Source: Amphibalanus amphitrite (Eukaryota > Arthropoda > Thecostraca > Balanomorpha > Balanidae). From it: 64,000 nt of DNA. Made by a program: the position numbers and the translations under genes. The notes below the pieces were generated by a model that saw only the letters and a list, made by a program, of their open reading frames with translations, was not told where the DNA came from and made no database searches. The stretch covers positions 248,001 to 312,000 of the forward strand of contig NW_024882024.1 of NCBI RefSeq assembly GCF_019059575.1. Direction: 5' to 3'. This document shows, one piece after another, positions 1 to 64,000 of the stretch; within the stretch, counting starts at the first letter, position 1, and each line of letters starts with the position of its first letter.

Positions 1-18
1 TCGCCTGTCGGTCACTAG

Positions 19-450
19 CTATGAGTAGCTACTAGCTCCGATGGTTGTCCGGAAAGAGTCCGGACCGCTGAGTCCGGTGTCCGGAGACTGGATAGGCCGG
101 CTGTCCGGACCTCCGGGTAGACAGGGGAAATTTTGGGGCCTCCGGATGGGCAAAGGTGCAACTGATAGACCTCCGGGCGGACAGCTAAATTTTCGGATAT
201 TCCGACGGACAGCGAAATAACCGGCGGACAGAGGAAACGCCACCTGAACCACGAGCGGACACAGGAAAATTGTGAGGCTTCCGCATAACGGAGAGGAGGA
301 AGATGACCTACCTCTGAACCTCTGGACGGACAAATGGGAAAGGTTCGAGACTTCCCTGGGACAAACGGATACGGGAGCGGCTTGACTTATGTCCGACGAA
401 GACATCAGAAGTAACGGCCCTGATGACACGCGCCATGAGGAAGGCACTAA
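19..450. repeat. Degenerate minisatellite (CCGGAC/GGACAG-rich)
   Basis: Short motifs such as GTCCGGAC, GACCTCCGGG, GCGGACAG and AAATTTT recur with irregular 25-45 bp spacing, most clearly at 40-260. The long open frame on the minus strand here has no recognisable domain and follows from the repeat composition. It looks like an old, diverged tandem repeat. The left edge may extend beyond the window. Confidence 0.5.
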
Positions 451-2788
451 CTAACGCTCTTTGTAAAAGGACGGTTTTTAGGCTTTGATAATTTTGACGC
501 GTCAGTTGAAGATAAATAAAAGAACGGCTTGTATGAATACGCGTAATTTAATTGTTTTAATCCAACAGCCTCATCACCAACTCTACCTCCCGAAATCCTT
601 TTATGGCCACACTACCCAATGTGTCCTGGGTCACCATCACCTTTATCTCCATCCCGACGTGTCCACCATCACCTGTACTGTCTCCTGACCTCAGAGGAAG
701 GCCTCTGATCCATACATGTGCCGACAGCTCGCCGGCTCCCCGGAGATTGATACACATAACACAGATGGTGTGAATTATTGAGAGACAACGGCACCGCTGG
801 GGCTCCACGTTCCGGTGCCTCTCGCCTCGACATGTCCCTGCGGACAGGATACCTTCTCATGTATTTTCCATTTGTGTCGCTGGGGAAACTAAACAGGAAC
901 ATTGGTGCGAATTGGAGTGATGGAACGATTCAATTGGTAGTCTCAATTGAAGGGAAAAACAATGGAAGTTTGCTGCAGAGAACCGATTCATTTCGTGTAG
1001 AAACAATTTTCAGCAGAAGGTGAATTTCTAAGGTTTCTGAAACGCTATTTCAATGTATTCATATGGTACGCCTGATATCAAGACAACATGAATCATGGTT
1101 TATGCTATCTATGCTAATAGGTAATATTTAATTCAATTCTTAGTTCTTTTCTGATACCAACATTTGTAAAATCGTTTTGGAGACCTGAAGTCACGGGGCC
1201 AAATCAGGTCACTGTCAGTCAAAGTCACACTTTTAAAGTTGATCACCCATCGAGGTTATGGCAACACATAAAAGTGGCACAAATTTGATGACGACGATAC
1301 CATGTCTAGTCAGAACAGGGTGGCCGAGGCGGTTGTTGGAACCCCCTACCTTGCCATTTCGCCCCTTACTAAGCTATGTGCTTCGAAGAAGAAGAAACGA
1401 GCGTGTACACTGCTACGAGATGTAACGACTGATACCCGACTTCAAAATCTCAAATCGACGAGTGACATCTAAGGTTACGCCAAATGCCACGCCCACAAAT
1501 ACGAGTAAATCGTTTAGTGCAGTGAGTGGCGATCGTTTTGTGGCAAATAGGTAAATAGCTTCGTCAACAATGGCCAAAGAGCCGTGAATTTGGCATCATC
1601 GTGTTCCTCATGTAGTCGAATAATATACACTTGTTTGGGAAAGGTCAACATATATTTTTTTTACCTCCGGTCAAGGTCAGGTTGAAGTCACTCAGGTTAC
1701 GATATATTGGTCGAAGGAGATACCAGGCCATCCCTCTAATCAGTCGTTTCGGCAGTTTTTTTTTCTGAATCCATTGGTGGATTCTTCGGTCTCGCTAGCT
1801 CAGTTTGATCGATTGCTATTGATTTATTGACTACCTACTTATATAACTCTGTGACCTTAGTCACTTCATATATATGACGTTACGCAAAGTCAACAATGCT
1901 CAAATGCTGAATGAAAAAGTTAACCATCGGACCTTGTTTATGAAATGATCGTTTATGAAACCACCATTTCATGCTTCAGTTAGCCTTGTATTATTTCCGT
2001 ATTATATATTGTTATTTGCCTTATATTGTTTAATAACAGTTCCATATTTTCCACATTTATTTTCCTTTAATGATGAGGTCACGTACAATCGAACTGACGT
2101 CAGACGACGTGAAAATTCCGAGATATAGAAAATGTGCATATTCGGGAGTTTAATACGTTCTGTAAGCCTCAATCTTCTAAGAAAGATTATCTGGCATTGA
2201 GGGTGTCGCAAGATTGCGATAGTTTAGGACCATGCAGAGTTGTTCAGTGACCACGAATTGAACTATATGCAGGAGTGCCACAAGAACTGGCTTAAAGTTA
2301 AGGTCGTGTATATGCCAGCTTTTAGCTCTTCATCGCCAATGCGTTCTGTGCAAAGTGGAAAAGCGTTAGGAGGCACCCCTCAGCTATCGAGGATTAGCAT
2401 TGGCTTAGGACTTTGGTTTACAAGCGCGTTAATATGCAAAGTAAAAACAGGAAGTATCTGAATATGAGCACGCTACTCTCAACAAAAATGATCCAACGAT
2501 ACCCAATTTTCAGGTATTATCAGCATGAAATGTTCAAAGGTCAGTTCCATGACCGTCTTTTGTACCGTCTTTCGTCTTCCGTCTCTTGCCGAATATTTTC
2601 GTAAATATTTTTCAGCAAATATTTTTCATAGGAAGCTCCATTCGCACAATGCTGATGCGATGAGTCTCCAGATATTCCTCACCATTCTTTACACGCAGTG
2701 GGGGACGGGACGGGCCGTCCAGTCCGCAGAGGGGACGGGGAGGGGACGGGGAGGGATACAACTCGGCCCCGGCTGATGGATGCCCGTA
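451..2788. other. AT-rich spacer, no gene recognised
   Basis: Only short unrelated open frames are present. Isolated AGGTCA-like motifs at about 1190-1260 and 1660-1700 suggest eroded remnants of the TTAA elements found downstream. At 2700-2775 there is a short GGGGACGGG-rich patch abutting the next element. No RNA gene, satellite or conserved domain was seen. Confidence 0.5.
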
Positions 2789-2792
2789 TTAA

Positions 2793-3969
2793 CCCGCGCG
2801 GGGCTGGGGTCTCCAGCCGAACGCGCGGGGCTGGGGGGGGGGGGTAAATTTTACCCCCCCCTGTTATCTCCCGAACTAATGGTCCGATTTGGAAAATTCA
2901 AACGCCAATCGAAAGATCTCATCACGAACAACTAAAAACATGTACTTAATTTTAAGTTTGAGGTCAAGGTCAAGGTCAGGTCAAGGGTACAAATTGCAAG
3001 TTCCTACAGTATCGGCCTTTCACCGTAGTTGCCGAAGAATGGAGTCATGGACTGAGACTGATCTCCCAAAACGTGTTCTTAGGCTACCAAGACAATATTC
3101 GTTGCATACAATATCATTCAGAGGTCAAGGTCAAGGTCAGGTCAGGTCAGGTCAGGTCACCAAAAACAAAATATAGAAAAGGGCATGTGCGACACATGTT
3201 TTATGGGTCATTTTACTCATAGAATTCAATAGGCACACTCAATAAGTGATATGGACCACCTCTGGATGAATTTCAGGTCGAGGTCAGGTCAAGGTCAGGT
3301 CAAGAGAGGTCAAATTTTGAAGTTGGTTGCTAAGGCCTAAAAAGGTGTCTATCTGATGCAGTTTTTCACGGCGAGTCGAATGGTGCTATTTTCGTTTCCG
3401 TACGAGGTCTAGAACTTCCAAAAAAGTCATTTTTCAAAATTTTTGTGTGTCGTGACGTCATACAATTTTGAATAACTCCCACATTTTTGAACCGATTCTT
3501 CTAAAACTTGGTATGTAGGTACACATAGACCACTTCTCTGACATATATTCCGGTTTTTTCGATACACTCAAAATTTCGGATTTTATAGCTATTTTCCCAA
3601 AAAAGTCAGTTTTTTGGAAAAATTTGGGCCAAAATCCAAAGTTTTCAAAAAACTGAGATAGCCATTTGATAGACAAAGTAGAACTACGTATATCCTTTTT
3701 TGTTACGCCTTGATTCTTTTAAAAATGAAGATGTTAGCGGCGTTTGAACTTTTGCCGTTTTTGAGGCGAAAATGGCGAACATGACGTCACTAAAACGTCA
3801 ATTTCTCAAAAATTTTCCGACGGATTTCGCTCAAATTTTCAGGGAACGTGTCAAATTGATGTAAGAAAAGGTACTGAAAGTTTGGCGGCGCTGCGCGCCG
3901 CCGTTTTTAAGATATTGCAAAAATTCGCGAGGGGGGGTAAAATTTACCCCCCCCCCAGCCCCGCGCGGG
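2793..3969. mobile_element. Non-autonomous piggyBac-type element A (TTAA flanks)
   Basis: The 1,177-bp element is bounded by TTAA at 2789-2792 and 3970-3973. The ends are inverted repeats beginning CCCGCGCGGGGCTGG. Just inside each end lies a hairpin of a G run, GTAAATTTTAC, and a C run. The left tip has an extra duplicated copy of the GCGCGGGGCTGG segment. The interior has no transposase. It carries many AGGTCA direct repeats (about 2960-3005, 3120-3165 and 3275-3310) and TGACGTCA near 3457 and 3784. Its interior is related to elements B (same orientation) and D (inverted). TTAA duplication is diagnostic of piggyBac-superfamily transposition; mobilisation in trans is inferred. Confidence 0.85.
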
Positions 3970-3973
3970 TTAA

Positions 3974-4459
3974 ACGATCGGCGATGATGGCGGCGCGCGG
4001 CCGGCGCCGGAGGCCCGCCTCTTTATGGTGACCTATCTGGCCGTTTATGCAGATGAGCTGCGGGAGCGGCACCCTCCACTGTCGGGTTAAGTGGTGCTCA
4101 TAATCACCCCCCGACGACGACGGCGCAGCCAGGGGGACGATATGCGACGCGAGCGACGATAGGACGACCTGGCCAGACCGACAGAAAGTGAAGCAATATT
4201 ACGAGTGTGGGCTGTATCATATCATTGTGAAATACATGGGCTTGGAGAGGAACGATTGATATTGCTGTCACATATCGCTGGCAAACATAGGCATGTGTGC
4301 TTACCTTCCAAAGTGTGGCTCGGCATATCCAAGTGCAGTGTCAAAAGTTTGTTTTGCTATCAATTTTGCAACAATGCTCTGTATGTACATTGCTTATTGC
4401 GCTCCACATTGCGTGATTCTGTTATGGTAAGCCTTTTTTGGTGCGTTTGTGGGTAGCTG
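3974..4459. other. Spacer with short GC-rich patch
   Basis: GC-rich DNA at about 3975-4180 (many GGCGGCG and CGACGACG motifs) separates two TTAA elements. The remainder is ordinary sequence with no supported gene. Confidence 0.5.
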
Positions 4460-4463
4460 TTAA

Positions 4464-5606
4464 CCCGCGCCCCGTTGGGCTCTGCCGAGCAACGCGCCCC
4501 GTTGGGGGGGGGGCATTTTGGCCCCCCCCTAAGATCTCGAGAACCACGCAACCTAGCGACAAGCGGCAAACGGTGTTGGATAGCCCTATCAGGGAACTAC
4601 CTTGTGACCCAGTTTTATTGACCCAGGTCAAACCGATGACGTCACAGGTCAGGTCAAAGGTCCATTAATGCGTTGTAAAATCGAGTAAAATGCATTTCAT
4701 TGAAAATCATCGATAGGGAAATGTTCTTCAAACACATATTTTGCTATTTGAGGTCACTGATACCAGGTCAGGTCACAGAGGTCAGGTCACTGGGGGGTCA
4801 CAATATGAAAGTGTCGTGTGATACATGTTTTATGGCCCATTTTACATGACAAATGCGATTATGTGGGTCAGGCAGCCTTTGGGGCCAGCTTAGGTCACGT
4901 TTTGGTCAAGGTCAGGTCAAGGTCAGGTCAAGGTCAGGTCAAATTAGGTCAAATTTTAAAGTTAATATTTTTGCATAAAATGGATATCGAATCGATGCAG
5001 CTTGTCACGGGGAGTTCAATGGTGGTCTTTGTTTTGCCGTGCGTGGTCTAGAATCGCTAAAAATTGAGTTCAAAAATTTGACGTCATCATTTTTGAACAG
5101 TTTTTTCGCTATAACTTGGCCAAAAAACGAGATATCGATCTGAAATTTGGTATGTATATAGAAAAGCACAGGGACTATCACATATATTCCGTTTTTTCGA
5201 AATTCGGAAAAATTTTGGATTTTTTAAAGTTTTTCTAAAAAAATCAATTTTTTTAATTTTTTGGGCTCAAAAACCCAAAATTTTGGAAATCCCAGATAAC
5301 AGTTTTGTAGCGCCGCTTTTTGTCTACTACACCATATAAAGAACTTTGAAATTGCTTGATAACTGTAGATTTGGTGAGCGTTTCAAGATTGCATGTTTTT
5401 TGCTCATTTTTGCTCGAACATGACCTCAGTTTGACCTCAATAACTCCTGACCTAAGGTGACCTAAGACTTGAAATTTAGTGTGAAGGTGTCAAATTGATG
5501 CCCGGGAAGGTACTGAAAATTTGGCGGCGCTGCGCGCCGCCGTTTTCTTGCTATTCAGGAAAAACGACAGGGGGGCCAAAATGGCCACCCCAACGGGGCG
5601 AGGGTT
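4464..5606. mobile_element. Non-autonomous piggyBac-type element B (TTAA flanks)
   Basis: TTAA occurs at 4460-4463 and 5607-5610. The left tip reads CCCGCGCCCCGTTGGG; the right tip is its inverted relative with two additional bases next to TTAA, so the right edge is uncertain by 2 bp. A subterminal hairpin (G run, GCATTTTGGC, C run) follows the left tip, and a shorter version precedes the right tip. AGGTCA arrays lie at about 4640-4800 and 4910-4945, and TGACGTCA lies near 4636 and 5080. The interior matches element D in opposite orientation, including the TTTTGCATAAAATGG segment. There is no coding capacity. Confidence 0.8.
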
Positions 5607-7191
5607 TTAATTATTTAAATGCCCCTTAAAAGTTATCTGTTGAATCTTTACTGTGCCTCCAGCACCTTACATTCTACTCAGGGATAACATCTTTTTTTCT
5701 TAATGAAAAACATACTCTAAAGAATCCACGACATTGACGTCATTTACCCAGTGGAACTGGACAGCCGTATCATTTGACCAGTTGGCTGATTGGATGTGGT
5801 GCTGCCTCTGCCGTTCGGCTGGCAGGATATGACCGTCAGTTTCCTCCTCCCCGCCGCGTGGCCTTTGTTGTGTCGGCTCTGGCGGCGGCGTCCGACCCCT
5901 GCCGCCGCCGGCCGCGCTCCCCACCGCTGCAATTTAACCCCTCAAATTAACCCCTATATGGCATGATGGCTCTGCTGACTTACGCCTAATGCAAATAACC
6001 CGGCGGCAAAATCTCCGAGTAATTGGATACAGCGATATTTATTTGACAAGCCGGAATAAAAAATGCATCTGGGACTGGAGCCGCGGCCTGTGACAAGGGA
6101 AGGGGGAGGGAGGGCCGGCGGCGGCCCGGCACGTGGCGCTTGTGTTCCCTTTCCGGCGCCGCGGGGAGGAAGGGGAGTGGGGAGTCCGGACTGTCAGGGA
6201 GCAGTCCACTGGTGAAGAGTACCTGTCCACTCACTCGCCGACTACGTGCCATTCACCTGTCATCCACAGGTGAATCGGGCACCACAGCCGACGCAACAGA
6301 TAACAAAAGACGCAACAGAAGATGAACATGACTATCGCTAGTCTCCTTAGCAGGTGGATCAAATTGTTACTTATCGCGACCGTAAATATGTAGAAGTACT
6401 GGAGCAGCCATTTCATCCCGACTGCATGTGCTAAATTTGAATGTCTGACCCGACTGCAGGTGCTAATTTGACAGCTTAACTGTCCAAATGCGCTGCTTCG
6501 AAGTTCGATGCAATAACAAATTTCAATTAACAATTCATATTTCATATTTGTATGTGTAAAGCTATGGATGCGATAACAACTTGTTCGCTTTTTATCGCAG
6601 GAATGTAGTTTTTCGCAGCAATATAGGTACACCTACAGATGTTTCTGAGAGAAAAAAAAATGATCAGCTCAAGTGAATTTCACGGTAAAATGCGTTTAGC
6701 ACCAACATGCGGTCGCGCATTACTCTGTCCTCATGTCTCCTTGAGTGTCGATATTCCAGCGCTCTTGATCACTACAAGCACCTATCTGCATAAGTTCTTT
6801 CCCTTGCCTTGCACGTGTCCTGCAGTGTATCTCACAGCCTCATGCTCGGTGTCGCCGCCTGTAGCACCATGAACCGGCCTTTGTCTCTCCCCCTCCAAAA
6901 GGCACCTTTCGATACGGGCCTCACCATCCCCCCCCCACCTGATCCAACATCGGGGAGATATTAGCGCAGCGTGGCTATATCAACACGCACGATCGTCATG
7001 CTTGGCTATATCAACACGTGCAGCGATCGCCCTACCTGGAACGAAGTCTGCTTCAGCAGAGAGCCAACACGGTACCTACTCTGCATTGTTCTTTAATCTT
7101 CATGCAATAAAGATGTCATATTCATTTCATAGATTTCATAGATTTTATAGATTTCCTTCCGACCATGTCCTTTACATACACCTCTAGACAA
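5607..7191. other. Spacer with GC island at about 5800-6200
   Basis: The 5800-6200 part is CpG- and GC-rich (CGGCGGCGGCC-type runs) and contains short overlapping frames on both strands with no domain. The rest is AT-rich. No gene, satellite or transposon end was identified. Confidence 0.45.
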
Positions 7192-7519
7192 TTAACCCTC
7201 GCCGGCACAGGCCATTTTGCGCCCTTCGACGGCACAAGGGGGGGGGGGGTTGGTATGACCCCCCCTCGCGTTTGGCCCCTGATCGAGCTAGAGCTTCGCG
7301 GAAAAAACGAGCGTGTTGCCCGTCACGAGAGGAAGCCGATGATACCCAATTTTAAGGTCCTAGGTCATCGGGTGACCTTCCAGGTCAGCTCAATGACCCG
7401 AAAACCGGGAAAATCGGGACCTGTTAGAAAGTCGTAAAGTGTGACTGCTATGTGGTTTTCCTGGGTGCTGACACGAATATCGTGTTAGTTTTGATCAGAG
7501 ATGATGTCTTTAAGCTTAA

Positions 7520-8730
7520 CCCGCGCCCTGGTAGGGCTATTTTTTGCCCCCCTCCCCGTCCAGACTTTTCGATATATCTCCAGAACCACTGCGCCGATCG
7601 TCACCAAACTTTCAATACCCTCCCGGACATCAATTTTACACATTGTGACCAAAAATTTTTCCAAAGGCTATGATAGGTTGGCCGGAAATGACGTCAGAGT
7701 GACGTCATATTCTGCCGTTTTCGACCCAAAAAAGGGTTTCGCGGGAAGAGCTGTCAGGCCTATAGCTTTGCAAATACAGAAAAACGATTAAGACATAAAA
7801 GCTGTAGAATTGACAGGGCTACAAAACTGCTATCTCGTATTTTTGAAATTTTTGGATTTTGACCCCCAAAAATCAAAAAATAGATTTTTTTTAATATAAT
7901 AGCCTAAAAATCCAAAAAGCTTTTTGAATTTCGCAAAAACCGGAAAATATGTGATAGTACTTACCGCCTTCTATCCACATACCAAGTTTGAGATTGATAC
8001 CTCTTTTTTGGCGAAGTTATAGCGAAAAAAACGGTTCAAAATTGATGACGTCAAATTTTCAAACTCAATTTTTAGCAATTCTAGACCCCGTAGCGCAAAA
8101 CAAGGACCACCATTAGACTCCCCGTGACGAGCTGCATCGAATCAATACCCATTTTATGCAAAACTATCAACTTTAAAATTTGACCTTTTTTGACCTGACC
8201 TTGACCTGACCTTCACCAGAAAGTGACCTAAGCCGTACCTGATAGTCTTATAACCAACATCATTGAGTTGGAAATGAAAAATTGGCCATAAAACATGCAT
8301 CTTACAACCTTAGTACCTAAAGTTAGGTTCATGTGACCTGACCTGTGACCCTTGGTGACCTGACCTGTGACCTGACCTGGTAATGTCAGTGACCTCTTAT
8401 AGCAACATATGTACTAGGCAACTGACGCCCTATCGCTGATTCTCGACAAAATGCGTTTTCTTCGGTGTTATAGCGCATTCCCTAGATGACCCGTGAACGG
8501 TGAAACTTGACCTGACACCTGAAACGGTGAAATCTTTGACCTGACCTGTGACGTCATCGGTGACCCCGAGTTCAATGAAATTTGGTTTTCATTCACAAAT
8601 TTGACAGGCCTTTCGAACGCCGTTTGAATTTTGCGGATCCGTTCAGTAGTTTCGGAGATACGAGGGGGAGGGGGCAAAAAATAGCCCCCCCACACCAGGT
8701 CGTTATAAACAGACCCCACCAGGGCGCGGG
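7520..8730. mobile_element. Non-autonomous piggyBac-type element D nested in C
   Basis: TTAA occurs at 7516-7519 and 8731-8734. The tips start CCCGCGCCCTGGT on the left, with the inverted form CCACCAGGGCGCGGG on the right. The interior is an inverted relative of element B. It includes TGACGTCA near 7688, 7700, 8045 and 8551, and TGACCTGACC arrays (the AGGTCA complement) at 8190-8390. The right end still has the C-run hairpin; the left hairpin is degraded to short C runs. There is no transposase. Confidence 0.85.
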
Positions 8731-8811
8731 TTAAGTATTTAGACCAGGTCGGGTCAGGTCAGGTCAGGTCAACCGGGAGGGGTTGTGACGGGTATTCGTA
8801 ATACGTGTTAA

Positions 8812-9728
8812 CCCGGCAGTTGCTGGGGTAATTCGCCACCCACCGTTTGCTGGGGGGGGGGGCGTTAAACGCCCCCAGCCGATAACTCGAGAACCAATAG
8901 GCGCAGCGAAACGCACGAGGCGGCAAACGAAAGAACGCGACAAGACGCTTCAGATGAGTACTTTAAAGTTGAATTTTGAGGTCACAGGTCGGGTCAAGGT
9001 CAGGTCAAACACCTGAAATCGGGCTTTCAGTAGCATGGACTTCAGGACTTCGCAATGGGCGTCTCTCGTCGTAAACTCTGTCAAAACGGTGCACAATCCA
9101 TCATATAAGGCCTACAAGAGTGTCAGCTCCATGTAAGGGTCATTCAAGCATAGGTCAGGGTCAAGGTCAGGTCAATCGGGCAGGCACAATTTCCCGAAAA
9201 TCAAAACTGATATTCGCAGCCTGTGACACATGTTTTATGGGTAATTTGGGGCGTAGAACACGATGGTCGCATTCATTTTATCATATGTGTACGTGTTTGG
9301 CTAAAAAAGTTCAATTTATGAAATAAATGTATCATGGTCGTGAAGAAGTCACGAGAAATTGCCAAGATTCAGTTCAAGATTTTGGAAAATGCAGAACGAT
9401 AATCAATAATCGAAGATAGCCATTTGATTGTTCATGGTATTGGCAGTCTAATGGCGTTTACGGAATGTCTGTATGTCTATTCTGTGATTTTATATGATTT
9501 TTTGAACATATGCCGTTTTTGGTCGAAAACTCAGAAATCATGACGTCACTAAAACCTCGATATCTCAATAATTTTCTGACCTATTTTTTTGAAACTTTGT
9601 CACAATAAACTTCAATCAATTCCCTACAGGTATCCAAAATTTGGCGCACCTGCGGCGCGCCGTTTTTATGCTATGGCCCGGCGAAAAAGTGGGGGCGTTT
9701 AACGCCCCCCCCCCCAGCAACTCGCGGG
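8812..9728. mobile_element. Non-autonomous piggyBac-type element E nested in C
   Basis: TTAA occurs at 8808-8811 and 9729-9732. The ends are inverted repeats containing AGTTGCTGGGG, followed by a G-run/C-run hairpin around GCGTTAAACGC, present at both ends. The left end carries an extra duplicated TTGCTGGGG segment, the same kind of tip duplication seen in element A. AGGTCA arrays lie at 8980-9010 and 9150-9175, and TGACGTCA lies near 9541. There is no coding capacity. Confidence 0.85.
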
Positions 9729-11331
9729 TTAACCGCCTCTGACAGCTTCGTAACATGTTACGAAGGCACTAAAACTACTTCGTTAATGTTCAAATGGTTG
9801 CTAAATTCGAATTCAGCTAAAAAAAACTAGCCTAGAAACATGTAAAACTCGAAAAAGTGAGCCGAGGTCACCCGAGGTCACCAAAGGTCAATGACCTGAC
9901 CTGACCTTCAGGTGACCTTGACACCCACCCTAATGTATGGGAACAACATCAACTCACATGTTTGAACGTTTGAAACCACGAAAAGCTTGCAAACGCGCGG
10001 ATAATGCGAGCCGACATACGCCGAATCGCGATTCCGGCCAAACATGGTCTCGGAAGAGAGGTCACAGGTCAAAGGTCATTTAGGCCAGGGTCATGAAATT
10101 TTCAGGGTACAATTTTCAGGTCAGGGTCAATTTTTTCAAAATTGATCAATGCAAGGGTACTGAAAGTTTCGTCGCGATCGGCCGCTTTTTACGCGAGTTA
10201 TTCGCGGAAAACCTTAGGGGGGTTGCATCAACCCCCCCCCCTGTGCCGGCGAGGGTTAAATACCTAACGGATATAGAGCGCACATGTGTTGCATACGTAT
10301 TGCAGGGGTGGGTCAGCATATTTTTTTGGGGGGGAGAGGGTAGATGCGGGTCGAATAAAAAAGTAGAGTGGTCGACACAAGACGAACCATGTCATGGACA
10401 TTGGACAGGTTCATGGGTGGAGAACCTGCCCCGGCCACCCCGGCCGTGGCCGGGGTAACTTTCAGCCTACCCCGGCGCGGCCGGGGTAACTTTTCCACTC
10501 TTGTAAATCCTAAAAGCTGTCGCCATACGAGAACAGAAAACTGTCGTTTTTCGGGTGTTGACTGCCATGGGCGTAATACTGCAGATCAGGAAGGTATTTA
10601 CACTATTTAGGTACTCAACTTACCATGCGGTGGCGTTGAGCCCTAGGACCCGCGTGTGGTTGTCAATGCCAAGATTGCTCTCAAATCGTGTTCAGTTTCG
10701 AAAATTTGGCGCGCCTTCGGCGCACTTTTTTAGAACCACTGCTTGACTTCACTGCCTTCGACTGGCCTGCCACAAACCGCAACCATACCGTCAGGGCGTA
10801 GCCGTCAGGATGCTCATACACCGAGCGTCCGTCACGCTTCGAGCTCGGACTGTTGTAACCGGAACGCGTGCTCTCGCCACGCCGCGGAGTCCAACGCTCA
10901 AGCGATTGAGCTACGAGACCAGGACCGGTCGATATCCCTGGATAGACTCCCTGTTTGTCTTATAAGAGGTTGAGACACACAACATTGAAAAGACTGTGTC
11001 CCTGGATGTCAGTGACCCATTTTAGTGCTTTGGTTCGAACGTTCAATTTTCTCTGTAAAGCTCCTACGAGGTGAGCTGTCATCTTTTTGTAGCTATTTTG
11101 AGACACAATAAAAAGCTGAAAACGTAACATTTACTCATAATGACTCATGATAGGTATGGTTTGGATATGTTGTGAAATTGCATAAGTTTAAGTTAAAAAA
11201 TCACTTAAAAGAAAATCGCCTTTTCAATCATCGCCAACAATGTTATGAATGATACAATGTCGGATACAACGCTCACCCTTGAACAAACACAACGTCCATT
11301 ATTCCATTTCCATGGGTCAGAATAGGGGTTT

Positions 11332-13441
11332 CATGGGTGGAGAATGTTTGAAAAAGTTACCCCGGCCGGCGACCGATAGTCGGAAAGACGACTAAGCTCA
11401 CGTTGTTGTCAACGGTCATCATAAACAAACCCCTATTCTGACCCATGGAAATGGAATAATGGACGTTGTGTTTGTTCAAGGGTGAGCGTTGCATCCGACA
11501 TTGTATCATTCATAACATTGTTGGCGATGATTGAAAAGGCGATTTTCTTTTAAGTGATTTTTTTTACTTAAACTTATGCAATTTCACAACATATCCAAAC
11601 CATACCTATCATGAGTCATTATGAGTAAATGTTGCGTTTTCAGCTTTTTATTGTGTCTCAAAATAGCTACAAAAAGATGACAGCTCACCTCGTAGGAGCT
11701 TTACAGAGAAAATTGAACGTTCGAACCAAAGCACTAAAATGGGTCACTGACATCCAGGGACACAGTCTTTTTCAATGTTGGGTGGCTCAACCTCTTATAA
11801 GACAAACAGGGAGTCTATATCGCGGTGCGGACGGCCAGCTGGTCTGCTCCGATTCACTGCCCATCACGATGGGTGTGTATCAGGGTACAGCTCTGGGTCC
11901 AATTTTGTTTTCAATTTTCTGCAACGATCTGGCTCTACATGCTTCTGATGCAACCATCATTCAGTACGCTGATGACGTGCAAATCGCTGTACGCGGTAAA
12001 AAGAGCCACTTACCTGAGCTCATTGCTACCATGGAGAACCACCTTGGTGCTCTCGCCGACTGGTTCAGCTCTAACAGGATGAAAATTAACCATTCTAAGA
12101 CACAGCTCATCGTTCATGGCACAAAAAGAACTTTGCAAAGCATCCCACCTGTTACGATTAAGTTTGGTTCATCGTTCATCACTGAAAGTCAAACTGTGAA
12201 AAATCTTGGACTTACCATGGATCGCTGCCTGAGTTTTGATGATCACATCACTCACCTTGTCGCAAAATCAACTGGCATCCTCATCTCTTTAGCTCACTCT
12301 AGACACGTGCTGCCTTCTTGGACTGTCTCGTATGTGGTGAATGCTCTTGTGGTCAGTTCAATACGTTATTGTGTGTCTGTGTATGGCTCATGCAATGATT
12401 CCCAGTTGCACCGTGTGCAGAAACTCTTGAATTTCTGCGCACGTGTCATTGGTGGTCGGCCCAAGTATGATCGGGTATCCGATGTACTTCGGCAGCTGGG
12501 CTGGCTCTCAGCGAGGCAGCTCGTCAGCTATCATAGGCTGTGTCTGATCAAGACTGCGCTTGATACCCAGTTGCCAGCGGATATTGCAGCGATGCTTTCA
12601 TGTGTCGACACCCCATCACACTCGGCAGTCTGGCCAGTTACAGTGCCCACGTGCAAAGACATGCTCTGGTGCTAGGCGTCTATCTCATGCCAGTGCGTTA
12701 TTTAACAGACTGCCCAATGAGCTGCAGTCTCTGTCGCGGCCTGCCTTCAAACGACAGCTGAGACTTCTGCTGCTTCGGGAGGTAGGATAGGTTCGTGGAG
12801 TGCCATGTCTTATCGCGTGTTTCTCCTCTTCATTTTATGTCATCACTGTTTTATATCTTATGACTTGTATGTGTGACTCGGGCGCTGGAAGAGCCACTTC
12901 TCAGTGGATGCAACCACGAATAAACTATGAACTATGAACTATCCAGGGATATCGACCGGTCCCGGTCTCGTAGCTCAATCGCTTGAGCGTTAGACTCCGC
13001 GTGGCGAGAGCACGCGTTCCGGTTACAACAGTCCGAGCTCGAAGCGTGACGGACGCCCGGTGTATGAGCATCCTGACGGCTACGCCCTGACGGTATGGTT
13101 GCGTTTTGTGGCAGGCCAGTCGAAGGCAGTGAGGTGAAGCAGTGGTTCCAAAAAAAAGTGCGCCGAAGGCGCGCCAAATTTTCGAAACTGAACACGATTT
13201 GAGAGCAATCTTGGCATTGGCAACCACACGCGGGTCCTAGGGCTCAACGCCACCGCATGGTAAGTAGAGTACCTAAATAGTGTAAATACCTTCCTGATCT
13301 GCAGTATTACGCCCATGGCAGTCAACATCCAAAAAAACGACAGTTTTCTGTTCTCGTATGGCGACAGCTTTTAGGATTTACAAGAGTGGAAAAGTTACCC
13401 CGGCCACGGCCGGGGTGGCCGGGGCAGGTTCTCCACCCATG
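11332..13441 (+). mobile_element. Inner copy of the same transposon, inserted in opposite orientation, with 8-bp duplication
   Basis: Termini are CATGGGTGGAGAA and TTCTCCACCCATG. The 8-bp duplication AGGGGTTT lies at 11324-11331 and 13442-13449 and is perfect. The element sits inside the outer copy, producing a fold-back region of more than 900 bp per arm. It carries a 5'-truncated LINE between 11819 and 12947. An 8-bp duplication and CA/TG tips suit a hAT-type transposon, but no transposase remains to confirm this. Confidence 0.8.
11819..12947 (+). pseudogene. 5'-truncated CR1/L2-like LINE reverse transcriptase fragment
   Basis: The frame encodes the C-terminal part of a non-LTR reverse transcriptase. 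A GVYQGTALGPILFS segment corresponds to the conserved GxPQGSxLGPxLF motif. The YADD catalytic box lies at 11965-11976 and is followed by LADWFSSNRMKINHSKT and NLGLTMD. A frameshift around 12600-12615 moves the ending (PRAKTCSGARRLSHASALFNRLP) into another frame, which stops at about 12789. The 3' end has an ACTATGA-type microsatellite tail, typical of CR1/L2-group elements. The open frame begins upstream at 11629, but comparison with 10930-10960 shows that the LINE starts near 11819 and the preceding codons belong to the host transposon. The endonuclease and N-terminal part are missing. Confidence 0.8.
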
Positions 13442-13552
13442 AGGGGTTTGTTTATGATGATCGTTGACAACAACGTGAGCTTAGTCGTCTTTCCGACTAT
13501 CGGTCGCCGGCCGGGGTAACTTTTTCAAACATTCTCCACCCATGGTTCAATG

Positions 13553-16500
13553 ACAACTTCACAACAATGACACACATGACAATTTCATGCAACATTTGGT
13601 AGCTAATAATGACGGCGTAATATATAAATTTCTTAGTTATGACAGCTGCAAAGTATTGCCCTGTGTCATAAAATAAAAAAAATATCGCTCTTGGACGCTC
13701 TTATGCTATTGTGTCAGTGTGCAAAAGTGAGGTTTAAAATGCTTGCCGATGTCAGACGTCAGGTAGTCGCGCTGCAGGGCGGATCCAGCCCACGGGCCGG
13801 AGGATGCTTACTTCTGATTTTGTTTATTTCAGTGTGCTTACCGTTACCAAGAAGATAGTCATGCAAATGACAAGACGATTGAGCTTATGATGAGCTCAAT
13901 TTCTAACAACATTTTTTTCTGCCAACAGCAAAGGGAACCATGGCTAGCCAATTGACAGCAGTGCAACATTGTCTTACCTCCAAGTTTCTTCAAACCTGAA
14001 AAGAATCGAAATGGCGATGCTTTATTTTTAGACTAGTCTCAATGCATAGGTCTCACCGGTCTCACAATACATCTGTCTTACCATGACCTAACATGAATTA
14101 AAAAATAATACAGATTTACCTATATCATTGCACCTAATAACAAATTGCTGCTAACTCCCCAGCCGTTATCTCACCGAAACACAAACTGAGGAGACATAAA
14201 AAAGAAAAGTCATTGAGAATGAAATGTGAACAACATATTTCTGTCTTTCACTTTTGTCCCACAGCGTCGCAGCCCGGTTTTCCTTGATGCCTCAGCTCGC
14301 TCGGTTCCCGCCTTCCTTTGTAAATGGCGGGCGGAGCGGCGGGCGCGCTGGCTCCGTTTTGTTTTGACGCACCGACCGAACGATCACCGGTGCATCCTGC
14401 ATGCCAATGGGCCGGCCTGGACGACGCGACCGCTCCGAGCGCGCCGCACCGCCGCCAACAGCGCCACGATGCGATGATCGGCTGCGTCCCGAGCGGCAAC
14501 AATAGCGCAGCTGCGGCAAACAGCGGCGCACCGCCGCAGCGCGCCACATTATCCGACGCCCGATCCCCGGGGCCGCGCCGGCGCGCACATCATTTGAAAA
14601 GCAATCAAGAATTAAACATAGCTTCCATCTCCATGGCCGTTGTATTATTCATACCCTGGGTGGCGCGCTGTCGGCGCCGACGGCGTCGGTGGTGGCGCGC
14701 GCGCGAATTATTGGCGCATATTTCGATGACCGGCCGTCGCCGGGGAAGTAACGGGGTGGAAGATCAGCGGCTCGGCGCCGGAGGCCACTCGGGGCGATGG
14801 AAAACCGGCACTGGTGGATGTTATGGAGGGTCCACTGTCCAAAATTCAGCGCAGGATCGGTAAGGAGTGCCTCACGTGGTCGATGCGGCTTATTTGAGTT
14901 TGTATCAATATGGAGTGTGTCATGGATAGCCGGTATGGAATGATGTAATTTCTCAGGGTCTTATCATTACGTCGTATGGGGCTAGTACGTTTGAGTATCA
15001 CCGTACCATTATCAGGAACTTGGTGTTGTAGTTTTAGGGGTCGACCACCGGCTATGAACATTTCAGTGTGTTAGGTACTGTTCACGGTCACATCATTGTG
15101 TGACTGTGTCACGGGCAAGGGCACACTACGTTGCATGTCATGGTTCGGAAGCCACCGTGTCAGTGTGTTACCGTGTCACTGTACCAGCTCTGCTCGGTGT
15201 GGGCGCCTCCTCAGACAGGAGGCGACTCGACTCGCTACCATTCTGCTACCGGTGTGGGAGGCGCCCCAAGGTCCTCCGTCCGCACGGAGGCCGAATGGCG
15301 GAACTCGGTCGCGATTGATGCCGGCAGCGGTGTGAGCCGCTCTTTAGCTCACCTCCGGTGGCCCGCCCCCCGCAGGTGCGGTCAGCAGTGTCTGACCTTT
15401 GCGGCGTGGACGGGCTGATTGGATGGTAGTCAGTAGTCACTGCCGCTCTTCAGACCAATGGAGGAGCTTACTGTCGCTGCATTCGAGCTCGCGCTCACCG
15501 ACCGCTCATCTGTCGTGTATGACCCCACAACTCTGCCGCTATGACAAAGTCTCAGAGTTGAGTTGACCGCAGCTTCCTAGACCCATCTCCAGTGTCTTAC
15601 CACTCAATCAGAAAGTCTTGCCAGACGGCCCTCCCTTCAGCAGCGCGCCCCCGCGTCAGACTCGGGCCGCCCCGCCCGCGGTCACCGGTAGCTGCTCGTC
15701 GTCGTCGGCACCGTCGTCGGAACCGTCGTAACGCTCTCAGTCGACTTCCGACAGGCCGCCGACCGCATCCATCGACGAACATAATCGTCCGGGCGGCTGC
15801 TGACCGGCGCGGCGGCCGGCCGGCTCGCCCGTATGGATTTTACCGCCTTTTAGCCGGATTGATCTTGGATTCTGTGCGCGGTGCAGCGCGTCCATTCACC
15901 GTGCCCGAGGGTACACATATCGAGCGATCCTGGTCATAAAGCGGCACGTCTCTCGGCCGTTATTGTCGCCGCGCTGATAGTGCATCGGTGCGCGCCGCCG
16001 GCGGCCATCTTGGCTGGACCGCTGACCACCGGCTACTTATTGCCATCATAGATTGTCGAACGAGCCCCGCCGAGGTAACGGCCTCCCAGGGATCGCCAGC
16101 GCTCGCCGCGCCACATATGAACGAGGAAATGGAAAGGAGATTAAAGAAATAACTTGGAGCCGATGGCGGCCGGCGCACCCCGGTGGCTCGTAAAAACGGC
16201 AGAAAACTTGAGGCGCGGCGGTCCGTACGGAGCTATGTTTCGGTTAACTGGACAAGGAGTGGTCAGTTCGGGGCGCTCGGAGGCTGAGCCGAGTGGCCGC
16301 ACGTGGTCGTGGCAACCTGTAACGGGGCCGTGCCAACAGCCAGGTGCCTATACTTACTCGCTGACTGCTTAGGCAAAACGGCACTCGAGCTTCGCGGAGT
16401 GTTGGTAGGTACTTGGTAGGGTAATGAGAAATCAAACAGAGGGCTAACAAATAATGATTATATATATGCAGGATCACCGCACCAATGCTGTGACCGTAAT

Positions 16501-17825
16501 CGTATACGGATAATGCAAAAGGAGAATCGAGGCTTGGAACACGGATCAAATGATAGAAGGAAAACCTGATAAGTGGGATAGTGATTGCACAACTAATGCA
16601 AAATCCACCTTTACTACAGGAAAAGAGAAAAGGGCAGTGATCTGCCCACCTGTCTCAGCAGTCAGCTGTCTTCCACGACCTTTTAACGATAGCTCATGCA
16701 TTTTTTTTCTTAGCAGGAAGTGTTGTGACTTGTGTGTAAGCTACTTACCTTTAACCTTACCTGTTCTACATAATTGCAAGATATTTCCTGAATGTTTGGG
16801 TAAGCGTAGCAAATAGTTAGGTTCCGCTGCTAAGATCTGTTAAGTGTTCTTTATCTGGCAGGATAAGTACTTGCGAAGCCAACAAATCTGAGACTCTTCT
16901 GATTAGGGTAAATTTTAATGGTGGTATTCATTATAATGTATACAGGTAATTAATAATGTCTGCAACATGATCGTCAAAAGAGGTAAGAGGAGAGAATCCA
17001 CTGACGTTTCAAGACTCGAAAAATGGTTTATCTTTCATGAACGGCTCGCAAAAACATAACGGTATGCATTGCGTAACATCAAGACGACTCATGCGTACTC
17101 TGATAGCGAGCTTGTGTACTGTAATATATGCCTAAACTATTGCATTTCTGCATTACAAATCTGTTAGTCATACCCGATGCCGATCTAGAAACACAAATGG
17201 CAGGATCTGGCAGCACAATACGCTGCATATGGCAGCACTATAAATAAGAAACGTCCGGCTATCGCTGGCGGTCGGCGGCCAATCAATATAGCCGCCTAAT
17301 TGGACGGGCCGGGGTCTGAGGGGGGGGGGAGCAGAAGGGGGGGGGGCTCGGGAGATGGAGCCACAGACGATATCCGATGCGGGGAGGAGTGGGGGGGGGG
17401 AGAAGAAGGTCTGAGGTGTGTTTGAACGGTGACTGAGCGGGCAGAAGATTAAGGTCAGCTGCTCCTTATGCCCATCCCAACCATATCCCTTAATGCTTGG
17501 TTTAAAAGCCAAATATGGCCAAATAGATTTGCATTGTATTTACATGCATTCACAATTCACATAGGGAATGAAGGATCTCTGCGTGCAAATATCTTAAAAT
17601 AACTAGGGAGCATTTCGCTTGCACTTGCATCCCGTTCTGTGCTGTGCCGAAAATACATCATCAGTTACATGCAGTTGGAATAAGATACGGAATGTTGAAG
17701 ATTCTAGAAGGCTCCCAAACCGCAAGTAGTTTTGAACAAAATGTTTTCGAATCACCTTTTCAATGCTTCTTTCTCACGCTATACTATAGCCATGCAAATT
17801 ATGTAACTTTGTTCAATCCTGCTGT
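13553..17825. other. Spacer containing two large GC islands
   Basis: AT-rich sequence is interrupted by CpG-rich islands at about 14260-14870 and 15560-16340 and by a G-rich purine tract at 17305-17410. The open frames in the islands lie on both strands, are rich in Arg/Ala/Pro and show no domain, so I do not call genes. GGCCATCTTGG near 16003 resembles a YY1/Pho site. A CAGGGCGGATCC string near 13777 looks like a solitary hAT end. The islands are more likely regulatory or 5' gene regions than coding sequence, but this is inference. Confidence 0.4.
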
Positions 17826-17973
17826 CGCACGCGGCGGAACGGGGAGGGCACCGGGGCACCGTGCCCCTCTTTAAGTCTGACATTTTAACATTAGCCCTAT
17901 GGGCGTTGCATGGAAAGAATGGGACCAAAAGTCGGCAGTTCCCCCCTTATTTGAAGGTGTTCCGCCGCTACTG
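17826..17973 (-). mobile_element. Short hAT-type MITE, copy 1
   Basis: This 148-bp element is flanked by a perfect 8-bp duplication, CCTGCTGT (17818-17825 and 17974-17981). The ends contain inverted GCGGCGGAAC/GTTCCGCCGC. The interior matches the element at 35851-36001 in opposite orientation, including TTTAACATTAGCCCTATGGG. Eight-bp duplications with CAG-like tips are the hAT signature. No coding capacity. Confidence 0.85.
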
Positions 17974-18289
17974 CCTGCTGTCCCTTACACAGGGACGTAG
18001 CCAAGGGGGGGGGGGCGGAGGGGGCGCCCGCCCCTCCCTTGGGGTTTTCAGGAGGCCCCTCGAAAGGATTCAGGCCAACGTGGGCCGAAGGCCCACGTTG
18101 GCCTGAATCCTTTCGGCCTGAATCCAACGTGGGCCGAAGGCCAAAATCACGTCGGAGGCGAACGAAATTCACGCGGGAATCTAAAAAATGACGTCAGAAC
18201 AATCAGGGCCCTCTGACCAGCCTGACAAGTGACAGCTAGGGCCCTTCTCATCTCCTGTGAATAACCACTAGTGTCTGTGTCTGACCGCT

Positions 18290-18720
18290 AGGGCCCCTCT
18301 GACTCCTCATTAGAGAGGAGGCCCTCTGTGGGTAGGAGGCCCTGTGTAGAGAGGAGGCCCCCTTAGAGAGTAGACCCCCTGTAGAGAGGAGGCCCTCTGC
18401 AAAAAGGAGGCCCTCTGTAAAAAAGAGGCCCTCTGTAAAAAGGAGGCCCTCTGTAGAGAGCAGGCCCTCTGTAAAGAGGAAACCATGTGAGACTCTGAAG
18501 AGAGGAGGCCCTACATAGATAGGAAGCCCTCTGTAGAGAGGAGGTCCCTGTAGAGACTAGAGAGGAGGCCCTCTGTAGAGAGGATGCCCTCTGTAAAGGA
18601 GGCCCTCTGGAGAGAAAGACACCCTCAGCAGAGAGGAGGCCCTCTGTAGATAAGAGGCAATCTGTAGAGAGGAAGCCCTCTGTAGATAAGAGGCCCTCTG
18701 TGGGCAGGAGGCCCCCGGTA
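18290..18720. repeat. Minisatellite, 18-20 bp unit GAGGCCCTCTGTAGAGAG
   Basis: About twenty imperfect tandem copies, with substitutions and short indels. A few more copies near the right end of the same hAT-type element (21010-21075) show that the array belongs to the transposon. The long minus-strand open frame across it is a product of the repeat and not a gene. Confidence 0.9.
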
Positions 18721-18999
18721 GTCAAAGACAGCGTCGTATATTAAGAACATAGAGTGGAGGCCCAATGTAAGCAAATTACCTTCTGGCTTCTGTTCCCAGC
18801 TACTCTCTATAGAGAGTTCTCAGTTCTCACTATAGTGAGAACTGAGAACTCAGGAAACTGTACAGAATAGACTCCCAACCGCATAGACTCCCAACCGCGT
18901 CGCCGCCCACTGTAGGAAGGGACAGGGGAGGAGGTCCTCTGTAAACAGAAGGCCCTATCCTATGTAGACAAATTATTTGTATAAATGCGCTCAGAGAAA

Positions 19000-19830
19000 T
19001 CATGCCAGGTGCCGTCAACGGTTTTGCCGTCAACGGTTGTTTTACCTGCAGTGGCCGCAAAAACTGCCAAAATAGCCGATATTGTCGGAAACCAGTTTTC
19101 GGCAATAACTTTCGTCTCAAAATTTGCACGAACTTCCCTTTACCAGCATCGTGTTCCTCTCGTCAAGACGTGTGGAATGAACTATCAATTGACCTTGAAA
19201 GGTCAACTTGAAAATTTGGCCTCAGGTCAAGGTCATGACCTGACCGATAAGGGCTAAGTTCCATATCAGTCCATCCGTATCGTCGAGCCAAACACAACTA
19301 AGGTGTATTCATCGCTCTAGCATGCCTCTATCAAAAGTTATTCGCGAAAAACAGTCAGATACCATTGGTGACCTGAGATGACCTCAGGGTTATCAAATGG
19401 GGTCACGGGTGCCATTTTCATGTTCAGTGTGTCAAAGATACTAGTAATTCAGTGTTTTAGAGTGTTTATAATGACTTCCGTCTAAAAAGGCGACTTTCAA
19501 TTTAAGGTCGCAAAATTGACCTGACCTTATGTCATCGATATCAAAATTCCAAGACATACATTTTTGCATTTTGTCGCTCTTGTGCATTTGCATCTCTGAA
19601 AGTTTCAAAGCGTTTGGTCACTCCGTGTAGCTTTGGCAGACATTGAAAGTTTTTATATAGTGAGGTCATTTGACCTGACCTGGTGACCTGACCTTAAGTG
19701 ACCAGGGTCTGAAATTTTCACAACATATGTAGAAATGATGTAGGATAAAGTGTGCCGCGCCGCTGTTTTTGAGATATTCACGGAAAACTGCAGGGGATGT
19801 TTAACCCCCCCCCCCCGGCAGGGCGCGGGT
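19000..19830. mobile_element. Left-truncated piggyBac-type element (right end only)
   Basis: The right tip GGCAGGGCGCGGG abuts TTAA at 19831-19834 and is preceded by the characteristic C run. Upstream are AGGTCA/TGACCTGACC motifs at about 19190-19245 and 19515-19700. I found no matching left tip, so the left boundary is a guess. AGGTCA motifs and a GGGGGCCAAAAAGGCCCC hairpin at 20657-20674 suggest a second decayed relative to the right. Confidence 0.5.
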
Positions 19831-21127
19831 TAATGCATGAACACAGCAGCCCATTTATGTAATTATATATACCTGTGGCTGTGTTGGTATTTTTACGATG
19901 GATGCAATTACCCAAACTGTTTATCAGACCGTGGTGATATTCCCATAGCCATGCTTCGCACAACTCATAATAATTTATTTGACCGGGAAATTAATATATA
20001 CCTATCCATCGATTGTTTGTTTCACCTACGGCGTAAATGAAGCAAACCACCTGGACCTAGGAAAATTTACTAACGAAACCATGTTTTACTTACAGCAAGT
20101 AAACGTGGCATCATTCACACAGAAAGAATTGATAACCGTATAGTTTCAATCTTGCAGACGTCAGTCAGGTCAGAATCGTGACAAGCCTATTGGAAAATAT
20201 AATGAACTGTGTCCTGCTTCGAGAAAACGAGTCAAAACCACCCAATTCTTTCTGAATTACGTCAGATTATCTGTAAGCACCCAGGTGGCATTTACTGACA
20301 GGGGCACCGGGAAGGATCATCTGAGGTGAGGTGAGGTCATCAACAGTTTTTAGCCAATAAATCACGACATGATGGGGCTAAATAGTTGTTAGTGTACCAA
20401 ACTGTTCGCCTGGTCATGACGCGCCGATTGGTACCCAGCGTGACCTTCCTAGGTCAGATTTTGAAGTTGACCTATCTTTGTATTAGGTCGTTATGTCACG
20501 TCATGTTATTTAACGTCATGTTATTTGTTATGACCTCTGGCGACCTCAATATTGACCTGACCCAAAAAAGTTGTTTACAAAAGTTGTAAGTCGTTCAACG
20601 AACTATCAAACGCCGTTGCCGTTTGTCGCTACGATTCGTGCTTTTCGAGTTCTGACGGGGGCCAAAAAGGCCCCGCCTGATTCAGAGTCTTTCAGAGCCC
20701 GCCCGGAATACGGTTAAGCGCTTGAACGATATATGATAATACACCAAGTGTTACTCTGACCGTCATCCAGTATCCACCCATTCCTCGCAGATCCTCCCCT
20801 CCTGCTGCGGTTTGGCCGCCACCGCCGCCGCCGCCAGCGCCCGAGTTTTTTTTTTTTGCCAGTTACCATGCCACTCGGAGACTTGTGATATGCGTATGTT
20901 TCTTACCGCTGCAGCGGTAAGAATAAAGAAACATACCAGTGCGCTGGCCGCTGGCCATATGAAAGCTGAACAAAAGTCTGCATTATGTTGTATATGTAAT
21001 TATGTAGGCATGAGACCCTCTGTAGAGAGGAGGCCCCTTTAGGGAGGAGGCCCTCTGTAGGAAGGAGGCCCCCGGGATTCCTCCGCCCCTCCCTTGGCCA
21101 AATCCTAGCTACGTGCCTGCCCTTACA

Positions 21128-22715
21128 AGACATCATTAAATTGTCCTCTTCACTTGACTCAGTGAGGGATATTGATGTTGCTGAGAGCCATCCTATAGGA
21201 AATGTGCTTCCCTCAGGCGCCTTTAGTCAGCCGGTAGTCGCTCCAGCACGTAGCATCCCCAGGGAATACGTCTGACCCCTGGCCAGTCCGTTAATCTACG
21301 CTCCCGTGTCCGGACGCGTGTGGTGTCGCCCCGCCGTCCGGTCGGCCCGCCCTCGCGGCCGTCGCAGTCCACTCGACCGTCTACGGAGCGGGAAAGGAAG
21401 GCGCATCAGGCCGCAGATCGGGCCACCGCACCGCCGCACCGGAGCGCACCGCACGACAGCCGGTGACAGCGACAGGGGCGCCCAATCGGGCTCATGTCAC
21501 CGGCAGATCCATCGGCCAGCGGAGGGCTAATTACACCTGTCATACTGTCCACAACAAATGACCAGCGTCGGGCCGGGCGCTCTCCGCCGCCCGCCGCTGC
21601 CGCCGACGGGCAGAGCGACGCGTGCGCCGTTCCGACCGCCACCGCCGCGCCGGCGCTGCGCCGCCGCAGATATTAATATTTTGGGCGTGTCGCCGACGAA
21701 AAACGCCGACCGCAGCTATTGATCGGAGGGTGACGTCAGCGGCGCCGACCAATCAGAGCGCGTTATGATATACATATGATATGGAAAAGTCAAAATGGCG
21801 GCGGCGTCGGCGGCCAGTGGTCGGACGGCGGTTATGATTTGGTGAGGGAGGAGGGGCGCGACCTGGCGGCGGCCGCTGCGGTTTTTATGATCGGAGGGCG
21901 TGCCACGGCGCAGCGTGCGCCACCATCGCCGACGGTGCGCCGCCGCGGGCCACCGGGGCAGTCGGTGGGTTCGGCTGTCACAAAGCGCACGACGGATGTG
22001 GTGGCAGATAGCTGAATTCGGGATCGATCCGGCGGCTGAGCGGCGGCCGCTCGTCACCGCACCATGGTCGCTATTGTGGGGCAGGCAGCCCGACCGCCGC
22101 CGCCGCCGCCTCTCATATTCAAATGGCCCCGCTGCCGCCGCCGCTGACAGCGCCGGAGGCAACAAGAGTCCTCCTTTGAGTGCACCGCTCTGCTCGATCG
22201 AGATGGCATCTGAATGGCATAACATCATCAATTTGTAACAGAATGGAGCCGTCGTTCCGGCTGGCTCGTCGAGAATGACAAGAGGCCGCCTCTCAGCATC
22301 TGTTGGCCTTTCAGCCGGCTCTTAGGCTGGCTTATCTGTTTGAGTAATCGTTTTTATCAATTATGGCCGGCGGATCCCCATCAGGCTCCCAGAGAAAGCT
22401 CTCGCATTGATTGGGTCTTAACTTTTTGCATGATTTCTCGGCTCCTTTATGGCTGTGGCGTTTTTGTGGTATCTTCTACCTGTCTGCGCCTCAGCCAATG
22501 GCGAAACGCGAGACACAGGCGGTTGAAAGCGAGCCGTCTATTGGCTGGCTTCAGAACGCCATATGAATATGAAACTTGTTTTGGCCGCAGCTCTCAGGGC
22601 TGTGATCAATAGTGTGGCGGCATCTAGCCGGGTGGCGGCAGACAGTGCGCCGCCATCGCCACCGCTGCGCCACACCTGACGTGGTACGCCACCTCCGCCG
22701 CACCGTATACATACC
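21128..22715. other. Large CpG-rich island
   Basis: GC- and CpG-rich DNA spans about 21290-22260, and a mixed segment spans 22330-22700 with CTTTATGGC and GCCAATGGCG motifs. CAAAATGGCGGC at about 21791 resembles a YY1/Pho site. Frames on both strands are low-complexity (Arg/Ala/Pro/Gly) with no domain. It may be a promoter or enhancer region; no transcript evidence exists in the sequence itself. Confidence 0.4.
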
Positions 22716-22717
22716 TA

Positions 22718-24073
22718 CAGGGTGTCCCATAAGTTCCTTCTCACCTAAATTTTTCTTTTAGAGGCTCTCTTATTTAAAGCCACGCTTAATTTATTTTGTA
22801 ACTGAGCTTTTGGGGTTGCCATGGCAACTGTGAATGTGCTCCACGGTAACTAATTCGTCTAGACAAAATATTTTTTGTCAGAGAGTTCACTTCCTGTGGA
22901 GACGGCTTACGCCACAACATAGAGGTCTCCGACACGGGAACGTCTCGGTATTTAGTCCACACTGGGCCATTCACGACGGTTGAGGGTGATTGAGGCCATC
23001 CAGTATGTAGCCAATGTCTGTCGCTAACTGGACGCACAGTCAACAAGTGACGCCGATGATTTGTCGGGAGTCAATCGCTGCAAGTTTACGCTCTTTTTTG
23101 TCAGCTTTCACGAGTGAGCCATGTGGCCAAAACTGTGTGGCGCCAAAATGGCCGTCAAAAAGGTCTTAGCGTTAGAAAGTTGGTAAACAGGCTTTTCAGG
23201 ATGCATTACCAGCTGTCTAAGAGTATCATTTCGGGGTACCTAACTCAAGGTGACTTAAGCTCTACTTACCGGAGGGCTCAAAACAGTCAAAAACGTCTTA
23301 AAATGGCCAAACATGTGTTTCGTTATGCCTGAGGCTAAAAAACTGAAGGGCCGATGACATCAATGTGGTCATCTGGACTACCTAGTCCGTGCTCGAGACA
23401 AACCACCGGTGCAAACCCCAAATCGGTCCCATATGGGCGACGTAAAAGGCTTTTTTGTCATCCCGCTTTATTCCTATGCAAAAGGCCAGGGTCACGGTAA
23501 TGTGGGGTAATATGCGTCCAGACGCTGATGCACAATGCGATTGATACTCCAGAAACAGTCTTGGGACGCAGAATGCTTCTCCAAGAAGATCTAGTAGGAG
23601 TTTCAGCTTTCTAGCTTAACTCGAACCGCAAGTATGACCACATCTTTTTAGGAGAAAATGGCATCCGGGAGGTCGTAGGCTCATCTTCAAGCACGACAGT
23701 GCATCAGTGCACAGGTCAAGCAAAGCTTAGAAGCAGTGCCAGGAGACTGTGATAGGCGTGTGTGGTAAGATCACATCCCAGCCAACTCATCGGATCCAAA
23801 TTTCATAAAAATGTGTTGGGAATATAGAAATCGAGGCTCGTCGAAGCGAAGCGGTGTTTCAGCATTGAGGAGCTCACGGCGCATGCCAAGTCAGTCTGGG
23901 CTAACTTCAAGCCTGCTATGCTGCCAAACATGCCAGTTGGCATGTCGCAGCATGTATTCATGTGTTTGCCTATGAAATGGGGAGCACATTGAGGGGTTAT
24001 AAACATATCAAAACGCAATGTACTCTGTTTTACATGCAAATATAAGGTGAGAACGAACTTATGGGACACCCTG
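22718..24073 (+). mobile_element. Decayed Tc1/mariner element
   Basis: This 1,356-bp element has inverted ends beginning CAGGGTGTCCCATAAGTT (the right copy slightly diverged) and TA on both sides (22716-22717 and 24074-24075). The interior shows broken traces of a plus-strand transposase: a helix-turn-helix-like stretch around 23180-23330, a VMWGNM-like segment near 23498, a KHDSA-like stretch near 23690 (compare the QQDNAPxH block of the family) and a WPxNSxDxN-like stretch near 23775. Many stops and frameshifts make it a non-functional fossil. Size, TA duplication and tips are diagnostic of the superfamily. Confidence 0.85.
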
Positions 24074-24075
24074 TA

Positions 24076-25480
24076 CATGCAGGCTGGTAGACTCTGGCTT
24101 GCCGGTGCAATGATAATCATGTGGTAATAATAATCATGCGTGAGTTGGTCTCATTGGCCGTTTTCACGACGGAATAGCAGGCATCTATTTAATCCCCATT
24201 TGATCCTTTGGTTCCTCAGGAATTTTAGTAGTTCTTTTTAGTAGGTTCCCCAGCTTTCGAATGAATGGTGCGTTAGTTTGCTATTTTTCTATTAAATATC
24301 ACATCGATTTACTTTATCTAAGGATTTATCACTAATATCAACATAAAGCGTAAGCACAATTATAAAATTATGAAATTATTAAATACTAGTACAATAGTTA
24401 AAAAAAGATACTGAGTTGCCAGGCTACAAAGAATATATTCATTTATGGCGCACGACAGACATTTAGAAAGCAGCGCCCTGTTTTATTGCACGCTGCTAGC
24501 CGCTTCCATTGGGTTTTGCAGGCCGACGTCATTGGTCGTTACACGTATGATGTCACGCGACTTGTGGCCTGTCACGGCTCTTTAATGATCTCCACTAAAT
24601 GAATGCAACAATGGCCTTTTAAGTTGATCTCTGCGGCCATCTGTCTATGGAGCGACCAATATGAAAGTTGGGTGAATTTACCGGGGTTACATGACTATGA
24701 GCAAGCAAATGTGTATCAGGAATGGATTTAGGTGGAGAATTGCGCTGGACCATGAGTGCTCGAACGCTCCCAATTCCACGCCGGTTTGGCTTTGGAGCCG
24801 AGACAGACGATGCGGGTCAAGGTCACCGCTGGGGTAACGGTGGATTGGCTGCGCCCGAGCACCCGTAACGCGGCACAATTCTCCATCTATGGATTTTCCT
24901 ATTCGCTCAGCATTGTGATAGGCGTTCGTAATAGCATTTACTCTGCTCATGTACCTATCCCCGGTTATTTAAAAGAAGTTTTTGTGGGGGAATATCACGG
25001 CTTTAGGTACTCGGTGGCCCTATTCACGACTTTCAAAGAATGCTCCGATAACTAAACACCGCACAGACCTACTGCATTAGTGAATCTGACAGAAGGTCTG
25101 TGGAATTACATCCCCCCTCACCACACCCCTAAAAACTCATCCAGTGTCCAAAACCACTTTTATCGACTCGCCAAAAAAAAAAACAACAAAAAAACACACA
25201 CACATACACACACAAAGCATGGGGCATGTCAGCTCTCAGTTCATTTATCATTGTCTTTACCATGGTTCAATTGCATTGCGCGATTTAAAGCACGTGAGTG
25301 CCTATATAGTATATATGTAGAAAATAATATCTACAGCAAAACATCCAAAATTACAAAGGCTACAATGCTTAAAAAGTAGGTTCATCAAGGAAGCCCATTT
25401 TTACTTGCGTTGTGTTGCCAACCATGCGATTCCAACGCGGGCTATTCGCAACGTCTGTTAAGGCACGTTAACAACTGACA
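24076..25480. other. AT-rich spacer
   Basis: No gene recognised. An A-rich and CA microsatellite run lies at about 25171-25217. A segment GCCGTTTTCACGACGGAA near 24158 recurs in inverted form near 28181, and may mark the ends of a degraded element, but there is no matching target duplication. Confidence 0.45.
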
Positions 25481-26600
25481 AGCCGCCACCGCTGCCACTT
25501 ATTCATAGATGGTTGATATCGCAGCTTGGGCGTCAGCAGCGCGGCCCACAACGCGTCGGCGCCAGCGCACGCAGCTGTTGGCACTCGGCAGCCGGTGTTG
25601 CGACTTAACGGCCGGCCGGCTCCATGAAGGAGAAGCTCTTGGTGAAGCTTTGTGATCGCCTCATAGCCGCCTTGGATGTCATCTTTCTTGGCAGATCCAT
25701 CCGTTCAGATGGTACGGTGCAGTCTGGATAAAGGACGAAGTCCAACGCCGCTAACCCCGCGACCGCCACCCCACAACGTGGCCGCAGACCGAACGGGCGT
25801 GAGGGCCGTAAGGGCCACCCGCCATCCGGTAGGTGGCTGAGCAGCCGGGCGCAGCGGCGCCTGGGCGGCGGCCGCGCTGAGATGAAGTCCCAAACCGCCA
25901 TGTCGCCATCACCGCCATCACCATTGCTGCAGCTGTTCCCAACCGCCTCAATCGCCGCCGTTTTGCCAGCAGTCGCGCCGCGGAATGGCAGAAGCTCCAG
26001 AGTAGCCTCCAGCGCCCCTCTCCGCACGTGTGCAGGTGCACTGCGGCCGCCGGGTCCGACGTCCAGGCAGAACATGATATTTCCATGCTGCTCCGACGGT
26101 GGGCTGGTCTTGTTTGGGCGTTCCTCCACTGTGACGTCGGTCACGCCTGCCCCGGCCAGGGCGCAGAGGCCGACGTGTCACCATGCGGTTGCGGTCCTCA
26201 GTCGGGTCGCAACGTGTACCTCTTCCGCAGCGTGGAGCGCGCTCCCGCTGGGCAGCGATACAGCCAAAAGTAGCATGCGGGCGGCCAGCGCTGCGCCGGA
26301 CAGCGGACCCATGCCGGGGGTATGCCGGTCTCGGCCATTAGCGGGGTCGTCGGGGCCGAGGCTGTACATACAGCTGGTGACCGCGTGAGCCGCCAATCGA
26401 AGCTCACGGCTTATAAGCTCGACGCGGGCATCACACGCCGTCCCGATGGGAGCTCCACGACGCCGCCGCGAACTCCAGCGCGGCTCGCAGCGCGAAGACC
26501 AGTACGGACGGCCGGGGCAAACGGCGTGCGGGAGTCGCAGGCGACGTTCTGCAGACAGAAAGGGTTGGGCATAAGCTGGTCGGCAGGACACTCTTGAGCC
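25481..26600. other. GC island with long overlapping frames, possible exon
   Basis: CpG-rich DNA with open frames on both strands (minus 25605-26144, 179 codons; plus 25882-26388, 168 codons). The C-terminal end of the minus frame (MTSKAAMRRSQSFTKSFSF) is less biased than the rest, and a minus-strand polypyrimidine-CTGCAG acceptor-like site lies near 26555. No domain could be recognised and codon composition follows GC content. I treat this as an island of unknown role, with a possible exon at low confidence. Confidence 0.25.
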
Positions 26601-28252
26601 GAGCCTTTGATGTAATTACAGATGATCCAGAAGCATGCACAAAAATTCATGACACACTATTCTCATTTATGTATTTGCTACATATGATATGATATACCAG
26701 CTCATGATCAGTGACGCATTCTGGGCAATATGTTCTAAAGTGAAGTAACTGAAGTTACAGCTTAAAAGTTTAAAAAAACAGCTTAAAAAAACACACACAT
26801 TCGATAGCTTATGAGAATAACATGCCTTGTGTGCTTAATGCAGGAAAATATTTTTTCACTTTTTTAGAAACAGCAAAAGAGTTGTCAACAAGCCATGTCA
26901 ACTATCTAAACAATTTTTATGGAAACTGCTCTAGCTAGCTTAAAGTTCCACAACGTTTCCGGAGCACCGTACCCAAACTCAGTTCATGTTACAAGAAAAA
27001 ACAGTAATAATGCCTCCTAATTTTGAATGAAATATAGGTATGAGTAATTTGATTTGGAAAGCAACAAATTTCCGCACATCATTTTCGCAAAATTACTATT
27101 TTCTTCAGCCATCAGGTTACACAAAACTATAGTAAACTTTATGATCAAGTTTACACAAAACCAAAGCCCCGATTTTAACAAATGTTGATTAAATTTAAAC
27201 AATTTTAAAAAATGTATCGTGGAGAAAATGAAAAGTGTAGATTTGTAAAGCCGGGATATTTCACGGATTAGGCACTTAAAGAAATATCTTCACCTTTCTT
27301 TGAGCCACCAGCCTTCACCCAAGTTTTACACGAATGTAGTGAAGCAGACAATGTGGCAACTCAAAATTGTGATGGTTTGAGATAATTATGACGGTAAAAG
27401 AAAAAGCAACACAAGGTTCCTTACCCTCGTTTTTTCACATGGGTTCAGATGAGGCTTCAACTGTTGCCGACCTGAGGAGCTATAGGGACTTGAGCTTTCC
27501 AAAACTCAATTTCTAAGGGCACTGAGCAGTGTTTGGCTTTCACACGAATGCGATAGTAAGTTATATGAAGTTGACAAAGCAAGCAAAGCAAAGCATGATG
27601 CCCCGCGCGTCCGCCCGCGACCACGCCCCGCGTCCGACTCCCGACCGCCGCGTGACCCGAGGCGCCCGGCGGTCACGTGACCTACCGGCCGGGACTGCAA
27701 ACGGCCTTCACCACCATTCTTGTATGACGTCATATCCTACTGAGGTGCTGATTGGTCGGAATTAGATACCTGAAGGTAATTATCTGCCGTAGTTATTTTT
27801 GTTTCATTGTTTTGCGTGTTTTCTTATATGAAATGTAATCAAAAAATTTGCCATATTTTAATCACCATTAAAACATAACTGAATAGGTATGAAAGAGAAC
27901 TCGATATATACTTTCCTTGTTTTTAAGAATTCCGGAATTAGATACCCGAGGGAGCAAAGAGGGAGCAAGTTGCCACGCTGATTTGATACCTCATAGTCGA
28001 AAGGTGGGCTACTAGAACCGAAAATTGCTGTGTTTGTAAATAAATAAGTGATTTGAGGGCAAAGAATGCCCGGATTTAAACTTCTAAAATTATTTTGAAC
28101 ATAAAATATTTCAGTTTGAGGGATGTTAAGGCCTCAAAGAGTAGGTACTTTTTAGGTATCAAATAAGTTCCTCTGCGAAAGTTCCGTCGTGAAAACGGCT
28201 ATTATGTAGATTTTGTCACTGTCCATAGGAATGGGAAGACGGACCGAGATAG
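26601..28252. other. AT-rich spacer with a small GC patch
   Basis: Mostly AT-rich with no gene. A GC-rich patch at about 27597-27700 (CGCCCGCGACCACG-type) contains short overlapping frames only. GGAATTAGATACC occurs near 27759 and 27934, a short dispersed repeat. Nothing else was identified. Confidence 0.45.
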
Positions 28253-28408
<156 letters not shown>

Positions 28409-28618
28409 TGAGGGTCACCGAGATCTACCATGTGGGTGGAACCTTTTCACCAGCTCTTCGCGAGCTGCTCTGGCACCGAAATCTCAATCGGTTGTAGATA
28501 TTTATTTATTTCTAACTGCTGTATCACATAGGGCTACACTATTATCGAACATCTTCTTCATTCTAGCTTCTCTCCGAGTTGTTCTTCCTTCGACCATTTA
28601 TTTCCCTTGGCTATACCA

Positions 28619-31600
28619 TAGTGTAATAAATAACAAGTGAAGACACTTCGATTATTTTGTGTAATGCGTTTTCTTCTGCCGGAAGTGCTCTCTCAGAAAA
28701 TCAGCGATATCTGATGACGATTGATGACGTTTTCGTCATTGTAGTGCAAAAGTTTCATCACTGTAGTGAAAACTTCTAACCCAAGAAACTACTATCCAAG
28801 CTTGTAGTTATATAAGTGTTGGTTGTAACAGCTAATTCACCCTTATTTTCTACAAAACACCGAAAATAAATCCCTCTATACGCAACTTGAAATGAAATAT
28901 CACTTAAACATAATGAGAAGACCAAAAACCTATTTTTACTACACACCTTTACAAGCTAAGAATGTCTTCTTTATGCCAGAATGGGTATAGCGTATGAACA
29001 CAGGGACAGGCCCCACAGCTCGCAATACTTAAGAATTCATGTTCTCTTATCAGGCATATCGTTCGGAAGCTGTGTAACTGCCGACGCAGTGTTAAATTGA
29101 GCCAAACAGCTATTCATCAACTGGGCATTTCACCAGGCTGAAACGCATCGATGTCCCCTGATTTTGCATATTATAATGCATTCAATAGGAACAATGAACA
29201 TGCGATGACTCTCATTCATTTCGCGCAATAAAAAGCATAGGTTCTCAAGTCAAAGTGAAGGAAAAGACCGATCAAAATGACTCGTATAATACAGACTTTG
29301 TTTAAATACTCTACACTTTTAGGGGCTGGTACTGTTATGGTGTCCTCTATTTTTGAATATTTTCATACCGGTTCTGTCACATTGCATTCAGTTAGCGATC
29401 ATACATGCAATAAAAACAGTGGGTTCTCGAGAGTAAAGTTACGGAATAGAGTGAATGCTGATACGATGTTCAGCATGTTGGAGCGCAGATAGATCGAGTA
29501 GGACTTTCATCGGGCTGTGGCACTTCGATGTCCTCTGATTTTGAATATTTTCACGCATTTTATAAGAAAATGCGATTATTTTCTTTCATTAAATGCAATA
29601 AAAAACATGGGTTCTCGAGTCTATGTCATTCATAGGACCGATCAAAATGGGTTATGTTTTAGAGACGTTGTCAAAATACCCTACACTTTTTAGGAGCCGA
29701 AGGTGTTATGATGTCCTCTGTTTTTGAATATTTTCATACCGGTTCTGTCAAATTGCATTCAGTAAGCGACCATACATGCAATAAAAACAGTGGGTTCTCG
29801 AGAGTAACGTTACGGAATAGAGTGAATGCTGATACGATGTTCAGCATGTTGGAGCGCAGTTAGATCGAAGAGCACTTTCATCGGGCTGTGGCACATCGAT
29901 GTCCTCTGATTTTGAATATTTTCACGCATTTTATATGAAAATACGATTATTTTCTTTCATTAAATGCAATAAAAAAACATGGGTTCTCGAGTCTATGTCA
30001 TTCATAGGACCGATCAAAATGGGTTATGTTTTAGAGACGTTGTCAAAATACCCTACACTTTTTAGGAGCCGGTGGTGTTATGATGTCCTCTGTTTTTGAA
30101 TATTTTCATACTGGTTCTGTCAAATTGCAATCAGTAAGCGACCATACATGCAATAAAAACAGTGGGTTCTCGAGAGTAACGTTACGGAATAGAGTGAATG
30201 CTGATACGATGTTCAACATGTTGGAGCGCACTGCGCAGTTAGATCGAGTAGGACTTTCATCGGGCTGTGGCACTTCGATGTCCTCTGATTTTGAATATTT
30301 TCACGCATTTTATAAGAAAATGCGATTATTTTCTTTCATTAAATGCAATAAAAAACATGGGTTCTCGAGTCTATGTCAATCAAAGGACCGATCAAAATGG
30401 GTTATGTTTTAGAGACGTTGTCAAAATACCCTACACTTTTTAGGAGCCGGTGGTGTTATGATGTCCTCTGTTTTTGAATATTTTCATACTGGTTCTGTCA
30501 AATTGCAATCAGTAAGCGACCATACATGCAATAAAAACAGTGGGTTCTCGAGAGTAACGTTACGGAATAGAGTGAATGCTGATACGATGCTCAACATGTT
30601 GGAGCGCACTGCGCAGTTAGATCGAGTAGGACTTTCATCGGGCTGTGGCACTTCGATGTCCTCTGATTTTGAATATTTTCACGCATTTTATAAGAAAATG
30701 CGATTATTTTCTTTCATTAAATGCAATAAAAAACATGGGTTCTCGAGTCTATGTCAATCAAAGGACCGATCAAAATGGGTTATGTTTTAGAGACGTTGTC
30801 AAAATACCCTACACTTTTTAGGAGCCGGTGTTGTTATGATGTCCTCTGTTTTTGAACATTTTCATACCGGTTATGTCAAATTGCATTCAGTAAGCGACCA
30901 TACATGCAATAAAAACAGTGGGTTCTCGAAAGTAACGTTACGGAATAGAGTGAATGCTGATACGATGTTCAGCATGTTGGAGCGCAGTTAGATCGAGTAG
31001 CACTTTCATCGGGCTGTGGCACATCGATGTCCTCTGATTTTGCAAATTTTCACGCATTTTATAAGAAAATGCGATCATTTTCTTTCATTAAATTCAATAA
31101 AAAACATGGGTTCTCGAGTCTATGTCAATCAAAGGACCGATCAAAATGGGTTATGTTTTAGAGACGTTGTCAAAATACCCTACACTTTTTAGGAGCCGGT
31201 GGTGTTATGATGTCCTCTGTTTTTGAATATTTTCATACCGGTTCTGTCAAATTGCATTCAGTAAGCGACCATACATGCAATAAAAACAGTGGGTTCTCGA
31301 AAGTAACGTTACGGAATAGAGTGAATGCTGATACGATGTTCAGCATGTTGGAGCGCAGTTAGATCGAGTAGCACTTTCATCGGGCTGTGGCACATCGATG
31401 TCCTCTGATTTTGCAAATTTTCACGCATTTTATAAGAAAATGCGATCATTTTCTTTCATTAAATGCAATAAAAAAACATGGGTTCTCGAGTCTATGTCAT
31501 TCATAGGACCGATCAAAATGGGTTATGTTTTAGAGACGTTGTGAAAATACCCTACACCTTTTAGGAGCCGGTGGTGTTATGATGTCCTCTGTTTTTGAAT

Positions 31601-32233
31601 ATTTTCATACCGGTTCTGTCACAATGCATTCAGTAAGCGACCATACATGCAATAAAAACAGTGGGTTCTCGAGAGTAACGTTACGGGATAGAGTGAATGC
31701 TGATACGATGTTCAGCATGTTGGAGCGCAGTTAGATCGAAGAGCACTTTCATCGGGCTGTGACACATCGATGTCCTCTGATTTGGAATATTTTCACGCAT
31801 TTTATAAGAAAATACGATGATTTTCTTTCATCAAATGCAATAAAAAACATGGGTTCTCGAGTCTATGTCATTCATAGGACGATCAAAATCGAGTAGGACT
31901 TTCATCGGGCTGTGGCACATCGATGTCCTTTGATTTTGTGTGTACCAAGGCATTCTGTAAGGGACTGGGATTATTTACCTTCATTTAGTGGAATAAAAAA
32001 CGTGGGTTTTCATGTCTAAGTCAATTAAAAAATCCATCATGACGGGGCATGGAAGACGATGATGTAGGCTGAGGATAACGCTCAATGATTTAGGGAGTGA
32101 CGTTTTATGACGTTTTATTACGTCATACTGCAGCGTGAGTAGCTACATAGCCCACTTCCAGCTGAAGAAAAGTTGTTACATGAGTTTGCATTATACATTG
32201 GTGAAGTGTCTTCACTTGTTATTTATTACACTA
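28619..32233. mobile_element. Inverted-repeat element carrying a dimeric tandem array
   Basis: Perfect 31-bp inverted ends start TAGTGTAATAAATAACAAG and end with its complement. They are flanked by a direct repeat of up to 11 bp, TGGCTATACCA (28608-28618 and 32234-32244). If the tips are instead CATAGTG/CACTATG, the duplication is 8 bp (GGCTATAC), as in hAT elements. The interior is occupied mostly by the 372-bp tandem repeat. No transposase was seen. The element is 3.6 kb and appears non-autonomous. Confidence 0.75.
29266..31878. repeat. Tandem repeat, seven units of 370-378 bp, each a dimer
   Basis: The anchor GACCGATCAAAATG occurs at 29266, 29636, 30008, 30386, 30764, 31135 and 31507, with a variant at 31878, giving periods of 370, 372, 378, 378, 371, 372 and 371. 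Within each unit, GATGTCCTCTG followed by a TTTTGAATATTTTCA-like segment occurs twice (for example 29527, 29710 and 29898), so the unit is two diverged halves of about 183 and 188 bp. Both halves also share GCAATAAAAA followed by GGGTTCTCGAG. Adjacent units at 30080-30790 are nearly identical, suggesting recent unequal exchange or conversion. Partial copies extend to both sides. Confidence 0.92.
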
Positions 32234-32244
32234 TGGCTATACCA

Positions 32245-33003
32245 AGATACTATCTTGTGAAATGACCTGTCCTGACTAAAAAAGCTCTGAGCATCTGAGT
32301 TATATTTCCTCTTTGCTGTCCTCCGTCACCAAAAGTCTCCCCCCATGAAACTTCCTTCACTTGAAGCTACTCTGTCACTGACCAGTGACCACCTCCCAAT
32401 CATATCTTTCCCTTCTGTCTTCTAGCTGCTCTGTCACAGGGCATTTGCCTCGGTTATGCATCCCCTCCGTCCGAGCTGCTCCGTCACACAGGGCCGCTTC
32501 GTCACACCTCCGGCCGAGGCCGAGAAGCCTGGCTCCGAGCCACCGTCGCCGTTATTGAGTTTTATTATTTTGTTTGTTTAAGCCGGCGCGTACGAGGGCT
32601 ATCATGTCGGGAGTCTGGTAAAAGTATTGGCGCCGTCGCAGCCATTCGGCCCAGACCGTGGGGTACTCTCCAGCCCTAATACATAACATATGGGCAATAA
32701 AAACAATACCGGCGCGCCGGTAACGGCCTCCGGCACAGAAGCAGACAATGACATATCGAACATGAAACTTTGATGATATGGCCGCGGGCCGGCGGCCATC
32801 TTGGCAGCGATTTCTCGACGGACTCCGGAGACGAGTATGGCAGACGATGGCCTGGGGCGAGCCTTAGGGCGAGCCAAGATGATATTGAACTGGAGGGCTA
32901 GCTGGGGTGACGGCTACTGGACTTCATTTCAGAACTGTCTCTGATGATGCATCATGCACATTCCGTTTACTGACAAGTTTTTAAAGTGGTGATTTCTGTA
33001 CAC
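32245..33003. other. Spacer with GC island at about 32440-32890
   Basis: The island includes GGCGGCCATCTTGG near 32791, which shares the 18-base string GCCGGCGGCCATCTTGGC with the island near 16000, and CAATAAAAACAAT near 32694. Short frames on both strands show no domain. The right flank of the island runs into the tRNA-like array. Confidence 0.4.
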
Positions 33004-33106
33004 GTGAGATGATGTTTTTCGTACTCCAGCGTAGAAGGGTAGCCATACGGCCGCCACGGTTGACAGTGACGACATCAGTCATCTTTTGCAAGCTCGTTAA
33101 AGATTT

Positions 33107-33179
33107 GGGCTATACGGGGATTCGAACCCCGGACCTCTGGATTAGCGCTCCAATGCTCTACCTCTGAGCTATATAGACC
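33107..33179 (-). tRNA. tRNA-like gene, copy 1 (GCT at the anticodon position)
   Basis: The folded form has a perfect T arm (CGGGG TTCGAAT CCCCG), a D stem GCTC/GAGC and an anticodon stem TTGGA/TCCAG. The anticodon loop is GCGCTAA, putting GCT (serine) at 34-36. Oddities: C rather than T at position 33, no long variable arm as expected for a serine tRNA, and one mismatch in the acceptor stem. A and B box-like sequences suggest possible polymerase III transcription. It may be a tRNA-derived pseudogene. Confidence 0.55.
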
Positions 33180-33360
33180 AAGTACTTTAACGAGCTTTCT
33201 GCCAAGTTTTATGCGGATCATTCTTAGGTGTTGTTTTTATCCGCTGGGACTGAGAGCGTGAGATGATGTTTTTCGTACTCCAGCGTAGAAGGGTAGCCAT
33301 ACGGCCGCCACGGTTGACAGTGATGACATCAGTCATCTTTTGCAAGCTCGTTAAAGATTT

Positions 33361-33433
33361 GGGCTATACGGGGATTCGAACCCCGGACCTCTGGATTAGC
33401 GCTCCAATGCTCTACCTCTGAGCTATATAGACC
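33361..33433 (-). tRNA. tRNA-like gene, copy 2 (GCT at the anticodon position)
   Basis: Identical in sequence to copy 1 and located 254 bp from it in the same orientation. It has the same anticodon-loop and variable-arm anomalies. Confidence 0.55.
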
Positions 33434-33663
33434 AAGTACTTTAACGAGCTTTCTGCCAAGTTTTATGCGGATCATTCTTAGGTGTTGTTTTTATCCGCTG
33501 GGACTGAGAGCGTGAGATGATGTTTTTCGTACTCCAGCGTAGAAGGGTAGCCATACGGCCGCCACGGTTGACAGTGATGACATCAGTCATCTTTTGCAAG
33601 CTCGTTAAACAACACCTAAGAATGATCCGAATAAAACTTGGCAGAAAGCTCGTTAAAGTACTT

Positions 33664-33736
33664 GGTCTATATAGCTCAGAGGTAGAGCATTGGAGCGCTA
33701 ATCCAGAGGTCCGGGGTTCGAATCCCCGTATAGCCC
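33664..33736 (+). tRNA. tRNA-like gene, copy 3 (GCT at the anticodon position)
   Basis: The gene is identical to copies 1 and 2 on the opposite strand, on the right-hand arm of the palindrome. The AAAGCTCGTTAAAG / CTTTAACGAGCTT bracket is present. Confidence 0.55.
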
Positions 33737-33917
33737 AAATCTTTAACGAGCTTGCAAAAGATGACTGATGTCATCACTGTCAACCGTGGCGGCCGTATGG
33801 CTACCCTTCTACGCTGGAGTACGAAAAACATCATCTCACGCTCTCAGTCCCAGCGGATAAAAACAACACCTAAGAATGATCCGCATAAAACTTGGCAGAA
33901 AGCTCGTTAAAGTACTT

Positions 33918-33990
33918 GGTCTATATAGCTCAGAGGTAGAGCATTGGAGCGCTAATCCAGAGATCCGGGGTTCGAATCCCCGTATAGCCC
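33918..33990 (+). tRNA. tRNA-like gene, copy 4 (GCT at the anticodon position)
   Basis: Same as copy 3 except for one G-to-A change in the variable region (AGATC in place of AGGTC). It starts 254 bp after copy 3. The near identity of all four copies indicates recent duplication or gene conversion. Confidence 0.55.
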
Positions 33991-34144
33991 AAATCTTTAA
34001 CGAGCTTGCAAAAGATGACTGATGTCATCACTGTCAACCGTGGCGGCCGTATGGCTACCCTTCTACGCTGGAGTACGAAAAACATCATCTCACGCTCTCA
34101 GTCCCAGCGGATAAAAACAACACCTAAGAATGATTTCTGTATAC

Positions 34145-35636
34145 TTTTATGCACACCTGGAAGAGCTTTTAATAATGATTTGGCTGATGACTTTGGACAT
34201 GGTTAAAAAGTCGCACTCCGTTGATTTAAGACGTGCTTGACACCCAATTTTTCTGTAGGTCACCTAAACATGGTGACTTGCTAGGGAGCAAGACATGAAA
34301 CAATGAGTAGGTACTTCCGACAGTTAACCTGGATACTTATGGTCTGATCAGATTCATCGGAGGCTGGTGAATCAATCAATGGACGATACTAATTTATTCC
34401 ATAAGTCATTTAATAAATAAATCTAAAAAGTAGAAATGAAGCATGACGGAAAATAATTTAAGTTGAGAAAAAATATGGCGACAAATATCTGACATTCCTG
34501 CACCCACCCACCCTGTCCCGTGTCCATTCGACTCTGTCCCGTGCCCAGTGTCCCTGTCCCCGTGTCCGGATCGTGTCCGGATCCGACGGGGGCGCGTGTC
34601 AGTCGAGTTGAACATGAGTTGAGATTGCTATTGATCGGTGCTAGGGACACCCCTGCTGGCGGCGGCGCCGTCTTCATTAGGGGAGAGCGCCCGTCGGCCC
34701 GGTGACCACGGTCCGGCGGGGTCGGCTCGGACACTGCCGAGGGGGCGTCGCGCCTCGTCGACGACGACAGAAGGGGCGCGCGAGCCGGCCGACGGATGCG
34801 ACGCTGGGGTCGCTCCGCCGTGGCTGTGAGGCTGTCCAACGCTGCAGTCGCAGTTGAAAAGCACATCAGCTGGCGAAACTGAGAGACTTGGGCTCATCTG
34901 CATCGTTCAAGCATACCTTCCTTTGCACAAATTTTGGATTTATTCCCGCATCACGATGCACATCAGTTTTCTGAATTGTTGGGTGGCGCACATGTTCTAA
35001 CAAATCCAAACGCAAGCATGCAATATGCGTCAGGAGTACAGCCACATTTGGCAAAATGCTGTCTATGTAGTAAGCACAGTTTGACGTACCCTGGTTTGAC
35101 GTAGGTCTTAGAGCATCCCTGGGCTAAAAGCTTTCCGTATCATCGGCGATTAGTTGCGGTAAATGACACTTTTGCTAAAAGGGTCAGCGCTCAGAAAGCC
35201 CAGCTTTACAATGCGAACGGGTAAATAATGCTAAAGAAGTGAGCTTTAAGCAAGCCTTGTAACTATCATCTATGGATCATGGATGTCATTCTCTCTTCAA
35301 TTTGCGATAGATTTTAATGAAGTTCATTTCAAAGCTCATCTGACAGGGCTCATCGCTTTCCTACATCGGCACATTTTACATTAGCCCCGTTTACATATGA
35401 GTGCTGCAAGCTTATAGCTCCGCCCGTTATGCTGCAAGAGATGCCAGTGGTGCTTTACAATTTACAAAATTATCCCCTATAAATATGCAAAGATCACTAC
35501 ATCATACTTATCGCAAAATTAATGAGCTAGAGCCTCGTCAAAATGCTATGTAAACGCAACTATTTTCTTAGATCTTTTCGCCCATCTCATCTTGACTTTT
35601 GATATAAAATATACCTGTTTAACTTTTGAAATGTTG
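34145..35636. other. Spacer with GC island at about 34500-34850
   Basis: The island has overlapping frames on both strands (minus 34423-34866, plus 34520-34705) with no domain. GTGTCC/TGTCCC strings recur at about 34515-34580. The remainder, 34870-35636, is AT-rich with no feature identified. Confidence 0.4.
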
Positions 35637-35850
35637 ATCTATACCAGTGGTCGGCAGGTCATTCGGGGTCGTGCCCCCTTTTTGGGCTCCAGGCAGGGCC
35701 ATTACCCCCACCTACCAGACCCCATTGCTGACACAACCAAGTTTACTGAAATTCCATACCGTCCTGGAACTCTTTGGGTATTTGTGCATTTCCAATGCAT
35801 CAAATTTAAAACATGACACTTCCTCCACAAAACATTTAATACCTATATCC

Positions 35851-36001
35851 CAGTAGCGGCGGAACACCTTCAATTAAGGGGGGGGGGCATTGCCGACTTT
35901 TGGTCCCATTCTTTCCATGCAACGCCCATAGGGCTAATGTTAAAATGCAAAAATCAAAGGGTGCACGGTGCCCCGGTGCCCTCCCCGTTCCGCCGCCTAT
36001 G
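35851..36001 (+). mobile_element. Short hAT-type MITE, copy 2, nested
   Basis: The ends are CAGTAGCGGCGGAAC and GTTCCGCCGCCTATG. An 8-bp duplication CTATATCC lies at 35843-35850 and 36002-36009. It is an inverted homologue of 17826-17973. Two copies with independent duplications in 64 kb indicate an abundant family. Confidence 0.88.
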
Positions 36002-36145
36002 CTATATCCCATTTGACCCTTGTACGTATAGGGGTGGCGGGTGGTTTTTCGTTAAAAGCTCACGTAAAAGGCATTGGATCACGACCAAATTGTACCCTCG
36101 AGCCCATCATTTTTTTTTACTAGCCCGGAAAATATCATGACCTGA

Positions 36146-36332
36146 GACCAGTTTTACCAACAGAAAAATAACCGCCTGCCGGAATTTTTGCCTCAAGACC
36201 GCTTCACATACGGAGCGTAAACGCGATGGGCTCGTAAGCGGATAGGGCTTTACCGTTTACGCTCCATATGTGAAACGATCTTTAGGCAAAAAATTCCGGT
36301 AGGCGGCTATTTTTCTGTTGGTAAAACTGGCC
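36146..36332. repeat. Long hairpin (about 78-bp arms, about 30-bp loop)
   Basis: The left arm begins GACCAGTTTTACCAACAG and the right arm ends with its near-complement, CTGTTGGTAAAACTGGCC. The match runs through the TTCCGG and GGAGCGTAAACG segments with a few mismatches. It lies within the hAT-type element at 35645-36902 and may be an older fold-back insertion. Confidence 0.8.
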
Positions 36333-36910
36333 TCTGGACCCATAATGACCGTTGGCTTATTAACTTTTTCTGGAGATCATCTTGAGCCATAAAATCTCAC
36401 TTCAAGAAGTTATAGCGGGTCCCGATTTTCTCGACACTTGTCATTGCCCTCTTGAATGAGACGGAATGACCAAGGACCTTAAAAATGGACAGCAGCGGCT
36501 TCCTATTGTCACGGGTAGCACGCTCGTCTTTTTTATGCACACCTCCATCTCAGAGTCCGAGAGGCCGCGGGGGTTCGATCGATTCCTCCCCCTTACGTTA
36601 GCGGCTGTTGAAACGCCAACAGACGGGCGACGGTTAAAAGTTGCAGCTGCTTTTGTACGACTGAACGGAGGGGTGAGATGGTGAGGCGAGCAGGTACGTG
36701 AAAATTGGTATCTAATCAATGTGTGCTGTGCCTTTGGCCTGGGCTGCTAATCTTTGAACCCTGGGATGCAACAGTCACGATGGCTCCATCACTGGAGCTA
36801 CAAACTCTAAAAAGATAGGCTTTTTCAGAATCCCTCATTACCCCCACCGAAAGGGCTCCATTACCCCCAAAGGGGGCATGCCCCACCATTTGCCGACCCC
36901 TGATCTATAC

Positions 36911-37748
36911 GGTGCCGGCTGACCACGGGTGCCCCGAACTCGATGGTCCGAACGCCTCCCATCGGCGTCGCAGAGCCACGGATCATTTTACGCTCCGTGC
37001 GAGCGGGCCATCTGTCGGGGGCCATGCACGGGCGCGCTGGGGTCGACCCAACAATGGCCCGCTCCAATCCGATTACGGACGATTCACGGCCGACTGACGC
37101 CTCCGCGCGCCGGCAGCCACCGCTCATAATCTATCGAGTTCTGATCATAGTCATCACACACTAGACCAGGCGCGCTAACAGGCCTAATGACCTCGTCAGA
37201 GGCGGCCGTGTGCCCTCGGGGCCGCGGCTAGGAATGGCTCACATGACCCATGCATACCATATGAACACAAATGATGACTCTCGTCGCGTTCAGATGGCAG
37301 GCGGTAATATGGAAAGACGATAATGCGTGACGAGAGGTGAATTCATTGAGTGAGCAATAATTACATATGGCATGAGTGCGGCCAAACTGTGCTACTCTTT
37401 TCCCGATAGAACCAAATGTGAACAAGGATGTTAAGACTTTTTGGAAGTAAAAGCACTTGGCATGACCTAATGGATAGTGATCTGCCTTGAATTTGCTGAA
37501 AGCACATTAAGAAAGCACATTAAGTAAGATCGAAGTGATTATTTGTTGCTTCCTTATTTTCTTTAAAGGGACCCTCCTCAAAAAAGTTAATGAATTGGCA
37601 TAAAAGTGATGTCCCTTGGTTTGGAAAGATCAAAAATGAATATCTACCAAATTTCACCGAAAAATATTTACTGGTTTTCAAGATATTAGGCTTTTACTTT
37701 TGTTTACATTTTGGGATATCCGCTGTTCCTAGCGACTTATTTGGAAGC
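36911..37748. other. Spacer with small GC island
   Basis: GC-rich sequence at about 36911-37130 and 37165-37235, with short frames on both strands and no domain. The rest is AT-rich and empty as far as I can see. Confidence 0.4.
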
Positions 37749-37756
37749 AATAATTT

Positions 37757-40376
37757 CAGTGGCGGTCGCAGGGGGGGGGGGGGGGGGGGGGCCATCAGGG
37801 CCATGGCCCCCCCCAAAGGCAAATCAGGGGGGCCATCATATCATTTGCCCCCCCCCAAACAACCGATGGGCCCCCATGGCCGTATGGGGCCCTGGCCCGT
37901 ATTCGATTGTCACGAGGCTCGAGAAACCCACGCCAGCTATTAACAGCTCCCATACCAGTCTTTGAGGGTCCTACACTGACCTCTGAGGGCCCTTCAGTGG
38001 CGGTCAAGCGTCCACATTGACCACTGAGGACCCGTATTGACCTCTGAGGGCCCTCCACTGGCCTTTGAGGGCCCCTAAACCGGCCTCAGGGGCCCAACCG
38101 GCGTCTGAGAGCCTCACACCGGCCTCTGGTGGCCTCATTTCTGTCTCTCGAGTCCCAAGACTAGCCTTTAAGTGTCTCTGAGGGCCCCGCACTGGATTCT
38201 GAAGACCCGATGTCGAGCCAGCATCGGCCTCTGGGGGCCCATCTTGGCCTTTGAGGGCCCTCCGCTGGTCTCTGGGGTCCAACGCCGGCCCATGCCGGCC
38301 TTTTAGGGCCCCACCCACACTGACCTCTAAGGGCCCATGCTGGCCTGTAAGGACCCACATTAGCCTCTGAGGGCCCCCGCACTGGATTCTGATGACCCAA
38401 TGCCGGCCGCTCAGGGCCCGCATCGGCGTCTGAGGGCCCATCTTGGCCTTTGAGGGCCCTCCGCTGGCCTCTGGGGTCCAACGCCGGCCCATGCCGGTCT
38501 TTTAGGGCCCCACACTGACCTCTGAGGGCCCATGCTGGCCTGTAAGGATACACATTAGCCTCTATGGGCCCCAAACTGGATTCTGAAGACCCGATGCCGG
38601 CCTCTAAGGGTCCGCATCGGCCTCTGAAGGCCCATCTTGGCCTTTGAGGGCCCTCTGCTGGCCCCTGGGGTCCAACGCCGGCCAATGCCAGTCTTTTAGG
38701 GTCCCATTCTGATCTTTAAGGGCCCCATGCTGGCCTGTAAGGGCCCATATTAGCCTCCGAGAGCCCCCCGCACTGGATTCTGAAGACCCGATGCCGGCCT
38801 CTAAGGGTCAGCATCGGCTTCTGCGGGCCCATCTTGGCCTTTGAGGGCCTTCTGTTGGCCTCTGGGGTCCAACGCCGGCCCATGCCGGTCTTTTAGGGCC
38901 CCACACTGACCTCTGAGGGCCCGTGCGGGCCTGTAAGGACCCACCTTAGCCTCTGAGGGCCCCGCACGGGCTTCTGAAGACCTGATGCCGGCCTCTAAGG
39001 GCCCGCATCGGCCTAGTCTGAGGGCCCATCTTGGCCTTTGAGGGCCCTCTTCTGGCCTCTGGGGTCTAACGCCGGCCCATGGTGGTCTTTTAGGGCCCCA
39101 CCCTAACCTCTGAGGGCTCCATGCTGGCCTGTAAGGACCCATATTAGCCTCTGAGTGCCCAATTCGGTCTCTGATGGTCTCAAACTGCCCTTTGCAGGCC
39201 CTGTACTGGTCTCTCAGGGCTCTAAACTGGCCCGTAAGAGCCCAAACCAGCCTCTAAAGGTCCCACGACCCACACCGGCCTCTGATGGTCCCATTTCTGT
39301 CTCTGGGACCGAAACTGCCCTTATGTGCCTCTGAGGGCCCCGTACTGGCTTCTGAAGGATCGATGCCGGCTTCTGAGGACCCATACCGGTCTTTAAGTGC
39401 CTCATAGCGACACCTGAGGCCCACACTAGCCTCTGAGGGGCCCGCAAACTGGCCTATGAGGTCTCTACACCGGCCACTGATGGCCCTATTATGTTCTCTG
39501 GGGGGCTCAAGCCTTACCTTTGGGCGTCACGCACTTGCTTATGAAGGCCCACATCAGCCTCTGTGGCCCTACCTGGGGCCTTTGAGGCCCTTCGCTGACC
39601 CTTGGGTCCAACGCCGGCCTCTGGGGGTCTGACACCGTACTCTAAGGGCCCCATTGCAGCCTCTAGGCGATAGGTACCTATCGCCGAAGCGCTATCGATG
39701 GGCCCATAAGTGTAGGAACCATGGGCGCAGTGGGCGCAGTTGCACCAACAATAATTCTGCAGTGAGTGCAGACAATGTATTCTGCATCCACAATAATCTG
39801 GAACAAAACCCCCTTTCCTCAGCAACACTACTTTCCATGCAGCACGACAAATTTAGGATATTTTGCCCACTATCCGTCTTTCGAAGCATTTCCTACTGTA
39901 ATGGTCTTCAAAATTTGCATTTGTGCTCAAGTAAAAAAAAGATTAAACGGAAGTCGGAACACATGTGATTGAACAGTGAACAGATACCGATGACCCACTG
40001 TTAAAAGTTTTAGCACGATGATCTTAAAAAATGGCAAAGTTTTTTTTTGCAAAGAAAATGGCAAAGTTAGCCGCCTTTACTTTTGCGGTAGTCCATTCAC
40101 AGTTGCGTGAATTATTGACATAATCAATGCTTCAAAATGCACTTTTCGGTACCTTTTCGACATGGTGCACCCTCAAAGCTCTCAATGAGCCTCCGCTCGG
40201 GTGCCGCTCCCTACCCCCCCCCCCCCCGCTTCACCGGCCATGGCCTAGATTTCTGCACCCGTTCACTACGCCCGTGGGCCCCTTTAAGCTAGCACCGGGC
40301 CCCCTGGGTCAGCGCAGGGGCCCCTTTGCCAAGTTGGCCCCCCCCCCCCCAAACTCCAAGTCTGCGACCGCCCCTG
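37757..40376. mobile_element. hAT-type element filled with a higher-order minisatellite
   Basis: Ends are CAGTGGCGGTCGCAGG and CTGCGACCGCCCCTG. A perfect 8-bp duplication AATAATTT lies at 37749-37756 and 40377-40384. A long G run follows the left tip and a C run precedes the right tip. The 2,620-bp interior is largely the minisatellite at 37960-39680. No transposase was identified. Confidence 0.88.
37960..39680. repeat. Minisatellite with about 28-bp monomers and about 197-bp higher-order period
   Basis: Monomers follow the pattern TCTGAGGGCCCNNNNTGGCC. The string AACGCCGGCC recurs at 38281, 38480, 38674, 38871 and 39068 (periods 199, 194, 197, 197), then more distantly at 39610. Each period holds about seven different monomers in the same order. 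Open frames across the array in the minus strand (up to 174 codons) are a product of stop-free monomers and not genes. Confidence 0.92.
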
Positions 40377-40384
40377 AATAATTT

Positions 40385-41269
40385 GGCAGCCTCTAAGTGC
40401 GGCAGACGTTGCGCGCAAAGCAGCGTATACCACCACGTGTTAACGATGGTTTTAGTCTAAGATTTAAAATTCGTTAGATCTCCGCTGACGTCACAAAGTC
40501 TAAGGGTCATTCCAATGCATTAGCCCCTTAGAATCCGAAAACTGCAAGTTTGAAATTCAATATCTCTGAATTAAAGCATTTTTCGATGTTGTGAGTGCCC
40601 AAACCGGTATTTGCAGACCATGGCCACCAATTTGGATATCTCAAGTCAAAACTAATGTTAAGGTGGGATGGTGACTTTAATTAATCATGTTCGATATGTC
40701 ATAATCAGGGATTAATTAAAGTAGGTTTGATTTTTCCATTAGATTCGTCTTGTTTCTGCGCACAATATAAATGGTATGCCATTTCTAAAATTAAAAATTA
40801 TTAAAAGCGGGACCATATTTGCCAAGAATCTGTAAAACAAAGTAGAATCCTGGACGTCTCGAGAGAATGCTTCATCCCATTACCGCGTATTTCAAGTCCC
40901 CTTGACACCCGTGACAAAGCCAAGACGCTCAACACTTCCCAGTCGTGCGCCGTCGCTTGGCCGTAACACTGCCTCCTCATCGACTAAATGAGCTCATTTT
41001 ATGCATGAAATATCTGGCTGGCTGTAGCAGTCTGAATAAAATTTCCCATAACTCACGAGTGTAGCGCCGTTAACGGTAATTGCCGACGGGCGCTGATGAG
41101 AGAGCGGCTGAGGGGGAGGGGGGATGTTGTGGGATGGACGGACACGAAGAGCTGAGGAGAATGGAGGTCTACGAGTACGAATCATTAACGCTCTCAAGTG
41201 AATGACAATAATTCCTACACATTTAAAAAGAGTCACGCATTTTCTGCATCGTTGGTGAAACATCGCAGT
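40385..41269. other. AT-rich spacer
   Basis: No gene, satellite or transposon end was recognised. A short palindrome-like AATTAATCATG/GATTAATTAAAG segment lies near 40679-40722. Confidence 0.5.
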
Positions 41270-41273
41270 TTAA

Positions 41274-41560
41274 CCCTCGCACGACCAGGCCATTTCTCAT
41301 AACACGAACGACCAGGGGGGGGGGGTTGTTACGACCCCCCCCCCTGGCGTTTCGAAACGGAAGGTCGTAGAGCTTAGCGGAAAAAACCAACGGATTGCTC
41401 TCAACGAGATCTCGCGATTGGTGGTATATTTTTTGGTCCTAGGTCAACATTTGACCTACTTTTGACCGGTCAAAGGTCAAATTTTCGGAAAAATAGACTT
41501 TTTTCAACTTTCGGCGGCGATTGCGGCAACACGGTATGAGATATCGACTTGAAACCTTCA
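41274..41560 (+). repeat. Left terminal inverted repeat of the piggyBac element
   Basis: Begins CCCTCGCACGACCAGG directly after TTAA. It contains the hairpin at 41316-41345 and a TTTGACCGGTCAAAGGTCA palindrome-like motif near 41461. It is matched in inverted orientation by 45895-46180. Confidence 0.9.
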
Positions 41561-41824
41561 CTATCGTGTTCCTTGATCAATTCTCTATCGTTTGGTATGT
41601 ATTTCGTTTCCCTAGCTCTAAAAATGGCGCGTTGGGAGCGCCGGAAGTCGGCAAGGTCACAGTCGGCGGCAGAAATTCGAAAAATCAAAATTTAAATTTT
41701 TGAAATCTGATTGTATTTTTGGATTTGGGAGGTCCATTTGCTCCCTATAGAAGCTAATATTGCTGCATATTCCCATTGAGGTGACAAGAATTAGCAAAAT
41801 AGTGGTTCGGGCGCTTTTCAAAAA

Positions 41825-42606
41825 TAGTACCGGACGCTGTTCCTCTTGTGACGTCATAGCTCCGTGACCTGACCTGACCCGGTCAAATTTCTTATACCAT
41901 ATGATAGCCAATACTTGCCCCAACATGCATGGGAAGTTTCATCACGATCCATCAACCGATGTCCGTACCACCGGCAAGAAACCTCGGGCGTTGGCACTCA
42001 GTTTGTGAAAATCCGGCCGTAGGCTGTACCTCTTATGACGTCATAACTCCGTGACCTGACATGACCCGATCAATTTTTTTCGGCAAAAGATGCGCAAAGG
42101 TTGCCCCAGAGGGTATTGAAAATTTCAGCCCGCTACGACAAGCCGTTTAGCGTGCACTTCGAAAAAACCTCAGGGGGGGGGGGTTGATACAACCCCCCCT
42201 AGGCGTTCTAGGGTTAACCCTAGAACGCCTAGGGGGGGGGGTTGTATCAACCCCCCCCCCTGAGGTTTTTTCGAAGTGCACGCTAAACGGCTTGTCGTAG
42301 CGGGCTGAAATTTTCAATACCCTCTGGGGCAACCTTTGCGCATCTTTTGCCGAAAAAAATTGATCGGGTCATGTCAGGTCACGGAGTTATGACGTCATAA
42401 GAGGTACAGCCTCCGGCCGACAGTTACCAAACGTGTGCGCCGAATCCCTAGGTTTTCTGCCGGTGACACCCACATTGTTTGATGGATCATGATGAAACTT
42501 CCCATGCATGTTGGGGCAAGCATTGGCTATCGTGTGGTGCAAGAAAATTGACCGGGTCAGGTCAGGTCACGGAGTTATGACGTCATAAGAGGTACAGCCT
42601 CCGGCC
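41825..42606. repeat. Large palindrome centred on TTAA, with head-to-head piggyBac-like tips
   Basis: The axis lies between 42215 and 42216, inside GGGTTAACCC. Each side reads outward as CCCTAGAACGCCTAGG, then a G-run/C-run hairpin around TTGTATCAA, then about 200 bp of near-perfect and a further ~190 bp of diverged complementarity. CCCTAGAA is the canonical piggyBac tip. It looks like two elements meeting at a shared TTAA, or a palindromic internal end. The arms contain TGACGTCA and AGGTCA motifs. Confidence 0.85.
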
Positions 42607-42960
42607 GGATTTTCACGAAGTGTGTACCGAGTCCCGAGGTTTTCTGCTGATGCTATCCACATTGTTTGATGGATCGTCATGAAACTTCCCATGCATGTTG
42701 GGGCAAGTATTGGCCATCGTGTGGTGCAAGAAACTTGACCGGGTCAGGTCAGGTCACGGAGTTATGACGTCATATGTGGTACAGCGTACGCCGCCATTTC
42801 TGAGAAGTGAGTGTCTGATAAATGCGCCCCCAGCTTTTTTACGATTGCATGTGGAGTAGTGCATGTATGCTAATAGAACTTTCCAGACATGTTGGGACAT
42901 CTATTGACTAACTTTTGAAATAAACAAAATGGCCGGGTCATGTCAGATTAGAGAGGTATG
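42480..42960. repeat. Tandem repeat, about 187-bp unit, with GGTCAGGTCACGGAGTTATGACGTCAT module
   Basis: CCCATGCATG followed by TTGGGGCAAG recurs at 42501 and 42688, a 187-bp offset; a related copy lies in inverted orientation at 41920-41935. Each unit holds a GGTCAGGTCACGG block followed by TTATGACGTCAT. It continues as more diverged copies to about 42960. Confidence 0.75.
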
Positions 42961-43277
42961 ACGTCATGAGTGGTCCAACATCCCGTACGGTTATGTGCAG
43001 CCGTAAATTATTTGTTTTACAACGATTATATGAGCAATGTCGGTATATTTATCCATGGCTAGCGCTAGTCATTATTACTTTGAGCTTTTGTATTGTGGCT
43101 CGAACTTTCAGAGGCCATCGAAGGTCAATGACCTGGGTTGACCTAACTTTGGCCGGCACTTTGTGATTGGAACATTCTCGAAACATCTAGTAGCTCGATG
43201 ACGAATCGAGAACGGTGACGAGTTTTTATCTTGAGAAGACACGATTCGCAAAAAAAAATTCAGGACAGAGGTTTTCA

Positions 43278-43413
43278 GAACATTCGGGAATATTCGGGAA
43301 CATTCGAGAAGGTCATGCCGCCGGGCGGTGATTGGCTGCTTCCCGCGAGTGGGCGGCAGTCTTGGGCATTCCAGAACATATGGGAACATGGAACATTCGG
43401 GAACATTCGGGAA
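43278..43413 (+). promoter_or_regulatory. Two heat-shock-element arrays upstream of the transposase
   Basis: Array 1 (43278-43310) has seven alternating GAA/TTC blocks at exact 5-bp spacing: GAA 43278, TTC 43283, GAA 43288, TTC 43293, GAA 43298, TTC 43303, GAA 43308. Array 2 (43391-43413) has five: GAA 43391, TTC 43396, GAA 43401, TTC 43406, GAA 43411. A TTCCAGAA pair lies at 43369-43376. The heat-shock factor consensus is alternating nGAAn blocks, of which three suffice. The arrays belong to a duplicated ~103-bp unit that also includes an inverted CCAAT box (ATTGG at 43331 and 43434) and GGGCGG boxes. Function is inferred from the motif. Confidence 0.85.
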
Positions 43414-43559
43414 AATCATGCCGGCGGGCGGTGATTGGCTGCGCCCCGCGGGTGGGCGGCACCCTCGGGCGCTGACTGGCTGACGGCTAGCAGCGATCGT
43501 ATTTTTTGTAGATATTGCATGATTGATCTAGATGTAAGTAGATAAATTTTGCAATGTAG

Positions 43560-43594
43560 TATAAAAGGGGTGCGCTCGGCAAATGCAATCAGTT
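43560..43594 (+). promoter_or_regulatory. TATA box and TCAGTT initiator of the transposase gene
   Basis: TATAAAAG lies at 43560-43567. TCAGTT lies at 43589-43594 with the presumed +1 A at 43591, 31 bases from the first TATA base, which is the expected spacing. TCAGT(T/C) is the arthropod-type initiator. This places the upstream in-frame ATG at 43549 before the transcription start and makes 43630 the likely start codon. Confidence 0.8.
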
Positions 43595-43629
43595 CAAGAT
43601 TTCAAGGGTTCCTGCGCGGGCAGCTCAAG

Positions 43630-45570
43630 ATGCCACGCTCAAGAGGTAGGAAGCGGGCGGCTGAGCCTAGCACTAGTGGGTCACGCCGCCGTCCAGGCCA
43701 GCCTCTGACAGCAGAAGAGATCCAGCTCTTGCTGCAGGAAGACGACAGCGATCCTGAGGTCCGGTCAGAATCGGACGATGACAGCGACTGGGATGAAGAG
43801 CCGGAAGCTGTCACCGACTTCACAGAAGTGGACGGCGAGCCGCATCAAGCTGCCGCTGCTGCTGCAGGGACTCCCGGTCCCAGCGGCGATGGCCATGCCG
43901 TGGCTCCCAGCTCAGACAGCGAGGCATCGGAAGACGAAGCTGCTGACCGCCCGGCGGCCAACTTCACCCGGGTGGAGCAGGCTGGTGGCCAAGAGCTGTC
44001 AAGAACAGGGCGGGTGTGGACCACGGTGCCGCCCAATCACCGTGTCCGTGCCCGCCCAGGCAACATCATGCGCGGCAGCCCGGGCCCAAAGGGAGCGGCG
44101 AAGGACGTCAACATACCGAAGGACGCGTTCGGCCTCTTCCTTCCAGATAGCCTGCTAACGCAGATTCTGGAACGGTCGAATGAAGAAGGAGAGCGCCTCG
44201 CAGCAGCAAGCAACCGCACCCACATCCCCGTGACGCTGATGGAGCTACGGGCCTTCATTGGTCTCGTTCTCCTGCGGGGTTGTGAGGGCGACCGCTGCTG
44301 CAAAATCGACGACCTGTTCTACGGGCCTTTCTCAAGGCCATTCTACAGGGCGACGATGACGAAGAACCGCTTTGTCTACATAAAGCGGATCCTCCGGTTC
44401 GATAATCGAGCCGACCGAGAAGAACGGCGCAAGAGGGACAAGTTTGCGGCAATCCGAGATGTCTTCTCGGATTTCAACAGCCGTCTGGCCAAGTTCTACA
44501 CGCCGTCAGACTGTATCACCGTCGACGAGACGCTGCGAGCCTACCGTGGTCGGTGCGGCTTCGTGATCTACATGCCGAACAAGCCGGACAAGTACGGCCT
44601 GCTGTTCCGGGACGTAGCAGACGCTCGATCACGCTACATGCTGAACATCATGCCGTACGCCGGCAAGGCTGAAGATCCTGACCCTGAGCTCCACATCACC
44701 GGAGCGTCCAACGTGGTCCATCATCTGGTCCGGCCGTTCTATCGCACCGGCCGGAACGTGACCGCCGACCGCTTCTACAGCTCGGTGGACCTCTGTGAGG
44801 AGCTTCTCGCAGAGGGCCTCACCTACGTCGGCACGGTCATGGCCAACCGTCGACACCTGCCGGAGGACGCAAAGAAGACCGAAGGGAGAGAAGTAAACTC
44901 ATCGAAGTTCTACTGGTCCGAGAACATCATGGTGACGTCCTACAACAAGAAGACCAACAAGAACGTGCTGCTGCTGTCGACCCAGCACGCCGAGCCGCTG
45001 GTCGCCGCTGACGGCAAGAAGAAGCCCGAGGTTATGTTGTTCTACAACGAGACCAAGGGCGGAGTCGACACGGTCGACCAGATGATCGGCCCCTACACCT
45101 GCCGGGTGGCGACGCGGCGCTGGCCCTTGGCTGTCTTCCTGCTGATGCTGGACGTGGCGGCTCTCAACGGCTGGGTCATCTGCGCGGCATCCGGGTCCTT
45201 CTCGGACACCAAGCACGGCGACAGGAAGCTGTTCCTGAGGGAGCTCGGCCTCTCCCTGGTGAAGCCGCTGATCCTGCTTCGACCTGCTGAAGGGCTCACC
45301 ATGAGGACAAGAGCAGCCATCGAGAACGTCCTGGGCAGCCGTCTACCGGCCCAGCCGCAGCCACGCCGAGAGCCCACCACCGCACGCGCCAGGTGTGCCA
45401 CCTGCGTGGCAGACCAGCAGGGTGCCGGCTACAAGCGCAGTCGGCACACCAACGTGAACAAGGTGAAGTCGCGGTGCTGCAAGTGCACCATGCCGGTGTG
45501 CCGCAAGCACAGCAAGCGGAGCCTTCCTCTCTGCAACAGCTGTGACGCTGGCCCGTCCGGCGTGGAGTGA
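43630..45570 (+). CDS. piggyBac transposase (DDE_Tnp_1_7 family)
   Basis: The 646-residue protein cuts and pastes DNA at TTAA sites without footprints. The N-terminus is basic (MPRSRGRKR), followed by a Ser/Asp/Glu-rich acidic stretch, as is usual in piggyBac transposases. The catalytic core has the three expected aspartates: D299 in VDETLRAYRG (codon 44524), D380 in VTADRFYSS (44767) and D480 in TKGGVDTVDQM (45067). The C-terminus (from about residue 589) is a cysteine-rich cross-brace finger with CATC, CCKC, CRKH and CNSC pairs, the end-binding domain. An in-frame ATG at 43549 exists but precedes the inferred transcription start. There are no introns, stops or frameshifts, and codon use is strongly GC3-biased unlike the AT-rich surroundings. 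I am confident in the family; activity is untested. Confidence 0.95.
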   Translation: MPRSRGRKRAAEPSTSGSRRRPGQPLTAEEIQLLLQEDDSDPEVRSESDDDSDWDEEPEAVTDFTEVDGEPHQAAAAAAGTPGPSGDGHAVAPSSDSEASEDEAADRPAANFTRVEQAGGQELSRTGRVWTTVPPNHRVRARPGNIMRGSPGPKGAAKDVNIPKDAFGLFLPDSLLTQILERSNEEGERLAAASNRTHIPVTLMELRAFIGLVLLRGCEGDRCCKIDDLFYGPFSRPFYRATMTKNRFVYIKRILRFDNRADREERRKRDKFAAIRDVFSDFNSRLAKFYTPSDCITVDETLRAYRGRCGFVIYMPNKPDKYGLLFRDVADARSRYMLNIMPYAGKAEDPDPELHITGASNVVHHLVRPFYRTGRNVTADRFYSSVDLCEELLAEGLTYVGTVMANRRHLPEDAKKTEGREVNSSKFYWSENIMVTSYNKKTNKNVLLLSTQHAEPLVAADGKKKPEVMLFYNETKGGVDTVDQMIGPYTCRVATRRWPLAVFLLMLDVAALNGWVICAASGSFSDTKHGDRKLFLRELGLSLVKPLILLRPAEGLTMRTRAAIENVLGSRLPAQPQPRREPTTARARCATCVADQQGAGYKRSRHTNVNKVKSRCCKCTMPVCRKHSKRSLPLCNSCDAGPSGVE

Positions 45571-45894
45571 GCGGCAGTGGCTGGCAGGTGACGAGTCACA
45601 CGTGTTGTGAGGTCACTTGTGATGATGTGTCTTTCATGATGTGTCTTTCATATGTGATGATATGTGATACATCGTTTGCTGTGAATTGATTGTTGGAAGT
45701 TGGAAATACACTTTTCTGAGTCGTTACCTACAGTATTTATAGCGGAGCAGTGGTCAACAGCCGACGAATCGGGACAAACACCGGAGGGTGATGTGACACC
45801 ATATCACTCATCAACAATAGGCCTCTTACTTTTATAGGGTAAATACACCAAAAACACCATATATGATGCAGAATTGAGTGGGGAATACGTTGTT

Positions 45895-46180
45895 GAAGGT
45901 TTGAAGTTAATATCTCTCACCGTTTTGCCGCAATCGTTGCGCAAAGTTGAAAAAGTTTGATTTTTTCGGAAAATTTGACCTTTGACCGGTCATAAGTAGG
46001 TCAAATGTTGACCTAGGACCAAAAAATATACCACCAATCGCGAGATCTCGTTGAGAGCAATCCGTTGGTTTTTTCCGCTAAGCTCTACGACCTTCCGTTT
46101 CGAAACGCCAGGGGGGGGTCGTAACAACCCCCCCCCCCCTGGTCGTTCGTGTTATGAGAAATGGCCTGGTCGTGCGAGGG
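45895..46180 (-). repeat. Right terminal inverted repeat of the piggyBac element
   Basis: Inverted match to 41274-41560, ending CCTGGTCGTGCGAGGG before TTAA. It includes the C-run/G-run hairpin at about 46110-46140. The open frame that starts inside this repeat and runs to 46686 is a chance frame. Confidence 0.9.
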
Positions 46181-46184
46181 TTAA

Positions 46185-47740
46185 TGATGCAGAAGTGCCT
46201 ATAGATAGACGGATTTACATGCCAGCGGGCTCTGCAGCACAGCATTCCGTTTTTATCCAGAACAGACCTCTCACACCATCGGCTTTGTCAGCATCTTATT
46301 GCCACCAGATGACCACATGTGCGGCATCCGAAGACCAGCAGAATGCATGTCCGGTCACTGGGGGCGGGCCCGTCACCCGGATGTCATTAGCGGCCGCTCG
46401 GGGCGGGGGCGGGGGCGGGGCGGCGTTGAAGCGTCCTCGGCCAGTAGCATCCATCCCCCTGGTAATGAGCCGTCTCGTGCCGCCGCCGGATCGCCTCCCT
46501 CCGATCACCGCCGTTTGTCATTCACAATGCTGCCGGATGCCGACTGCCCGGTGCTGTCTGGGGCAGATACTGCGGCTACTGGTGGGACTGATAGTGCTGA
46601 TGTTAGGACCGATCTTAGTATTTACTATAGTACTTTTGGTGCTACTACGTGAGCACCCGTGGCTCCCGCGCCCACCGATACCGTGAGTGGAATATACCGG
46701 TACTGGTGCCACTTTTGGTGTGCCACTGAAAATATCGTCATTTTTCCAAACTGAGTTAGCGCTGGCCCACACACGGACATCTTGCCTTGGCTTGAGTCAC
46801 CATCGACATCTCGCCTGAGTTGGCTCCTCCTTCTTGCTCTTTTCGACTCATTTCAACTCCTTCCAGCGACGGCTTGAGACATCATCTACTATCCTCATTT
46901 GGCCTCATCTAAGAACTTCAAACACAAACCTTCCAACTTGACCTTACTCAAGCAACGCAGTCTCTAGCCCACCGTTTCCACCATCTCACTTGGCGATTTG
47001 CTCCAGCCTCCAAAACACACCTTGCCTCACTTATATTCGAGCTAGCAAAATCTTTTTGCTATTTCACCTCACTCCAACGCAAGTTTTCCACAGCCTAACC
47101 TCACTTTAACACGCCCTTCCCACCACCAATGCCTGCTCCATCTCATCCTTTACATACACGACACCGCGCTCGTCTCTCGCTGTTGACACGGTTCGTCAGG
47201 AAAAACTGCCGATATTAAGATGGGGCAGCGATACGTCGCCGGCACCGTCCAGTCATCCATCTCCTCCTCCGTGTCCATCGCTCTCTCCTCTGCCCGTCCA
47301 TCACTCTCTCCTGCCGGCCATAAGTCGTCTTGTGAATCAAACCGACAGAGGATGCCACTAGCACACACTCGCATCGCAGATCCTATCGCCACGGCAATTA
47401 AAGTGTTTTATTATTTTCCGGCAGTGGCCCTCCAGTCTCAGAGGACAGTAAATTACTGGGCGACTTTTTGTGCGCACCATTAATGATGGAGAATAAATTT
47501 GACGCCAGCCTGCTAAGGCTGTGGGCGTGATGATGCGAGGACATTGCCGAGGATGGTGATATCAGTGATCTGATTCACAGAGATTTCATTTGTGTTTTGA
47601 GAAGCAGCAGAATAGGCATGACTGATGTTCATATGGGTATGACCATATGTGATAATGTGCTTGGTGCTGATGTATGCACACCAGTAACAGGCTGCGTTTG
47701 CCAATAGCTGTAATGCGTCACGAACTTTATTGATGGATAT
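46185..47740. other. Spacer with GC patch at 46360-46560
   Basis: The GC patch includes GGGGCGGGGGCGGGGGCGG near 46400, a candidate G-quadruplex. The plus-strand frames have a hydrophobic run near 46560-46660 (LVGLIVLMLGPILVFTIVLLVLL) that resembles a membrane segment, but there is no start, homology or repeated structure to support a gene. 46740-47150 is a C/T-rich stretch (CCTCACTTG, CTCACTCCAAC) without further features. Confidence 0.4.
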
Positions 47741-48019
47741 GTCGTAGGCATCGGGTGAAATCCGGCATTTCATGAAATGCCTAGGCATTACGTGGAATGC
47801 CGGCAAAGACTGAAATCTTCGTAGAAATACGCGCGTTACGGCGAATGCCTGAAAATTTTAGGCATGTCATGGAGTGCCAGGCGGAGGCCCGGCAGTCGCT
47901 GAAATATGTATGATCGAAATAAGCCGAGTACAATCATTGCCTAGGCATTACATGAAATGCCCAAGTGACGACCGGCACTTTCTGGAACGGTTACCGCAGA
48001 TGTGCGAGCTGTTTGGTGC

Positions 48020-48175
48020 TGGCTAGGTACCAAACCTAACAAACACCTCCTAACCCAACCCAACCCTAATCTAGCCCAACTTATCTACTTTTCACATAAC
48101 ACGTTAGGTTAGGTTTAATACGTTACGTAGGCGAAAGCAGGCTTTAGGTTATATGGTAGGCTAGGTTAGGTTAGA
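48020..48175. repeat. Short TTAGG/CCTAA-like runs
   Basis: ACCTAACAAACACC, CCCAACCCAACCC, GTTAGGTTAGG and TAGGTTAGGTTAG lie within 150 bp. The arthropod telomere repeat is TTAGG, but these runs are very short and interrupted, so they may be coincidental. Confidence 0.35.
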
Positions 48176-48204
48176 TTGTTTGAATTAGTAGAAATAAACT
48201 TGCC

Positions 48205-48283
48205 CGGACGGGATTTGAACCCGCCATCTCGCCACGGAGTTCAATATTCAATATCACACACCATCAATCCCGTTCCACCGATG
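48205..48283 (-). pseudogene. tRNA-like T arm (B box) fragment
   Basis: On the minus strand a GGTTTCAAAT-type B box, written on the plus strand as GGATTTGAACC at 48211-48221, is flanked by a 5-bp stem and followed by CCGGGC. No matching acceptor or D arm could be built, even after joining across the adjacent hAT insertion. It may be part of a tRNA-derived SINE or a tRNA pseudogene broken by that insertion. Confidence 0.3.
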
Positions 48284-49300
48284 CAAGGGCGGATCCAGGA
48301 AAACTCCAAGGGAAGGGTCATGAATGAAACTGGTGCCCTACCTATACCCAAAACTAAAACTCAACGGATTTCGGCCACTTAATTTTGGTGGTGCCCTATC
48401 TAAGTTTTATTTTATTGTATTTTTTGTTTTGGTCAGTGTCTGCCCCTGGGCCCTGGCAGGCCTGTGCTGCCCCTGGCGGGCACGTGGTGCCCCTGCTAGG
48501 CCGCAGGTGCCCCTGACAGGTTTGTGGTGCCCCTGGAAGGACTGTGGTGCCCGTGACAAGCCTGAAGTGCCAACGACAGGTCCGTGGTGCCCCTGACAGG
48601 CCCATGGCGCCCCTGCGAGGCCGTTAGTGTCCCTGGCAGACCTGTGGTGCCCCTGGGCCCTGACAGGACTGTGGTGCCCCTGACAAGCCTGAAGTGTCCC
48701 AGACAGGCACATGGTGCCCCTGACAGGTCCAAGGTGCCCCTGGCAGGCCTGTGGTGCCCCTGCTAGGCCTCTGGTGCCTGTGACAGACATGTGGTGCCCC
48801 TGGAAGGACTGCGGTGCCCCTGACAGGCTCGTGGTGCCCCTGACAGGCTCGTGGTGCCCTTGCTAGGCCTGTGGTGCCCCTGGCGGGCCTGTGGTGTCCC
48901 TGCTAGGCCGCTTGTGCCCCTGGGCCCTGACAGGGCTGCGGTGCCCCTGATTAGCCTGAAGTGCCCCAGAAAGGCACGTGGTGCCCCTGACAGGCCCAAG
49001 GTGCCCCTGCGAGGCCGGTGGTGCCCCTGCGAGACCGGTGGCGCCCCTGGCAGGCCTCTGGTGCCCCTGGCAGGTCTGTGGTGCACCTGACAGACTTGTG
49101 GTGCTCTTGCTAGGCCGATGGTGCTCCTGACAGGCCTGTGGTGCCCCTAACAAGCCTGTGGTGCCCCTGACAGGCCCGTGGTGTCCCTGCTAGGCCTGCG
49201 GTGCCCCTGTTAGGCCGGTGGTGCCCCTGGCAGGCCTATACTGCCCCCAGGCCCCAAGGGGGCATGACCCATGTGACCCCACCCCTTGGATCCGTCCCTG
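48284..49300. mobile_element. hAT-type element filled with a minisatellite
   Basis: The ends are CAAGGGCGGATCCAGG on the left and CCTTGGATCCGTCCCTG on the right, with a perfect 8-bp duplication CACCGATG at 48276-48283 and 49301-49308. Length is 1,017 bp, of which about 830 bp is the minisatellite. It is inserted in the fold-back element interior. No transposase. Confidence 0.88.
48430..49260. repeat. Minisatellite, about 28-30 bp unit CCTGACAGGCCTGTGGTGCC
   Basis: About 28 imperfect units alternate between GACAGGCC, GCTAGGCC, GCGAGGCC and GGAAGGAC cores, all ending GTGGTGCCCCT. Some monomers recur in the same order (for example GGGCCCTGACAGG at about 48655 and 48926), suggesting a weak higher-order period. 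Long frames on both strands are by-products. Confidence 0.9.
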
Positions 49301-49346
49301 CACCGATGAGACTTGAATAAGCAAAAGGCGAGGGAACTCGCACATC

Positions 49347-49604
49347 CAGGGCTGCGCAGTCGGAGTCGGAGTCGGTCGGAGTCGACAGCTATGACCGGAG
49401 TCAGAGCCGGAGTCGATTTTCGGAACCGGAGCCGGACAAACCGAAAATCTATCGACTCCGCAGATCTTGCAAAGCTGCAAGGAAGGAGCTGGAGTTAAAG
49501 TTGGTCGGATTCAAAAGTTCTGCCCGGAGTCGGAGTCGGAGTTGGTTTTTGAAAGCCGGAGTCGGGGTCGGAGTCGCCGAAAATCCATCAAGTCCGCAGC
49601 CCTG
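49347..49604. mobile_element. hAT-type MITE rich in GGAGTC repeats
   Basis: The ends are CAGGGCTGCGCAGTCGG and AAGTCCGCAGCCCTG. A perfect 8-bp duplication CGCACATC lies at 49339-49346 and 49605-49612. The 258-bp body contains GGAGTCGGAGTCGG runs. It interrupts the right arm of the fold-back element. Confidence 0.9.
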
Positions 49605-49866
49605 CGCACATCTGCGGTAACCGTTACAGAAAGTGCTGGTCGTCACTTGGGCATTCCATGTAATGCCTAGGCAACGAGTGTGTTCAGTTGATTTCGACCA
49701 TATTTCAGAGACTGCCTGGTCTCCGCCTGGCATTCCATGAAATGCCTAAATTTTTCAGGCATTCGCTGTAACGCGAGTACTTCTACGAAGATTTCAGTCT
49801 TTGCCGGCATTCCACGTAATGCCTAGACATTTCATGAAATGCCGGATTTCAGCCGATGCCTACGAC

Positions 49867-51470
49867 AGATATATTTGCCTATGTGCCCAGTTACCTCTTG
49901 ATCTGACCACGCTGACGCATGTATTGCTGCTGATGGCTACCGTTACATATGGTGGTAGCCGTTAGAGCAGCACATCATGCTCGTTGGTATTGACATTAAA
50001 TTCAAATTGAAATTGCATAAGATACCTGAACCACAGATCTTAACGGTAACAGCAAGCTTACTTCTTTTCACATGGGAAACAAACTATATCCAAGCTTTAG
50101 ACCTCGGATCAACCGGTGACCTCAGAGATGATGTCAAATAATCGAGACGGGCCATTTCAAACTACAGTGAAATTGAGAATGGTTTGAAGTCGTCGACTGT
50201 TGCGCGTAAATCGCAATGACCTGAGAAGAGGACTAGCGGAGGCAGGCTCTCAAAGATATTACAACGCAGTGCTGCAAAATCAGTCTGTTTTTACTTGTGT
50301 CTACTAAGGAAAAGTTTTTGTGTGGAAGATGTTCCTTTTCCTAAATTAAATGCATCAGGCGAACGAGTCTTCTGAATCTGATAACGTGCAGCTTCCTCAT
50401 CTTTCCATCTCACCAGCTGTCCCAGAATAGGCCGCTGTGTGCCGTCGGACTAACGTTGCCATGGTTACCGATCACCAAACAGTCTGCCACCGGCTGCGAT
50501 CGTCTGACATCGTTACACATCCCACGATATAATAAGCGCAACACCTGCCTTTGGGCTCGATTCCAATCATGTAATTGTGGGTTCGCATGTCCACACCCGC
50601 TGCTAATGCTCAGTAATGGCCGGCCTGACCCTTTGATTTGTCCCGGGGTAAATGGGAAGCACGGAGCCATTACCGGTCCAGAGACGAGACGCTTCCGGCG
50701 CCGCCCGCGCCGCAAGAATACACGACCAATGACGCACAAAAACAGATGATCCTTTTTGCCATCCATATGACGTGCAAGTCATTTCGCCGGGGTCGTCTCC
50801 GGCCTGGGCGGCGTCCCCTCTGTTTCCTGTCCGCTCTTCCTGTCGTCCTCCCCTCTCTGTAACCCTCGGACCGCCTCGATCGCTAAACTATTCCGGCTGA
50901 ATAAATGATGGGCGATATTTAGCGGCATTATCGTTAGCAAACACAGGCCCGCTCAGTGGCCAGGGGCAGATCACGCAGTCAGCTACATGTGTGGAGTGTT
51001 CTAGCATTTTCCCTTGGAATCTTTGCTCGCGTTTACGAGCAAATGCTTAAGCTATTGAGTTGACTCAAAAGGAATATGTGCCAAGCATTGTGGAATTATA
51101 TTCTTAATAACAAGGCGGAAGCATACGCGTTCCCTTGAAAAAAGGTCAAGTGGGTAGTTGTCAGAATGACGCATAAAGGAACAGTGTTTGATATCGAATG
51201 TCTTATGCAATGGATTTCACACACAACGTCACTTTGCCATTAACTCTCCGATTCATGTGTTATCAAACGGACAGTTGTAAGCCCCGGCTCTACACTCCAT
51301 TTAGAACTGCCTGTATTGACAAAAGGCATGGCATCATTCATCATTCAAAAGAAAATACCATCTTATTCGCTGTCATTCTCCATCGTTAGATAACGCCTGA
51401 TACAGACAATCTGAGATGAACGAATATTATTCCAGGCGGAACTGGCCTCTGCTATAAATCTGTACATATC
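49867..51470. other. Spacer with GC island at about 50590-50880
   Basis: No gene recognised. The island has overlapping frames on both strands with Arg/Pro-rich composition and no domain. A minus-strand frame 50410-50766 is not supported by any motif. Confidence 0.4.
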
Positions 51471-51479
51471 CCCAATTTC

Positions 51480-52690
51480 AGCTGATGCGCAGATAGTGTA
51501 AGCCCGGGGCGCCTTCTCGGGCTTATCGCTGGGCATCTGTAGATGACACCCTCAGCCCCGGGCGCGTCACAATGGGCCCGACGCGTGCCGCTCCGGGCCG
51601 GCGCGGCGCACCGCCCTCCGCTAACAGGGCCGCTCACAAGGTGACACAGTCCGCTATGATTTATCGTGGCGATAATTGCCGGAATAAGGCCGCGCGTCGG
51701 CGGCCCTTGCGCGCGTCATTAGCCACGGGTGCGGCACGTGCGGCACGTGTGGCTCGTGGAGCGCCGGTCGGGCCGCGGCGCGCCGACGGTGTCAGTGTCG
51801 CAGACGATGGGTCTATTGTGGACGGACCGGGAACACAAGTCGCTTATGATGTGCGTTGGACACGGAGAACGCGGGTCATTGTCAGAATTTGGCATGATGT
51901 ACGTAAATGTGATGGCAGGAAGTGTAGCTTTGGAGAGATAGTTCATCTTATATGACAAACAAAAAACATAGAACAAGAAATGGCGAATGTTGTGATGGGC
52001 ACTTCGATCGGCCTGTTAATGTGAAAAGCTTTTGTGTCAGTTGTTTGTTCAACTATTTTGTGCTTGTATGTTGCGTTTGAGCATCAATAGGTACAAACAC
52101 TCCATTAAAGACGGGATGAAGTTATTTAACTTTAGAAGGCGCCAACATTAGCGTTACCAGTAAGATACGCTTCCTTGTTTTTTTTTTGTTTAGTTCAATA
52201 ACTATAAATAAAAGCGATCTATAATTTTGAAATTCAAAAAGCGAAAATAGCAAAGCATTAAATAATCACCTTTTCCTCCTTCGACACGCTACATCAGCAT
52301 TTTTTATAGTGTTTCAGGTTTGTAGCGCCTTATAGTCGACTTTCCTATCAATAACATACTCGTATAGATCCGTATTCCTTGGTGGATAAATATTCAGGCA
52401 CTGACACTGACAAGCCGTCGTCAGCGTTTCTTTGACCATTAGACTGAGACACACATGTGTGAGCTTGGCTGCTGTGACGTGTAACATCCCTACCGCCGCC
52501 AAACGATGCCTCCATTTGTCGTTTACGCCTGCCAGTTTTACATAACTGGTGTGCGCTCAACCTCCGCCTGGCAATGCCGTCTCTTGTTCCGACCCCAAAT
52601 TTCCTTCTCATCTTGTGAACTGCGCTCGGTTTGTTCGTTCATCTGCCATAATTTCACCAAGCAGCTGGCAGTGTGGAGCATCGGCCCCCA
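51480..52690. other. GC island followed by AT-rich spacer
   Basis: 51480-51860 is CpG-rich. Three GTGCGGCAC/CACGTGCGGC-like repeats lie near 51728-51755. 51960-52690 is AT-rich with no feature. Open frames carry no recognisable domain. Confidence 0.4.
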
Positions 52691-54212
52691 TGAATGCCCA
52701 ATGCCGCCGCCCAGCACGCTCATAAACAGTGCTCCTTGGCTGACCAATTTCTTACCGGACAATAAAAACACCTCCAATGGCGTGGCGTGGCCGCCGGTGG
52801 CGCGCTCTCCCCTTTGCCGCGCGCCGTTTCGCCGTTTCGCTGGTCAGTTTCGACGCCGTCTGGATGGTCAGTTCTCCCCTGCGCTCGAGCTCGGCTCCTC
52901 TCCTCGAGTATCGACCGCGCCATCAAACATCACCCCAGCACGTCTTAAAAAGTCCATATTTCTGTTGTTCGATCGGCCGGTTACTATGGCAACGGGGCCC
53001 TGGTCATTACGCGATTGGTTTATCAGGAGGAAGCCATCTTGGCTATGAGAAGACGGTATAATATACGGTCGGACGTGCTCGGCCGCGGCCGCCAACCGAC
53101 GAGGTAGAGGCCTGCGCCACGGCGCCGCAGCCGCGCCGCCAACGCCGCACTCTCGCCAACAGAGCAGAGGGAGACAAGGCTCAGGGACACGGCTAACAAG
53201 GAAGGTGTAACGCTCTCTCTAGCGTCACTGAGCAAAGCGCAAAGCTGACGTTAGTTGGTCTGTCTGATACTATACTGGATGCCCTGCAACAAGCAGCCTG
53301 TTTTGCAAAAGGTGTCGTAGTGAATTTCCATTTGGTGGCCCCCGCGTGGCTCTGATTTGCTCGGAAATGGCCCCGGCTGTCGACTGACTGGTTCAGCCGT
53401 CGCTATATTCCGGTGCAGATATATTCAATTGGCGCTGTCGTCCGGCCGCGGCGCGCTGGAGTCGATTCCGGTGCGGCGCGGCGATCTGTGACGCGATACA
53501 GTTGGCGCGTCGGATTTGACTGTACGCGCCGGACAGCTGGGGATGGTGGACCGTCAATGGCAGCGACTGGCCAGGGTGACTCATGAACGACGTCGCACTG
53601 ATATCGGTGTCAGAGGGGTTCAGCCATACAGGGTGCCGTGACACGGTGTCGGATGGACCGGACAGTAATTTTGCCGAAAATAGGAGCTCCGCCTGGGATT
53701 GAGAGCAATGCAAAGTCCCCTCAATAGCGTCACCCACAAATAGGCTAAGCATGCAACATTCTCAATAAACCCTACTTTGCATGTCTGCCCATGGCGGCTC
53801 CGGTACCCGAAATACACATTCTCGGCGGAGGTGGCCGATGAAATGAGCTGCCCTGTGGGCTCGCACAGATGCGCTGCCTCTAATATCACTCCTTGCCTAC
53901 GAACCGTCTGTGTGTATTTTACCATTGCATACACCGGTCAGTTATTGCGAGCCAGGTGCTGCGGGTAGACTACTGTGAGCTGTGACAGCTCTGAGCGGCG
54001 GAACGGACTCTAACGGCGCCATATTGAAGCAGTCCTGCTGACCCCGGGGGCGCCACCTGTCCGCTGCTGAATGCCAATCGAACGTGGTTCACCCTTAGTA
54101 CGCCACGATAGGCAGCCAGTCGCCGCATCACATCGTGGAAGGAATCATGTTGGATTGGATGTGCTTTTATGCTCATCGGGAATTGGGAATAAGGATATGA
54201 TAAGGATCCCAG
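52691..54212. other. GC island cluster with YY1-like and Hox-like motifs
   Basis: Moderately GC-rich DNA contains CAATAAAAACACC near 52759, CATAAACAG near 52720 and GCCATCTTGGC near 53033. TATAATATACG near 53058 could be a TATA-like element. The long plus frame at 52506-53048 has no domain. The right border meets the start of the satellite at about 54205. I regard this as candidate regulatory DNA only. Confidence 0.35.
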
Positions 54213-55745
54213 CCAGCCTTCCCAAATGGGGCCCATATGGGCTGAAAGTGGGGCATCTGGGCTTAAGTGGGCATGGGCTACATGTGGGCTATTATCTGGG
54301 CTAAATCTGGGTCCCATATGGGCTGAGCCCCAGCAAACATGCCCACATGGGTCCCATATGGGGTGAATATGGGCCAGATGGGCCCACGTGGGACATGGGC
54401 TACAAATGGGCTACCCACATGGGCCCCATATGGGATAAAAATGGGCCAGGTGGGCCAAACGCATGTGGGCTGGAGATGGGCATCCCATGTGGGTCCCATA
54501 TGGGGTGAACATGGGCCAGATGGGCCCACGTGGGACATGGGCTACAGATGGGCTACCCATATGGGCCCCATATGGGATAAAAATGGGCCAGGTGGGCCAA
54601 ACGCATGTGGGCTGGAGATGGGCATCCCATGTGGGTCCCATATGGGGTAAACATGGGCCAGATGGGCCCAGTGGGACATGGGCTACAGATGGGCTACCCA
54701 TATGGGCCCCATGTGAGATAAAAATGGGCCAGGTGGGCCAAACGCATGTGGGCTGGAGATGGGCATCCCATGTGGGTCCCAGATGGGCCCACGTGGGACA
54801 TGGGCTACAGATGGGCTACCCATATGGGCCCCATAAGGGATAAAAATGAGCCAGGTGGGCCAAACGCATGTGGGCTGGAGATGGGCGTCCCATGTGGGTC
54901 CCATATGCGGTGAACATGGGCCAGATGGGCCCACGTGGGACATGGGCTACAGATGGGCTACCCATATGGGCCCCATATGGGATAAAAATGGGCCAGGTGG
55001 GCCAAACGCATGTGGGCTGGAGATGGGCATCCCATGTGGGTCCCATATGGGGTGAACATGGGCCAGATGGGCTCACGTGGGACATGGGCTACAGATGGGC
55101 TACCCATATGGGCCCCATATGGGATAAAAATGGGCCAGGTGGGCCAAACGCATGTGGGCTGGAGATGGGCATCCCATGTGGGTCCCATATGGGGTAAACA
55201 TGGGCAAGATGGGCCCAGTGGGACATGGGCTACAGATGGGCTACCCATATGGGCCCCATATGAGATAAAAATGGGCCAGGTGGGCCAAACACATGTGGGC
55301 TGGAGATGGGCATCCCATGTGGGTCCCAGATGGGCCCACGTGGGACATGGGCTACAGATGGGCTATCCATATGGCCCCATATGGGATAAAACTGGGCCAG
55401 GTGGGCCAAACGCATGTGGGCTGGAGATGGGCATCCCATGTGGGTCCCATATGGGGTGAACATAGGCCAGATGGGCTCACGTGGGACATGGGCTACAGAT
55501 GGGCTACCCATATGGGCCCCATATGGGATAAAAATGGGCCAGGTGGGCCAAACGCATGTGGCCTGGAGATGGGCATCCCATGTGGGTCCCATATGGGGTG
55601 AACATGGGCCAGATGGGCCCACGTGGGACATGGGCTACAGATGGGCTACCCATATGGGCCCCATATGGGAAAAATGGGCCAGGTGGGCCAAACGCATGTG
55701 GGCTGGAGATGGGCATCCCATGTGGGTCCCATATGGATCACCCAT
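54213..55745. repeat. Satellite with monomer, 142-bp and 546-bp periods
   Basis: Built from GGGCCCATATGGG-type monomers. CAAACGCATGTGGGC (one copy with ACACATG) recurs with its AAAC at 54457, 54599, 54740, 54862, 55004, 55146, 55287, 55408, 55550 and 55690. The steps are 142, 141, 122, 142, 142, 141, 121, 142 and 140, so a shortened unit of 121-122 bp recurs every fourth step, giving a ~546-bp third-level period. Frames are open in several phases on both strands because the monomers lack stops. No protein is claimed. Confidence 0.95.
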
Positions 55746-55844
55746 GTAGGCCCCATTTAAGTTACTCCAAGAGCATAAAAGCAAAAAAGGTGACTGTTGT
55801 TCATGTGAATTTTGGACTCCAAGTACATCAAGTTCATACATGAT

Positions 55845-57195
55845 GCCATATGGGGTCAATGTAGGCTGGCCCATATGGGTCCCATGTGGGGGCCGCGTGG
55901 GTCTCATATGGGGCCTACGTGGGCTTGCCCATACGGGTCCCATGTGTCACCCACTGCTATTCCCATGTGGGGCCCATATGGAAGAGGTGGGGGGCCATGT
56001 GGGCCCCATATGGGAACCATGTGGGCATGTTTGCTGGGATATGAACATTTCCTTTACTACAAAATGTTGGTATCTGACCCGACACCTATCTGGGCTGGAT
56101 GCGGGCAGCATGTGGGCAAACTGGACATCAACAAGCTGGGCACACCCAGCCGGGGCCCACATGGGGCCCGGCCGCCCACATGGACAAAATTTACTACAAA
56201 ACTTTGTTAACTGACCCGACACCTAGGTATCTGGGCTGGATGCGGGCAGCATGTGGGCAAACTGGACACCAACACACTGGGCACACCTAGCCGGGGCCCA
56301 CATGGGGCCCAGCCGCCCACATGGGCAAAATTTACTACAAAACTTTGTTAACTGACCCGACACCTATCTGGGCTGGATGCGGGCAGCATGTGGGCAGACT
56401 GGGCACCAACAAGCTGGGCACACCCATCCGGGGCCCACATGGGCAAAAGTTACTACAAAACTAATTGTTAACTGACCCGACACCTACACCATATATAAAC
56501 ATTTCCTTTATTACAAAATTTTGTTAACTGACCCGGCACCTATCTGGGCTGGATGCGGGCAGCATGTGGGCATACTGGGCACCAACAAGCTGGGCACACC
56601 CATCCGGGGCCCACATGGGGCCCAAATGGGCAAACTTTACTACACTTTGTTAACTGACCCGACACCTATCTGGGCTGGATGCGGGCAGCATGTGAGCAGA
56701 CTGGGCACCAACAAGCTGGGCACACCCATCCGGGGCCCACATGGGGCCCAAATAGGCAAACCTTACTACAAAACTTTGTTAACTGACCCGACACCTATCT
56801 GGGCTGGATGCGGGCAGCATGTGGGCAGACTGGGCACCAACAAACTGGGCACACCCATCCGGGGCCCACGTGGGGCCCAAATGGGCAAACCCCAGCCAGC
56901 ATGCCCATGTGGGCCCCACATGGGCAGTTGATGGGCATGGTGGGCTAGGTGGGCCATGGGCTAGAGATGGGCAAATATGTGGGCTGCATGTGGGCCCCAC
57001 ATGGGCTGCCCACATATTTTTTGGCAGGCATAATGCTTGATAATGAGATTGCTTGCACATGTACGAGGGCATATCCAGGGTTTTTGGTGAACACAGGCAT
57101 TCACGCGGTGTTCCTGTATGGTGGGCTTAACATGGGCACTGCGTGGGCAGCCCATGTAGTGGGGTGTAGGTGGGCTGGATGTGGGCAGCCCATTA
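55845..57195. repeat. Related GGGCCCACATGGG satellites, several blocks
   Basis: 55850-56035 holds irregular monomers ending TTTGCTGGGAT. 56065-56890 has units of about 58-140 bp, each with ACTGACCCGACACCTA (or close variants), CTGGGCTGGATGCGGGC and CACACC. 56890-57015 and 57115-57195 are short blocks bounded by CCCAGCCAGC and TTTTGGCAGGC-like edges. CCCAGC(C/A)A and TTGGCTGGG-like strings mark several block edges, suggesting mobile units. Confidence 0.85.
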
Positions 57196-57344
57196 TTTAT
57201 TTTTTCACTGTCCAATGTGTATGATATTACAAGAAAAAAGAACTCGCTGTTTAGTCTCATGCCTCCAAAATACACTTCGACGTCGTGAGGAAGTCGCATA
57301 GTTGATGTTTGTGAGACCAGCTACGGCTGATATTGGACAGTCAA

Positions 57345-57571
57345 TGTTGTGATTGTGTCGTATGATTGTGTCGCCTGAGCCCGTCCCTGCGCGGGCGACC
57401 CGCCGGCGGAGCTCGGCCCACCGGACGGGGCCTGGGGCCGCCTTTGCACCGCCCGGGGCGGTGACCGGCCGACCGGCTGGCGGGGCTGCGGCGTCTGGGC
57501 GGGCCAGTTGGCGTTGAGACTCGAGTGGTGTGCGTGTCCAATAAAGCCTTAATTCGGGCGGAACCGACACA
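57345..57571 (+). mobile_element. Candidate LTR of a Ty3/Gypsy element
   Basis: The segment starts TGTTGTG and ends GACACA. AATAAA lies at 57540-57545, about 30 bp before the end, and the LTR is followed by TGGCGCGGTCGG, which resembles the TGGCG-type primer-binding region of Ty3/Gypsy elements. I could not find a second LTR in the window, so this is either a solo LTR or part of a broken element. Boundaries are inferred. Confidence 0.5.
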
Positions 57572-57585
57572 TGGCGCGGTCGGTA

Positions 57586-57870
57586 TTAGCTCGAACCCGC
57601 CCATAGTGAGTACAAAGTGCGATGAACGAAAGTGAAAGGAAGCAGGAATGCGTAGCCGTGGCGGCCGCGCCGCAACCACGACCGCGTTCGAGTCTCTTCG
57701 GAGAGGCGCGCCCGCAGCGACGCCAGCTGTATCGCTAGTTGGTCGAGTTGGAGTCGCAGCTGTGACATCAGGACGTAGTCGTCCCATCTCTCCTTCCAGA
57801 GGTAGAAGGCGTCACTGCGGTCGGTGGAGATGTCCAGTCGGTCAGGCCGGATCGGCTGCAGGCTCGTCAT
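57586..57870 (-). pseudogene. Ty3/Gypsy gag N-terminal fragment
   Basis: The first ~40 residues (LQPIRPDRLDIS and WKERWDDYVLMSQL) resemble the N-terminal start of Gypsy-type gag proteins, where a proline/leucine-rich start precedes a WKxWxxxF-like helix. The remaining ~55 residues show no similarity that I recognise, so the fragment is broken early. It lies on the opposite strand from the LTR and the integrase piece, so the locus is rearranged. Confidence 0.4.
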
Positions 57871-57921
57871 ACCACAGCGATTACGAAGGACTGTTCTAGA
57901 AGCCCTCCACGCCAGCCACCT
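57806..57921 (+). pseudogene. Ty3/Gypsy integrase, first part (histidine half of the HHCC finger)
   Basis: The frame starting just after a stop at 57803 reads RLVIPQRLRRTVLEAL and ends in an H-x3-H pair. This matches the region directly before and inside the integrase zinc finger of Ty3/Gypsy elements. It stops at the boundary of the element at 57922. The cysteine half lies in the same frame at 62264 onward. Confidence 0.7.
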
Positions 57922-59345
57922 CAGTTGGTGACATACCAGGGAAATAAGCTAAAATTAGAGCGCTCTATTTATTGCTCCTGCCCCATGTTGAAGAGATACC
58001 CCTAAAAGCGTGATATTTTATCGGCCCTTACGCAGCAAGGCAGTACTTCTCAGACTGGTGGATGGTATCAATAGAAAGAGAATGCGTCAAAGATTAACAT
58101 GAATTAATTAAAATAATATTAAAATGTTAATTAAGCGTGTAAATTAGTCCCAAACATAAGCTAATTATTGCTCCTACCTCGGCGACGGCTCTCCCCGCAG
58201 TCAGCGGAGAAGCTAAAATAAGAGCCACCATCCTCCTCCGTAAGTCAATTTTAGAGCGGCCGAGTGGGCCGATGCGGGGCCACCAAACTGAGATAAGACG
58301 TGGCTAGCAATTGCAAACCGCCATAGAAATCAATATCTTAAGACGTACAATATGGGATGATTACTCTGAAGCTAGAGTGAAAGCATGAGTAGATTGCAAG
58401 AAACGAAATGCATAGATTGGTTGAATTATGTACAATAGGCACAGCTCAATAGATGAAGCCATTTCTATGATGTTGACATTTGACATAACCCTTCCTCTCC
58501 TCACCTATGACCTGAGTGCATTGGCAGTTGCCGGCATAGTTTTTGAGCACGAGTGTAATTCGCCATCGGACCGCAATGCATGTTGCCAGGCTGCTGCAAT
58601 TACAACGAACATACGAATACTGCCTTCATTTGTAGACGTTTGTTTTAAGACGGTTTTTGACGTACAAGGGGGCATACCTGTCGAGTTTCTCCAAATTTCA
58701 AAAACTCCCAGAATTTCAATTCCTTATGCACTGTTGTAGGTACAGCTATGTTTACAAGTTTTCGTTTCCTCCTGTTCTAAAAAGGATGATATTTGTCGAT
58801 TTCGTGTGTCGCTGATAGTAGGGGGCGTTTAATAATTAGGCCCAACGCTTTCTGCATCCGCGAGTACCTTCAAAAGGGAACAACATTTATTACACTATGG
58901 GACATGTAACAAAATGACCACTGGAACACGCATGAAACGGAGCTCATATTCCTAAAAATGTCTACAATCACTTCTTTTCTGACACTATTAGCAAATACCG
59001 TCTCAAGTTAGGTGGTTGACAGTCAATGGAGATCTGGGGAGACTGAGTGATGCCAATTCACCACTTAACTGATAATGAGGGCCGAGGGGAGAGAAACATG
59101 CAACATGCACAACTGACAACTTGACAAGTGACAAAACGCTACCACTATTGCGCAGTGCACAACAAATTACAGCAGCCAGCCCAAAAATGCTTTTGGTGGC
59201 TAATTGCAAAACAAGTCACTAATAAATGTCTTAGTTGCAGCTGAACACTGCACAATGATCACACTGTTCACGCATTGAGTGAGATGCCACAGGTGGTTTG
59301 AATCACACTTTGGTACAACTGCAAATCTAAGTGTTGTCATGAGGT

Positions 59346-59499
59346 TCATGCCTCCATGATCACAGCACTTTGGTTGTGGTTGGCACAACACTTGTATTCT
59401 GCAGAGTTCCACATGAACTGCAGACACCTCATCTGGTGGTCTTCATGTTGCTCAACTTCTTCAGGAGGCAAATGTTGACCACCCAGCGGAAGCATGGTC
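59346..59499 (-). other. Possible exon inside the 4.3-kb element
   Basis: On the minus strand a good acceptor (a TTTCTTTTCTGCAG-like tract ending at 59500) is followed by 51 open codons (for example LPPEEVEQHEDHQMRCLQF) to a stop at 59346-59348. The composition is less biased than random AT-rich frames. No family match; it could be a piece of a degraded transposase. Confidence 0.25.
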
Positions 59500-60513
59500 C
59501 TGCAGAAAAGAAAGGTAATGCATAAGGTACAAACATTATCTGCTGAAACAGCCCCTTCTGTTGGCTGTTATTAAACTTTTAACATAACATAACAACATGT
59601 ATTCCATGTATATTACATTTGTTGAAGTAAAATACTGCCGGCTATTTCAAAACCAGAAAATGAAATTATATTGTGGCATAATTCACATGCTCAGCTATCA
59701 GTATCAAATAATAAATTAATTTAAAATTTGGCATATTCTATAAAACATATTCATAGAATATTCTACTTCACGTCACAAGGACTCACAATCTTTCTGTTGG
59801 GTGTTCGATTGACGCATTAACTAAGTTTGTCTTAGGTTTTATTATTGCAAAAAATTCATATTGCATTTATTGTATCAAAATACTGCCAGCAATAACAAAA
59901 CAAGAACATGAAATGTCAATGAGCAAGCCGCCTTTCCTAAAAATGGATTACTTTGAAAAGAATTTTAGTTTCTTTTAAGGAAAAGGAGAAATGATTATCA
60001 GGTAATTATCAGAAAACCTCTCAACCAGCAAGTGGCTGGGTGGTTTCACAGCAAACATCAAGCCAAAACATATACTTACATTTATCTAACAATTGAGCCA
60101 TTTGACTACTACAAGGATATGTGAGCAAAATAAGAATCCAATTATCCAATGTTGACTTCCCTGCAAAGTTTATGCCTTATTTTATGAAAATGTGTCACTA
60201 GAATATGATACTTATCATCGAATATTATTTAATTTACGATTTATTTCGATCGAAACGCACATGGAGTCCCGCGCCATTTTCGTCGACGATGAATATGATC
60301 GTGTTTCATGAAGAGATAAGAGGTTTCAATGGTCTTGCAAAGCAATAATTTGATGCAAAAATTGGTAGGAAATAATACTAGATGCCGGCAGCGCTCTTGC
60401 GTTGCCTTGGGCCAGAATTGGAGGAACGGACTGAGGGCACACACCGGGCCAAACCACCGAAGACCGAAACCCAGACTGAGCCAAGGCCATATATAGTAGG
60501 TAGCGACACTGAG

Positions 60514-60709
60514 CGATTTGTTTACAGCCAGTTTCGATCCCGATGACGCAAATGTGTCGTCACGAGACAAAACAAGATGGCAACCTCTAATGAGAACCAA
60601 GTGCAATAAGTTCCCGGATGTAGGCAGCACTGACGTCACCGGGATCGAAACCGACGACATCAGTACTGGACCTATGGCGAAGCAAAGTAGTGACATCCCC
60701 CTGGACTGA
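60514..60709 (+). other. Possible exon inside the 4.3-kb element
   Basis: An acceptor-like TTTGTTTACAG at about 60520-60530 precedes an open frame (SFDPDDANVSSRDKTRW onward) ending at a stop at 60707-60709. A TATATATAG string lies about 40 bp upstream. The antisense strand is also open for 194 codons, which warns that openness alone is weak evidence. Confidence 0.2.
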
Positions 60710-62263
60710 GCTTGGACTGAACCTGAAACCAGCCGAAACATCCCAAAAATGCTTGGAAGCACGTGAGATTGGTGTGGATATCTACCTACAGTAAGATATG
60801 AATTAACTGCGCGTGCGTAGTTCATGTCCCAGGCACCCCAGTGCAGTCATTTTCATTACACCCTGTAGCGTGTGGCTAGTTCTATCAGTGTACCGACTTT
60901 TGTGTCGCTAGCTCGACGTTTCCCGGGATCAGAGGATCCCTCGTCAAAACCGTCATCCGCCCCCCGCACGCGCAGCTTGCACCCCTCGGATATTATCTCG
61001 CCGGAATGTCGTGATCAAATGTATTCTTCTTATGACCTGCAAGTTTTGAGCCAGTTAGAGCTGCCGTTTACCCTGCAGGCGTGGCAACGTACGAAGGGGT
61101 GCAATCGGCTTGCACGTGCATAGCTCATGCACCACAGAGTTTAGCTCAACAAAATATGCGTTATTTTGGAGGCCTTGCTTGGGACTACCATTGAACCGAT
61201 TTTGAGGTTGATAGCTTAATTTTTTTTTTGAGCCAGAGGACCTCACGTCAAAACGGTTTTCCGACCCCAGCACGTGCAGCCTGCACCCCTCGCAGACGGT
61301 GACCCCCCTGGAAACTGGTTCAAGGTGTTACCGATGTGTCCCGCCAGTATGGCTTTGCCCGTGACCTCGGGTTGACCTGTAGCCTTGACAAAAAATTTCG
61401 TGTCACCGAAACTTTGAAGCGGAATAGCATATGCCACGAAGCACCGAGCGAACCGAGACCAGCACCAAAAGTTTACCTCGCCGGAGACGAGTCGAACGGT
61501 CCCACTTTCGTCCCGATCGGTCCACCCATTTTGACTCCAGGTCCAAAAATGCTTGGACAAACTCACTCACATACATACTCACTCACTCACTGACAAACAG
61601 GCTTGGCCGAACTTTTTTTCAGCGACCCACCAAAGGGAATTTCCGGATGCAAAAGCATGCTATCGCATGCTTTTGATCCTCCAATTCTGGATAAAACTGG
61701 TTCCAATGGCCACAACCATTTAAAACACCGAAAATACTCACAACTCCGTCCCGACGACCACCCAGCACCGCGCACGCCACACTACTGGCCTTGCTACTGG
61801 CACAATGCCAAAACTGCTGTCACAGCAGAAATGTTTTTTTTTCTCGATTGCAATTGTGGAATTATTTATTAAACAGAAGATGATCTGTCCGAAAAACCGA
61901 CTGATTTCATACACAGATGCATGGAAAATAAAAAATCCCGGTAAGTTTATTTGTATTGTTTTGTCGATTTTGACATGCTCCTAGTTTGCAGCCATATTTC
62001 GATATGTTCTACAGGGCGTTCAGAATTATTTCAGGACCAATCTTTTTCTCGTTTATTTTCGCGTCGATCATGAAATTTTTAGAGCGGAACAATTAGTTTC
62101 CAGGCGGTCCGAGCGGTTTTCGTGAGAAGGGTGCAAAAATCGGCGTCATTTTTAGAGGCTCGACACCAGCTCAACACAGGACCCTATGGGAGACGGTGAA
62201 GTAGCGGGAGCAATAAATAGAGCGCTCTAATTTTAGCTTATTTCCCTGGTGTGTCACCGACTG

Positions 62264-62520
62264 ACCTGGGGAAGGAGAAGACGAAGGCCCGCGCAAGACA
62301 GATCGTCTACTAGCCCGGGATCTACCGGGATGTGGAAAATGTCACCCGCTGCTGTACCAGCTGCCAGAGAGATCTACCCGCTCAGCAGCAAGAGACCATG
62401 ATGAGGAGACCGCCAGCGGAAAGGCCGTTCGAACTACACATCGACTTTGCCGACCACGCCGGCAGGAAGTACCTCGTGGCAGTGGACAGATACTCCGGGT
62501 GGCTGTTTGTCGCCGACCTC
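62264..62520 (+). pseudogene. Ty3/Gypsy integrase, second part (cysteine half and start of catalytic core)
   Basis: The frame includes LGKEKTKARARQ, then an in-frame TAG at 62311-62313 where the family has a tryptophan codon, then a C-x2-C pair (CTSC) and the first catalytic aspartate at 62443-62445 in HIDFADH, followed by LVAVDRYSGW. Similarity is lost after about 62520, where the frame runs on to 62649 without recognisable sequence. The stop and the 3' truncation show that the copy was already dead or has decayed. Confidence 0.8.
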
Positions 62521-63454
62521 GGTGTAAGCGCCCCCGCTTACACCGGTCCGAAGGACGATAGCAGGCGTCATGACGAGCGCACTCGCTACGCGACTAAGCG
62601 TAAATGGACGGCACGGGAAAAGGGCTTTCGGCGGTACCCGGCTTTTTGATGTCGTGTTCAGTAAGTAATGGTTTTATCTCTTTATTTAATTGCCCAACTC
62701 CCTTGGACACCTGATAGCGGATGTCAGAATAACAGCAGCACTCCCATTCATATGTTATTTCAGGTGTCGTCAATTACTGTCCGATTAGCGAATTCCAAGC
62801 AGCCGACTTATAAAGCACTAATGTCCTTTGTGTCCATCATAATCGGACCTTGTATGTTTATTCTGCATCAGATTATTTCCTGCAAAAAAAAATAATATTT
62901 AAAGTTCATTTCTCAATTATTCAAGTCAAATCAGATGATGTTACTTTTAATGCAGGTAATACAGAATCATGGTAGAACAGAGCACGGGCAATACACAATT
63001 CGCTTATGTGTCTGCACATTTTACATTGCTGGTGCTTATTTTACAGGAGCCGTGCGGCGGAACGGGCTTACCCAGGACACCAACAACGGCCAGCTGGAGG
63101 TGGCGCCACGAAAGTGGTTTACGGGTGCCAGGAACCGCGACGGAGGCCGCCAGGAGAGGAGACCAGCTGGAGTTTAAGCGGAGGAGCAGATGAGAGAAGA
63201 AGTCTAGAGATGAGCAGAAGAGAGCAGAGAGTTTAAACAGCATTTTTGTGTTTATCGATAATATAGATATTGATCACTGACAGTTTGTTTTGTTGTGGTG
63301 GCGAACGTTCAGCAATGATCAGGGGGAGTGATTGAAATAGCAGACATCGATTATATTATAATCATATTGAAATTAATTGTAGGTTCTGGTGGGAACTAAG
63401 ATGGGCTTTCGTGAATATTTATTGATTAATACAAACGATGCTAGGGAGGTGTGA
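62521..63454. other. Spacer, no gene recognised
   Basis: AT-rich sequence is mixed with a GC-rich stretch at about 63050-63200 that follows an acceptor-like TTATTTTACAG at about 63036-63046. Three frames are open there with no domain. A GATCAGGGGGAGTG purine run near 63318 resembles a polypurine tract of an LTR element, but no LTR follows that matches 57345-57571. Confidence 0.4.
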
Positions 63455-64000
63455 GCCAGCATGGGGCCCACCTAGGGCCCACATCTGCTGGCCCACGTGG
63501 ACCCCATATGGTACCCACCTTGAGCCCATGTGGGCCAGCCCAGGTGGGCCACATATGGTACCCATCTTGAGCCCATGTGGGCCAGCCCAGGTGGGCCCCA
63601 TATGGTACCCACCTTGAGCCCACGTGGGCCAGCCCAGGTGGGCCCCACCATTTACCCAGGGACAAATTTATGTGGGCCCCACATGGGCTGCCCACATGGG
63701 TCCCACTAAGTGGCCCACCTGGGCCCCATGTGGGGCCAAGGTAATAATGTTGGCTGGGTATGGGTCCCAGCTGGGTCCCATTTCGAACCCACATGGGCTC
63801 CAGGTGGGATTTTTCGCTTATACCCATTTGGGTCCCGGCTGGGAAAGCCCATATGGGACCCGGCTGGGCCCCATATGGGTCCCATGTCGAACCCACATGG
63901 GCCCCATGTGGGATTTTTCGCTTATACCCATGTGGGTCCCGGCTGGGAAAGCCCATGTGGGACCCATATGTGCCCCGGCTGGGCCCCATTTGGGTCCTAT
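63455..64000. repeat. GGGCCCATATGG-type satellite, runs off the window
   Basis: Related to the 54.2-57.2 kb satellite. At 63500-63630 a 62-bp unit with GGTACCCACCTTGAGCCC and GGGCCAGCCCAGGTGGGCC occurs about three times. 63750-64000 has CCCGGCTGGG(A/C) units with GGATTTTTCGCTTATACCC repeated near 63808 and 63912. The long minus-strand frame (182 codons) is repeat-derived. Confidence 0.9.

Follow-up and report, generated by a model that had tools for sequence, protein, structure and literature searches.

The window, the 64,000-nucleotide stretch of Amphibalanus amphitrite DNA analysed here, contains a complete piggyBac element (Y) with an intact transposase frame and, abutting it in inverted orientation, a shorter non-autonomous relative (X). 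Their features are listed in Table 1. The TTAA target and TTAACCC-type ends of piggyBac elements are present at both ends of Y and of its copies on contigs C42, C44 and C1173. If homopolymer lengths are disregarded, X and Y are alike over about 190 bp at the A end and about 197 bp at the B end. A reading of the outer ends (41270 and 46184) as those of a single 4,915-bp element was rejected, because copies at other sites begin with the inner TTAA, the counterpart of 42214; it is also disfavoured by the pairing of a plain G-run end with a spaced end in three of the four other paired TTAACCC elements.

Table 1. Features of elements X and Y, in window coordinates.
Feature	Position	Strand	Remarks
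Non-autonomous relative X, 948 bp	41270-42217	-	Inverted; abuts Y at common TTAA 42214-42217
piggyBac element Y, complete, TTAA to TTAA, 3,971 bp	42214-46184	+	B-type left end, A-type right end; same ends in copies on C42, C44 and C1173
Subterminal tandem repeats of Y (~187 bp), four TGACGTCA palindromes	42356-42988	+	
HSE run, 3 strict blocks	43170-43182	+	Adjoins inverted CCAAT 43166-43170; overlooked in the original prediction
HSE run, 7 strict blocks	43278-43310	+	8 blocks in four other copies
Tandem unit, copy 1	43287-43367	+	End of 7-block array, GGGCGG 43323 and 43351, inverted CCAAT 43331
Imperfect HSE, TTC-GAA-x-GAA, 3 of 4 blocks	43369-43386	+	Overlooked in the original prediction
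Tandem unit, copy 2	43390-43470	+	103 bp on, 86%; 5-block array, GGGCGG 43426 and 43454, inverted CCAAT 43434
HSE run, 5 strict blocks	43391-43413	+	
TATA box TATAAA	43560-43565	+	
Initiator TCAGT	43589-43593	+	Predicted +1 is A at 43591
piggyBac transposase, 646 aa, intact frame	43630-45570	+	Asp 299, 380, 480, 483; C-terminal Cys/His-rich domain

The transposase matches Pfam PF13843 over residues 163–515 (E 2.2e-69), with structure matches to PDB 6x67 (E 2e-78) and to piggyBat 9c0f (E 3.2e-30). All four Asp residues in Table 1 align with Asp residues of 6x67, and the C-terminal domain, which contains Cys 589, 592, 616, 617, 619, 624, 635 and 638 as well as His 606 and 627, aligns with the 6x67 C-terminus. 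The aligned Asp residues are presumably the catalytic ones. No relatives of the transposase were confirmed in viral contigs or prokaryote genomes.

Strict HSE runs were defined as alternating GAA/TTC blocks at exact 5-bp steps. The seven and five blocks in exact phase of the original prediction were found at the positions given in Table 1. With runs of 3, 7 and 5 contiguous inverted nGAAn blocks, the region upstream of the transposase carries the three or more expected of a heat-shock promoter, and the TATA-type core promoter that is also expected lies downstream (TATAAA at 43560, TCAGT at 43589). The initiator A follows the start of the TATA box by 31 nt, and the transposase ATG is at +40 relative to the predicted start site. 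The upstream offsets of 178–313 bp given for the 7- and 5-block arrays are correct if counted from the initiator A (43591), and correspond to 147–282 bp from the TATA box (43560). The inverted CCAAT and GGGCGG boxes are duplicated as described, each tandem unit containing one of the former and two of the latter, and the tandem duplication at an offset of 103 bp is real, extending over 81 bp without gaps at 86% identity.

Since subterminal repeats are found in the piggyBac-like elements here, the arrays might be binding sites of the transposase itself, required in cis for movement. The arrays are, however, located about 1 kb from the left end, and neither X nor the four other TTAACCC elements in the window (2789–3973, 7192–10259, 7516–8734 and 8808–9732) contain an HSE run of more than two blocks, which makes such a function exceedingly improbable. 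The lack of arrays in these five elements fits a role of the arrays in transposase expression, rather than at the ends.

A search of 807 Mb of the host genome with the 421-bp promoter (43200–43620) gave five full matches with 99–100% identity, including the window copy, and one partial match with 96% identity, all of these counts being lower bounds. The other four full-promoter copies are at distinct genomic sites and contain 3, 8 and 5 blocks each; the 8-block run is reduced to 7 in the window copy by a private T. The comparison of GAA/TTC blocks across genomic copies that had been proposed with the original prediction thus found the arrays kept in 5/5 full-promoter copies. On C42, C44 and C1173, the left and right ends of Y recur in other flanks, and the copy on C171 has the same left end and an altered right TTAA. 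On C512, the left part of the element is missing and there is one tandem unit fewer, with a 3- and a 5-block run kept. The 646-residue frame is open in the window copy and on C171; it contains one TAA on C1173 and an insertion near codon 583 on C42, and is broken near codon 561 on C44 and near codon 368 on C512. Several copies of about 99% identity at different TTAA sites would fit precise cut-and-paste movement, and Y is a young, probably autonomous piggyBac element. The likeness of about 99% among the copies shows their youth, rather than selection. The sequence itself shows the motifs, the core-promoter spacing, the intact transposase, the borders of Y and the arrays in all full-promoter copies found.

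The original prediction had called the phase of the blocks very unlikely by chance, and shuffled sequences, prokaryote DNA without HSF and the host genome all agree with this assessment. Among 200 first-order Markov copies of the window, the longest strict run had 4 blocks, and 20,000 shuffled copies of the local 500 bp gave a maximum of 5 blocks, reached once. When 32 trinucleotide/reverse-complement pairs were scored alike, the runner-up to GAA/TTC reached 4. The 7-block pattern matched 41 stretches in a prokaryote collection of about 257 Gb, a rate corresponding to about 1e-5 expected per 64 kb, and nine stretches in viral_contigs. In the host genome (807,550,619 bases, 2,644 contigs), the same pattern was found at six places, five of which are copies of the Y promoter; the reversed pattern, searched as a control, had no matches there. 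Arrays far beyond chance in all three backgrounds support the reading of the region as an HSF-bound promoter. The 41 prokaryote and nine viral_contigs matches form a background set of 50 loci, some of them near-duplicates. None of these 50 has a TATA and TCAGT pair within 450 bp, compared to one pair for the window array, which also has all of the boxes. Both CCAAT and GGGCGG are nearby in 10 of the 50, which was counted against an HSF promoter.

The sixth place with the 7-block pattern in the host genome is a GAACGTTCAT-type repeat on C66; it was rejected as another case, the 8.5 kb examined there being free of transposase relatives. Matches to the 5-block pattern in the host genome numbered 92 forward and 90 reverse (1 and 3, respectively, for the reversed control), and most of the matches listed (contigs up to C507) belong to a dispersed GAACGTTCAT-type repeat, with others in copies of Y. 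The strict 5-block matches in this dispersed repeat have no known promoter role. In this genome, a strict HSE pattern alone therefore does not prove that a promoter is of the heat-shock type.

Other piggyBac families were compared using a search for transposases in the host genome, which gave at least 71 matches (68 of 313 candidates scored). The upstream 1,000 bp were scanned in seven further families, with the starts of C702b, C552 and C919 extrapolated. No HSE run of three or more blocks was found within these 1,000 bp for C778, C702a, C257, C702b, C552 and C919. Identity to the Y transposase is 56–58% for C778, 48–58% for C702a and 37–38% for C257; C702a has its own TATA and TCAGT, without arrays, and C257 has its own duplicated GC-box stretch. 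The lack of runs in these six sampled families, which include the nearest ones (C778 and C702), was counted against the HSF-promoter reading. The family of C412 and C1318 (38% identity to Y) contains TTCTGGAAAGTTCTGGAAATTTC, with five strict blocks, in both copies, located 80 bp above the TATA box TATAAATA and about 160 bp above the ATG. The presence of this run in such a distant family was counted for the HSF-promoter reading. HSE arrays are thus found in two of the eight families examined, Y counted, and its nearest relatives are without them. In a FastTree phylogeny of the catalytic region, in which some deep supports are low, Y, C778 and C702a are placed together (support 1.0) and C412/C1318 elsewhere. 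Independent gain of the arrays of Y and C412/C1318 would be a simpler reading than repeated loss. The C412 and C1318 copies are 99.7% identical over 1,456 bp and may represent two haplotypes of one locus. They were rejected as an active second case, because in both the first Asp position is occupied by Asn and the sequence is interrupted by an insertion or intron near residue 311.

Alternatively, the arrays could be a passenger minisatellite with periods of 10 and 103 bp, next to a promoter that runs on its TATA, CCAAT and GC boxes alone. Tandem Repeats Finder reports a 10-bp period in the Y arrays, 23 of the 50 background loci are exact tandem repeats of three identical 10-mers, repeats of the host contain strict 5-block matches, and TATA and TCAGT occur without arrays in the relative C702. 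Against this, the window array contains three 10-mers that differ from each other, a 3-block site stands apart outside the duplication, and unrelated HSEs are found at a similar place in the second family (C412/C1318). Additionally, the two 81-bp units have 11 differing positions, none of which is within the 32 box positions (hypergeometric P = 0.0024; the CCAAT and GGGCGG boxes among these positions had been picked for recurring, and the test leaves out the phase-broken 5' part of the second unit); for the HSE part alone, the count is 0 of 4 (P = 0.035). The sparing of box positions between the tandem units is a better hint of selection than the likeness of the Y copies, and a passenger origin of the arrays is considered unlikely.

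The HSP70 search of the host genome gave at least 53 matches, many of them exon fragments, and nine upstream regions were compared with Y. Six TATA-containing hsp70 promoters (three on C1542, two on C98 and one on C6), with full-length open frames and TATATAA, probably stem from a smaller number of independent loci, since those on C98 and C1542 resemble near-copies. CCAAT is present in 6/6, GGGCGG in 4/6, and TGACGTCA is located 134–146 bp above TATA in 6/6. None of the six contains a strict HSE run of more than two blocks, and the runs are close to TATA; the arrays of Y are longer and more distal, and the box order differs. Long arrays are thus not the usual HSE style of the host, as far as the examined hsp70 promoters are concerned, and this was counted against the HSF-promoter reading. 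The HSP70 upstream regions on C1665, C87 and C1069 contain neither TATAAA nor TATATA and no run of two or more blocks; that on C1665 follows a splice-acceptor-like TTGCAG and is probably intronic. The hsp70-type layout originally proposed for Y is therefore retained in the kit of TATA, CCAAT and GGGCGG boxes, which is common to the host genes, but not in the order of the boxes or in the length and position of the runs.

The same kit, with the short HSEs of the host promoters, is what would speak for capture of the Y promoter from a host hsp gene, as had been suggested. Over 807 Mb, however, the 421-bp promoter matched nothing but copies of Y (at least five full and one partial), and no homology to a host hsp promoter was found beyond short boxes. 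A comparison of the promoter with the nine HSP70 upstream regions (of at least 53 matches) gave short matches only, the best local one being 32 bp at 84% (C6). The comparison covers HSP70 genes only, and an old capture with full divergence would leave no match; capture is judged very improbable.

The explanation that we consider probable is that the young element Y transcribes its transposase from an internal, HSF-bound promoter, and that heat or stress would mobilise both Y and its HSE-less relatives. HSF trimers would occupy the 3-, 7- and 5-block arrays, the duplicated boxes would be bound by CCAAT-box (NF-Y-type) and GC-box proteins that hold the promoter open, and transcription would start at the TCAGT initiator, 31 nt past the TATA box. 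Under heat or other proteotoxic stress, more transposase would be made, and this would mobilise Y as well as, acting in trans, those HSE-less, non-autonomous relatives whose ends are similar. HSF binding, heat induction and mobilisation are the steps that we infer from the sequence. The original description of a piggyBac transposase with a heat-shock-type promoter agrees well with the intact transposase, the TATA/initiator pair and the multi-block arrays in 5/5 full-promoter copies; its hsp70 layout is weaker, and its capture is unsupported. Downstream of the stop codon, the sequence up to the right end of Y contains only AATACA and neither AATAAA nor ATTAAA, and this was counted against the HSF-promoter reading.

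HSF acts in oogenesis and early development of animals. In the main rival explanation, HSF would act through the arrays chiefly to give expression in the germline or embryo in the absence of heat, and induction by stress would be secondary. This draws on the same sequence evidence, the CCAAT and GC boxes would suit basal activity, and a transposon profits from germline expression. The long contiguous arrays, however, resemble those of heat-induced elements such as Helitron1_CE, for which 14 HSEs are reported upstream of the transposase, and a mainly germline use is regarded as rather unlikely.

Helitron1_CE of Caenorhabditis elegans also provides the experimental precedent for the HSF-promoter reading. 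According to the reports (PMC6927752, PMC6765114), its HSE clusters upstream of the transposase are bound by HSF-1, and its RNA is heat-induced in an HSF-1-dependent manner. It resembles Y in being a DNA transposon with HSEs upstream of the transposase, but is a rolling-circle Rep-helicase element, rather than a cut-and-paste DDE element, and its heat response is experimental, whereas that of Y is predicted. The literature describes further mobile elements of this kind: ONSEN, a Ty1/copia element of Arabidopsis whose heat-responsive element of nGAAn boxes recruits HSFA2 (PMC3907296); DIRS-1 of Dictyostelium, with a heat-shock promoter inside the element (cited in PMC2685390); and the Cryptococcus elements TCN3 and TCN12, for which one or two putative HSEs are given (PMC12810828). 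Unlike Y, ONSEN is a plant LTR retrotransposon, DIRS-1 is a retroelement with its promoter within inverted terminal repeats, and TCN3 and TCN12 are fungal LTR retrotransposons. The promoters of Tc1/mariner elements, characterised in PMC6446368 as weak, AT-rich and 'blurry', are also different from that of Y. None of Helitron1_CE, ONSEN, DIRS-1 and TCN3/TCN12 is a DDE cut-and-paste transposon.

Within the piggyBac superfamily, the Trichoplusia ni element (PDB 6x67) has in common with Y the DDE_Tnp_1_7 transposase, the aligned Asp residues, the C-terminal Cys-rich domain, the TTAA target and the TTAACCC ends, whereas the HSE arrays in the transposase promoter are a feature of Y. A literature search on HSEs in a piggyBac transposase promoter, with most subscription papers outside its scope, found no case among the papers listed. 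A broader proposal is that two separate piggyBac families (38% identity) independently gained HSF-type promoters, with arrays longer than in the examined host hsp70 genes and with the families nearest to Y lacking them, such that stress-licensed cut-and-paste transposition would be recurrent and HSE-less relatives would be mobilised in trans. This proposal is tentative, and somewhat doubtful.

The concept of 'genomic shock' raises the question of whether stress directly switches transposons on. Direct switching has so far been shown for a few retroelements and Helitrons. Y, whose transposase is intact, whose promoter has textbook HSEs and which exists in several copies alongside HSE-less relatives, allows a direct test in an animal. 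If the HSF-promoter reading is true, environmental heat would feed into mutation via the superfamily most familiar from genome engineering, and nature would already contain a heat-inducible piggyBac.

A strict run of five HSE blocks (GAA or TTC, alternating at exact 5-bp steps) was also found in a distant piggyBac family whose transposase shares 38% identity with that of element Y, the HSE-bearing piggyBac transposon of the window. Two copies carry it, at L109:393–415 (a stretch of host contig C412) and L110:442–464 (from contig C1318), with a TATA box 80 bp below the run. These copies are 99.7% identical and may represent haplotypes; in both, the first Asp position is occupied by Asn. Among the strict 5-block matches listed for the host genome, the majority derive from a dispersed palindromic repeat, GAACGTTCATGAACGTTCACGAA, as for example in L073 (C66:1203212 of the host assembly, G000).

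In another piggyBac family, with three equal-score matches in the genome (contigs C257, C33 and C431), the region upstream of the transposase includes a GC-box stretch that is duplicated (L106:4450–4900, from C257); no HSE runs of at least three blocks were found in the upstream region scanned.

Other features of the window are listed in the table below. Two of the four TTAACCC-ended elements are nested inside a third, and none has a detectable transposase. The tRNA predictions form two pairs in opposite orientation inside 254-bp repeats, and the long inverted repeats lie beside a fragment that matches PF00078 (reverse transcriptase) at E 4.2e-15.

Other repeats and predicted genes in the window
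Feature	Position	Details
TTAACCC-ended element	2789–3973	G-run/C-run hairpin
TTAACCC-ended element	7192–10259	G-run/C-run hairpin
TTAACCC-ended element	7516–8734	G-run/C-run hairpin
TTAACCC-ended element	8808–9732	G-run/C-run hairpin
Long inverted repeats	10942–12675	arms 213 and 137 nt, 99% complementary
Satellite-like tandem array	29225–31889	371-bp unit, 7.1 copies, 95% matches
tRNA-Ser(GCT) predictions	33106–33991	n=4

The motif TGACGTCA occurs 22 times in the window (0.66 expected), between 2095 and 60631, with 13 of these sites in piggyBac-like elements. It is also present in all six host hsp70 promoters with a TATA box that were examined, 134–146 bp above the TATA.
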